A stretch of DNA of 64,000 bases, taken from positions 41,697,366 through 41,761,365 of the forward strand of contig CAIIXF020000001.1 in NCBI GenBank assembly GCA_903813345.2, given 5' to 3'. The DNA comes from Owenia fusiformis. Taxonomy: Eukaryota; Annelida; Polychaeta; Sabellida; Oweniidae. The position numbers and the translations under genes were made by a program. This document shows positions 1 to 64,000 of this stretch, piece after piece (the first letter of the stretch is position 1; each line of letters starts with the position of its first letter). Under the pieces are notes generated by a model that was not told the DNA's origin, did no database searches, and saw nothing but the letters and a program-made list of their open reading frames with translations.

Positions 1-134
1 GGATTCTACACAAATTATGATAGACTGAGTTGAGTGAGTAAATTGTCTGTACTGGTTTGGATTAGTATATACAAATTTATTTTGATTTTTGCCTTGGAGT
101 CATCGTGGAATTCATATTTAGATCAGTTGACACC

Positions 135-202
135 ATGTCAACTGCTAGCCGGTGTACGTTGCCAAGGAGACGATTGGCATTGCCACGACGATGGAAAAGC
201 AG
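135..202 (+). CDS. RAP1GAP: Candidate alternative first coding exon of the Rap1GAP gene (basic N-terminus)
   Basis: An ATG in a good initiation context (CACCATG) opens 22 codons and two bases, ending at AG|GTGAGA, a strong splice donor. The peptide is MSTASRCTLPRRRLALPRRW followed by K-S, rich in arginine, with two LPRR blocks. It leaves in phase 2, the phase needed by the hub exon at 46624 and shared by the other first exons of this gene. It ends in R-R-W-K-S, resembling the R-R-W-x-S-W-K-S core of the candidate first exon at 16483. No domain is recognisable. The longer open frame over the same bases (34-240) is in another frame. It is short, so chance occurrence of ATG, donor and phase remains possible. 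A transcript would settle it. Confidence 0.4.
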
Positions 203-403
203 GTGAGAATGTGATTCACTGTAATCTTGAAGTTAATTAGAATTGTATTGAGTCAGGAGAGTGGGTTTTTGAACCCCTAAGTAGTAAAAGCTGGAAATTT
301 GGTGACTAGCCAATGATATTCAGTAGAATGGGGTATGTGTGTTTTCATAAGGAACCTGAGAAAAGGTGTGTTTCTTGGTTATTTGCTTTATGTTAATTTC
401 CAG

Positions 404-426
404 ACAAACAAACAAACAAACAAACA
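404..426. repeat. (AAAC)n microsatellite
   Basis: About six uninterrupted copies of the ACAA/AAAC tetranucleotide, directly visible. No function is inferred. Confidence 0.9.
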
Positions 427-2509
427 GTGATCTCATATACTAGACTTTCTAGATGTTCTTGATCTTTGTGTTTTTGTGGTCTTGATGAAGAAATGTTGCA
501 ACTAAAAATAGACTATTGCTTAATCATGATTTTAAGTTGCAAAGATTAATTATAAACCAACAAAATAAAGATTTGGTTTCCAATGACCTTTTAACATTAC
601 AAGATTTGATTATGGTTTCAGTGAAATGCCTGCTAATTCTGTTTTCATTTTCAGCTTATAAAATATGTAGTTCTTTAAGTATCCTTTGTAAGAGTTCAGC
701 TTAATTTTTTACTCTTTAAATGAGAAATGATTCTTTGATCTGTCTTATCTAATCAAAATATGTACAATTACATTTTCTACCTATAAACTATTGCAATAAC
801 TGCGCCCCCTTTTGTCTTGGTCTTTCCAAATCTTTCTTTTGCAAACAATAGGTAAGAGGGGGTTTTGTAAACCACAATGCCTATAAACCACTAAAATTCA
901 TTAATAAACATTCAAACACCCATAAAGTCTCTGTAAGTTACGTTTGAGATTGTTAAGATCTTATTGGCATCAATGTCAAATCATTGTCATAGTCAGAGGT
1001 TGATGTGACAACTTGGTGGAGATTCAGGATATTACTTACACCAACATAAACATCATCATGCATGAGTTTTAAAATCATGATTTCATTACTTTAGAAATCA
1101 AGAATATATCCTGAGGAAATACATTTACAGTATACATATTAATTGACAGTATTTCATATACTCAGTTTTAAACCTCAAGAGAATCATTCAAATGTATTTT
1201 TGGAGGGCGTCAAAATATCTAATCGTATATGAAACCCTCGAGACTCACAGGCAGTAGAGCGTAGTAGAGGTTTTACAGAGATGTGATGCAAGATTTACCA
1301 AAATTATTAATTTTATCTCGATTCTCGGAGACAAGGTTTTCATTATCAATTCTATTGTACTGTACCCAAAATAAGTTTAGATTTAGATTAATATAAAGCA
1401 TCTGGTCTCCCATTAACTATTTATCTACCTAGATCCCATCTCTTTTCCTATCTGTTTTTGCCATAAAAGGTGTATGTTAGTAGGGGTGGGGGGGGAGGGG
1501 GACACATGGACTTTACACAAGACTATGATTTATAAAATATTCTTTGACTGAACTTAAACTCAGAGAATAGTTCAACATAAATATTTATTTTAAGCTATTT
1601 GAAGTTCACTTTAAAAGTAACCTGTTGGGATCATTGGTTTCTATTAGTCTAAACATCTGAACAAATACTGTATCTACTATCTAACCAATTTAGGTAGGCA
1701 GATTGGGTTAACTTTTGAAACTTTCATGATTTCAGGTATAATGCTTTATATTACATAGAGGTCCTAGATTAAGAGCGAGAAGAACATTATTGGAGCATTC
1801 TTAGCTAGCAAAATACCTAAATCCAATTTTAACTCTCAAAATCATGATATCATGTAAGAGAACAAAAGAGTAAGGAGTTCTTAACTTTATGAACTATACG
1901 ATTGGTAATGTTCCTGATATTACTTATTTCATTTGACTTATCTGAGATTCACCCTATACCAAGGCCTGTCTTAGTTGAATCCTTTGCCGCCTTCAGTTCA
2001 ACTTTTCTGAGGACTATATACAAGGGGCGATCAACAAATAACAAAAATAGAGCTCTATCTCAGAAACTAATTATAGTTAGAACACCAGATTTTATACATG
2101 CTATCACCAACCATTCATTATTATTTCCATAAAATCTGAGGCACAAATATTACCTTATGTCAGAGTTATGGTTGCCATAGCAACCCGTAGTATGGGCACC
2201 TGTATTTATTGCACTTGGCTTATGTTCTTTAGAAAAAGATGTCTCATTGTACTGGCCTACCTTAAGCTTAATTCTGAAATACTGTTATCTTTCAACATCC
2301 TGCCAATATAAGTCTTACTATTCCCAAAAAGAAAGGAAGAATGTAGGAGTGAAATTTCTGTCAGGTCTCCAAGACTTTGTTTCAGGTACTAATTACTTCC
2401 AGAGCAGAGATAGGTTCAAGTTATTTCATTTGAAAAAGTTCAGTCAATGACATAGCAAACAAATTATTTATCTGTTCACGAGGAAGATATCTGATTAATA
2501 AATAACAGA

Positions 2510-2523
2510 ATGGAACGATTAAG
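2510..2523 (+). CDS. Very small possible first coding exon (weak)
   Basis: ATG GAA CGA TTA AG is followed directly by GTAAGA, a consensus donor, and leaves in phase 2 like the accepted first exons. It would encode only M-E-R-L plus the split arginine codon. Fourteen bases are too few to exclude coincidence, and there is no conservation evidence. Confidence 0.12.
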
Positions 2524-4347
2524 GTAAGAAGAATTGCATATGGGGTTACCAACCTATTGTTTTATGTATATTTAATCGATGTTCTTTTTGAAATAAAATG
2601 AAGGAATCCTTGAAACAGGAAACAGTCCCTGTTTATAAAAGCTACAAGTAAGGATGTTACCTAGGTATCATGTAACCATGGTATTAATGGTATTTATTGA
2701 AGTGGATGTTCCACAGAATGAACAAGATGAAATTGACATTAGGCAAGTGGACTTCAAAGAACTACATGCTGGAATTACTAATCCAGAGCATGACAACAGT
2801 CTCAGCATACAAGTTTGGCAATAAATTATAAAGCAGTAAATAAGTGTGAAACAAAATACAGGTTGTTTTAACAAAGAATGATATCCATTTATTTTATCTG
2901 ATCATTTATCATGAATACATTTACTGGTTGTGTACAACAGGGGATCTATTCTATATGAATGGAAAGAAGCTTAATTATACACGGTTTGCTAAATGATGGC
3001 ACGAGTTCATGTTTTTCGTTGGAATAGTTGATTAAGTACAAGTACAAGGAATTGAGTGAATTGAGGATGAAATAAAACATAGCTTTGCAGATATATTATT
3101 TATGTAGTACTCTAGAGATTTAGGTCAGTTTAATCTGAAACAATACAAAAACAACTTTAGTTCTTGAAAGATCTCAACGTATTGTACCCATAAACACCTA
3201 GATACTTCAAATACATTTCGCCGAAAGCAGACATTTCAAGTTAGATTTTGGCAAAGGTAGAAAGGACCCGTCAAATAAAGTAACATTCTCTGTTTGTTTA
3301 ACTTCTGAAGGAGAACATAAATAAAATATTTGATGAGACAAAAGCCAGCGAAACACTTATACTGGATTGTTCAAGTAAATCTAATATAACCCATAAAAAA
3401 CAACCGAATTGAAAATCAGTGTAACACACAACAGACGGGACATTGCACCATTGGATGATTGAAAAATTGCTTTCACAATCGGACTTAATCCAGAAAGCAG
3501 ATTCGCTGGTATCTTGGGAGTTATATCAGATATTGATGAGCAAATTATGGAAAGCTATTACAATTAACTGATTGGATAACTCCAGTTTATGTAGATGATC
3601 GAAAAACTAGATTGAAAAACAGCCGGAGCAAATCGGGGAAAAAATTGGTGTAGAGATGCAGCGTATCACCATTTGAAGTGATCTAGAGAATTTGAAGGTT
3701 GCACAAAAAGGATTATTTCATATAACTGAAATACGTGATCACAAGTGGAAATGGTGATTCTCATGTGCTCAGAAACAAACAGATAAGCTATAAAATCACA
3801 TGTGGATTGTTTTTCGCAATAACTCTGTTGATTTCAGTACCCATTATCTATTTCAATACCTTTACTTTGAGGGAAAACAAGATTAGAACGTTTTAGCTCG
3901 TGAAAGACACATGTGATACCTCATCATCAATATTTCTAAATATAACAAGTGCAATTGATGAAAGTGAAGGAAAGTGATTTGAAATATACAGTGGCCAAGT
4001 AGGAATTGAATTTGGACATAAATGGTCACGATTTATTGCTGTATAAGTGTATACTGGTCACACTGTACTGACAATATTTAATATACTGAGTAGGGGATTT
4101 AACTGCAAACTGAAATCAGAGCTTGTTATTATCAGCGACTGTGAGGGATCTTCAGATAAAGTTAGAAATCATCTGATAAAGTGGAGGATCAACAGCCATA
4201 GCCAAGAATCATCGAATTTAACTAGAAATCAGTACCAGTAACCAGGAATCATTCTAACCGATGGTCATTGATCATCAGATATTGTCCGGAATCGTCTGAA
4301 ATCGTGAGGAATCATTTAGCCCTTAGATCATCCTATAGCAGGTACCA

Positions 4348-4418
4348 TGTGCTGGATGCCTTTGATTGCAGGTTTGCTAAATAAGCTTGGGATACTTGAT
4401 GCGAAAGAACTTCTTAAG
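4348..4418 (+). CDS. Possible alternative first coding exon, 23 codons (weak)
   Basis: ACCATG opens an uninterrupted frame reading MCWMPLIAGLLNKLGILDAK then E-L-L and two bases, ending at TTAA|GTAAGTC in phase 2. A possible acceptor (CTATAGCAG) lies just upstream, so it could also be an internal exon. The peptide is hydrophobic and unlike the arginine/serine-rich first exons of this gene, and the frame hits TAA immediately at the donor. I do not recognise a family. It is listed because phase and donor both fit. Confidence 0.18.
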
Positions 4419-4536
4419 TAAGTCACTCTTCCAAACTGTTAGAATCCTCATATTCAATATCATAGACAATTAGATAAGATAGCTTATTAATCTGAATTAA
4501 ACAAGGTCATTCAAGGATCAAGTCATATTTGAATAA

Positions 4537-4584
4537 CATAATATGTATTTCACATAATATGTATTTCAAATGATATGTATTTCA
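4537..4584. repeat. 16-bp tandem repeat, three copies
   Basis: Three successive copies of CATAATATGTATTTCA (the third starts AATG). It lies six bases before the 19-bp repeat array. Confidence 0.9.
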
Positions 4585-4590
4585 GAATGG

Positions 4591-4666
4591 GCCAAGGTCA
4601 CTCTGATTTCTCAAGGTCAATGTTACTTTCCAAGGTCAGTGTCACTTACCAACGGTGAGGTTATCC
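4591..4666. repeat. 19-bp tandem repeat carrying AAGGTCA half-sites
   Basis: Four 19-bp units. The first three each carry an intact AAGGTCA, at 4594, 4613 and 4632; the fourth is degraded. One more AAGGTCA lies upstream at 4503. (T/C)CAAGGTCA is the extended half-site bound by monomeric nuclear receptors of the NR5A/ERR type (established knowledge). Regulatory use here is inference only. Confidence 0.75.
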
Positions 4667-5422
4667 CAAGTTCAGTCTAATATCAAAGTCTTTAACACAT
4701 CATAATTGTACACAGAATCTTAGGGACCTAACATTTTTTTCAAAAAGTGAACAAAGAAAAAATATCCTATGTCTGGTAGTTTTGGTTTGAGAAACATTTA
4801 ATTCCATAATATTTTCTGTACTTCAATGATTGAGAAAAAATCTGTTTCCGGTTGTTTTCTAAGGGACATACTTCCCTATTTAAAGTAAAAAAGGTTATAG
4901 TGTTCCCGAGATCTCTAAGGGCCCACCCCTAACTGGCCATCCAGATTATCATATAGTAGGAATTGATTATGTCTCTCTGTTCCTTAATTGTGATAGTATA
5001 ATGACAACCATCAGAGATAATATCTCTGGATAATACTGGTAGAATTATATCATATGCATTGTAATAACCAATTATTGCATCAACTTGTTCAGCTCTCCAG
5101 GGATCTAAGTGCATGATTGAAACATGGAACTGATTATTAGACCAACTTATCATCCGATTGTTATTTATTGTTTGCTGAAGAAATACTAAAACCAATAATA
5201 ACATGGCTCAGTAAATATGAAAATCAGATTTGATAGGTTTTCTTAGTTTATCCCATTCTAAAGATGTCTCTAGTCATAGCCACTTCTACCCTTTATGAAG
5301 GTTTGACTTATTTGAAGCTCACAGAGGCTTTACTATTAAATTGTGTTTTATTGCCAGTCTATTGGTACCAGGGTAATAGCCATAGCAACATCAATGTTGT
5401 ATCGGGATCAAAAATCATTGTA

Positions 5423-5575
5423 CAGTAAAAACCTGTCTAAGTGGAACACCTTTGGAACCTCTAAAAGTGTTCCACTTGGGAGGTGTTCTAATTATAGAGG
5501 TTCATTTAACATTAAGTCAGTTGGTCTTGGGACTGTTCCACTAACAGAGGTGTTCCACTTATACAGGTTTCACTG
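5423..5575. mobile_element. Pogo/Tigger-like miniature inverted-repeat element
   Basis: 153 bp, starting CAGTAAAAACCTGTCTAAGT and ending with the near reverse complement (ACTTATACAGGTTTCACTG). Terminal repeats are about 27 bp, reaching the GGAACACC block, and TA flanks both ends. TA target duplication and CAGT-type ends fit Tc1/mariner-superfamily pogo elements. No transposase frame exists inside, so it is non-autonomous. Confidence 0.75.
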
Positions 5576-6799
5576 TATAGCAGAATATGAAAAGTAAATG
5601 CTTCTAGAAATGTTGAAGTAAAATGATTGAAAACAGTATGAGGGCAATGATGAATAAGTTCACTGAGTACCAACAAACAACTACAGTTATGTCATTAGCT
5701 TGAGTGAAATGCTTTTTAATTCAGTTTTAAATTTAAAAATAGTGCAATATGTAGTACTATCATATTTCATGTTTGAACAAGACCTTTACTATTTGCAGAC
5801 ACTATTTCATTCATGCGGATATTTTATTAGATTTTCCCCCAGATTTATTTAGCTTAACATGATCAATTATTATGGCATCAAAGATAAGCCTTGAATTCAT
5901 GTTTTCCCCAGCGTTCCTAGAGCTTTAAATCCAACTGGATTGTTAACACATTATTATGTATTAAAACCACTTTAGGTTAGAGAAAAAATGCTGATATTAG
6001 ACCCACACTTATTGCATAGTGGGGCCTAATTAAAATAAATAAAGTTTAAATAGAGAAGTCATAATGAATACTTGGGACCCGTCAGGAATTTAGATTTGGG
6101 GGAGGTTTAAGTGTTGATACTTTAATCCCCATTGAGGAAAATCTCTAATCTGAAGACTAAGTGAATTCCCTTGAGGCTTTTAAATGGGAGTGCTCAAAAG
6201 TTCACAACAATGCATATGAATTGAAATCTATTAAGTTTTAGGTAATCTCATTCTAAAGTTTGCATAACCTGCACAATCTCAGGCAATACTACAACCATTA
6301 GCTAGAGGCTTTCTGAAAAAGACACTTTTAAACAAGATTATGACTGCTATATCCTGATTCAGAAATATCATCTGGCAGGTCCACTTCCTCCGAGATCTCA
6401 CAGGAAAATCTAATGTTTTTTATGTGAGCTTAGGAAATCATTGTTAAGATGTTCTTCCTTAGAAGCTTTTAGTGAAGGATATAAAGTTATAGGAGGCCTT
6501 TTATTTTGGATTATACTGTTTGACTTTATGGTGTTACAATGCAGAAGCTGAAGCATCATGGAAGTAAAAATGAAAAATATGGCTTGGTGTCTAAACATAA
6601 CAGGTAGAGTAATGTTAAAGTAAAAATGAATTTTCAGAATTTGTAATTATTATTTTTCTGATTAATCTCAATGGGGTCTTGAAATTAATCAATTGGTTTG
6701 TATAATGTGTATAAATGTTTATAGTTTTGAGTAAAAGATACTAGGAAATGTAATTATGAATTAATGATTAATGCAATTTTAATAGGTTAAGTAGTAATA

Positions 6800-6944
6800 G
6801 GCCCGTAGCTAGGGGCCAAAAATCTCCCCCTGGCCAAAAAATCTTTCAAAATCATGCAGCTTTTCACCATTCTGAGCACTTTTAAGTGATTTTGGCTATT
6901 TTTGGACCAAAATTGTCACAAGTGGCAAATCCTGGCTACGGGCC
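6800..6944. mobile_element. Miniature element with GGCCCGTAGC termini
   Basis: About 145 bp bounded by GGCCCGTAGCTAGG and CCTGGCTACGGGCC, a near-perfect 14-bp terminal inverted repeat. The interior matches a second, more decayed copy at 9508-9677 (shared TGGCCAAAAA, ATCATGCA and CCAAAATTGTCA blocks). No coding capacity. The superfamily is not assigned. Confidence 0.7.
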
Positions 6945-7965
6945 TGAGTATAGTAGTATATTTTGTTTATTAAAGTCTCAACTATTAAGTTAGGTGTAAG
7001 AATAACATTGTTAAAAGGAAGTGGTTTGAGAAAGCCTTAAGTATGATGTTCTCTGCCAGACATTACAAACTATTACAGACATATTAATACTATAGCATCA
7101 ATACTTTCCAATGTTATAATAGATTAAAAGATATGGATTTATGCTTACATATTGAGTTATTAAAAAGAAAATATTAATTTTAATGTATTCAAAGTCTCCA
7201 TTCCAGGAGTTTAGAATAATATTTTATAATTGTTTGACACTTACTGAATATTTTTATAGCAGACTTATGAATTAAAACTAACACTTTATAATTATGATAC
7301 AATTATTATGTTATTGAATTTTTAAAATGAAAAAAATGTTGATAAACATACACTTAGATTAAATGTGTTCTTTTTAGCCTTAAATCCATGATAAACATAT
7401 TTATTGTCATGAACAGTACTGCTTTCACTAATCTTCATAGCTATTTACTTTTCTGGATACAATTACTAATTTTGCCAAACATGCTGAATATCAATTTGAG
7501 CATTTCCTGTTCCGACTTGTGGAGTATTTTATTAAATATTACTGTAAACATCCCATGAGTATGTTGCTCTTTGCTCATATTTCATATTTGCAGTAAATTA
7601 TATCTACATTTTTCACACAGCTCACAGTAGAGAATGAAAAATCACAGGATAGGGAGGGCTATTTTTACCCCTTCCATATTTCTGGCCCAATGTTTCACAG
7701 TGACTCAGAGTTCTTATGACGTTAAAGGAACTCATAAAAAACATGTTATAAACAGTAATTTGAGAGGTCTTTAAGAATCACAGGATATTATGGTGGGATA
7801 TTTTTATATCTAATATCCTAAATTCTAGTATAAAGAGCTTAGATAAAATTGCATGCTGACCTATTCTGATTATGCTGACCTCATCATTTTTGTAAAACAT
7901 TAATCTTGAGTAATGATGCGTCTCCCATAACCATTAAGTATATTAAGGGTATATTGTTCAGAATA

Positions 7966-8124
7966 CAGTAAAACCTGTATAAGAAGAACATCTTTACCAA
8001 CTCTAGGTGTTCTTCTATTGGGAGGTGTTCCTCTTACAGAGGTTCATTCAACAATAAGTTAACTGGTCATGGGACTCCGAAAGTGTTCCACTTAAAGAGG
8101 TGTTCCATATTACAGGCTTTAATA
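7966..8124. mobile_element. Second copy of the pogo-like miniature element
   Basis: Starts CAGTAAAACCTGTATAAGAA after TA and follows the same internal order as the 5423 copy: GGGAGGTGTTC, AGAGGTTCATT, GGGACT, GTGTTCCACTT, GGTGTTCCA. The right terminus is eroded (ACAGGCTTTAATA), so the end is approximate. Confidence 0.65.
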
Positions 8125-8804
8125 TATGTTGACTTCAAGTTGAATACAAATATCATTTTAACAGCAACTTTCAGACTAATCAATTACCATAAAAATGAAA
8201 CTGAATCATATTCATCTACATGCATATGCATCTGTTCAAAAACAATCAAAATATACCAATTCTCTATGATTATCCAAATTCTCAACTTGGTGTAAAAATG
8301 TTGAAAAATGGGTGTAAAATATTGATATGCTCAGGTGCAGTGGTCAGCTTGGGAGATGGATCACTGTATGATACAGGAACAAATTGAGATCAAAAGTATT
8401 TGTTGTATGTAATAAATGAATCAATTGACCTAATCCTGGCTTAGTTTAAGTATCTTATAATATATATTACAGCTCTGTGTCTCTTTGTACAGCATTAACA
8501 TACAACTTAATATAAGGACAATTTATCCAACCATATATTTTGTACAAGCATTTTAATGGATGTAGCATATGTTGGAGTCAAACATTTAACATAGTAAATA
8601 ACAATGAATTTGGATATAAGACTTAAGAACCATGGATGATTATATGAAGATAAAACAGTTATGGAGTTGCTATGTGTAAGTATAGAAGAAAATGTTGAAA
8701 ATGAGAAATATAAATAAAATAGGAGATAATGAAGGATTGGGCAACCAGACTGCAATTCTCAAATGCGTCTCCATTAGGAGATAAAGGGAGAAAATTGTTA
8801 GTCA

Positions 8805-8833
8805 TAGTCTTGCATCAAGCTGCTCCTCCCTTC
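8805..8833 (+). repeat. AGTCTTGCATC-family terminal fragment
   Basis: TAGTCTTGCATCAAGC plus a C-rich tail matches the left end of the elements at 10055 and 53308. No matching right end is obvious, so this is a fragment. Confidence 0.4.
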
Positions 8834-9002
8834 ACAATATTGATGTCACATGCTGTGTTACAGAATGAGGAACACAAGGGTTAGATGCTGGATAGCTCAT
8901 CATATTAGGTTTTTACATTACATCTTCATCTTAAATCACAATGGATTATTATGAATTTAACATTTAAATCAAAGAATTAATTATTTGTTTCTTTACTTCC
9001 AG

Positions 9003-9035
9003 TTGTGATGTGCCTCTTACGCTGAGAAGTTACAG
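9003..9035 (+). CDS. RAP1GAP: Candidate 33-nt cassette micro-exon of the Rap1GAP gene
   Basis: A pyrimidine-rich acceptor (TTTCTTTACTTCCAG) is followed 33 bases later by the donor AG|GTGAGT. Entered in phase 2 it reads one completing base, ten sense codons (C-D-V-P-L-T-L-R-S-Y) and two bases, so it also leaves in phase 2. It could therefore be included or skipped between an upstream first exon such as 135-202 and the hub exon at 46624 without changing frame. C-D-V-P resembles the R-C-D-M-P tail of the first GoLoco exon, but this is far too short to call homologous. Both splice sites are strong. The exon could equally be untranslated or unused. Confidence 0.38.
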
Positions 9036-9507
9036 GTGAGTTAACTTGCTTTATTCATTAAACAGGAAACTTTCTGTGTTTTTAGTTTATGGTTATTGGC
9101 TAGTTATTTTCATGGTATTTATTTCAGTTAGGTTTCATAGATGGCAGGCACAACACCGGTGCACTACAGCTGAAGATTATTATGATCATCAATTTTCATA
9201 AAGATATCATGATGAATATTTTTTAATTAAATGTGAAAAAGATGGAAATCAGCAAGGAATAAAGTATCACATGTAAGCATATCAGAAACATCCTTCAAAA
9301 ATTAAAAAGATGAAACTGTGGAGCAGCAAGATCAGAAACTATTAATAGTGCATGAATCTCACTGCTGAAGTTGATTAACTCAGCTATTCAGTTTGCATTC
9401 AGTCTGAATCAGAGTAGAGATATATTTAAAAAATGTCTATCATTTAACATAGTGCCTAATTACAACATCTGCATAAACCACACAGTATAAATGTTTAATT
9501 TTCATCA

Positions 9508-9677
9508 GGCTGTTACCATTAGCCAGGGGGAGTTCGGGAAGGGGGATTGAGCAACCCCCCTGGCCAAAAATCATGCACTTTCTCAGCATTCTGATTAATA
9601 TTCAAGTGATTGTGGGCCAAAATTGTCAAACGTGAGCCCCCCATAGAATTCCCTTGGCAAAAGCTGGCTATGGGCCT
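9508..9677. mobile_element. Decayed copy of the GGCCCGTAGC-type miniature element
   Basis: GGCTGTTACCATTAGCCAGG at the left and AGCTGGCTATGGGCCTG at the right form an imperfect inverted repeat. Interior blocks match 6800-6944. A short insertion (GGGAGTTCGGGAAGGGGGAT) near the left end distinguishes it. Confidence 0.55.
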
Positions 9678-10054
9678 GCTCATACTTTGATTTCGCTGGA
9701 ACAGATTTTTACTTCGGAATTGCCAACTCTCAATCTCGCTGGAAAATCAATTTTATTGAGGAAGTTAATATGATCAGTGTCAGATTCAACACGTCCTAAA
9801 TATACCAGACATGTCTCTAGTCTAGGTAGGGTAGAATTGATTTAAAATAAATCGACATGTAATTAATCTAATCTGATTGAAGAGAGGTACTGAAAGTGCT
9901 TGAAGCTCATTTCCTATAGGACATATCTAGTCAGTGCTCTTCATTAGTTCAACTGATTCATCAGATCCTATCAAACAAAAACTTATTAGCTTGCCCAAGT
10001 CGGTCTCTTTTACTTATGTGAGCAACTTTTTTACTGGTACCATACACGTTTATC

Positions 10055-10331
10055 TATAGTCTTGCATTGAGCCCCCCTCTGCACAAAACAGCATGCATCT
10101 ACTTTTGGGTAGGGAAATAGATAAAATAGATAGTGTTGGAAGGGGGAGCATTGATTTTGTTTTGTGCACTAAACTGTTTTGTATCAAGCAATAATTTGTC
10201 CCTCTGAAACATACAGATTGTTAAAATAGTTTTTGTGCTCTAAATTACATTGTATCAAGCCATCTTCTATTTTCTCTGAAACTCAGATTAGAAAAATAAG
10301 CTATGGGGGTTGAACTTGATTCAAGACTATA
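10055..10331. mobile_element. Miniature inverted-repeat element, AGTCTTGCAT family
   Basis: 277 bp with ends TATAGTCTTGCATTGAGCCC and, at the right, GGGGGTTGAACTTGATTCAAGACTATA, an imperfect terminal inverted repeat of about 22 bp. The internal motif TTGTATCAAGC occurs twice. No coding capacity. Related copies are at 8805, 51744 and 53308. Confidence 0.65.
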
Positions 10332-13300
10332 TTGTTTGATTCAATTTAAAGATATGCTATTGTCTGCCTTGTAATTAGATCTGATACTTGTCTGGTCCAA
10401 TGCTAATATTCTTTGTTATCGCAGAATGATGTTATTCATCAGAGAAAACAAGAGACCAAGGTTGTCGGCTGCTCTACCATTATTCGTAGCTGTAATAGCT
10501 TTTCCAGTGGTGTAGTGTGTGTATGGAAGTGGTTGAATGGGTTATACCTCCTTGGATTTTCAAGATCCTATGTTCAATACAGGCAATGATGTGACCTAGT
10601 TTTATTTTACTGAAATATATGTCACATAACATTGATTTTGAATAGAAGATGTTGAACAAAAAAACTTGAATATATGCAGAATAGATAGTCTCTTTTACAA
10701 TTCAATCCCACGACATTTGAATCTCCTGCTTATTACAAATGGCTTAAAACAATCTATGGGAGTTCACAGTCAGCATGATAAAAAAGCATCTTTGTGATCC
10801 CTGGTAAATGCCTTGGAAGCCATGAATTGTCCTCGGATGAGCAATGAGATCTCATATTCAGGCACTGAACCCAATGGGTTGTTTTACTCCACTGAAATTC
10901 CCAACTTGGGACAATAGATTATGCGGAATGTTAAAGTAAATGTAACATAATGTTGTTTTTTTGGTGTTATACATCATAATGTATTATTATTTGATCCCTA
11001 GATAAAACTCTGGTTTATGTAAAGAGCTAAATTGTACAAATAGCTAGATTCTTCTACTGGAAATGTTGCACACATGACATAAGTTTGATAATGCTGAAAA
11101 GTAGAACTGATCTTGTTGAACAGATTTTCTGGATCTCCAGGGATTCCCTATACATACATCTATCTACATACTCTTAGTTAGAATTGGTTTTTAGTGCTTG
11201 ATTGTCATTTCAAGCATGACTGTCATTAAAAAAACATTTTTCATTACTGGACTTTTCTGAGCTCTTCTGTATGGTTACTTTGAGCATGATTGATGCATAT
11301 TTCATGGAATTGTGTCACCTTGGTTACAGTGATTGTTTTCATTCATTGGAATTTTAGATTAATTCGGAATATTAATTTTTCATATTATATTGTATTATAC
11401 TGGTATGTTAAACTAAGAAATGCTTGTGAAAACACAATCCAAATATGTATCAGAATATAAAAATGTATGTCTGAACATGTACGAGGTTGTAATTACAATC
11501 CAATATTGTATAAATGTCATAAGTTTATTTCATGTTTTTTTACACCCCCTCCTCTGTGAAAGTATAGATCGTCTTCACTCAGACAACTGATTATGAACGC
11601 CTGTGTTAGGATGACATTGGGGAATAATTTGGCTTCAAAACATATTAGTAACATTGCTATATAATACTCCCGGGAGCCCTGACTGTCAAAAGAATGCATT
11701 TTTAGATTTGAATGGGTAATTTTGTGTCTTGCAAATTGGTGTTCAAGGCAATATACTGATGCTCAATTCCATATTAACTGACTATTTCTTTTTTTTCTTT
11801 GTCACTAACATTTTGCCAGAATAAAAACATGAATCGTTTTTTCCAAATTGCAAATGACAATTAAGTAATGGAGAATAAAGTTTGCCATTGAAACATGTAT
11901 TGTTCAATAAGTTTTTGGAAATCATTTAAAGTAAATAGCCATTTCCTATCATTGGCACTTACTGATTCTTTACAGTACATTTCACTGATCCCGTTGCTGA
12001 TGTTGATCCAAGTAATGCGGTGTTAGATAACATACTAATGTGACAAATAAAAAAGACGAGTATAACTGTAATTGAGGCATCGATTTATCCTAAAAAATGA
12101 ATATTTTATTATATTCATTTGCGCACATCACTGCTTTTGAACAGTGAATCTGTCATAAAAGGAATTTAATCAATGAGTAAATGATTTGAAAATCCCAAAC
12201 TCGAGGAACAAACATATTTCTTGAATTCATCTTGAGATTTCAACCATGAAATATTATATCAAAAATATTACATCACCAAGGAAGGAATTATTTGGCTAGG
12301 TTTAGAATAAGTGAACTGAGGAGCAATTACAACTGACTTACACACAAAGAAGAGAACCTTAATAGACCAGATTTACATGTTTCTTTTCCACTAAATTGAA
12401 GCCATCTTCTGCTTGAGGTAACATGTCACTGGCTGAGAAAATCTGATATGTCTATTTATGTTTACCAATGAAGTGCATTAATGCAATACTTTCTTCATCT
12501 TAATATTGATTCATAATAAAAGTAACTTTAAAATTTGTGTAATAATATACTCATCTAGTCGGAAAAAGTAATGGGATACAGAAAGTGATAATTGATACCT
12601 TGCATTGGCATTTTGTATTTGGCATATAACTTCTATTCTAGAACATGTATTTTGTTTCCAACATTACATGCAACCACTTTGTTTCCAACACACAGCTGCT
12701 TTGTTTCCTTGACAGCATGACCCAGTACAAATGGTTAGCTTATATAATCCATAAAGTAAAAAGAGCAATGAGCATTATTATGTCTATCAAATAATTTATA
12801 GATTCATGTCTCCATCTTACATGTTCAGAAATGATTTTATAGATTATCCATTTCCAGTTTTATCGTTTAACGTCATAGACAACATTGTGAAAACGTTAAT
12901 CATGGTGTTGCCCATAATTACAAATAATTCATAACTCGTAATATTTGTGTTCTCTCGTCCATAATTGAAAAATCAACTGGCAACAGTTTCATTTAATTTA
13001 AGGAGACATATTCTTTTAATTGGAGGTCAATAACACTAGTCAGAAAAGATAAGTATATCATTGATTGATATTTTTTATTTATGAAGACATTTCTGTAATT
13101 GAAGGCTTATGGAATAACAAAAAAAAAGTCAAATTATCTGTAAAACAATCACATAGTTAAAGAAACATGTTTCTTTAATTTGCAGATCTTTAGTTAAATG
13201 GGTTGCCAGTTAAGAGGCACTTACTCTCTCTATTGATCTAGTCCTTTCTGTCAATATGAAGAAATTACAGGAGTTTCCAGTTGCAGATATTTCGAGAAAA

Positions 13301-14369
13301 CTTTTATCTCAACTTTTTATGCTGTCTTCAAAATATTGTCTTTAAAATGTTATAAATGTTTTCCAGTATATTTAATAATATTTTTCATTTTTCTAACTGC
13401 AATCTCAAAGTTGACAAAGCAGTTGTAAATATGTAAGTGTGCATGCAGTTCTGTATGATAAATCAATTTGTTTTTATTTACAAACATTTCAATAAATGTA
13501 ATTGATGATGTCGTTTATGACCTTACATAAATTTTGATGAGCATACATAAAATGATATTAATCTTGATCTAATGATGAATATAACAGGGAAGTCATTATA
13601 GTAAATCATGAAGTAAATGCATTACTTAGTCATAAAGAGACTCCAGATCATAATATTGCAAACATGCAAGCACATCTGTAATAGAAGCTATTATGAATGC
13701 CACTGGGACTGGTTTAAGATATGCCCATTTCAGGTGTTGGATCCGGTATTGCAATTGCGAGAGGACATCCAAAAATCTGTCAACAATCAGTGTCCGTATT
13801 TTTAGGTGTTCACATCTTAAGGTCTAACTGTATTCCACATATTCGTTTATACAATTAACATGGATATACCTTCCTTGATTATATTCTCAAAGGGATTATA
13901 ATAGTTATGAAAGCACAATGAACTTAAGCTGTCAGCTGCATTTTTCTAACAAGCGGAATATTAATTATTTGGCAGTAAAAGAGATCTGCGTATTGGTATT
14001 TTATAGAGAAACTCAAACATTTGCATTAGATATAGATTTTCTTAGAAATTTATATTGTTGTAGAATAATGAGGATGTCAGTTTGTGAAGTAATGTTGACA
14101 TATATATTTGTTTAGTATTGGCTTATTGTAATACATGTGATTAAGTCATTTTTATGACAAATCTTATGATGGTCTTTGAATGACCTTAAATCTGTTCATA
14201 TGATGTTCATCCCTTGTTCATCGGTTGTTCTTTTAATGTTCATATGCTTTTGCTTTAGACATATTCATGGTATTCATTGGCTGACATTTGGCTGTTCAAG
14301 TTCATATACAGTACTCTTTTTATTGTTTGGATGCTGTTCATTTGAGGTTTATTTATTGTTCATTAGATA

Positions 14370-14457
14370 TTCATATGCTGTTCATAAAATGTTCATATGC
14401 TGTTCATAAAATGTTCATATGCTGTTCAGTTGATGTTCATTTGCTGTTCATTGAAAA
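14370..14457. repeat. 22-bp minisatellite (TTCATATGCTGTTCATAAAATG), four copies
   Basis: Two perfect units are followed by two diverged ones. Scattered TGTTCAT blocks extend leftward to about 14194. The short frames reading through it (for example from 14176) are artefacts of the repeat. Confidence 0.9.
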
Positions 14458-16482
14458 TTCTTTGACAGTTCTAATGTTGATAATCAGCTAATTGTTTTAT
14501 GATTTCTTACATATCATAATTGAAAATGTGTAGGTTAGGACTCATTCTGTCATAAAACATGCCTTATAATGTCATATAAGAGGGATCATTTGAGCCAAAT
14601 ATGTCATTATATATACAGTATAAGTATTATATTAACATCTCACATGCTTTCCCAAGATTAGCTGTCATAATTATCTTTCTTAGAATTCTAGCCTATTTTT
14701 GTGTATATGTTATATGATTCCAATCTATAACCTGAAAATAAAGATGCAAATGTGGAACTATATTATAAATTGTTACGATTGCTTGCCTGCAAGATCTCCC
14801 AGTAGATGTATTGTTTTTGATTGATCATTTATTGTAACTAGTGACTTCAGGTGTTATTGGGTATTGGTGTAATGCCACCGTCACCTATAATAGAGTAAGG
14901 GTATGTACATTTAACTGATCTTTTGTCTTAAGGCAGAAACAATTGTTGAATATCTTGTCAACCTTGAGCTTGAAATTTCTTTTTGATAATTTCATTGATA
15001 TTCTTTGGTTTTCCCAAATAAAAGTAAATTTTAGACTGAGTTTTGAAAATGAATAGTTTTTCTTGAATATATGGTATTAAAGGATGTGCTGTTATTGCAT
15101 GTGTCTAGAATGAAACATTACTTTGCTGGCATTAATTGTTGGCAAATGTGCACTGTATACTTTTTGGAGCAACCAAGCTTGATCATCTTTGTTTTGAAAT
15201 TTTTGCTACTCGTCTGGAGACAATGAACGGTGCTATTAATCTAATACAGTCCTCCAGTGTTTGATTACAGAGATTTCAATGATATTTTATTGCTTTGGCT
15301 TTGATTAAATACAAAATGAATATGTTGCGGTAATTGAGGTATCAAACATTGAGATATGTGAGGGAGTCTGATTCTATTGGGAGATTGTGATGTCATTGTT
15401 TATGGGATTGTTACATGGCTAAACTAAATTAGAAATGTGAAATGATTTATGAAGGTATTGTTTTACTGTGCACCTTAATCATCCGACTTGTTCAATTACA
15501 TTTAGCAAATCGAACTGTTTTGAAGCTTAAATGTCAAAGAGTTCATCGTTCTCAGAAGTCTGTTAATATTGACTTATTGATCAGTTGCTATTGCTCGGGA
15601 CAAACTCATTACAAAAAGGGGGGCAGCGTAACACCCAACTCAATGAGGCTGTTATGAATTACCATAATTGGTGTTTGAATGGGCTGGCTCAGATATACAG
15701 TTGTAAAATGATATTAATACCTATTCCCAAGATATATTTCTCTGTATTTGCCGAGTGTATATTGAGTTCTTCTTCTAATATTTGAGGAGAAACAAAGTAG
15801 TAGACTCCGGGGAAAATTAATCAGATTATGCACTTAATGTCATATTTGTTTAACAAGTGGCTTAGTGTCTGCATTAACAACATTTCTGCGTTTAAGGCAA
15901 TTGTTATTGTTGTTATTATAAGAAAAGTAGCGGTTTTATTTAATGAACAGTGGCTTTTTATTGTCTTTTATAATGGCTAAAGCGCTAGAGTTTTTAGCCG
16001 GAGGGACTATAAATGTTCTTAAAGTGTTTCACACGCTTCAGTGTTTTAAATGGATTCAACGGACTGCTAGGTGACAGTTACAATGATCAGTAACCATGGT
16101 AACTAGTTTGAACTCCTGGATCTGAGTATGTATTGGTATTTGAAATGATGATGGCATACAGTACGCTAGACTTGATTGAGGACTATTGGTTATTCTCGAT
16201 AGAATCATTTGTGTGGAAAATTAAATTTTACTTAACTTCTGATCGCCACACTGTGCAGAAGTAAGGACATTTCACCACGGATAATCCAACCAAATATGGT
16301 AACCTCTTGGGATAACGACGTGGAATTCAATTTCCTAGTGTACACTTTTTCGATGACGATATTAGATTTAATTCACTTCGTAGATTTACATAAAGGACTC
16401 GAGATTGACAGACATTAAATGATGTGCTAAGCCCTGGAACTTATTCTTGTTGTCGCAGCAGAGTGGGGAAGAATTTAACACC

Positions 16483-16622
16483 ATGATTAACTCACAAAGC
16501 GCTATGGACTTTAAAGAGAAGCATAAGATTGATGCTGCACTTGTGCCCCTACAGCGTCAACATGCCCGTAGATGGCGCTCTTGGAAGTCCCTCCGCAATC
16601 TTGCATCTTGTGCAGGGAGTAG
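16483..16622 (+). CDS. RAP1GAP: Alternative first coding exon of the Rap1GAP gene (Arg/Trp-rich N-terminus)
   Basis: ACACCATG is a strong start context. The frame runs 46 codons and two bases to AG|GTAAGTT, a consensus donor, leaving in phase 2. The protein begins MINSQSAMDFKEKHKIDAAL, then V-P-L-Q-R-Q-H, then a basic aromatic stretch A-R-R-W-R-S-W-K-S-L-R-N-L and a short A-S-C-A-G-S tail. Base composition is visibly richer in G+C than its surroundings, as expected for coding sequence. A possible acceptor (TGTCGCAG at 16451-16458) could join an upstream untranslated exon. No catalytic domain is present. The basic/tryptophan segment could contact membrane or a partner, which is inference. The frame stops at the TAA inside the donor, so it only makes sense spliced. 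Confidence 0.55.
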
Positions 16623-17833
16623 GTAAGTTACACCACCTTGAAATGGGAGATCTCTGATGCATTGGCTTTTACAAAAATATGAAATACTGATTTATCAATG
16701 AGTTGAAATTATGAAAACATTGAGTCATTAACAATCTGTCAGTCAACATTCAATCACTATTTATCTTGAAGGTGTTCTTATACCATTGTTCATTTAAGGA
16801 GGCATTCTATCAGTATGAGGACTAATATTTTGATAGGGTGAAATTGCTTTCATCTATCGTCATAGTGACTAAATGCACTAAACAAATAGACATGTCAGTT
16901 TAAACTCTAATGCAAAACTGGATGAGTCATCATTGCCATCCTGGGATATAAGAATTATCAGAGCATTTTTTTAAATTTAAATTAATATTTACCAAATTTA
17001 AGTAAATTTACTAAGATATCGATTAAACAAGGTATATTTAAATAGAACAAGGTTTAATACGTTTTGAGTACTATCTATTTTCAATTTGAAATGTAACATT
17101 TATATAATTTTAAGAAAAACCTAGTAAGGGTTTATGTGTGTAGATGCAGCTGTGTACATTATTGTTTAACAGGAGAGTAAAATATGAATATTATGTATGG
17201 ATGTAAAGCACTTACATACAGGTTTCCAATATTATTTGACCTGAGAGAGCTACCTTTATTGTATTATATTGACTTAATATGTCAGAAAAAGACCCTTAAT
17301 TAGGAAACAGTGGCGGTTCATGATCTCTTGACCATCGTAGATGGACTGTTCACACGACCTCAGAGACAAGAGGTCCTTCAGGGGTGATTCCATTATTGAT
17401 ATAGCCTGCGTGATGAATCTCATCTAAATAATTGAGATTTGGTTCATCTAGTGAATTTGTAAATCATTACATTTCCCCCTTTCAATAGAAATGTTTGTCC
17501 TCAGATGTAAGTTCATACTGGCTTGTTTTATTTATGGAATTTGCTATCCTGTTTAATTTCATCATTTTTATTGAATATTTATTATTTAAACAGATGTGGG
17601 TAGACTTTTATGATGTACATGATTTATGGGTTATTATTCAGAGTGATCTCATAATGTTAAAATTTATTAATTTGAATTATTACCACCTTGCCGGGCCAGT
17701 TCTAGGGGTTTTAGTGCTAGTTTAGAAGGCATTCATTTTACTATATCGACCTGAGCAATATGTGATGTCATAGTGGTGGTCCATATTGCCGGTCAAGATC
17801 ACATTTAACTTCAGTCCTGATCATTAACGGTGG

Positions 17834-17935
17834 TAATAATACTAATAACGCCATTTCTGCGGGCAATATAGTGGGCCTTCGGTCCAATATTTCACTATAT
17901 TGCCCTTCAAAATGACGTTATTGTACTATTGTTAT
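17834..17935. repeat. Foldback (palindromic) element
   Basis: GGGCAATATAGTG at 17861 pairs with CACTATATTGCCC at 17893. The outer arms TAATAATACTAATAACGCCATTT and AAATGACGTTATTGTACTATTGTTA also pair imperfectly. A diverged half-copy (GAGCAATATGTGATGTCATAG to ATATTGCCGG) lies just upstream at about 17753-17795. Confidence 0.6.
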
Positions 17936-18339
17936 TTGCTCACATACCATATTATTAATATACTTCACACATTATGTCTGATATTCTCTCTGTATAGACA
18001 GTTTTGATTGTTCCACTTAGCAGGCCTTTGTTCCTTTTCTACCGTCTATGATACTCTTCAATTAGTGTTCTTATAATTGAATTTCAGAGCACTATAGAGG
18101 TATATTCCTTGTTAATTCACTAAAGTACTAGTACGACTATGAGGTATTTTGTTATTCTAACAGACTAAAAGAATGTTAATATAACTGATTGTTTAGTGTG
18201 ATTGGCCTTGAGATATTTAGCACCTTAATAAATTGTTCATTAGAGCATCCTTTTGTAAGTCATGCGTCAAAGCATTTGATTGATCCAATCACCATCTTCT
18301 TTATGAGGTAATTAATGGGAATTTAGGAGGTGCTAACCT

Positions 18340-18500
18340 TTAAGGATGAACTCCTGTTCTTCCCTGTCCTCCAAAGGATTATTATGAATGGTCACTTAAA
18401 GGATTATGTCACACTTTTCCTGTCTACTTAAAGGATTACCATTATTTAAAGGATGACCTCACTCTCCTCCCATCTACTCCACCTCCCATTAAAGGATGAC
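18340..18500. repeat. Degenerate interspersed TTAAAGGATGA repeats
   Basis: AAGGATGA or AAGGATTA recurs six times in about 160 bp, separated by C/T-rich segments. Probably a decayed minisatellite. Confidence 0.45.
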
Positions 18501-19852
18501 ATCAAACTTTCATACTTCAATATATCTTTAATTGATGAAATACATACTCTCCTCTTTCAAAGTAACATAAACTTACTTCCTTTTAAAGTTTAAGGAATAC
18601 TGAGTACTCCTCTGAAATGTCAACTTTGCATGCCATTGTCCCCTCATTGTAATATCATATCAATAATCTTTAAAAAGATCTATATTAATAACAAGGCTGA
18701 CTTAACGAAATGATTACAAGAAAAAGAAATCTTCTTCACACGCAGTGAAGACCCATTTTGATCCATTGAGATGTTACAAACTGAAGGAATAAACTGATTT
18801 AACAGTATGACAAAGACCTGTTAACGTCCTATTTAGAGATTAATAGCTGCAACAAACATCCTTATACTAATTGTTGACACTGTCTCAAAAGCATGCCTTA
18901 TTGAATCTTTATACAGAAATTCCTGACAGAAATTTATTAATTTATCGGCTGATTAGGCCAATAGGGCAGATAAGTGATCTTTTAATAAAAACTAGCCTTA
19001 GATTTAGTGTTATTTATACAAAGGCAATTTCATCATCAGTGATGCACATCCGTTCATGCAATTACTTGCCCTTTGAAATCAGAGTTCTTAGGACAAAGCT
19101 TATTGCATTAGGATTGAGAAATATAGGTTGAGAAGTTTTATCAAAGACTCGTTTTGGCATTAAGGAGAGCCTAGGGGTTTTTATGGCTGAGGCAAGTGAC
19201 GGTCTGTGTAAAAGCTGCACGTTTATTGGCAAGGTCATCTGTTCTACTCAGTCTGTCATGTAATGCAAAAACTAAAAATGAACAAAAAGTGAATGTGTCT
19301 GGAATTTGCATGTTTTACAAGTTTGCTAAGGTTGAAAATCAAATTCCCTAAAATTACCCTACATTTGTTTGACTCGCTTCTTGGAAGAGAGTTTCGTGAG
19401 TAAAAATACTCCGTGCTTGAGATATCATCTTGATTCATTAAGGTTCAGTTGTTCAACCTCAGGTATCTGGACCCAGTGGAAAGTGCAATGTGAGAGATCT
19501 TTCAATAAATCATGTTTCAAAATCTTCTTCCAAACTTTCAATGTCACATTTTTGGATTAAAGCAACTTTTTGTAAAACTGTTTTCTAGAGAGGGATATCT
19601 TCTGAGGCTCTTCTGAGGGCAAAGGATTCAGTATATAAGTGAAATAGAGAACAATCAATAAGCTCTTGATTTGATTACATGTGTATGATAAAACATGTCA
19701 TCCTTAATTAGGAATTCATGATATAAATATTTTGTTCCATCAATGAGAATACCCGGGTCCCAAGAAATATTCCCAGATGGCTCGAATGAGAAACCTGACA
19801 ATTAGATCGTAAAATATAATATATACATCAGTGATCCCCCCAGCATTGAAGC

Positions 19853-20164
19853 AAGTGGGTGCAGTACCCACTTTTGTAAGTGGGTGCAGTACCCACTTTT
19901 GTTAAAGTTATATTTTCATATTTCTGATTGTCAAAAATAATTTTTGAGCTTGTTGTTCACTCATTGTGAAAATTAGAATTTTGCACCAACTTAAGAAAAA
20001 ATCCAGTGAAGAACATTGTACATGTAATAAAATGCCCATATGAATTTGATATTGTTACTTGAAGATTTTGCACGAAGGTATAGCTCAATCATAAAGGGAT
20101 CAACTATAAGACTATCCGCAAAATTATTTTTGACAATCAGAAATATGAAAATATAATTTTAAAC
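19853..20164. repeat. 25-bp palindromic duplication inside a foldback element
   Basis: AAGTGGGTGCAGTACCCACT plus TTTGT occurs twice in direct tandem (19853-19877, 19878-19902), and each copy is itself palindromic. Immediately after, a 43-bp arm (19901-19943, core TTTCATATTTCTGATTGTC) recurs in inverse orientation at 20121-20164. The spacing of about 177 bp suggests a miniature foldback transposon. Confidence 0.6.
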
Positions 20165-22813
20165 AAAGGGTAGACAAAATATACTACAAGTACAGAACAT
20201 GCACTATGTTTGAAAAGACATGATCTGTATTTTTTCGGCAGTTAACCATTGTTTGCTTTGCCCAAAGATCAAATGGACCAGCCTCATATGATCCACCTCA
20301 ATGGTCCACCCCTATCCACCTATGTGTTTCATCATCATGACAAATATCACGACAAACACGTCATGACAAACATCATCACAAAAAACATATCATGACATAG
20401 ATGCCTTTAAAAATACTTGTAATAGAATACTATAATTATTATACTTTGTATATACCTTAATGACTAAGTGAACTTATATAATATAATGAAACATATGCAA
20501 AAACCTGTATTATGACCTATGTGTTGGAGGATTGGGATGAGAAGAGTCAATAAGAGATATATTTATTTGTATATGTAATGTGTGCCCAATGGTCATAAAT
20601 GTTGAGATGAAAAAAAGATAATCATGGTTATTTTTGCATAATTTCTGGACACATCTTCATAACCTGTTGTATCAATAATAGTTTTAAAATCTGTATGTCT
20701 GATTTTAACATTAGGATTCAGTTTATGTATTTAGTTCTTCTGAGATTCTTGTGCCAATTTTCTTTTATGATGACTTGGTTATCGTGAACTTAGGTTACCT
20801 ATCACTGTCAGAGGCTTTGGTATCTTAATTAAATGAGACTGGCATCTAAAGCCATATTAAATGAATCGATGCTCATATATTTGGCATTTCCTGAAGTTCT
20901 TTCTCTTGATGAAATGCTCAGTTGGGAATCAGAGACAGTTCAAATGTTGTTGATGATTTGGCTTATACAGGAAAATGTTTTCCCTATCTAAAATGTATTA
21001 AAAAGACAGCGTTAAGGTTTTCTATTTTATAAATCAACGTTGATAAAAATTTATTTCCTGTTGACAGCAAAGTTAGCAATCTTTCGATTGGTTTTGATTT
21101 TGCTTTTTTGAAATACAGCTTCATCTAATATATGCTATATGATCGGACACTCAAGAGTAGAAAGTCATTAGTCTAAGGTTATAATTGATCAATACATTTA
21201 GCATCAATATTTGCTTGTTTTTTCTTACCTATTTGCATTAACCATAGACAGCAATAGGAACTATTAAAGGGAAACATGTCTGACAAATTCCATAAATTCC
21301 ATTTTGCCTCAGTGATGAATACATTTTAATCAATCATTACATTCTTCCTCTAAATTCTACTTCTATTAGGATAACCAGAAAAAATATTTTAAAAGAGAAA
21401 GTCTCTGATCGAAACTAATTTTTTGCCTGTCAGTTGTGGCTAATTTAATTGTTCGCCTAAAGAATGGCCATCCAATCACACGGATCCTAGGTTCATACAC
21501 TTCGGTATTGATCTACATTGATCTTTGCTTGTTCATTGTAACTCTTTTCTCTTGGTTCACACGTCAATGAACTTCTTAGATTTTTTAATTTAAGATCTTA
21601 ATGGATAATATCAAATTGGCCTAATAGAATCGCATGAGTAACTTTAGGTTAAGCAATAGATGATATTTGGTTATTTTTCATATTATGAGTTCCCTCATCC
21701 CTAACATTCAGATTCCCCAATAGTGAAATTAGATACATAGGAAGGATGGCACTATCATTCACTTTATATTCAACACCTAAAGCATTCATAGGAAATTACC
21801 CAAAATAATCCATCCCATCAGGAATAATCTGATGGGTGGCTTTAGGAATGTCTTAGGAAAACAATATATTACAAACTTTCGATCTTTATTCCTAGTGTAT
21901 TTTGAATTACAAGGCTAAGTAAATTTTGTAAAGCAGTACAAATAATAGAACTTTAATGATTATTTGATCTCATCCAAATTGCAAGTACCATTGACATTTA
22001 GAAGAAACAATTACCATAACATGTCTTTTTGCATCTTCCTCCCTAATGTTTAGATATTTTAATTAAATATTGATTGGATTCATATTCAAGTTGGGATTTG
22101 AAAGCCCTATGTTATTGGAATATTCTGTTAGTTATTCTTTACCATTTAAGCATTTCATATGGTTTAACATACATCATATAATATTCATCTTTAGACTTGT
22201 GTATTGTTAATCTTTGGTGGCCACACTGTATATCCTTTTATTTTGAAAACCCCAGTTTCCAACTTTAAATTTTGCCATTTCCAAAATCTCAGTTTTACCA
22301 CGTCACTTCAAAAACACCCAAAACAGTTTCAAGTAATCATTTAGAAAACTCCTTGGTTTGCCCTGTCAATTTATCTAATGATACATAAGGAGCTTAAAAC
22401 TAGCAAGGGATTTCTAAGGTATATAGAATTATGGATGGCATTACTGAATATCCATTCTCTTGGGATGGGTTCCTCTTTATATTAATAGCTGGCTCATATA
22501 AAGAATTTTTCATTATTACCTATAATTGAACGAGTCTTATTTCAAGGATGTTTCCTTCTATGATGGATATGATATTATCATGTATGTCTAATCTATTTAT
22601 TAGAACTAACACAATGATATATTCAGTCTGTCTCTAAGTGAGATCAAAATAAATCACATGTTCATATAATAATGAATTTAAATGTTCATGTAATATGTCA
22701 TCTAATCAATGTATTAATCTTGTTTTTTCATTGTTAAGATGGCAAGTGGAGACTGTATATTCTTCTCTCTTTTTGTGTTGTTCGTCTTATTTGTAATAGT
22801 GTTTCCTCTGTAC

Positions 22814-23067
22814 AGAACACCTCTTGGACTGGCCAAAAGTGTTCATATTGGCAGGTGTTCACATTTTCAGGTTGTGACCATCTTCGCACGCTCCAGTCTT
22901 CACTGCGTTCATCGACAGGAGCCGAGTGAACGAAGATGGGTTGTAATGTAAACATTTTAAAAAATAATAAAAATGAGACTGACATATTAAAATGAGACTG
23001 ACATTGAAAGCATTCAAACTGATTGGTGTTCAGATTAGAAAGGTGTTCGAATTTACAAGTTCTATTG
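22814..23067. mobile_element. Decayed pogo-like element
   Basis: The right end, GGTGTTCGAATTTACAAGTT then CTATTG with TA outside, is the inverted form of CAATAGAACTTGTAAATTCG, matching the pogo-like termini at 5423 and 7966 in layout. GAACACC and GTGTTC blocks recur inside. The left end is eroded and approximate. The 113-residue minus-strand frame across it has repeat-derived composition and is not called a gene. Confidence 0.4.
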
Positions 23068-24501
23068 TATTTCACTTAATCGCTAGCACCTACATTTGCA
23101 TTTACATGTTTTATCTTTGAGTCGTTATGTGATCTTCCAATGACTATGCTCTTGTACATTCTCATTCAAACATAATCAAAGTCTTTCTCTTCTTTGATTC
23201 AGTCTTCAAATACCCTTCTCGATAGTTTCATTATTTAGCTTCCTTAAAAAAGAGAGCTTTATCTCCCATATTTACGAGTCAGAATAATCTTCAAATGGAC
23301 TCTTCATAGGACAAAATCCATAACTTTGTATAGCAATCATGGTCGAACCCATTAAATTGATATATGATAGATTCTGTTCTTCATTGTCCTTTGACCCCTG
23401 CCAACAGCCATATAAGCCAGAGACCATTAGGCAAAAATTCAATATTCCTCAGCAGATAATGGTTATAAATATTCATCTGACTGCTCAGTTTGTAGGATTC
23501 ATCATCAGTCATTGCTAATTCGGTTATTGGGAATAATTTTTGTCTTTATTTCGTGATTTACTCACTTTTTGTTGTTGGTAGACCTACCGTATTCTCTGTA
23601 ATTAGTGCCTGGGGTGTTTAGAAAATTCAAAATTCCTCCTTCAGCCATTCTAATAAGTCCCCATATAGCTATAACACAAAGTACATATGAGATTCTGCAT
23701 CAGAAATACTGAATAATTCTCTGTTCTTTGATTTTACTATGTTTCCTCATGTGAGTTTTAAAGATGTATAACTGTACAAATCTATTTTAACATAGGTGGC
23801 TTGAAAAAGATATAGGATGTCTAGCAATATATGAATATCTGTGAAATAAATAGATTATTAAAAAAACATGTTTTATCCAAAAGTTGATTTGGAAAATGAA
23901 GTAAGCGAAACACATAATTAGACTTTAATAGCCATGTAGATGCTTTATAAGAAATAAAACAGCATTTATTACACAGAATACAGGATGGGATAAGTAATGT
24001 TATTACATTGACCTTCTAACAATGGCTGCAATGTGAACATAACAATAAGGGCAGAGTTATATATCTGATACAGCTGTGAATATTCACAGTCTTATGTCAA
24101 TAGAAATTACCATTTGTTAGAAACACTATAACAATAGACTTGTTTATATTAATTAAAATATCAATTATCAATATGCAATATTTTATATTTCTTGATAACA
24201 TTTATATTAATGGATCACAGTCTGGTTTAGATTTTATTGTACTGCACTTATTGTGTAGCTATTGTTAAACATTGATGCATGTCACACAATTCAGAATTTT
24301 ATTGTATTTTTGTGGGTTTTCGGATTATTTCTATCTATATTTACACTTGGGATATGTCAGGGTATTATATAAAGTCTTTTTATATTGTAAACATAAAATG
24401 TTCATCCGGATTCAACAGACCATTATCTGTTTCTTTGAAAAGAGAAAAGAGAAGAATACTATTGGTTGATATTGTTTATAGGGCTTTTATAACTTGTGGA
24501 T

Positions 24502-24630
24502 TTTATGTCACCACCACAAGTGGTAACCTATTGTTATGGTCTCAGAGTACGGCAGTTGGACATCAGTGGTCGGCGTTCGGTGTCTGTAACAAATGATGGT
24601 GACATTTTGCATGTTAATGCCTTGTTAAGT
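24502..24630 (+). repeat. GTCACCACC-family dispersed repeat, copy 1
   Basis: Shares TTATGTCACCACC, AAGTGGT, CGGTGTCTGTAACAAAT, GGTGACATTTT and ATGTTAATGCCTTGTT, in that order, with copies at 25625, 33665 and 33951. No coding capacity. Confidence 0.65.
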
Positions 24631-24680
24631 ATTGCTCCGATGCATTCTGATTGAAGATGCTCCTAGAGTGCTATCTGTTC

Positions 24681-24734
24681 ATGTATATATGTATGTACGT
24701 CATGTACATGTATATATGTATGTATGTCATGTAC
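24681..24734. repeat. 27-bp duplication rich in TACATGTA
   Basis: Two tandem units (24681-24707, 24708-24734) differ by one base. They are self-complementary ATGTATATATGTATGT sequences. The short frames through it are repeat artefacts. Confidence 0.8.
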
Positions 24735-25388
24735 ATGTATTGTCTCATTTCTTTGTTTACATGTTATCTGTACTGTCAACCAGATTGTCTCTATGCATGT
24801 ATGCCTTTACGTAAATCTGTTTGTCTATACCTGATAAACTTAATAAAACTGGGCCTTGGGTTTAAATTATCAATAAAGACTGCCTTAATGTTACATGAAT
24901 TTCACTCAGACTCTGTTATTTGTTGGATAAATATAATTTATCTTCACTGAATTAAGACATACTTTGGATGACTAAACCTCGTGATTTATTTATGATTTGA
25001 TATCGGCCATCGCCAGATATATTTATGAGGATTCCTATGTCCTGTTTTTCATAACAATAACCCATAAATAGAGTATTATAATGAAGTAAAATTGTGAGTT
25101 TAATGATTCTGCTTGTATTGTCTTAGGACATAAATAATGTGTTTGTTGATATACTGAAAAAAGGAACACATAATCGTGACGTCTGAGGATGATAAGGAAC
25201 TCGAACAAGGTAGCCATTGTATCAAAAGTACATATACAACTGAGTGCAGTGTTTATCAAGCATACTGATACAAATATGAGGATGTGAGATTATTTGATTT
25301 ATTCTGAACTTCAAAGTGGAACATTTTAGTCGATATATCAAATAATATAAAGACAGGTTTATTATTAATATTAAAAGCATATAACAAT

Positions 25389-25597
25389 ATGGCCGCATCA
25401 CTGCCAGGTTTAGCCGATTTTGTTTCCATAGATGCCAGAAGCAGGTCATGTAGTTTGAGTCCGTCATTCAAAAGAAGAAAACCAATAAACCGCAGTAGAA
25501 TTCTGGATAAGATGCACTTAAGAGGGTCAACAGGGTCTACATCATTTTCTGGGTCAATGTCACCACCTAAAGGCTCATGGTTCCCACCAAAGTTTGG
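25389..25597 (+). CDS. RAP1GAP: Alternative first coding exon of the Rap1GAP gene (Ser/Arg-rich, 69 codons)
   Basis: ATG starts MAASLPGLADFVSIDARSRS, followed by C-S-L-S-P-S-F-K-R-R-K-P-I-N-R-S-R, then a low-complexity G-S-T-G-S-T-S-F-S-G-S-M-S-P-P segment and K-G-S-W-F-P-P-K-F. The exon ends at GG|GTAAGT, an excellent donor, in phase 2, so joined to the hub exon the split codon is GGG (Gly). Visible candidate phosphosites are R-S-R-S-C-S-L-S-P (basophilic and proline-directed) and S-M-S-P-P. Vertebrate RAP1GAP2 carries regulated N-terminal serines that bind 14-3-3, so a kinase-responsive N-terminus is consistent with the family. No acceptor is apparent at its 5' side, supporting a first exon. 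Copy 2 of a dispersed repeat begins 27 bases after the donor. Confidence 0.72.
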
Positions 25598-28500
25598 GTA
25601 AGTCGTGTCATCTGTTGTGGTTTATTATGTCACCACCTGAAGTGGTGACATATTGTAATGTACTTTTTTGTATGCAGTGTTTGGCGGTTGGTGTTCTTTG
25701 ATCGGCGTCTGTAACGAATTGCAGGTGGTGACATTTTACATGTTAATGCCTTGTTGGCCTTGTTGAGATTTATTGTTTGTATCTACAAATGTTGCTACTT
25801 GTGACTTTTGATCATATCAATCAAAATTATTTTTTAAAAGAAACATTGTTGATGAAAGACTGAAAAATGAATGGAATAAAATATGTGAGTTCCATGTGTC
25901 TGCAAGCTGTGAAATGCTGAATGTATCTTATGCATTTGATGATTTTACTGATGGTCTATAGATGGTATATGTATATCAGTTGAGGCTTTTTTCAAAGTAT
26001 GTTTCATGAAAACTTCATGATTCAAATATAGATGGCAGCCAGATCTAATATCATAGATACTTGGCTTTAGATTAGACAGATCATGAAATGAAAACTGATT
26101 GTTTTATCATTACTAAAGAGAATCTATGGACTGGCATATGTAATTTATTTCTCGTTATTGTGCCAGATTGTCATCACTCTAATGGCGATTTGATGGAATA
26201 CATTGTGGCAATTAAAGTCTATATAGTTTCAAGAGAAACATTCACTTTAATTACAGACCTTAAGCGATCATTGAAATTGTATTATAATGGGGAGGGTATA
26301 TCGGTTAGTCCCTCAGTTCTTGAATTTCTTTTATCTTATTTTTAGCACTGCTTATTCCTGTCATTTAATTACTCAACATTGCATTTTATACTTTAAAAAC
26401 ATGAGTTATGTGTAAATGAAAGTATATACCTTATCTCAATAGCCCCCCCCCCTCTGGAATCGACCTCCATAATCAACCTGTTATAGCCTCGTCAGAAGTG
26501 TTTCTTCTTACTAACACTCCTCAAATAAAAATGTTTAATGATGAGTCTTTACTGAAAATATCAATATTTAATAGATGGCGCTTCTGTTAATGGTCAAGTT
26601 TGTAATTGAGTTAATGAAGATATAGTGTTCTTTACAATATAAACGTAATCTCAGACCCAACTTAAAAGTAATTCGCAGCGTGTGAATAAAAATAAAGCAA
26701 TATTTATAGCTCTCGCTCTGCGGTTTCTGAAATAATGTTTTGCCATATATGCCAAATAAATTCCGTTTGCTTTCCAGTCTGGTTGCAATTTTGTAATAAC
26801 TCTTAGATATGGGGTCTGATTATGGTGTTTGACGTGGCGTAATCACCACACAAATTACAGATTTATGCCTCACATATATTTCTAACGTTATCACTAACGT
26901 TGCAGTGCCAGCGTTTCATAAATCTTAATGGATTTTCGCTCCCATGCATACACAATGATTAGCCATGATGGATCTGGTTTTCAAGATAGACTTAAAACTT
27001 ACTGTTACTTGAAATGTCTAAAATATCCTTCCATTTACTGACTAGTCTCTCCAAGAGCTGGTAGAGCCTTTGGGTATCACAATATAAAATAAAATATCAA
27101 ATTTTACACTTCCATGAAGAATTTAGCAAATATATCATCATTCGCTTGTTATTAGTAGTATTGGGGAGTGGGGAGGGTGTCACAAAGGCCATTGAAGGAT
27201 TAAAACCTTTTATTGGGAGTAAGAATTTTGTTTTGTTCAAACTTGTGTAATCACTAATTACATTTAGTTGATTAGATTATCGACAGCTCCCCAAACCAGA
27301 TTTCATTCATTTTTATCACATTAATGTGTATTTGATTAATATAGCATTGAATAGTAATTCATCCCTCTAAACATGTTTATCTGCGTTTCCTGTGAGGCAG
27401 TGACGCAAGTAAGATTACCTCCAAATCTAACCAAGTAATCTACGTGAATTCCATAATTATGATTTCTACAGAATGCCTTTTTATAATGAGTTTGTGAAAC
27501 GATTTTGTGGTTAGTTCGTTATACCCTCTAACAAAGGCAATTTAGGATGATATTCTGTTTCAACAAAACAAATATTTTGTTTTTTCTCCCGAAAGTCAAA
27601 AATGTCTTCTTGTCTTCCTTCCTTAAATATTTTGACAAATACTATTTGTTTATTTATCGTTTTTTTATTTATTTGTAAAGTGACTGTCAGGTTTATGTAA
27701 ACAAGATATTTGCAATTGTAATGCAATCGAAATAACAACTAAAATGGTCATCTGTGGACATTTATTTGAGGTTAAGCAACTGGCATTGACGTCTTGTTTT
27801 CTTGGTATTATATTACATTATAGGGACATATATAATAGTTTTGTCCTCACTAATTGTCACGAAGAGATGCTTATTCTTGATAATTTATTTACACATTCAT
27901 TGTGTTTAGATACAATGCGCAAACTTCATATCTGTGATATAGTTGTTAGTATTTTGTATATTTCTGATGATAAGTGTTTGAATTGTTTTGCTTTCTTTAT
28001 ATGTTGCCCTTTGTGATTCTTTCTCAAATAATCATATTCTTTAATATGTAGTACTATATAGAAGAATATATTGTTACATGAACTTCAGAGTCACTCTTAC
28101 ATATTGCCTGAAGAATAGGGATTAGATATTGAACATATTCTTGTGGAGAAATCTCTTTAGCTCTACCTGTGGTATGATACAAAAGAAATGAATTCCATCC
28201 TACCTAAGGCCTGTTACAATTCAAGGTAGAAGAGGAAATTAATTTACTCAGTTCTTGTCATCTCCGGTCGGATTATAATCTAGAAAGACATGATTCTGCT
28301 TTGATGTGTTTTTTGATTTGTCTCTATCCCATCATAACTACTGCTTTGTGAAATACAATCCTGTTCATCTAGGTGCATATACATTTATTTTATTATTTCA
28401 AGAAGATGAATTTGAATTGATCTAGGTTGCCCAGTATCAGTGAAAATTTACAATGCATCTAGTCTTTAATTAAGGCTACGTGACCCACCCCAATCCACTC

Positions 28501-31500
28501 TTGGTTTGAGAAAAAGATGTAGGCAGACTGGTCAAATAGTAGCTAATAATGCTGAGTTTTATGTGCTTTTCCTTTGTATTGTGTATTTTACCAATTTTTA
28601 TAAACAGGGTAGTCAATAAATTTCGATAGAAAGAACATTTTTGATGTATTTCTTATTTTTTATTAGTGTAGATATTGTTGGTCTAAGTTCACTATACATG
28701 GAACATATTAAACAAACATAACAATAATACGAATAAAATAAATGAATTAAAGATTATATTTTACTTAAATGTACCAGATTTTGAGCCCTTTAATCAACTT
28801 TGTTATTTCATTACCTATTTGACATGCTCTTATGGGAAAAAAGTAGATCAAATAATGACAGGGAATCCTAGATGACGGTGATTCCAATACAGTTTTATTG
28901 CAAATATTTCAAATGATTTAAATAATATAGCTTTAGCCTAATTAATGAATAGTTATTTAAAAGTACAATCAATAACTTAATTACATTCAGGGTGATATTA
29001 CAGACCAGAAGATGAAAAATGAAATTGAACTTGATATATTGACATTGAGGTGTTTAGTATTTGTTGTTTAGATGAGATAATTAAATTATCATGAGGTCAT
29101 TAAACCATTTATACGTATTGGGAAACTGAAAATAAAAATGTGTTCAAGGCTAAATATATATTAATAACGTCATTAAATTTACTTATTCCATATTAAATAA
29201 TTAATAAACACTTAGGGGACAAAGATATACTGAATAATGTATAAAATAATTTGTAAGTAAAGAATTCACCAGTATCTTACAAAAATTCTGAAAAAGTAGT
29301 ATGGATCATTTCAACGATGACATCAATGGAGAAACAATCATTCGGTGTATGTACTTCGACAAAATATGGCGTAATAACAAATATATAATTATACAATAAA
29401 GTAAATTAGATAAAAATTCGGAGAGAGCACAAACGTGACTATATTAACTCTTTTGGGAAGTGTCAGCTAGGTAATTGTAAAGTGCCAGATTAAAAAAATC
29501 TAATAAGTTTCCCCGGAGTAGTAATTAATCTACCTGTCAGCTACATTTACAAGATATACTTGGAAACAATTGCGTGTACATCTAATTTACCACATTTCAT
29601 ATAAGACACATTGACGACCCTACAAGTCCACACACAAAGCGTAGCTTCAATTCAGCAAGTTCCAATGTAAATTGAAGAGATCTCTAAATATTTTGATTTT
29701 ATTAGGTCAAACAACAGTTTATGATTATTTATTGGTATTTGTAGTTATTAATGAATTAATGATTTTATTGCGTGATGAGATGGAATGCATATGGACTTAG
29801 TCAGTCTACTAGTGTATGTACATATTAGCTGTAATATTACAGGCAAACATGATGTAACTAATTCTACATCACAAATCATCATTAGGAAGGATAAAGAAAA
29901 GTCAATAGAAATGACTACTTATAAATAAACATGTTCATCTGAAAACATTCTGAACATATTCTACGGGAGCAGATAGAAGGCATCAACGTATCACAAAAAA
30001 ATACAAAAAAGAATGAACAATGGTGGTATTGAGTGTTTATGACGTCAACGAAAAACGAACATGTCAGCACAAATCTGGATTATGAATGGTGAAAAACAAT
30101 TCATAAACAACCGATAAAGGATATACATAACTGATGAATCAATGTCAAGTTTCAATTTAGGGGCTAGCCTTTATTGACACTTTGCGCTGATAAATCTGAG
30201 AGGTTCTTAAAATTTTCATTTGATTCGGTGACCATGCGTGGTTGATTTAGGTGGTTTTATGACATGATCTTCTATGGTTCATTGACTCTTCAATGTTACC
30301 AAGGAGCATGCACGATCAGGAACAGATGATAAAAATTCAATGAATATCAAATTTTTAGAATAGAACTTTTTAAGATGAAGTAAATGTTGTGATCTCATTT
30401 GCGATATAATGGGATTGGTTTTCTCAGAAATATTTATTAAAGAAATTGCAGCAATTAGCAAAATTAAGGAGTTGTCATAGAAATATCTCGTCCCATTATT
30501 AAATTTGCTTGGATACTATTTCAAATTGTACAAAATAGATTACAGACTATAGAGTAAGGCAAAACACATCCGCAATTTAACAGTTACATGGCTTTTATCC
30601 TTTAGTAAAGGTAATTTCATCCAATGAGTCAGTTGAGTCTATTCAATCTCAACCATTTTAGGACCATTAGGGTAATGCATCTTCGTTCTTAGATTTCATT
30701 GGAAATGATGTAAAAAGAGACGGTTTTAGACAGTGGGTCATTATTATAGAATATTTTCTAATACAGGCAGGGATGGATTTATCAAGACAAATTGCATTGG
30801 TGTTCAGCACTGTTCATCCTGGACGAGTTTATACAGCAATGGAATTGATGAGCTCTGTTTAGCACATCACTCTCACCATTGCTATGCTTCATATGCAGTT
30901 TATCTTCACATTTGATTTTAAATGTCCTGCTTTTTATTTAGTTTACAAAGGTTGAATTATGCAAGTACACGTTGTAACCAGTTGACCCTTATCATTGAGT
31001 TCATTTCCACTATCAAGGTCACCACTATCATTGTCTGTATCACTGCGTTCATTATCTGGCATTGCGTGCTAAAGGAGTGGGTCTGTATCAAACCAATGAT
31101 ATGAAATTGAATACATGGTGGGGAGAAATGTATCTTACATGAATAACATGTAGGCGAGGATTGTGATCAATCTTTATGTTGAGATCAATGTCAACGATTC
31201 TTAAATTAGTTTTATCATTATCCCCTGGGTTATCTGAAGTTCCTTGGGAAAGGACATTATGGGCATGTTGTAAAAATCTTGGCAAATTGCTTAATAAAGG
31301 TTGGAATAAAGGTTGCCTTATCATATCTACAGGTTTTAAAAGAGGTTGTTTATGATACCTGTACTACGAAGGGACATGAGCTAAAAGTGTCCAGTAAAGA
31401 TAAAGGCATCTGATATCCCAAGATAAAATTGTCTGATGTTTCCTGTGTCTAACTCACAGTTGGACAACGTGTTTCTTCCACATATTAAAGAATGCTTTGC

Positions 31501-31743
31501 TTCAATCAGACATTGAGAGGAAATTGAAAATAAAGATAACCTATAAGAAACAGGATCAGAGCAAATTGTTGTTATTAAACCTCGATCAGAGAGACCTTCA
31601 AAAACAACATCATAAAGCCTACTTCAAGTGTCATTACAAGAGGAGTATAAGTTACAAACAATAGTTAATAAAAACTTGATCTTGATTAGAACTTGATCAT
31701 AAATTGCTAAAGGTTATACAGGAGTATACCAATCTAATTCAAG
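25598..31743 (+). other. Intronic/upstream stretch between first exons
   Basis: Apart from the GTCACCACC repeat at its left end, I see only AT-rich sequence without a recognisable gene, long repeat or RNA. Short frames (for example 27744-28016) are not supported by family resemblance. The promoter of the 31744 exon should lie in the last few hundred bases, but no element is distinct enough to call. Confidence 0.5.
25625..25756 (+). repeat. GTCACCACC-family dispersed repeat, copy 2
   Basis: Starts ATGTCACCACCTGAAGTGGTGACAT, a short palindrome, and continues with GGCGTCTGTAACGAATTGCA, GGTGGTGACATTTT and ATGTTAATGCCTTGTT, as in copy 1. Confidence 0.65.
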
Positions 31744-32732
31744 ATGAATAAATCAACATCTTCAGACGATGAGACCAGAAAGATCAGCCTTCCAAGCAAG
31801 TTTGGGAGAGGGATAGATAAAGACGCAGCTTTCAAACATGATCCACCGAGGAGAAAGATCACTATGCCATTATTGGGAAACCTAGAAGAGATCCAACATA
31901 ATATTTCCTCTATACAGGAGATCACAGATTCGTCCCAAACCTCTCTAGATGATAACTCAGTTACAGAGGAGGAAATGAGGGAAAGGGAAACACTAAATGC
32001 ATCAATTAACTCTGCATTATCGTCTCATACAAAAATCAGAGAAAGTAAAAGTGACGGTGAAAATATCTCAACAACTACTCGGAAATCTTCTGGCCCATTA
32101 GCACTATTGAATGCTTTGAATCTACCTAAAAGAAAAATAAGCGGGCCTGAAAGGAAAGTGAGTGGCCCTGAAAGAAAGATAAGTGGCCCTGAAAGGAGGA
32201 TAAGTGGCCCTGAAAGGAAGATAAGTGCTCCCGAAAGACTATCAAGAGGATTCTTTGAGAAAACAATTTTCCGGAATAACTCTGGTGGAAAGAAAGGAAA
32301 AATCAGACCTTCTACGGTTTCACTTCCAGATACACCATTATTCAATAGGGCACCTTGCGTTGTGTGTACCCTAATAAGACAAGTCAAATTTGACAGTTTT
32401 GAGAACCCTGTTATCAGCCAACATGGGTTTGTAACAGATGTACATGTATCCACCATGCTAACCAAGGCAAGAAGTTTATCTAAACTCAATATCGAAGGTT
32501 GCAGCAACATGGACAATCAACCCAAATTAGCACCCGTGACCAGTGATCATAAAAAACAAGGAAGGAAAATGCCAGTTACACCCCAGTTGTTGAGACGCTT
32601 TCGCAAAAAATCCAAAGATGAGAAAAAGATGGAGGAAATTGAAGCTGCGAAGGATCGTGTTAGGAAGATCGGGCTTCCAATGGCACCCTGGGAAGTACTA
32701 CCAAATGAAGATGCACTGGATAATAATGTTAG
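31744..32732 (+). CDS. RAP1GAP: Large alternative first coding exon of the Rap1GAP gene with a tandem R-K-I-S-G-P-E repeat
   Basis: 329 codons plus two bases, from AAGATGA to GTTAG|GTAAGG, leaving in phase 2. The start M-N-K-S-T-S-S-D-D-E is the first ATG of the frame. Features in order: R-K-I-S-L-P at residues 12-17; R-R-K-I-T-M-P at 36-42; an acidic segment at about 69-82; R-K-S-S-G-P at 113-118; five consecutive seven-residue repeats (R-K/R-I/V-S-G/A-P-E) at about 130-164; a lysine-rich stretch near 183-187; R-K-M-P-V-T-P at 274-280; a charged, probably helical segment at 284-306; and V-R-K-I-G-L-P at 306-312. R-x-x-S-x-P matches basophilic kinase sites and relaxed 14-3-3 mode-1 sites (established); that they are used here is inference. 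Otherwise it looks disordered. It shares several motifs with the exon at 35574. The 163-residue minus-strand frame over it is a shadow. Confidence 0.78.
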
Positions 32733-32907
32733 GTAAGGTGAATTACATGAATTTTTATGTTCAATAGTTCATTTCATTTGGATATAATCATAGGAAAACC
32801 CAAATACGATGGGTATGCCTCCAATTTCAATATTTTGCAGGTCAACCATTACCAATGAGTTGTTATGTAAAAGTTATATACTTCAAAGTACATCGTGGTA
32901 ATAACCC

Positions 32908-33331
32908 AGATGCGAGTAGGTAGTTACCATATTCACCACCAGGTGGCTCGTTCGGGTCAGATAGCATGGTGGGTATAGTAGAAAGTTCCCTTTAACTTAA
33001 ATTACATCTATTTGCATGGTTCAATTTTCTTATAACCCTTATGTATCTAATAGTTATGCAAATTAAAATATGTCCAGTAAAAGAAAATGTTATCTGTCCA
33101 ATACAAGAGAAGATAATTCACTTTTTGTGATTTTGTAACATGGGGTCTATGGGGAATCAACCCGAACAAGAAGTCACATTTTCAAAAAAAATTAAATTTT
33201 CAAAGTTGATAGACAATTTTCGAAACCATACCTCTAGATGTACTTTTACATGCAGATTTCAAATATGACATCACTTTGACTGAATTTTGAATATTTAATA
33301 ACGTAAATCAAGATTATTTCTACTCGCATCT
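32908..33331. mobile_element. Possible miniature element with AGATGCGAGTAG termini
   Basis: AGATGCGAGTAG at 32908 and its exact reverse complement CTACTCGCATCT at 33320 bound 424 bp without coding capacity. Target duplications are not clear and no second copy is visible, so the call is tentative. Confidence 0.45.
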
Positions 33332-33664
33332 AGTCTATTGTATCCAAAGAGATGATTGTCTTTGATCCATGCAAATCCTCCTTGAATCTTTTACTGAAGA
33401 GTGCTTCTCTGATTTTCTTTGGTGAAGTACGTTTAAGAGAAGTGTTGGAACACCATGTTGTCCCAGGGATCTTATATGAGGGCTGATCATTTGCGATGAA
33501 AAAGCACGAGGGACACGTGAGAAAGACATAATTCACACTTAGACTTATGAACTACTTACTAACTTACATCTTATTTAGACTATAAATTTATGTAAGAGCA
33601 AGTAAAGAAATCCATTTATATTTTTAACATTGATATACTGTATTGCAAAAAAAGACTCCGTGTA

Positions 33665-33857
33665 TTTATGTCCCCATCGAGAAGTGGTGACATTGCTCAT
33701 GCCAAAGCTTTTTTGAAACCAGCATTGACAGTCAATTGTCAGCATTCAGCGGGGGGGGGGGGGGCCTTCAGCTTCTGTAACAAATTGTTTGACCTTTGCG
33801 ACCTTTGTGATTTGCAAAACTTGTTGTGGTTACATTTTGTCATTTAAATGCCTAGTT
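33665..33857 (+). repeat. GTCACCACC-family dispersed repeat, copy 3, with G14 tract
   Basis: Begins TTATGTCCCCATCGAGAAGTGG and ends TACATTTTGTCATTTAAATG, following the family order. It is interrupted by a run of 14 G at 33751-33764. Confidence 0.5.
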
Positions 33858-33950
33858 ACTTCATTAAGTTTACTTTCATTTTCCATGCAAACTACTGATT
33901 ACTTACTGTAGTTTAATTGACTGATATTAGAGGTTTGATTATATAGTGTT

Positions 33951-34078
33951 TTTATGTTACCACCATAAGTGTTGTTATAGTCTCCACCTTTTTGTGGAGA
34001 GTGTTCAGTATTCAGTGACTGGTGTTCGGTGTCTGTAACAAATGGCAGGTGGTGACAGTTTGCATGTTAATGCTTCGT
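33951..34078 (+). repeat. GTCACCACC-family dispersed repeat, copy 4
   Basis: TTTATGTTACCACCATAAGTG at the left, then GGTGTTCGGTGTCTGTAACA, GGTGGTGACAGTTT and GCATGTTAATGC, collinear with copies 1 and 2. Confidence 0.6.
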
Positions 34079-35573
34079 TTCTTATTGATATTCATTTGTT
34101 TCATTCTTGGCAAACTAACCTCGAATGTCAACTATTCAAAATGCCATAAATATCACTAAAATGTTACAATATTGAAGACCCCTTGGTTGTTATTTCATCT
34201 CCTAAATTTACTTTGATCTCTCCTGCATCACTACCCTGAGTTCAAGAGGATGATAACAACACCTACGAAGCTCTCTTGAAGAGGAGCATAATGAAACTAT
34301 TGTAAAGGGTACTGTATCACTTATCTATGGTGATAAACAAGTCAGTTACATGATATGCTATTATGTGAAATACGCCACAGTTTAATTAAACCTATAATGA
34401 ACCTGCAAATTGCTTCACCCACAGCATAATGCATCATTAGAAAACATTGATGTTGTTGCGAAATAAAAATGTGATTTTTAATTAAAGCATTCTCAAGGAT
34501 TCATTAATGTCCTTAATTTAGCATTTCTTTATTGTATAGACACTAGATTATTGTCATCTCATAATACAATCAATGCTTTTCCTATTTGTATGCCCACGTC
34601 TGTCCATTTCTTGAATACCTCACATTTCATATGTCTGTATCTTATGAAATAGACTTTCTGAGATACTTTCTGCTAATGATACCTGAAGTAAATGAGGCTC
34701 ATAGCTGCAGTGATCAGACATCTGATGTTTTAATAGGCTTAAGGAATGGTTAATTATTAGTATGAAGTCTCGCTAGATGCTCAATACCTAGAAATGAAAT
34801 TGGATCAATTAATAAGTTTCCGACAGCCAATAGCTGGCCTGAAGTGCTTGAAGTCCAGTACCTTGATAACAAACTTGCATGGTTTGTAATATACAGAGTG
34901 AGCGCAACTTCTGGACCACTCGATCTTGAGACTTGGATCTCTACATCTAGTCTTGAGACTCAAACATTCGGTAATCCTTCTCCGAATAAGCTGCTTGAAC
35001 TATAGATAGGAGGAAACAGAAGGATACAGTACTGGTATCTGTCACTGAAGATTTGAACTGACACAACACACTTAAAGTATGGTTATTGTAGAACGAAATC
35101 TCTGACAACATTGTACTATGTGAAGTATTTGTAATTGGATTGATTGAGAGGTTACCTAAACTACAAGACTCTTGGTTGTTTAGTATCATATATTGCTGTA
35201 TCAAGAGAGGCTGTTGACGCGTTAAGATGTGAGTTGACATATTCAGGAGTACAAAGTGGGATCTTGTTACATATGGTAACCTTCAAATCAAACATTGCTA
35301 CCTGACACCTCACAGTGGTATTGACTATACACTAGTACCTAATTTCAAAACACAATCAATAAAAAACAATTGAAATTTGTAACAAATACTTACTCAGTTG
35401 TCAAAACTTGACTGAACAAACGTGATAGGATAAAGATAACGTGAATGCACTTCAACGGGACCTTATGGTTTTAGTTCAATCTCAGCACTTTAGTAGATGC
35501 GAATGTGTGGTGTAAGATACATGTTGAAGGCTCTAAATAACAGTTTTAAAACACAATAAAGAAGTCAATCAAT

Positions 35574-36139
35574 ATGGGGGATCACAAAAGGGTAAGGAAG
35601 ATAAGCTTACCTCATTTAATGCACTTTAGAAGCTCCAAAGATCACCTGAATAAAGACTTAGTAGAACACGATGCCGAGAATGACAACATGTCGAGACCAC
35701 AAACATTCTCAGATCGGGTTAGGAAAATAAGTCTAATCTCGTTACGTAAAAGTGGAGTGCGTGACATCCCAAGGTCAATTGATGAGGACATTTTTGTAGC
35801 TCCGGCCAATAGATCATCAACGGAACAACGGTCAAGAAAATGCAACTCACTGGAAGTGAATGACAATGATCAAATAGGATTGATACGTGCTATGAAGCGA
35901 CACTCTATGACATCACATAGCTTAATGATGTCACAATCGGGCCTAAGATCACTGACCCCGAGCCCAAACAAACCAAGGAGGCAACTCCCCAAAACTCCAG
36001 AAAAATCTGAGGATGAAGAGAAATTGACTCCAGATCTTAATACAAAAAGGAGGTCACAAACTTATGATTCACCAACGAAAAGATTTATGGGATCCAACAA
36101 AAAGATTTTCCGGAAAATTAGTTCACCTTTACCATTCAG
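35574..36139 (+). CDS. RAP1GAP: Alternative first coding exon of the Rap1GAP gene with V-R-K-I-S-L motifs
   Basis: 188 codons plus two bases from ATGGGGG to TTCAG|GTAACC, leaving in phase 2. The protein begins MGDHKRVRKISLPHLMHF. Motifs in order: R-K-I-S-L-P at residues 9-13; R-V-R-K-I-S-L-I-S-L at 48-57; R-S-L-T-P-S-P near 125-131; R-R-Q-L-P-K-T-P at 135-142, followed by an acidic K-S-E-D-E-E-K; T-K-R-R-S-Q-T-Y; and F-R-K-I-S-S-P at 179-185. It is largely charged and probably disordered. The order R-K-I-S-L-P, then [KQ]-[LM]-P-x-T-P, then R-K-I-x-x-P parallels the exon at 31744, so the two may be duplicates (inference). The donor is weaker at position +5 than the other first exons. The minus-strand frame over it is a shadow. 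Confidence 0.75.
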
Positions 36140-39100
36140 GTAACCCATTTACATTCTTAGCAAGATTTGGGTAATTTAAAAATATGTTTCAAATACCAGA
36201 CCAGTAATTAGTGAAAGCAGAGTTTGGCAAATGTTATCAGTTTAATATAAACATATGTGTGATTTTCAATCGGTTTGGGGTTGTTATCCCCTATCTCAAG
36301 TATTGTGTTAGGGAATTGAGATAACAGTATGTTGTTAACTTGTTAGCTTAACTTTTACATATGTATAGTTAACAGATTCAGGTTTTCAGTTTCACTAACA
36401 TGGCCACTTCACCCAATTTATGCTATTTTTACAATCAGATCTCCTATGACACATCCCACTGTAAGTGACATGGAGGTTAAAGTTGGAGATCTATTTACAC
36501 ACTTTGTTTATAACCACTAGAAAGCATGTAATAGGGTAACATTGTTCAACATTTCAGCAACAACAATAAGAAGGGAATTGATTGAAAAGTACTAAACTAA
36601 ATGTATCATCCATATCAAAGTTTTAATTAGCATTCACATTGTGTTTGGATCAATAACTACACTGTTGCAATGTTGTGGGAAAATCCCGATTATGTTTTTC
36701 TATTGTATTTTACGATGATGACTTTTGGATTAACCATTGCATTCTATTTAATCACAACAATTGACACTTTAAAATATATTTCCTGTCATTTTTGATGTTA
36801 TTGTTGTTATGAATAGGCAAGTTCTCAAGATACATGTATTTTTCAATCATTTATGAGGATAAAACACTGCTATAACAGTACCCTTTGCATTCGTTTGACT
36901 TCACTTCTTAAAAGAGAGCTTCGTCTTCATCTAAAATACAAGTATTTGAAATGAAAACATTCTAGGTTAAAATCATTGCAAGTAAAAAAAACATTTTTAA
37001 AGGTTTTTCTAAAATTATTGTTTGTTTTAAATCTTCGCTAGCCTTATGTTGTATATGTTCTTGTTATTGAAAATCCCGTGAGAGTTTGTGTCAAAACATA
37101 GGGTGACTGTTCTAGTGCTACTTATTCCGTTTGTTAGGTGAAAGTGAACTGGATACGTGGTTTCCTTGATCTACTTTGTCCCGCTGGGTGGCAAAGAAAG
37201 TGTCTTTCTACCAGAATCCTCTGAAGTATGTTTTTACGTCATCATAAACTATGTGTTTCATTTTTTGTTCATCTTTGTTGATCTCAAAACCACATTTTTT
37301 TGCGTCCATATCTTTTTGACATTTCAACGGTCCAACAAATAAATTGGTAAAAACATCATTTCTGGTTAAACTGGTAATTTTTCATTAATCACAAATATCT
37401 TTTACAATTTATTTTGACATTATAACCTATCAATATATTATCAATTATTTGACTGATTTACTATTTAGTTGAGTTAGTTATAGAAGCAAGTCAATAAGAT
37501 TAAGTGTTCTGCCTTTGCTTAGTTAGAGTTACATGTTCATTGAAGATTGGCTGCTTGATGGATCACTTGTTGAAATTATAGAAGTGCAAAATGAATTTAT
37601 CAAATCCCCTTATTCCATAGTTCCCAAAAGTATCAATAAATCCCTGCTGGAGGAGAGTTGTATAGTATGGAGGAGTGGTGATATTTCCTGTTAATAAGGA
37701 ACATTTGTACTTTCCTCATATCACCAAATTCGTATGTTTTGTTTGTTGTTCAAACCATCACCAGCGAATGAACAATTTCGATAATTGGCACATTATATGG
37801 CACTATTATTTTATCAAGATTATTTAGATGCACTTTTTTAACCATGTCACTCTTTTGATGAAGCCTATATAGTTATGCATTATGTTTTCCTTCTATTTTC
37901 ATTGATTCGTTTTAAATGTAACATACATAAGGAATAACAATATGCGGAACAATAGCTTGTTGGGGTGTATTAAATACAAAATCAGTGATATTGTGAAAAT
38001 TGCAGAGCATCAATTACCAGCCTGAATTAGATTAGCCTCATGACTTTTCTATCCATAATTCAATTCATTAGTTTACTTGACTATCTTAATGAGTCTATAC
38101 CCCACAATATTAGCTTCACTTTTACTGCTTTGATCCTTTTCTCAATGATGCAATAACTCCACGACTGAATACAAAACACATGTTCCTGTCAGTTTTACTC
38201 GGCTAATGACACTGTTGCGGCAGTTTGAACGCGTCCCAAGCTGCAGTCTAAACAACAAAGTAGCCATAAAATGTTTCGATGCTATTGCATCTACATAATT
38301 AACACTTAAAATGAGCTCTCTGTTTTTTATGAGAGTTTATAACGATTGGTCTGCAACTTTGAGTTTCTTGCCAATAATGAGTGTTTATATATTCGATCAT
38401 TGTGGCTAATATACGGAGCTATCTTGGAATGCTAAACACCCCTTTTCACACTTGGGAGAACTTTTTTCAATTAATGCTTTGTCTTGTCTTCCAATTGGGA
38501 GACATTTGTTAGGGGGGCTTGTCCAACAAAGAATGCTAATAGAGTAGCATGTAGGTACTTGAAATATGTCTATTGAAATAAAAAATATAAGAAACTGACT
38601 TTATTCCAGTTATTACCAGATAATATAATATGACTTAAGACTTGAAACAGATGCATACCTTATGTGCTGAATTTGCCAAACTTTTGTAATCTGCTTCTCT
38701 TTTGTTTCTGATATGAACAAAGCCTACCAACAAATGTATATACTTTATAGGAGTTTGTTTGTCTTTGTTTTAAAGCATCATCTTACTGGTATTTTCCATT
38801 TTGGTAAAATGCATGAGAATAATCAGGAAATCGTAGGAAAAGTGGCCATGAAGACTACATGTATTTTGAAAAAATGGACATTTTAAGAAAAAGCAAAACA
38901 CAAAGTCCTGAACAAATCCTCAATAGTCTTTGATTATTCCTGTCTTTTTTTCACACTAAGTCACTGTAGTCTCATTTAGATATTTCCCTTTGTTGTGGTT
39001 TAAGATTAATTTCCCTTGCGTCTGAGGTAATTTTTACAAAGTGACACATCAGAATCCCTGTCTTAGTTATACATGCAGCAAGTTATACCAGGGTTTTAGT

Positions 39101-39925
39101 TATTTCACGGTCAATTGTGAAGCTATCCAGGCGCTTTTTATGTAAGTCAAGTCAGTACACATTTTTCAAGTATTGGCAAATTTTTGATTTAATATTTTAA
39201 AATATCAGAATTAATATAACAAACATATATTTAGAAAATGAGTGATGAAATATATCACATCCTGGTGTCAAAACAGTTCAAATATCTGGTTTTAGGGACT
39301 TTAATAGTAGATAGAAAAAATCAAGAAATCTGAAATTTCAGTAATAACTATACATGGCAAGTATACACATATACATGTATAGTTATGTACATGTATGTAA
39401 ACATACATGTTTGCATTATGGACATGTACAATGTACTTTTATTACACAAATATGGACACACTTGACACCAAAATGAAAACACGTGATCACCAAAGGCTAA
39501 ACATGTTAAGAATTATTAACTTGAACACAGAGAGAAGTGCTTGCCTTAGTCTTGACACTGGTAAACTCAAAAATCTAGTATAGTGACACCCTCTAGGTTA
39601 GGATAAGGTCTTTCTAAATGTAAAAAAAACGCTGTACAGCACACAGCAGTCAGCTTTTGTACCATTCACTAATTTTTGATACAGATCTTTCTCCCATGAG
39701 CATACGTTAGTTAATAATGTGACAAAAATCATATTTTATTGTGAAACATTTAGTTCATGGTATTTGACTCAGAAATTATTGGCCCCCTGGGATGAATAAT
39801 TTTTCTTCACAGAAACAGGTTTGTCGAGAGGAAGTAATAACGAGAGGGTTATGGGAAACGAGTCGCAGCTCATCAGATATTAGTTATGACAAGTCCCATA
39901 ATGCATTTTGATAGGAGAAATTGTT

Positions 39926-40193
39926 TTATCCTACACTTAGTGTACTAAATGTATAATAACATGAAAAAATAAATTTGATACTTATTGGCAAAATGAATAT
40001 CCGGAGGATATCGTAACGATATACTCCGGGCGGAGGATATCGTGATGATATACTCCGGAAAACCCAATATGCGGAGGATATTGTGACGATATACTCCGCT
40101 TGTTAATTTCCCGCCAAATTGACTCTATTTGGCATGAAATTCATTTTACAATGATATTATACATTCAGTACACCCCTTGTAAGTGTAGGATAA
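39926..40193. mobile_element. Miniature inverted-repeat element enclosing three hairpins
   Basis: Left arm TTATCCTACACTTAGTGTAC with AAATGTATAAT; right arm ATTATACATTCAGTACACC with CTTGTAAGTGTAGGATAA: an imperfect inverted repeat of about 35 bp, 268 bp overall. The interior carries the three-hairpin array at 40001-40098. No coding capacity. Confidence 0.65.
40001..40098. repeat. Tandem array of three CGGAGGATATCGT hairpins
   Basis: Three copies of CGGAGGATATyGTrAyGATATACTCCG (27 bp, each a near-perfect palindrome) lie within 98 bp, the first two separated by a single G. It occupies the middle of the element at 39926-40193. Confidence 0.85.
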
Positions 40194-40200
40194 TAAGAAC

Positions 40201-40335
40201 ATCCTATGATTTTTTCAGAATATCATTTTAATCTAGTCGGTGATATTGATATATGCACTCGTTCGCTTCGCTCTCTCGTGCAGATATCAATATCACCTCG
40301 TAGATAAAAATGATATTCCTCAAAATCATAGGATA
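40201..40335. repeat. 135-bp palindromic element (ATCCTATGATT family)
   Basis: Nearly the whole stretch folds back. ATCCTATGATTTT pairs with AAAATCATAGGAT, GAATATCATTTT with AAAATGATATTC, and GGTGATATTGATAT with ATATCAATATCACC, around a central CGTTCGCTTCGCTCTCTCG. A related palindrome in the opposite orientation lies at 63600-63732. Confidence 0.75.
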
Positions 40336-41960
40336 TCCTATAAATATGGCGTATACACATCAATTATCAAATCTAATTTTGTGAACAAATTGTTGCTGTA
40401 TGGAGGATTAAAAATGGGCCAGTCTTTGAATTTTTATAACACTCGAAATATAATATGAAAAAATAATTAGAATATAATCTCTCCATTTATTCTTGTTAAT
40501 AATATCTTGGGATATTTAATCTCTTCCCTAAAGGGTTGTATATCTTTCAGAAGAGTAAGGAGGTGAAAGCTAGAATTAACTTACAGTCACATACAGACTT
40601 CTGTAAGTTATGGGTGCTTACATAATTCAAATCCTCCAGGCAATAGCTGAGTGGTCATTTTAAATTGGCTAGGCCACTATTTGTCACCTATGGCTTTGTC
40701 CCTGCAGCTTTTTGAGTAGTCAAGATTAGATTTGACCCAGTTGAAAAGTATTTTCATTTTTCACCCAGTTTGAAATGTAGCACCATGTTGAAAATTTGGA
40801 AAATTGTGAATAATTAGGATATTTTGACCAGTTTTGGTTATTTCTAAGTCAATATAGACAAAATGAGAATTTTGCCCTATATTGATTAAAAATGAAATTA
40901 TCTTCCAGGGTCCTAAATATATATGGTATTATTGACCTTGAGCTTGTTATATTAATTGTTGTGAGTCAAGCTTTGCCTTATTCTCTCCATACTTTATCAG
41001 TTTCATCAGGTAATCTGTAAGGACCATACATTTCTCCTTCCTTATAGCACCAGTTTCTGAGAATTCCTACCATTTTAATATCTTTGCTCGGTTAAAACAT
41101 TGTTTGGTGTTCCTGTATATTTCTTGGAGGGTACAATTGATTTGTTTGACTTTATAATTGTGTTATGTATCTATATTTGTGTACTTAGTCTGATAAGTAA
41201 AGTATGTAAGCTCATATAAATGGTCAGATCATACAACTACAGTATTAACATGATTAATTTCATAATAAAACCAAATTGTGAGGAATGACAGAAAGCTTTA
41301 AAATCTGTTTTAAAAATGTGTTTTTAAAGAAGGTTTGTGATGCAGTTGTTCCTTCTTATTGTCTCAATGATCAGCTTGTTTTTGAGTCGATAGTTTGTTT
41401 ATGGATTATTTCATCCATCTATTGTTGCTGCTCTCTATCAGGTATGTTTATCAGCATGTATTTCACTCCATCTAGTTCATATAGATGGCAGTTCTGTTTA
41501 TTGGTTTATATGACATACCTTTTGAGATCATAGATGAATCTAGCTCAAAATCAGCCAATGGGCTATATGTGGGATCCAATCTTAGGAAATGTCAATGTTG
41601 CTGTTTAAAAATTTGGGGATATCTTGTTTTGTGTGCTTTTTGTGATGCTTGGAGCTGGTTCTGAATGTTGCCAATTTTATGATGTGAAAATGTATATGGT
41701 TTTATGGGATTTTCTAATTTTGTGTAGTACTTCAATAAAGGAAAAGAGAGACCAGGAACTGTTTGAACGATATCATAATATGCCAGGGTGGAACATCAAA
41801 CTAATGGGTTTTTATTTTTCATAAGTTTCATGAGTCAACTCAGAACACTAAACTCAATCAACATTTTGTTGAATTTTTATTTATTTTTTATTTGCAATCA
41901 TCATCTTGTTAGTGTCATAGTGAGCACTTTCCACATCAAGCAGTTTCTCTGCATTGTCCT

Positions 41961-42110
41961 ATCAACCATTACATTTGATCTCAACCAGCACATTTGATAT
42001 CAACCATTGCATTTGATCTCAACCAGCACATTTGTTATCAACCATTATATTTGATCTCAACCAGCACATTTGATATCAATCATTACATTTGATCTCAACC
42101 AGCACATTTT
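41961..42110. repeat. 38-bp minisatellite, four copies
   Basis: Units start at 41961, 41999, 42037 and 42075 with the core ATTTGATCTCAACCAGCACA. The last unit is truncated by two bases. The copies are contiguous with no spacers, so it is not a CRISPR array. Confidence 0.9.
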
Positions 42111-45100
42111 AATCAGTTTGACTTCTTGCAATTTGCAGCCCCAAATTACGTATATTGATGGAAATATATTTTCTTCATAAGCATTCAACATTCGGTATAC
42201 TGTATTTATAGTTCTAGATAGATCATACACATGTTGATGTTGAACCTGAAGACCTAAGATTATCATGTTATCAAACTGTAAGTTATATTACCATTATATC
42301 CCTTACAGATTTCTTACAGATAATCTACATGTACACTGTACATGGGTTTTTCTGTTCATCTTGCTGTAATACACCTGTTCTGTTTTTGTGTTCTTTTTTA
42401 GCTTAGTGCTTTAGTGAATGTTGTTTAGAGTTTAATTTAGTGTATGTTTTGATTCTCTGCATTTCAAGGTAGTTTCATAATAGGTGATTGGAGGTATTCT
42501 TGAGAAAGGTCTAAGGCCAGAATCATAAAGATAAGTGAGGTTCACAGTTCTTATTTATCCCCAACAAAGCATTGAATATGTGGGTCAAATTATTTATTTC
42601 TGTTTACTTTATACTCTGAAAATATTCATGATTTTTATTCTCTAATTTTCATTCATATGGAATTAATGGTATTGCTGACTTTTCTTTATAATCTCATCTA
42701 ATTACTTTCTTTTTGCCGTTCATTTCTCTTTGGGTTGAAAATCTCCTATATCTTGTTAATAAAAACCAGCCGTGTTTCCAGATTATAACTGTGTACCTGA
42801 TTAGTATCAACATATCTTTGATTCAGTGCATAAGGTAATATTGAGTGCATTTACTCGGCCATGTTTATATGCCATGTTTGCTCTGAGGCTGCACAATTCT
42901 CAGAAATTACATCGCCAGTTTTGTCTGTAGTCGCAAGAGTCTATTGTTATTATACAAAACTGATTGATACTTACTGTAAGATATTAAGTTGAGGCACTAT
43001 TGTGTAACTGAGAACACATTATTACATAAGCATTAAAAACACTATATCGTTTACTTTTTTATCGTTTACCATCAACGCCATAGCTACAGGTAAGATTATT
43101 TTATATAGCTTATTTTGTATGCTGAACGTGGATTAGAAAACTTTTTAGCTGATAAGTATTCCGAATATTTTGAGTTATAAAAATTGTAATGATTTGAACA
43201 AAAAAGGAAGGAATCATTTATTAGATGTATAGAAAAATAAATCAAAAGTTTAAGAAAGAGAAGACTCATTAACACCCTTTGATACCTGATTTTCATGTTG
43301 CTCAGCCATCGGATACGAAAACCGCAAGTGAAGTGAGTGGTTGAACCGTTTCTATGATTTATTCTTGTTTAACGGTATTTCTATTCCTGTAGCACTCAAT
43401 GCAACTCATTATGGATAATTAGTTAATCAAACATCCATTTGGAAAATCCACATTATGGGTCTCTTGATTATTTTATACCATAAACTGGCTTGGTTTATAT
43501 TGCTTGATTTTTCTGATTATTCATAGAAAACTCAAAAATACAAAGTTTAATGATTATTTTATTAGTGTAAATAGGCAAGGATTAGCTAACAATCCAAAAT
43601 TGTCACAAACTCACCTATGACTTATACCTTAGTTACCCATGAATATTATTGAAAAATGATTGAAACTTTTTGCTGACTACGTTGACCTTCATGCGTGTAG
43701 GACATACAAAGGAGAGGGAGGGGGTTACATTAAGGCTATCTATAAAAACTGCATATGGATTTTACATGCTTAACATTGAAGCAGTTATAATGGTATTACA
43801 GTATAACATTTGTGAAGCTGCACTTAGCTTATCAGATTAACTTATTGATTCCAGTGGTACAACATTTATTGTCCTTTAATCTAGTAATTAATCTTGAAAT
43901 AATTTTCCCTTTGTATGCACTAAGTAAGGAAATGAAGCAGAAATGAATATTTATGAAGAGATTTTATTATTATGTAATTTTGCGTTAATAAATATACTTC
44001 AGATTTCATGAAATGAATTTTGTATATTCAGCAATAAATTGTTACAAGATTTAGCAAAAATGTCGGGTGTAGAGTTCTCATAGCATTGCGTGACAGATTA
44101 ATAAGACCTTGTCATTTTTGAATTGTTTGAGCAATAAAGAATTTCTACTAATGATATAAATGAATCAATTATTTCCTGATTAGAACTTGCGAAAGTTGCG
44201 TGTAATGATCCATTTTTCCTTGGACTGTGTAAAAATCTGTTACAGAAGTTCAAAAGATAGGTGTACGATAATGAATTGAAAATAAATGACCAAAAAACAA
44301 ACACATTTGTTTCGAGTAAACGATTTAGGATAATTAGCACCTATTAAATTGCCACTACAAAGAAAGTAATCCATTTCTATCACTGTGTCCAACAGAAACA
44401 CTGTTTCTGATCATTTTTCTTCATTTGTCTTTCCTTGTTCCGAGAAAATTTAGAATTCTGCATGCACTGATTGCTGATGGACCATTTTCAGAATTCTCTC
44501 TGGTTAAAAGGATTACTTGTTTTTGCTTAAAGGCAGAATCAGATCTCTGGGGGTGACAAAATTAGAAGCAACATGTACATCTGACCTACCAATCTATTCC
44601 TTACAATGTCAAATACAATATCTCCCAAAAGATTCACAATATGTTATAAATTGGTGAAGTTATTAATGATTCAAAGTGCAAAAATGAGTGAAAATGTTTA
44701 AATTCTCCCAAATAATAAGAGTGGTAACCATTCTTATAGAAAGATAATATATTATTGTAAAAATCTTTAGTTTTCCTGAAATAAAGTGAGCACTTTGGGG
44801 ATTTTTAGAAAATAGACATGAAAATGAATGACATAAGCCAGGAATATTCTAAAATTGAAACAATTTTTTGTAAGGCTGCTCGCTAGATCTGATTCTCTCT
44901 TTAGCTTCTTGATGACTCCTTTCTCATTTTTATTGAATCTTATATTCTGGGATCCATTTTGTGTTAACATAGTATAAATAAATAATGATTCATGAGATGA
45001 AGTTGTCTGCATGATGAAATCATAAAGTAAAATGCATGTAAGGAATCTTAATTTACGTTAAGCTATTTGTGAAAGATAGACTCCTTGTGTTTCCTGTTTT

Positions 45101-46623
45101 TCTGTTTTATTCATCATGTTTGAGGAGATTAGAGATGTAAATGATGTTCGATTATCTTTAATCCCATTGGCCTCAGATATATTTTATCTCACTCTGTGTA
45201 ATAGCGTAGAATACAAATCTAGGTGTGATCCCATACAATCAGAACGTGAGCTACTGTGAAACTAGGGAAATCATTCTTCAGTGTTAGTTAATCCTAAATT
45301 ATTTCATGCCCAGGATAATTCCTCGACACTCTTCATATGGGAATAGTAAAGTAATTACCTGTTATTTGTTTGAAATTGAAATTCCATTGGAGAATAACGC
45401 TGTAATAAATCCCTCCCTTTGAAATATCCAAAGGATTTTACCAAATAACAAGAAAAGATGAAAGAGGTAAACAGCTGAAAAATTTCATCTCATGAAAAGA
45501 AAAGGCAACAAAATAATGTTTTCAGAATCATCAAAAGAAACATTTTATTTGTTAAGACTTGCCATTACAATGAGTAAAAGCAGAAGGAAAATAGATTTTT
45601 AGTTAGTAACTTTGTCATCGATTGATCCTTTGTACCAAAAAAACATTACGACTTTCATTCTTAATATTAGTTTCACTAATTTATTTACAATTTTGATTGC
45701 CTGTAACAGCCAGAAGAAAAAAGGCAGACTTCAAAGTTGCAAAATTTTGCTGAAAATTCTGAAATTTAAGAATTTAATAAAATATAAGATTTTTTCATTT
45801 CATCTTAATTTGATTTTAACTGAAGGTTATATATTTTGACTCAAATTTTTTGCTTTTCAAGAAACTGTAGATCAAAGCTTAAAGTAACGTAAAAGCAAAT
45901 GTTGACAGATTTTTAGAAAATTAAAACACATGTGTTCAATTTTATGTTTATAACACTGGGTTTTCTAATATAACATAATACAAGGAAGCAACTGTAAGCT
46001 ATCTTATCAAGGTACGTAGAAGGTTGTTCGTTGATAACCACATAGTTTATTGGAGTAAATCAGCCGTGCCTAATGATGCCTCTTCCTGAAGGTGAAGATT
46101 CGTCTGTCGTCATTGGAGAACTGTAACAGTTGTAGACATTGCCGCCTGTAACTTGATGCAATTAGTGTGTGGCATAGAACACGACAATTGGATTATGGTA
46201 CCCCTTGATAGGCATTTGTTGCGATTCGCTAAATTGGTTGCCTGTTAATAGGAGCTGTTGATCGAACTTCACATTTCCGAACATTCTTCAACTATTTTTG
46301 TTACATAATCAGGAGGAGAAGGATGTCTTAAAGCAAAAGGATGATGATTCAATCATTTTAGAAGGATGTCAAAGGTGTGCCTATGGATAAACATGTGTTT
46401 CCTCATGCAATCTTTAACTATTTTGTAGGAATGGACACAACCATGATGACAATGAAGTATAAAGAAAGGAAAAATTCAAAAATGATTAAAACAGAAAAAT
46501 GAATTCAATTTTATACTTGACACTGCAATTATTTTTCATATATATTTACATATTAAAACCAATTTAAAATACATAAAAAAGATGAACTCTTTTTGATGAT
46601 TTTTTATTTTTGGTGTGTTACAG

Positions 46624-46726
46624 GAAATCAAGCATGGATGGCCAGTTGTACTGTGAAGACCATATGCCAAACTCTAACATGCATCACACCACTTCAAGAA
46701 CTACGGAACATGTCAATTCAGCTAAG
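46624..46726 (+). CDS. RAP1GAP: Hub exon of the Rap1GAP gene (common acceptor for alternative first exons)
   Basis: Acceptor GGTGTGTTACAG precedes the exon and donor AAG|GTAGGT follows. Entered in phase 2, its first G completes the split codon (Arg or Gly), then 34 codons read KSSMDGQLYCEDHMPNSNMH then H-T-T-S-R-T-T-E-H-V-N-S-A-K and leave in phase 0. At 103 nt it is not a multiple of three, so it is the only visible exon that converts the phase-2 first exons to the phase-0 GoLoco exons. An internal ATG (46634, AGCATGG) could serve as a start for transcripts with untranslated first exons. The peptide has no recognised domain. Read-through past the donor stays open until a TAA at about 46822, which could give a truncated retained-intron product. 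Confidence 0.72.
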
Positions 46727-49700
46727 GTAGGTCTGAGAGATAAGTACCATTTCTTGAGCCCAAAAAAGGACACTGACAATAATAAAGCTAATGCACAATG
46801 CAAATGTTTAGTGCATGCCAAATAATTTTTGTACCTTATAAGGTAAGTTTAGTGAATACGAATAAGTTCTAATTGCAGAAGGATTTTTAGTTTGTTATAA
46901 CTGTTCAAACTGGTAAAAATACACATTTCTTACATTTTCATATTATATTTTGATCGAGGTAAGAATTTCAAGTATAGCTATTACTCTTTTTATCAAAATA
47001 ATATTAAATTCTTGTAATACATGTTAATTTCAAATCTTATTTTCAATAGATTTTTGTCAATGTCAAGAAGTTCAAATCGTTTCATCTATAAAAAGATATT
47101 GTAGATCATTTGTAAACATGGAACACCTTGTATTAGACATGCAAATTACTCCGTAAATCATCATTGCAGAAGTATTTATGGAACTCTTCCCAAAGTTTAA
47201 TTGGAACTATTTATCTCATGTTTGCTTCATTAGGCCATAAAGAAGCTAGAATAAGGGGAAGGATGCAATTTTGTTTGACAAATTACAAATTCATACATTG
47301 TTGAAAAACCTCAATCATGCCGTTGTAAATCACAAAGGAAAAATTAGACGGTACTAGAATAGTTAATACATCTCATAAAGAGACATTCTCAATATCAAAT
47401 GGGAAATTTTTCTGGTTTAATAATAGCGAGGAACATGTATCCTTTACTTTTTCAGGAATGATCTATGTACGATTATTTGTTGTTTCTAGCTGATTAATGT
47501 ATTGATAATGTGTGGCAATTTTTTCCTAATTTTTTTCTCATTAGTTATTGGTTAATATATGGCTTACATGAAAGGTAAGCTTTTACAAGAATTAGGTAAA
47601 TTCATATCCTATGTAAATTAAGAATCCCCGATGAATAGCGAACGCATATATTCTATTTATCTGCACATTGATGACATTTGGGTGACATTCATTTGCGAAC
47701 TCTTATTTAACTATCTTCATTAGGAAAATTCATGGGTTTAAAAATAGGTTACTTGCGTCACTGTTTCTGATGCTCTTAAATGGGAGTCACACTTTCTGAC
47801 AATCTTCTTACCAATGAAAAGGAGTATTTTGTGATTGGATATCATTTTGACTTGCGAGTGTGAGTTTGACTTAAGGAGTTAGCCTTTAATTTTAGATGCA
47901 ATGATACTCAATGTTTAAATCAAATCGCATGCAATAACATCAGCGTAAACATCGTGAAATCACATCATACGCTGACATTTTGCTCGTCAGTTTCTCTTTG
48001 CTGTTTTATATTTGGTCTTTAAATGGAGCAGCTTCTGGTACTACTGTTAATCATCATTTATTGCTCTCTGCCAAGTAAGAATATTTCTTGTGTCAGTTCC
48101 TTGTCTCATTTCTATCACACATACTTGAGCAGTCTAATCTTTCTGAATCCCATGGTCATGCATGCCCAACGACTCAGTGCTTTTTCTGTTATTTATGTCT
48201 TAGTACATTTTGTATCTACTTTGCAGTAATCTAATATTAGGCCCTTTTAGAAATAGGGACTGGGGTCAAAACATCAATCTCTTAATAAATTTTTGTTTTA
48301 GTTTCATTTTGTGACGCCATATTTTTATCTATTTCACCCTTGGCTGCTATTTTGTAATTAGTTTGCTGGGTGAGTGGACTTATGCAAGCAGATGGGCATA
48401 GTGATTATTATGGTTTTATTTTCATTTGTATTTTTGATATATTTGGCTCATGTGGTTTACCTGTCAAATCACCCAATCATAGATTGTATGCGTGAGTTTC
48501 TGCTATTACAGCAAAAAAGGTTCCTATTTCTGGCTATTTTTTGCATGTTGGGGTTCCTGACACCTGAGTCCTGTGAGAGTTAACAAAAGATGCTTCAGGG
48601 AGTGTCCATATTACACAGAAAATATGATATTATTGTTAGGCCTCTATTCACAAACAGAGCTATTGCCTATCTACCATAAATACTTAATAATTATACTCAG
48701 TTTTCATTTGATTTAAGATTCTCCCCAAATTGAGAGATCTATGACTGTGACAGTGCCCATGGTCTTGGCAAAGATCACGTGTTCTTATTTAATGAATGAA
48801 GAAACCTCACTGGTATATCATACATTATGACATGAAATAAGAATTGATGAACATTATCCTTAATTGCTTTGAACAATCAAAATTAATTTACATCACCAGA
48901 TAAAACAAGACATACGAGAAATATCATTACAGGATTTCATTACGTGATATTGTTCACTAAAAGAGGTTTATTTCATTTTTCCAAGGTGTCTTTGAAATCG
49001 AGCAATGAACTCTTTATGTAATGGATTAATCCTTTCATTGTTCAATACTCTAATCTTGCTAGAAAATCAACATCTGGAGTAAGTTACTATAATACAATTA
49101 TTGAGAACCACCTTTCTCATAGTCATACAATACTATATTGTGTTTTATTCAAAAGAATCGTTAGACCGTATTTTTGAAAATATATGAGTCTTTTAAAGTA
49201 TTTCAAAATAAGATAATATACAATATGCGTTGCAATTGATGTTGAGAAATATCAGTGTCAAAGAGTTTTAGATTATACTTTTTTGGTTTTTGGGTACCCT
49301 AATTTTTCATAAAGTTTGACTACTTTGGTAATGTTCCTTAGAGAATGATTTCATGATTCCATCTCTGTTGACCATATTGAATTCTTCTAGTGTATTATAT
49401 GGGTTATATACTTCTCCATAATATATTTTCAATTTGACATTCTTTAGCGATTTGACCTTTTCTGCATCTTGGCCTACTTTAAAAATCACCACCAAAATAA
49501 TTTGGATTGAAAGTCGTACATTTTTCACTTATCTTTCTTTTCCATGATTTGAGATAAGGCTCTGTTGGGAATAAGTTCACCTGGGAGGAAATAATCATCT
49601 AACATATATTATCTGTTTAGATAATCACCTGTTATTTATCATGCTAACATTGGAATGCCCGATTACACTGGATGTTGAGGAGTACAGCAAATGCAGTAAG

Positions 49701-51743
49701 CACATCAGGCAACATTTGAAAACCCAAATATGATGTATTTGTTTTATTGACAATTGTGTTGAATCTGGGCACATTGAATAGATTATTTGGACAATAAACC
49801 AAATGAGCGGTTGTCAGCTAAATCAACAAAATCAGACATTCAAAAAAGTTAAAAATATATTACCTTGATAATTCAAAATATTCATTCATTTGTTAGCATT
49901 TCAGTCAATTTTACAGCAGGCCATGAAAGTCAAATGTAAGACATTTAAAATGCAAACATATATCTGGAAATTACAAAATTGAAATTTTAAATTACAAAAT
50001 TGAAATAGTCTTTTTACATTTTCCACAGCTTGTAAATTCATTAAAATAGCAGCATGCAAATTGGGAAATCCATTGGATTTCAGAAATAGATGTTGCTTTT
50101 GATAATAGTATCCAACAGCTTCTGTTGTATTTAAAAACATTGAAATTGATTTCATGTCGATTTCCATAAAAATAACAGTAATTGAAGGATGTGTTGGTTT
50201 GCTTTATGTTCTTATCGTAAAGTCATAGACAAATCATTCAATAGTTTCTTCAGCATTACGGAAAGCGTTTATTAATTACATACAAAGTAAAAAAAAACGG
50301 TAAGACATTTTCGAAGAATAATATGTAACATATCCATAAGACTATTTTCATATAAACGAGTGAAAACCTATATTTAACCATGTTTTCAACTTGTGCTTTT
50401 TTAATCTATTGGAACATACAATGTATGTAATGTGAATAAACATATAAAATAAACTAAATAGCAAAGTGGCATTTTATCTTGGATTTAAATGTACACAATT
50501 GGTAAGTTTGTAATTTTGTCATCCTGATTATTCAGAATTTTATTTATTTGTAGAGGTTTAAATGAAATTTCCTGCTGACGAGCAACCAACATTTATTTCA
50601 TAAAATCACACGAAAACTAGAGATCATTAAGGTGACGGTCATCTTGGCATTAAAAGTGTAAATCATCTGCAAAAGGTAGAGGGTAGTGTAGCTAACTGAT
50701 GAGAAACCAGGGTAAATTTTCACTAAAACATGAAGTAATAATCTATAAGACATTGTCAGAAGTGAAGTGATAGAATCATTTGACAATTCACTTTCATGTT
50801 TTATACCAATTTTATATCAATTTGAATTATGAATCACATCTGGGATCAAGCGCTGACACTTTTATTAGATGTATTTAATAAACTTTGAAGAGAATTGGCA
50901 GCAAAATTGAACGCTCGTATGTCACATTGACATTCAATGGTGATTGATGATTCTATCGAAATATTATTAAAGATATTTTTGCATTTTTATATATTTTTAC
51001 ATATTCCATGCCCAGAAATGTATTTTATACCAATATACTTTGTTACTATGGTGACCTATGTGAAATAATAAATTGTCAGGGGATTTGAAAAGCCCAGAAA
51101 TGTGTTACATTAGATTGAATACAATTGAAGCTTCGGCAAATCTCTCCAATTTAAGTTAAAACACAATTTATCAATTGGACATTGGACACTATTCTCTAAA
51201 AGTTATATGGCTTAACATTTTATGCAGAGAAATATGAGATATTTTTCTGGATTCCATCCCTTATTTTTTAGAAGTGAGGCCAGAACTTTAGCCTACAACT
51301 GTCTCGAAGGAAAAGTCTCTCTGCCTGTCATCAACCCCCTCCCCCTTTCTAACATTTTGTTAATCAATAAAAAATGCATATTAAAATATTTTGAGATTTT
51401 GCAATGCATTTTGGGAAAATAAATGATGGTTATGGATATAAAAAACTCATATCGAAATATTTTGAGATTTTTATTTGCAACCCATTTTCCATGTGAGAAT
51501 AAGAAAATAATGACAGTAATAAATATATGGGATGAATTGATTATATGCAAAACTGAGTTGATCAACTTGGAAAGTGTGATTTTGATGACAGTTCAATTAA
51601 TTTGTTTTCACGGTTGCACTGGTTATAGTTCATCATCCTTTTAATTGAAAACACTTAATGACCTTAGAATCTAGCTTAAAGATCTGATATTGTTATTAAT
51701 TATCATACCACTGAACTTGTAGTTTGAGGCTCACTGCAGCAAG

Positions 51744-51779
51744 TAGTCTTGCATGAAATCCTGCACCTGATGCAAGACC
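51744..51779. repeat. Compact AGTCTTGCAT inverted repeat
   Basis: TAGTCTTGCAT and ATGCAAGACCA face each other across 14 bases. They look like the two ends of the 10055-type element with the interior lost. Confidence 0.5.
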
Positions 51780-51813
51780 ATGTTATTTATCTTACATGTC
51801 AGTGTATGTCCAT

Positions 51814-52095
51814 GGGGAAGAGAAATGGAATGGAGGTATGGAGGGAGGGAGATGAAGAGAGAGGGGAAATTGAAAGGGACGGAGAGAGAGGGAGGAAGGA
51901 AGGGGAGAGAGAGGGAAAGAGACAGGGATGAAGAAAGACAGAGGGGTAAGGGAAGAGGGGGAAGAGAAAGGGACGGGGAGAGAGAGGGGCAAAGAGCAAG
52001 CGATGGGGAGAGGGGGAAGGAAGATAGAGAAACTGAGAGAAATTAGATAGATTAAAAGGGAGGGAGAGATAGAGGGAAAAGGAGGGGAGAGAGAG
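51814..52095 (+). repeat. Polypurine block of about 280 bp
   Basis: Almost uninterrupted G/A on the plus strand, built from GAGAGGGA-type units with only scattered pyrimidines. The frames of 60-103 residues across it on both strands are low-complexity artefacts. Mirror-symmetric purine tracts can form triplex DNA (established); its effect on this intron is unknown. Confidence 0.9.
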
Positions 52096-53193
52096 CTGTT
52101 CATTTATATAATTTGTTTTCCAATTTATTCAAACGTACCAGGCATCAAGGTAATCTTGCAAGTATCTTTCATTTCTATGTTATAATAATTAGATATGTAA
52201 GACCTTGCTATAAAAAATTATATTTACATAAGCCTTTAACAGAAACATAAATATTCCTCAGTCAAACAGCAAATTAATATACCACTCCATGAATTATCAT
52301 ATGTGCCAATCAAGATAGGTTTCATTGTAAGTATCATTGAGCAAAGTTTGTGTGGAAGGCAACAGCTTGGTTAAATCCAGTCTACCATAAAATGTATGTT
52401 TTCATAAAATGTTTTTGCAAAAATTTGCAAATATCATCTCTCCTTCAGTCATTGTCAATGATCTTATAAAACATTTAATGTTTATAAACAGGATTGTTAA
52501 GATTTTTATGTGATTTGAATTTCATTGTTTTTTTCAATATATCATTAAGGTCATAGCTCTTCTCTGACATTTAGCGGATGAGTGCTTGAATAGTGATTTT
52601 GCATCAGCAACAGTTTTTTTACAATCAATATATATTCATTTTTATTTCAACTGTGGATCTGCTGTGTTAACACAACATTATTGGTTTTATACAAGTAAAC
52701 AACTGAGACAGACATATTAATCTCTGCTATCATGACAATCGGAATTCTAACCACAAACTGACGCAAGACTACACATATCGAAGTGGATCTGATTGAAAAA
52801 GTAAAATAATTGATGTGTGCAGTGACAGTTTTATCTAAATGAGTTGTGAATCACAGCAAGATTTGCTGGGTTTAAAACTAACTGCTCAATTTCTTGCTGT
52901 TCCAGTCTTGACGAAAAATTTTAAGGTAGGCAAAAATGTTTCAGGAGGATTCCAATTGAAGAATTTGTTTCAAAATAAAAGTTGAAATAAGTAGTTTTGG
53001 GGCCGAATTATTGGGGTGTGTTGAATAGGGTATTATTTATAATATCTCATTGATGGCGCAAAGTTGATGGTGAACAATATAAGGTATTCTAATTTATATC
53101 ATTGTGGTATATTTTAGCCTTTAGGACAAGAAATGGGCAGTGAGCCCCCTTACACAATCAAATACCTTAATGAGTTTTCTGATGTATTTTCAG

Positions 53194-53274
53194 ACACAAG
53201 ATTTATTTGAGATGTTGGAAAAGCTCCAAGGCAAGAGAATTGATGACCAGCGTTGTGATATGCCTTCACTCAAT
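53194..53274 (+). CDS. RAP1GAP: First GoLoco exon of the Rap1GAP gene
   Basis: Acceptor GATGTATTTTCAG, 27 codons, then donor AAT|GTAAGT; phase 0 at both ends. The peptide T-QDLFEMLEKLQGKRIDDQR-C-D-M-P-S-L-N is a complete GoLoco motif: amphipathic helix (D-L-F-E-M-L-E-K-L-Q) and the acidic-Gln-Arg triad (D-D-Q-R) whose arginine reaches the nucleotide of G-alpha-i/o-GDP in known structures. It closely resembles the N-terminal GoLoco of RAP1GAP, including the R-C-x-x-P tail. In that family the motif recruits G-alpha-i or G-alpha-o and links heterotrimeric signalling to Rap1 inactivation. At 81 nt the exon is symmetric and could be skipped without changing frame. A second GoLoco exon follows 3.3 kb downstream. 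Confidence 0.9.
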
Positions 53275-56200
53275 GTAAGTCACAACACATGCTTTTATCA
53301 CAATAGGTAGTCTTGCATCAAGCCCCTGTGTCACCTTGTTTTGCCTTGTTTGGAATATACAATGGAGGTAGGATGATTAGAGACTTGATGCTAGACTCCA
53401 TAACCTTGATTCTTGTATACATGCAGCCCGTACTCAAGAAAAGGGATACCTGAGTTCATTGAAAAATGAGAGGACCACGTGGGCATGTTCCCCAAAAATA
53501 TCATTAATTACAATTCTGAATTTCATTTGTTTTTTAAAAGTAACAATGGGAATCTTGTAAAAGAATATTCAATATCCAAAATGCGAATTCGCAATACTTT
53601 TGGGAAATGGCTTCCAGAATAAGTTGCAGTTTGCATCGGAGGGACTAGTTTCTGATGGAGTGTTGTATTGGAATGTATTGTTCATTGCTAATGAAGTCAT
53701 ATTGTTTGTGGTTAGCCACTTCCTCTAATATGTTTATCTTCCTGCAAACCAGCAACGGACAGAAGTGTTCTAACCTGAATGTTGTCTCCAGTGGGTGGTG
53801 GAAAATGCTCATTTTCACTTAATGATTTTCTTCATTTTCAATAAGGACATACCATTTTAAAGTTGACACTAGATAATTTTCAAGTTTTTTGAGTTTTCCT
53901 AATTTCAATTGGTTGCAGTGTTAACTTAAACAAAAACTGGGAGATTGCTGAATATGAGAGTGTCTTGGAAGTCTGCAACTAGCAAAATGCAGAAGACCTT
54001 CTCATTGACGAGTAAACTCAAAGTTTTGAGATGGTAAATGATGAGGGTCTTGTAGATCAGGAATAAGATATCAATATGCTCCATCTGGGACTTGAGACCT
54101 TGTAGATAATATCTGTAACACAGCAAATGAGAGAGTCAAATGTTTCAATGCAAAATATAATGCAGCAATGTGAAAATTGCCATGAGGAATACTGGTGTTA
54201 TTGGTTTGATTATAATTAGAAAATGGGAGTTTTCTTATTCTAGGCAGATATGATGTGGTCACATTGTTATCCCCTTGGCTTAGATCATGAATGTATCACA
54301 TTATATTTATATAAGTTACTTTTCTCTATTTCTATATTACCTAGATATTTTATAATGAAAATTATACTCTTGTGATCTAATTTGTAGAAATGAACACCCT
54401 GAAAGAGCCCTCTTTAATACTAAATAACCCACTTTAACCAATTAACCCAGCTCACATATTACACATCTGATCCTCATGTTATTGTTGGTTTAGTATTTCT
54501 TGGTATTGGTCATTAATAGTAATTGCTCCAATAATATAACAATAAAAGTAAGCCATACACATGTGTATAAAAAGGTAATTGTAATATGTTCACCTCAGAA
54601 GGTCATCTAAGTTAGGTGACCGATTAATTCCAACCATTCTGTTGTTTTCACGCTCATGTAAATATCTGCAATAAATCTGTTGTTTCATTTTGGTTACTGC
54701 TTTTCAAATGGATCCGCTTTTCAAATGGATCTGCTTCATCAGTTTATCTACATTAGCAAGACTTTTGCCACCATTAGGATGACAATAATGAAAATAAAGT
54801 CAGCTGAAATGTTTTTTCATCAGTAAAAGCCATTACATTGATAAGACATAGAAATAAACCGCTGTTAGGAAATAAAGGATGGATGTCCCTCATACAAGAC
54901 TTACGCGTTAATATCATTTCTGAATAAGCAACATTTCAAGAGGACTCAATCAAATGATGTTCTTGTAAACCACGATTTTGTGGACATTTTTTATCTTTTG
55001 TTCATTTGAGATTAGAACTTGACTCTCCATGGCTTGCAGTTCTTGTGTGTTTTGGAAAGATCGAACACTGTTGCATATTTAAGATAAGATGAGACGGACC
55101 TACATGACTTGCATACAAACTAGCTCCATTATACAAAGTGATTCTTTTATACAAATCTGTCTTGTTTCAAAAATGTTCCACCAATCTCCTCCTATACAGT
55201 AATACATTTATCTTCATTTATTACGCTGAAAGCTTCTTAGAAAATCCCCTTGACTTGATCTTGATTTGAATTTTATAGGGTTTGCCTTGATGGATGATGG
55301 TAATAGGGATAGGAGATAATGGCTGATACATATCAATGGAAAATTAGACATTCTAAAACTGTCCACTTGGACAGACTCATTAGTTGAAAGAAAGGAATGA
55401 AACGCATACAAAATCTCATTTCAGAAAATTGTTCATGAACACATGCATGTACAATGTCTCATATTTGATCTTTTATATTTTGAAATCTTTACTATTCACA
55501 TAGTTCCAGAACCTGATTCTGTATAAGGCGTAGCTGGTCTATAGCCTGTAAGTCATGACTTCACTTTCACCAGCTCCTTCCTCCCAATAATTTGTATTGG
55601 TATTCAATTTCATGGTTTTGTAATCTTGCATTTTAAGGATGGTCTGCCATCCTATTTTTCTTATGGAAACATGCCAAAGTCATTATATCCTTAATATAAA
55701 GAGGACTTAAATTTTAAAAATTGACTACATCTTAAAAAGGATGACTGCTTTAAAATTTACATGTCTGTTTACTGGATGAAGGGGTATGCTGAGGGCAATA
55801 AAGATTAATGAATGGGCCTAATTAGACAGCCACAAAGCACTCTTCATTGTGGGTTTTCCCAACCTGTACTATCTCGATCTCTCAAGCATTGGGGGGCTTT
55901 GTTCGTTTGTCAGTCATGAAACAGTAAATTTTTGTACTCTTTTGTACTCTTTTGCGCCTTAATCATCAATCTTGCTTTTCCCTTTAATCAACAATGTAAT
56001 TTTCTCATAGCTTGTTTACAAAACAATTTATTGATTTCCCCACCATATTTTTTGTGCATGCATGTGCAGGTGACCTTGATTCTTTGAACTTTGTGTACGC
56101 TGATGGAGAATGTGACAACATCTTTCCAGTTGATGTGGTGTTATGACTTTAAAGTAAACAATTGTAAAAATCCAACTCCGTATTAAAAGGGGATGCTACC

Positions 56201-56604
56201 AAGCTAGACATCTATAACAAACAATAGAGGAATCATGATTTAGGGTGTCGTGACTGATGAAATGAGCATAGCCTAGATAAAGAAAGACTCTGATAAATCA
56301 AAATGAACCCTCTTACATTATGTTGAAAGATTGAGAAGGAAAGAGTTGGACGGAGATGCCTTGATTAACCAGGATGTTACTTAGAGTGTGATAAACCTCA
56401 TTGTATTTTATAGGCTTGTTTACAATTGGCATCTTCCAAACACACAAACAAACATAAAACAATACTAATACACTACATTTTGATTTTAGATTTTAACCTG
56501 AAATATTTGAAGCTCGTTGTGCCCATATTTGGCAATATATAGTTTCCTCTCCATAACTCTGATAGCATTGAACTACGTAACTAAATATTAATATTGATTT
56601 ACAG
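53275..56604 (+). other. Intron between the two GoLoco exons
   Basis: 3,330 bp. A truncated AGTCTTGCATC element begins 33 bases after the donor. A 17-19-bp duplication (TTTTCAAATGGATCYGCT) is at about 54708-54735. Nothing else is recognised. Confidence 0.7.
53308..53397. mobile_element. Short AGTCTTGCATC-family element next to the GoLoco exon
   Basis: TAGTCTTGCATCAAGCCCC at the left and AGAGACTTGATGCTAGACT at the right form an imperfect inverted repeat over 90 bp. It is related to the 10055-10331 element but lacks most of the interior. Confidence 0.55.
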
Positions 56605-56691
56605 GCACATGAGTTGTTTGAGTCTCTGTTGCGGTTTCAAGCCATTCGGATGGATGACCAGAGGTGTCACATGCCTCTGTCACCCAATCAG
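56605..56691 (+). CDS. RAP1GAP: Second GoLoco exon of the Rap1GAP gene
   Basis: Acceptor TTGATTTACAG, 29 codons, then donor CAG|GTGACT; phase 0 at both ends. The peptide A-HELFESLLRFQAIRMDDQR-C-H-M-P-L-S-P-N-Q aligns with the previous exon without gaps through D-D-Q-R-C-x-M-P. It is thus a second GoLoco motif with an intact D-D-Q-R triad, but a different helix surface (F-E-S-L-L-R-F against F-E-M-L-E-K-L). The vertebrate RAP1GAP proteins I know carry one such motif. At 87 nt it is symmetric, so it could be used together with, or instead of, the 53194 exon. Used together, the two motifs would abut with almost no linker, which may favour alternative use (inference). Confidence 0.88.
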
Positions 56692-57832
56692 GTGACTGCA
56701 TATGATCACATGATCAATGACATCATAAATGTTGTTGTTTTGCTTTTACGCTTCAAACGTTCACAATTGATATATTTTCTCAATAATGATATAGTTCAGA
56801 TGAGATACTGAGACATTTAAAGCACTTTGACAACTTGCTATCTAGAAATATTTTAATTGAGAAATTATGTCAGTAATGGATTTTTCCGAAGAAACAGCTT
56901 ATTGTAGAAATGCTGCTGATGTCATACATGTTTTGATGATGTCATATATGTTTATATCATATCTGGTTGTTTTGAAAGCTGATATACATGTACTCTAGTT
57001 GCTTATCAGTCCGTGTAATTGTTTTTTATGCGATGACGACATTATTCAATAATTCAGATTGCTTTGTTATGATTATTTTGAATACGCTTTAATGTTGTAT
57101 GTAAGAATTGAGACAATACAACCTTGTATTGTATACAATATTGATATCTTTTTTTTCAGTTTAAATCTGTCATTAATTTGTACTTTGATGTAAATGTAGA
57201 AAATGTCATTTAGATTGTTTTATTGACACTTTGCATTCTCAGATCCTGCCTGGGATCTTGCGTTTATAGCACTCTTATTTCGCATGGAGATTAGGATAGG
57301 GAAATTAAATGATGTTTAGCATTATTATTTTTATAGAAGGATAAAGGTTTTGTTTTTTATCATATTAGTAATATCTCCTTGGAGCATCTTATGTCCAATG
57401 AAATTTATAATTTTTTTGTCAAAATAGGTGACTTTATATGATAGCGCTTTTCTATAAATGCTACATTGATGTTATAGATTTTAGTATATAGTCTTGAAAT
57501 GTGAAGGAATATGCTGAACTCTTTTGTCACTCTAGCCTTATAAAGTATCCATTTTCTATATAAGAACTATTGTATCTTAAGCAAATGGGATTTGTGACAT
57601 ATAATATCTCGATCACTTGTTCGTGTGTGATTATCATCTTATGGTTTATTATTCAAAGTAAAAACTCTATTTCTAAGACAATTGTTTTTCTTATTGTTAT
57701 TTGCCATACATCATATATGTTTTTATTTGGGTTAAGTTTGATATACCTCATTACTCATTAATCATTTTGATTTGTAATAATTACATGCAACAGTTGTATA
57801 GTTTGTCATTCTTTGTGAGCTGTGATGTGAGC

Positions 57833-57872
57833 CAGACTGTCAGTATGCATTACAGACTGTCAGTATGCATTA
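57833..57872. repeat. 20-bp perfect tandem duplication
   Basis: CAGACTGTCAGTATGCATTA occurs twice head to tail. Confidence 0.95.
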
Positions 57873-58845
57873 CACATAATATCATTCACAATTATAATAT
57901 TTACATTGTTTGATTAATGGAAAATCTGGTTGAATGATTTCATTTCATCAATTAGTTTTACGTCTGAATAAACAGTTAGGCGATTGTATGTCGTAGGAAA
58001 TGCCTGTGAGAAGCCATTGTGGCTGTTGATTTCTACTGTCACCTTTTGAAAAATAAAAAAATGTATTGTGTTCCTCGGGGCTCAAATGTCAATACAGTAT
58101 TATATAGATTTCCAAGAATATTGATCACATTATTACACTCAGATCTGATTTCCAGATGTTTCCGAGTAATAAACCTTGGAGCCCTGGGTGACATGATTTC
58201 TTTTCTTGTGTGACTCATGCAATAAATAAATAACTCGAATATACAAAATTAAGTTTAAGATGCTGTAATGTCTGGTTGAGAACATCAAATAGATATTTGA
58301 ATTACTTGAGAAGAAAACTGAGAGCTATTGAAATTAAATCACCATGACACATGAGATTATTAGTATAGTGACACATCATTGTGTGATGACACATCATATT
58401 GACTCAGTCATCTGATTTCAAGTTAGATCAATCAAAATATCCAGGTTCAATTGACCATTTAATAAGAAAAAAAGAAATCTTCAGATGATGTCATTTTGCA
58501 CCAATTAATCCTTTCAATATTTGATCCTTAAATACCCAGAGTGACGAGAGAAAACTAGTGACAGAAGAGAGAAAACTAGTGACAGAAATTGTAATGCATG
58601 GCAATATTTATCTAAGTTACATAAAAAAAGCAATTGTATTCAAGATTGCACATGTATAATATTCAGTGTAATAGTGCATTGGTACTTGTATGTTTGCCCC
58701 ATATAGGTGATTTAAGATCATAGATAACGATAGGCTATAACATTGCCGTTGTTTGAAAAGGTGTTTATTAGCATTATATTTATATTATTAACATCCAGTG
58801 AACATAGAAAACCATGGAGGTCCTGAAAAAACACTTGATATAAAG

Positions 58846-59115
58846 TACAATAACTACATAATTGTGCAATAACTATGTAGTTATACATTATTATACAATA
58901 ACTACATATTTCTACAATAAATAAATAATTATACATTAACTACATTATTGTACATTAGTTCCATTGTTATACAATAACTGCATAATTATGCAATAACTAC
59001 ATACTTATACATTAACAATATTTTTATACAATAACTACATAATTATATATTAACACCATTATTATAAAATAACTACATAAATATACAATAACCACATAAT
59101 TAAACAATGTCTACA
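58846..59115. repeat. AT-rich degenerate tandem array (ACAATAACTACATAATTAT)
   Basis: At least ten loosely periodic copies of CAATAACTACATAATTATA variants over about 270 bp. They are contiguous and diverged, so this is a minisatellite and not a CRISPR array. Confidence 0.85.
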
Positions 59116-59942
59116 TAAACAGAAATACCTGCAGCAGAAGGATCAGGAGGCAATATTTGAAGAAAATAAACACATATGTCATACTCATGATTAGACTCGT
59201 TCCTTCCTGATGTCTGGCTCGGAAAGAACTGTTATTGAATTATTTCACTGGCAGATTAAACAAGCAAGATTATAGCAAGACTGGCAGTATTAATTAAGCA
59301 AGTATTTAATGTCAATGTGAATGATAAATTACACAATCCATAATTCCATTGTTGAAGATGTTTTATATCCAGATTGATTATCTCATTCTCATTATGATTC
59401 AATAAAATCATGCATGAATGATTGGGAAAAGTGATTTCCCAAGCACTGACGAAGCTATCAGGCACAGTATCTTTTTGTGAGTGTGACCTTTCTCCCAGTT
59501 GAATATCTATTTGCACCCATGGTGATTGATTCAAATGGAAATATTTTCACTAGTTTGGATGTTTATTAGAATAGGCATTAGGCAAGGTGAGAATTTCGCT
59601 CCGAGTTGAGGAAAAACCTGCGAGAACATTGTAAACATTAATATTTTATGAAATGGTGTCATCAACGAGAATCAATCACTACGTTATTAACTCCCATTAG
59701 ACTCGATCATCTATCATTTAGAACAATTTTCTGGATTGCAATTCTCTAATTTATCGTGTACCCTTAGCACTGATTGTTGACACATATAGCAGTGACATGT
59801 ATAGATTTACTATTAACCTAGATTGTACCTCAGTCTGTTGTCATTAAGTGAGGTTGAATTCTCATGAGTGTGTTCATTTTCATTTTTTAATATTTACTAA
59901 AATACATCTCCCTAAATGATAGAAATATATATTCAAAGAATG

Positions 59943-60067
59943 TAGAGGATATCCTATGCTTCAAATGAAATATGGTTTTTATCTACCAGTTGACAGTTAT
60001 ATCTGCCAGATGAGCCAAAGGAGCAAAAATCCCATATTAGAAGCCATATCATGTAATACAAGTATAG
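59943..60067. repeat. Decayed copy of the ATCCTATG palindrome family
   Basis: AGAGGATATCCTATGCTTC at the left and CATATCATGTAATACAAG to TATAGG at the right loosely follow the 63600-63732 element (shared AGGATATCCTATG, TTTTTATCTAC and TATATCTGC blocks). Pairing is poor, so confidence is low. Confidence 0.3.
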
Positions 60068-60616
60068 GTTCATTGTCACACAAGAAATCTTTCACTTAAC
60101 AATCTTCTACTCGACAAACTTTTGCTGAATAATATGCTGGAATAGTTCAATAATATGAATTTTCTCACTCTGGTGAAAAAAATTCTGGGCTGTTTATTTT
60201 GATTTCTTAAAATGTCTATATAATAGCCTAACATTATTCTTTATTACCAACAAGATTAGATATTATGTGCTTTAGGATTTCTAATTTGATGTAATATTAG
60301 ATTAAAACCTCATAATTCTGATTCATTATGCACAGCCATGGAGGTTTTAGTTCACTATTTGCTGTATTTTCTCAATGGCAATAAGTATTGCACAAGACTT
60401 CTATAATGAGTATTACATACCCAGCGAAGCATTTGTATTGAAGTCAATGGAGCTGAAGGTCGGCTATATATTCCTGTATAGCCGCCAAACCTTTTACCAT
60501 GACAATCTTATGACGTCATCGGGACGTCATGTTTCATTTCTTCCTAATTTCACTCGCACACAGACACGTGGCGTCATTGATATAACGTAGCCATGATATA
60601 AAAGTATGTAATACAA

Positions 60617-60733
60617 CAGTTATGTCCGTATCATTGAATATATGCCTTCGGTCTGTCGTAATATAACCCTCGCAAGCTCGGGCTATATTGGTGACAGACC
60701 TTAGGCATATATTCAATGATAGGGACATAACTG
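60617..60733. repeat. 117-bp foldback element
   Basis: CAGTTATGTCC pairs with GGACATAACTG, TATCATTGAATATATGCCT with AGGCATATATTCAATGATA, and GGTCTGTC with GACAGACC, around CCCTCGCAAGCTCGGG. It is close to perfect along its whole length. The minus-strand 64-residue frame across it is an artefact. Confidence 0.8.
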
Positions 60734-61350
60734 CTAAATATAATATAGCTGGTTATATACTTTGCTGATGCTCCAGTCAAATGTTATTTTAATTTCTGGA
60801 ATTTAGATTTATTATGTTTGTATGAAGCATGCATGACAACTGTGATATTCTTATTGTGATGCTACTTTTATTTTATGACATTGTTTCATCAATGTACATT
60901 TGCAGGACTCTCTTGGGATATGCTTAACTTTACAATGCACCTCCCTTCTGATAGGTGAATGGAATTGAAATCTTATATACAGTACAATACTGTTTATATG
61001 TCATATGTCATGCTTTGATACTATTGTCATTAAAGAAATATATATAAATGAAACTCGCCCATGAACACCTGTACCATCTAATAGGTGGACCTCACTATCT
61101 GTTACTTAACGTTAACCCCCTAGGAACCTGCCTGAACCACCTGTAACTATCATTAATATCACGAGCCATTTTTCTTGTCTACTAACCAACTGTACATTAG
61201 TGCTAATTACATACTTGTATAAAAAAGAAGCCATATATTGTTGTATGCATGTTTGGTATATACTGTATACATGTGATTGGCATCATGCGAGACAGGAGTA
61301 AACGAAATAACAGAAACAAATGGAATTCATTTTTCAATTCTTTATTTCAG

Positions 61351-61407
61351 AGCGCCAGTACATTGCAAAGACCTGAGAAGAAACCGTTATTTGCATCAGT
61401 ACAAGAG
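61351..61407 (+). CDS. RAP1GAP: Linker exon of the Rap1GAP gene upstream of the Rap-GAP domain
   Basis: Acceptor AATTCTTTATTTCAG, 19 codons reading SASTLQRPEKKPLFASVQE, donor GAG|GTAGGT; phase 0 at both ends (57 nt). Joined to the next exon it gives S-V-Q-E-V-L-R-G-A-Q-P-Y-P, which corresponds to the short S-x-x-E-V segment that precedes the P-Y-P block between the GoLoco motif and the GAP domain in RAP1GAP proteins. It is flexible, lysine/proline-rich sequence with no catalytic residues. The splice sites are clear, and the exon is short enough to be missed by gene finders. Confidence 0.82.
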
Positions 61408-62532
61408 GTAGGTCAAACAAGAAGAAATCATTATTCGTAAAGTGCATTTGTTTTCACAAGTTAAGAATTTGATTCAGTATACAGGATTTGAAGTATACTT
61501 ATTAGATATTATATTTTATCAGTTTTTAGCATGCTTATGTATAAATTAAAACCTAATCATTTCAATGAAAGAAATTAAAAATGGTTGAATCAAAATAAAA
61601 ACAAGACTGCTTAGACCTGGTTGCAAGCAATATGTCATTTTGTCCCCATTAAGTTTGATGATTGATGGCTCTATGAGACCTCCTTTGTTGAAGCAGTTCT
61701 TCAGAGCTGACTTTTCCTCATGGAATTAGCCAAGGGGTTCAGGCTTTTTCCCTTATGGATTTAGCTATACCGGCTTTTCCCTCATGGATTTAGCTATACT
61801 GGCTTTTCCCTTATAGTTTTAGCAATGGTCAATTTTCCCTCATTGTTTTGCTGAGCCTTTTCCCTTATGGATTTAGCTACATGGGTTTTCCCTTATGGAT
61901 TTAACTATGTCGGACTGCTCTGTATTGGGTGGTTGCATATATGTCATCCTGCCATTTGGAAGTGGGCCAGGTCTTTTATTATGTCCTTCCACTGCTTCTT
62001 TATTTGCAATAACAGTCTCATAAGAAACAATAACATAGACTGTAAGATATGGTGTGGAAATTACCTTTGTCAGCCCTTGTTATTTAACATACTGTGCTTT
62101 TTAATTAAATGTCCTTCACAAGATTGAAATAAATGTTTAAAGCTGCTTATTGCAATTTTTGCAACAACAGACTGTATGTATCGGAAATTCAATTCTCTGC
62201 TCTCTAAACAGGAGATTTGTAAGTCCCTTGACCAATCAGAGATGAGGAAATAATGATGATATGAATGATGGGTTTTAGCGCCTGGCACTGTCATCTCTTT
62301 AAATGAAATACTGCCTACCTGAACCACCTGTGCCCCATCATCATTAGTAATCCTACTTTAACTCTGATATTAGGTCATTTCAAAAATATCAATAATTTGA
62401 GTACATGTTAATGGGCATTGTGTGCATTTTCATTATGTGCATTGACATCATATGCATTTATATAAAGAACTCATGTGACATTTCTACTTAAAGGATAAAT
62501 CCAAATTATATTTCATAATTTCCATTTTCCAG
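61408..62532 (+). other. Intron with a TTTTCCCTTATGGATTTAGC repeat
   Basis: 1,125 bp. It contains the degenerate minisatellite at 61709-61913. Nothing else is recognised; the frame 61867-62127 begins inside that repeat and lacks coding signature. Confidence 0.7.
61709..61913. repeat. Degenerate 28-30-bp minisatellite (TTTTCCCTTATGGATTTAGC)
   Basis: About seven copies of a unit with core CTTTTCCCTYATGGATTTAGCTATAC, varying in length. Confidence 0.85.
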
Positions 62533-62745
62533 GTACTTCGAGGTGCCCAGCCTTACCCCATGGTAATCAAGCCACCAAATGGTGGCTATTGGATAGATGG
62601 CGACACACAGAATCAGATTGACGCAGAGGGGAACAAACTACCCGGCAGTGAATCACCATCTCCCAATACACCTAGCACTCCATCAAGTTATAAATTTGAG
62701 GGAGATAACACTGCAAAACGTTACCGGGATCATTTTCTACAGAAG
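62533..62745 (+). CDS. RAP1GAP: Rap1GAP exon encoding the N-terminal edge of the Rap-GAP region
   Basis: Acceptor CCATTTTCCAG, 71 codons, donor AAG|GTAAGT; phase 0 at both ends (213 nt). Residues 1-22 read V-L-R-G-A-Q-P-Y-P-M-V-I-K-P-P-N-G-G-Y-W-I-D, the P-Y-P-x-V...G-G-Y-W-I signature of RAP1GAP and RAP1GAP2. A Ser/Pro/Thr-rich stretch follows (S-E-S-P-S-P-N-T-P-S-T-P-S-S), then Y-K-F-E-G-D-N-T-A-K-R-Y-R-D-H-F-L-Q-K, matching the family's Y-K-L-E...A-x-x-Y-R-x-H-F-L-x-K block at the start of the folded GAP region. This is the strongest evidence for the identity of the gene. The catalytic asparagine-bearing helix is not in this exon and should lie downstream of the window. The S-P/T-P sites suggest proline-directed phosphorylation (inference). 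Confidence 0.93.
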
Positions 62746-63599
62746 GTAAGTGATGTGTTGAATGATCGTACAGACTGGGAAGGTTCATGAGAGGCTTGGT
62801 TCCCTTGGGGTCATTAACAGAAACTTCATAAGATTAAGAATTCCTACATGAATTGCTGTTACCATGGATATAATGATGTCATAGTAAGAGAACAATGGAT
62901 TTTAGTTTCTGTTAATGACTCCCGCTGGTTAACTATGAAGATCTACGCTCTCAGCAGGATGTTATTAAAACAGTAAATATTACATAAAGTAATTTTTACG
63001 ACACAATTTAACTCTCTGTCTTTACATTTGAGGAAACCATTGCCAGAGGTTTAATGATTTTTATCTCCGCTAACATAAAAAACAGCAAATTTCTAATCGA
63101 CCTTTACCACATTTTGTTTTCATTGTACAGTATATCAATAACTTGACAAGCCCAACAACTGACATTGGATTTCCTTGTTTTGATGAAAATGGCTTGTATA
63201 GATATCATATCGTCATAGGTTTATGGCAGAATTATATTGTTGGCACAATAAGCTGTTTGATGTTAGAATCGGTAATGTTATCGGGTTCATTTTAGAAGAA
63301 TCAATGCATAATGATAAGTTTTAATGTCCCTTGGAGTCTTCCATGAGCTAGTATAATCTGGCATATGTCAAGGTTTGTCATAGATATTGACAACATATTG
63401 ATGGTACATGGAAGATCAAAGTCAGTCATCATGTCCTGCCATGCCAGGTTATTACATATATAAAGAATCAATATGATAAAAGGAAGATCTTGTGAGTGGT
63501 TTATCATCTGACTGCTCCCAGCAGAGATTGCCTCTGTAGCGATGCAAAACCTTTAATATACCATATTGAGCACTTCATTTTTCCAGATAAATAGAGGAT

Positions 63600-63732
63600 A
63601 TCCTATGATTTATGAGTGATATAATTTTTATCCACGAATGGATATGATATCTGCACGAGCGAGCGTAGCGAGAGAGTGCAGATATCAATATCCAGGAGTG
63701 GATTAAAATCATATCACAAGTAAATCATAGGA
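63600..63732. repeat. 133-bp palindromic element (ATCCTATGATT family), inverted relative to 40201
   Basis: ATCCTATGATTTATGAGTGA pairs with the right end TCACAAGTAAATCATAGGAT, and GATATGATATCTGCACG pairs with the right-hand GTGCAGATATCAATATC, around CGAGCGTAGCGAGAG. The outer sequence on the right (GATGTTCTTTTTATT) matches the left flank of 40201 in inverse orientation, so the family extends a few bases past the palindrome. Confidence 0.75.
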
Positions 63733-63862
63733 TGTTCTTTTTATTCCATAGTTTAAAAGTCATCATCAGAATCGTTGGAAATTAAATGATTTAAAACGAA
63801 TTTTCCAAACGATCAGGCGATATTGACACTTAGCCTCGTTTTAAGTCTGAAGTAGCAAAAAT

Positions 63863-63923
63863 CCTTAATTCATAGCATACGGCGCCGTATGTCATGGCTA
63901 AAACACCGTATGCTATGGTTAAG
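63863..63923. repeat. Inverted repeat with CATACGGCGCCGTATG core
   Basis: CTTAATTCATAGCATACGG pairs with CCGTATGCTATGGTTAAG. A 16-bp perfect palindrome CATACGGCGCCGTATG lies within the left arm. Confidence 0.7.
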
Positions 63924-64000
63924 TGATTTGTCAAAAATATCATTTTACCACTGATTACAAAAATACCGTTTTTATTTTGACTAAATTTAAATATTTGGAC

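Follow-up and report, generated by a model that had tools for sequence, protein, structure and literature searches.

In a 64,000-nucleotide stretch of the Owenia fusiformis genome (hereafter, the window), we found a Rap1GAP gene with two GoLoco exons, A and B, the second of which is common, together with its splice signals and approximately 430–450 bp of DNA, to two sense, in-frame exons in an intron of a RhoGAP gene on contig C7. GoLoco motifs connect inactive Galpha-i/o with a short list of proteins. We hold with moderate confidence that, of the two GoLoco exons of this Rap1GAP gene, A is of ancestral type and B would act as a portable, probably regulated cassette for docking Galpha-i/o. If such a shuffled exon is used, a GoLoco would have moved between two small-GTPase GAP genes along with its splice signals, providing a new route from G-protein receptors to Rho-family GTPases. 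It would also provide natural one- and two-GoLoco Rap1GAPs, useful for comparison with the human Rap1GAP1 isoforms that read different Galpha-o nucleotide states, as described in PMC12329598.

The exons of the Rap1GAP gene within the window, all on the plus strand, are as follows:

31744–32732, plus strand: candidate first coding exon, an open frame from ATG to donor TAG/gtaagg, ending in phase 2
35574–36139, plus strand: second candidate first coding exon, an open frame from ATG to donor CAG/gtaacc, ending in phase 2
46624–46726, plus strand: common upstream exon, ending in phase 0, from the splice scan, sequence and in-frame joins
53194–53274, plus strand: GoLoco exon A, phase 0-0, found once when the assembly was searched
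56605–56691, plus strand: GoLoco exon B, phase 0-0, closely matched by two copies on contig C7
61351–61407, plus strand: following exon of 57 nt, phase 0-0, from sequence and in-frame joins
62533–62745, plus strand: exon encoding GGYWIDG, phase 0-0, without a Pfam match of its own

Both candidate first coding exons are compatible in phase with exon 46624–46726. A Rap_GAP exon was found 2.3 kb past the end of the window; the domain scored 156.1 bits in Pfam and its closest solved structure is human Rap1GAP (1srq; 3.1e-53), with the next other protein at 1.4e-12. Additional GAP and C-terminal exons could be read by eye in locus L001. Exons A and B share the strand of the GAP exons and lie upstream of them, in the position of the N-terminal GoLoco of Rap1GAP, and by these domain matches the gene carrying them is a genuine Rap1GAP. 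It thus resembles vertebrate RAP1GAP as a Rap_GAP enzyme with an N-terminal GoLoco, but has two full GoLoco exons, whereas PMC12329598 describes one GoLoco for Rap1GAP1a/1b. Among the literature matches listed, a set mostly free of subscription papers, none reported a Rap1GAP with two GoLoco exons. A search for relatives with the 118-aa Rap_GAP exon in one contig collection without a eukaryote set returned 150 pattern matches and 0 relatives. A search of the assembly for COX1 came back empty.

Some features of the upstream part of the gene were noted in passing. The two candidate first exons look alternative and contain 7 and 2 matches, respectively, to R-x-x-S-x-P, a 14-3-3-like pattern. A LIM domain suggested by the sequence of exon 46624–46726 was considered and dropped, as a Cys/His scan of the window gave four frames, none LIM-like by eye, and Pfam returned for this exon WRC alone at 13.3 bits, below cut-off. 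The intron before exon A contains arginine/glutamate-rich, simple-repeat-like frames at 51728–52055.

Exon A spans 81 nt and encodes the 27-aa peptide TQDLFEMLEKLQGKRIDDQRCDMPSLN, bordered by TTTTCAG before and GTAAGT after, while exon B spans 87 nt and encodes the 29-aa peptide AHELFESLLRFQAIRMDDQRCHMPLSPNQ, bordered by TTTACAG and GTGACT; the intron between them is 3,330 nt. Using Pfam, A scored 43 bits (E 3e-11) and B 27.4 bits (E 2.3e-6), both above the curated GoLoco cut-off of 25.1 bits. The borders, frames and Pfam scores agree with a sequence-only reading of this DNA, which had proposed two symmetric, phase-0 GoLoco exons of these lengths. Its claim that the motifs align without gaps and keep D-D-Q-R and R-C-x-M-P was likewise borne out, with 13 of 27 residues identical in a gapless alignment. 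All four motifs, A, B and the two C7 copies, carry the acidic-Gln-Arg triad (D-Q-R), and Q12, R15, Q19 and R20 are invariant across nine aligned GoLoco motifs.

As an independent measure, a profile was built without A and B, using five further GoLocos that this genome encodes; four came from one gene, which we take to be Pins/LGN, and one from another frame, presumably of the RGS12/14 type. When this profile was run against 3,369 open frames of at least 15 codons on both strands of the window and L001 (73.9 kb), A scored 3.2e-10, B 8e-6 and the next frame 0.57. Since A and B took the top two ranks they are not chance matches, and no third motif of similar score was found in these 73.9 kb with this profile. 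Neither exon was recovered among the 10 candidates of a rough, fixed-threshold splice scan of the window, with the A donor at 3.2 against a threshold of 3.5 and the B acceptor at -1.28 against 1.5. A default genome-wide Pfam search (E 0.001) listed A and not B, which appeared in a looser search at E 0.0066 and 25.8 bits.

We modelled residues 3–15 as an ideal helix, on which the residues identical between A and B have a mean direction of 56 degrees and the differing residues one of 256 degrees, placing them on opposite sides (permutation p 0.043), with Glu6 and Leu/Phe11 as exceptions. The earlier statement that the motifs differ on the helix face was therefore imprecise, as the differing residues mostly lie opposite the identical ones. 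Since the A/B differences are mostly off the side of the common residues, the data lend no particular support to a shift in Galpha preference, although the tails differ too. Because the triad is kept and the common residues share one helix side, both A and B are expected, on sequence grounds, to bind Galpha-i/o-GDP. Residue 7 is Met in exon A (53212–53214) and Ser in B, and we take this Met to correspond to the start of human Rap1GAP1a. Given this difference, it is conceivable by analogy that a 1a-like shortened GoLoco could be produced from A alone. According to PMC12329598, the motif of human Rap1GAP1a lacks its first seven residues, and this isoform prefers Galpha-o-GTP; the N-terminal isoforms of Rap1GAP alter the GoLoco, with the truncated form preferring Galpha-o-GTP and the full form Galpha-o-GDP.

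To locate relatives of the two exons, the assembly was searched with each. Peptide A (E up to 10) gave 6 matches, namely A itself and five weaker places, and a 601-base stretch of DNA at A was single-copy. Peptide B (E up to 10) gave 4 matches, including two exons on C7 that were 93% identical over 27 aligned residues and identical at 25 of 29 residues over the whole exon. No intronless copy of A or B was found among these 6 and 4 matches. DNA around B gave 3 matches including itself, the two C7 sites being 83 and 84% identical, and blastn of the whole gene against the C7 region returned 80.8% identity over 442 columns and 80.2% over 435 columns. The features concerned are:

56579–57030, window, plus strand: segment common to the B locus and the C7 copies, comprising 26 bp before B, B and intron, from blastn, alignment and repeat-unit search
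56692–56743, window, plus strand: proximal intron, the 52 bases that follow exon B, conserved in the comparison of C1 with C7 (1 mismatch each over 52 and 51 compared sites)
11199191–11199607, C7, same strand as the GoLoco exons: linker exon, ending in phase 0
11200593–11200679, C7, sense to the host gene: GoLoco exon C7a, in a phase-0 intron of the predicted WW-PH-RhoGAP gene
11207952–11208038, C7, sense to the host gene: GoLoco exon C7b, in the same phase-0 intron as C7a
11210679–11210740, C7, same strand: predicted first PH exon, starting in phase 0, chosen among 19 candidates

The common segment ends at 57004 for both copies (57003 in one) and at 57030 for the last repeat unit beside C7b, so that the downstream intron accounts for approximately 310–340 bp of it. 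Within it, a repeat unit of approximately 110 bp (56911–57030) follows B once and follows the C7 copies as arrays, one of which spans L009:2234–3126 (C7:11208233–11209125). Of the 14 matches of the repeat-unit search, 13 lie on C7 and the remaining one is the C1 unit itself; such counts may run low for a repeat. With three copies found and repeat counts possibly low, no high-copy element was seen around B; since the search may undercount repeats, a larger repeat family is possible.

The C7 GoLoco exons sit between the linker and PH exons, and joins with neither, C7a, C7b or both are predicted to be in frame. Each motif scored 24.3 bits (E 2.1e-5), just below the Pfam cut-off of 25.1, and 22.6 bits in the genome-wide Pfam search. 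Upstream, one WW exon was clear at 40.8 bits and two were weak at 15.8 and 13.8, below cut-off. With four exons joined by hand, the PH domain scored 56.3 bits; single PH exons scored 15.7 and 14.8 bits, below cut-off, and one was without a match. The first of the PH exons was picked by its presumed likeness to ARHGAP sequence. RhoGAP exons scored 39.1 bits and, below cut-off, 20.3. The closest solved relatives of the gene are ARHGAP15 (5.5e-13) and ARHGAP12 (2.1e-10), followed by chimaerin (9e-7), and we predict that it encodes a WW-PH-RhoGAP resembling ARHGAP12/15. The ARHGAP12/15/27 family has PH and RhoGAP domains, with WW domains in the 12/27 type. The C7 gene is like these proteins in its WW, PH and RhoGAP domains and differs from them in its two in-frame GoLoco exons between linker and PH; no member of this family is known to have a GoLoco. 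In the literature found that mentions both words, as far as its text was accessible, there was no description of a protein combining GoLoco and RhoGAP.

We then compared the three copies of the segment site by site, with gaps not counted. Between B and C7a, 6 of 87 sites differ in the exon and 1 of 52 in the proximal intron, against 52 of 175 in the farther intron (Fisher p 1.4e-5 and 3.7e-6, respectively). The corresponding values for B and C7b are 7/87, 1/51 and 43/175 (p 0.0013 and 8.5e-5). C7a and C7b differ at 1 of 87 exon sites (p 0.003), 2 of 51 proximal and 20 of 178 farther intron sites, and in this pair the proximal intron was not significantly better conserved (p 0.18). For the 27 bases upstream of the exon, no pair showed a significant difference from the far intron (p 0.14–0.32). 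Exon dN/dS between B and the C7 copies was 0.06/0.12 and 0.07/0.16, on 6–7 changes that are mostly residue-altering. Among the three copies, the farther intron thus differs at 11–30% of compared sites while frame, triad and splice sites are kept. This pattern fits selection, but could also result from gene conversion or from a shorter history. On a rough, home-made matrix the acceptor of B scored -1.28, the lowest of 11 in the Rap1GAP gene (next, -1.02), and both C7 copies had an equal score. Folding of the RNA around the donor in the three copies revealed no unusual hairpin (z -0.58, -0.69 and -0.86). The weak acceptor and conserved proximal intron lend modest support to a regulated cassette.

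Identity at core positions bears on the origin of B, which matches A at 13 of 22 positions and the five other GoLocos at 5–10 of 22. The exon duplication proposed by the sequence-only reading therefore holds insofar as there are two homologous GoLoco exons, with B nearer A than the others; a simple duplication inside Rap1GAP does not account for the data, as the closest relatives of B are the two C7 exons. We infer that B arose from A through an old duplication within Rap1GAP, and that a later segmental copy may have taken B into the RhoGAP gene, where it would then have doubled. This is the simplest path since B is nearest A, adjoins it and has one repeat unit versus many on C7. Copying in the opposite direction, from C7 to Rap1GAP, may have occurred, as the C7 peptides match A at 14 of 22 core positions, on par with B. 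Given the weak acceptor in three copies and the conserved proximal intron, B would be a regulated cassette whose inclusion may supply the GAP with an additional helix, or an alternative one, on which Galpha-i/o-GDP can dock. The consequence could be higher avidity, or placement of the GAP at sites rich in inactive Galpha.

How B is used distinguishes this reading from its rivals. As the sequence-only reading had stated, frame does not force mutual exclusion: joins from 46726 to 61351 and on into 62533 are in frame with neither exon, A, B or A+B. It is possible, but unlikely, that A and B are nonetheless mutually exclusive, with one GoLoco per transcript, a switch that alters Galpha preference or affinity, and the C7 copies as a side event. 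A and B are homologous neighbours of the same phase and similar length (27 and 29 aa), and thereby resemble the mutually exclusive tandem exons described in PMC3228551 and PMC9013439. According to the first of these, 26 of the 28 exons annotated as mutually exclusive on the fly X chromosome have these properties, but so, in that survey, do 90 of the 16,180 exons that are not exclusive (6 of 1,705 genes). Moreover, the 3,330-nt intron does not force exclusion, a preference switch sits poorly with A/B differences that are mostly off the common helix side, and, in contrast to such exons, B also has copies, with intron DNA, in another gene.

Constant inclusion of both exons, giving a tandem two-GoLoco Rap1GAP that would hold two Galpha in the manner of Pins/LGN, seems to us the least probable reading. 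A and B do join in frame, and tandem GoLocos are usual: the solved LGN chain 4jhr has two, and one gene of this genome has four. In the joined peptide, however, the motif starts are 27 residues apart versus 34 in 4jhr, such that two Galpha may clash, and the weak B acceptor also argues against constant inclusion. If both are included, the Owenia protein would share with Pins/LGN/GPSM the presence of more than one GoLoco, but its motifs are separate symmetric exons, optional with respect to frame, within a GAP. That B is instead a relic without use, left by a segmental copy and spliced in seldom or never, is improbable: the weak acceptor and the C7 motifs just below the Pfam cut-off would suit a relic, but frame, triad and both splice sites are intact in three copies despite the divergence of the intron beyond, and the three copies found do not form a visible high-copy element, allowing for low repeat counts. 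The portable, probably regulated cassette is thus the reading we prefer. A further step, that a GoLoco cassette comprising a weak acceptor, a donor and an intronic control element of approximately 50 nt is common to the Rap GAP and Rho GAP genes, so that a single splicing programme could attach Galpha-i/o docking to both, strikes us as rather doubtful. If true, a cell type could couple or uncouple its Rap and Rho/Rac switches jointly to G-protein receptors, and the combination of GoLoco with RhoGAP would be new as a protein architecture.

A matched exon duplication in a partner Galpha was also considered. Among 41 matches of a G-alpha search, those at C6:39186499 and C6:39192596 formed a doubled exon, whose translation gave two near-identical frames; judged by their sequence, these are presumably not Galpha-o, and the lead was dropped. 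PMC5896119 places the duplication of GNAO exons 7–8 in vertebrates. The C6 loci (L006, 39186478–39186708; L007, 39192581–39192772) are near-identical tandem copies of one divergent G-alpha exon. In the gene with four GoLocos, the intron between the first and second motifs contains a 398-aa open frame (L004:1003–2196) that looks reverse transcriptase-like by eye.
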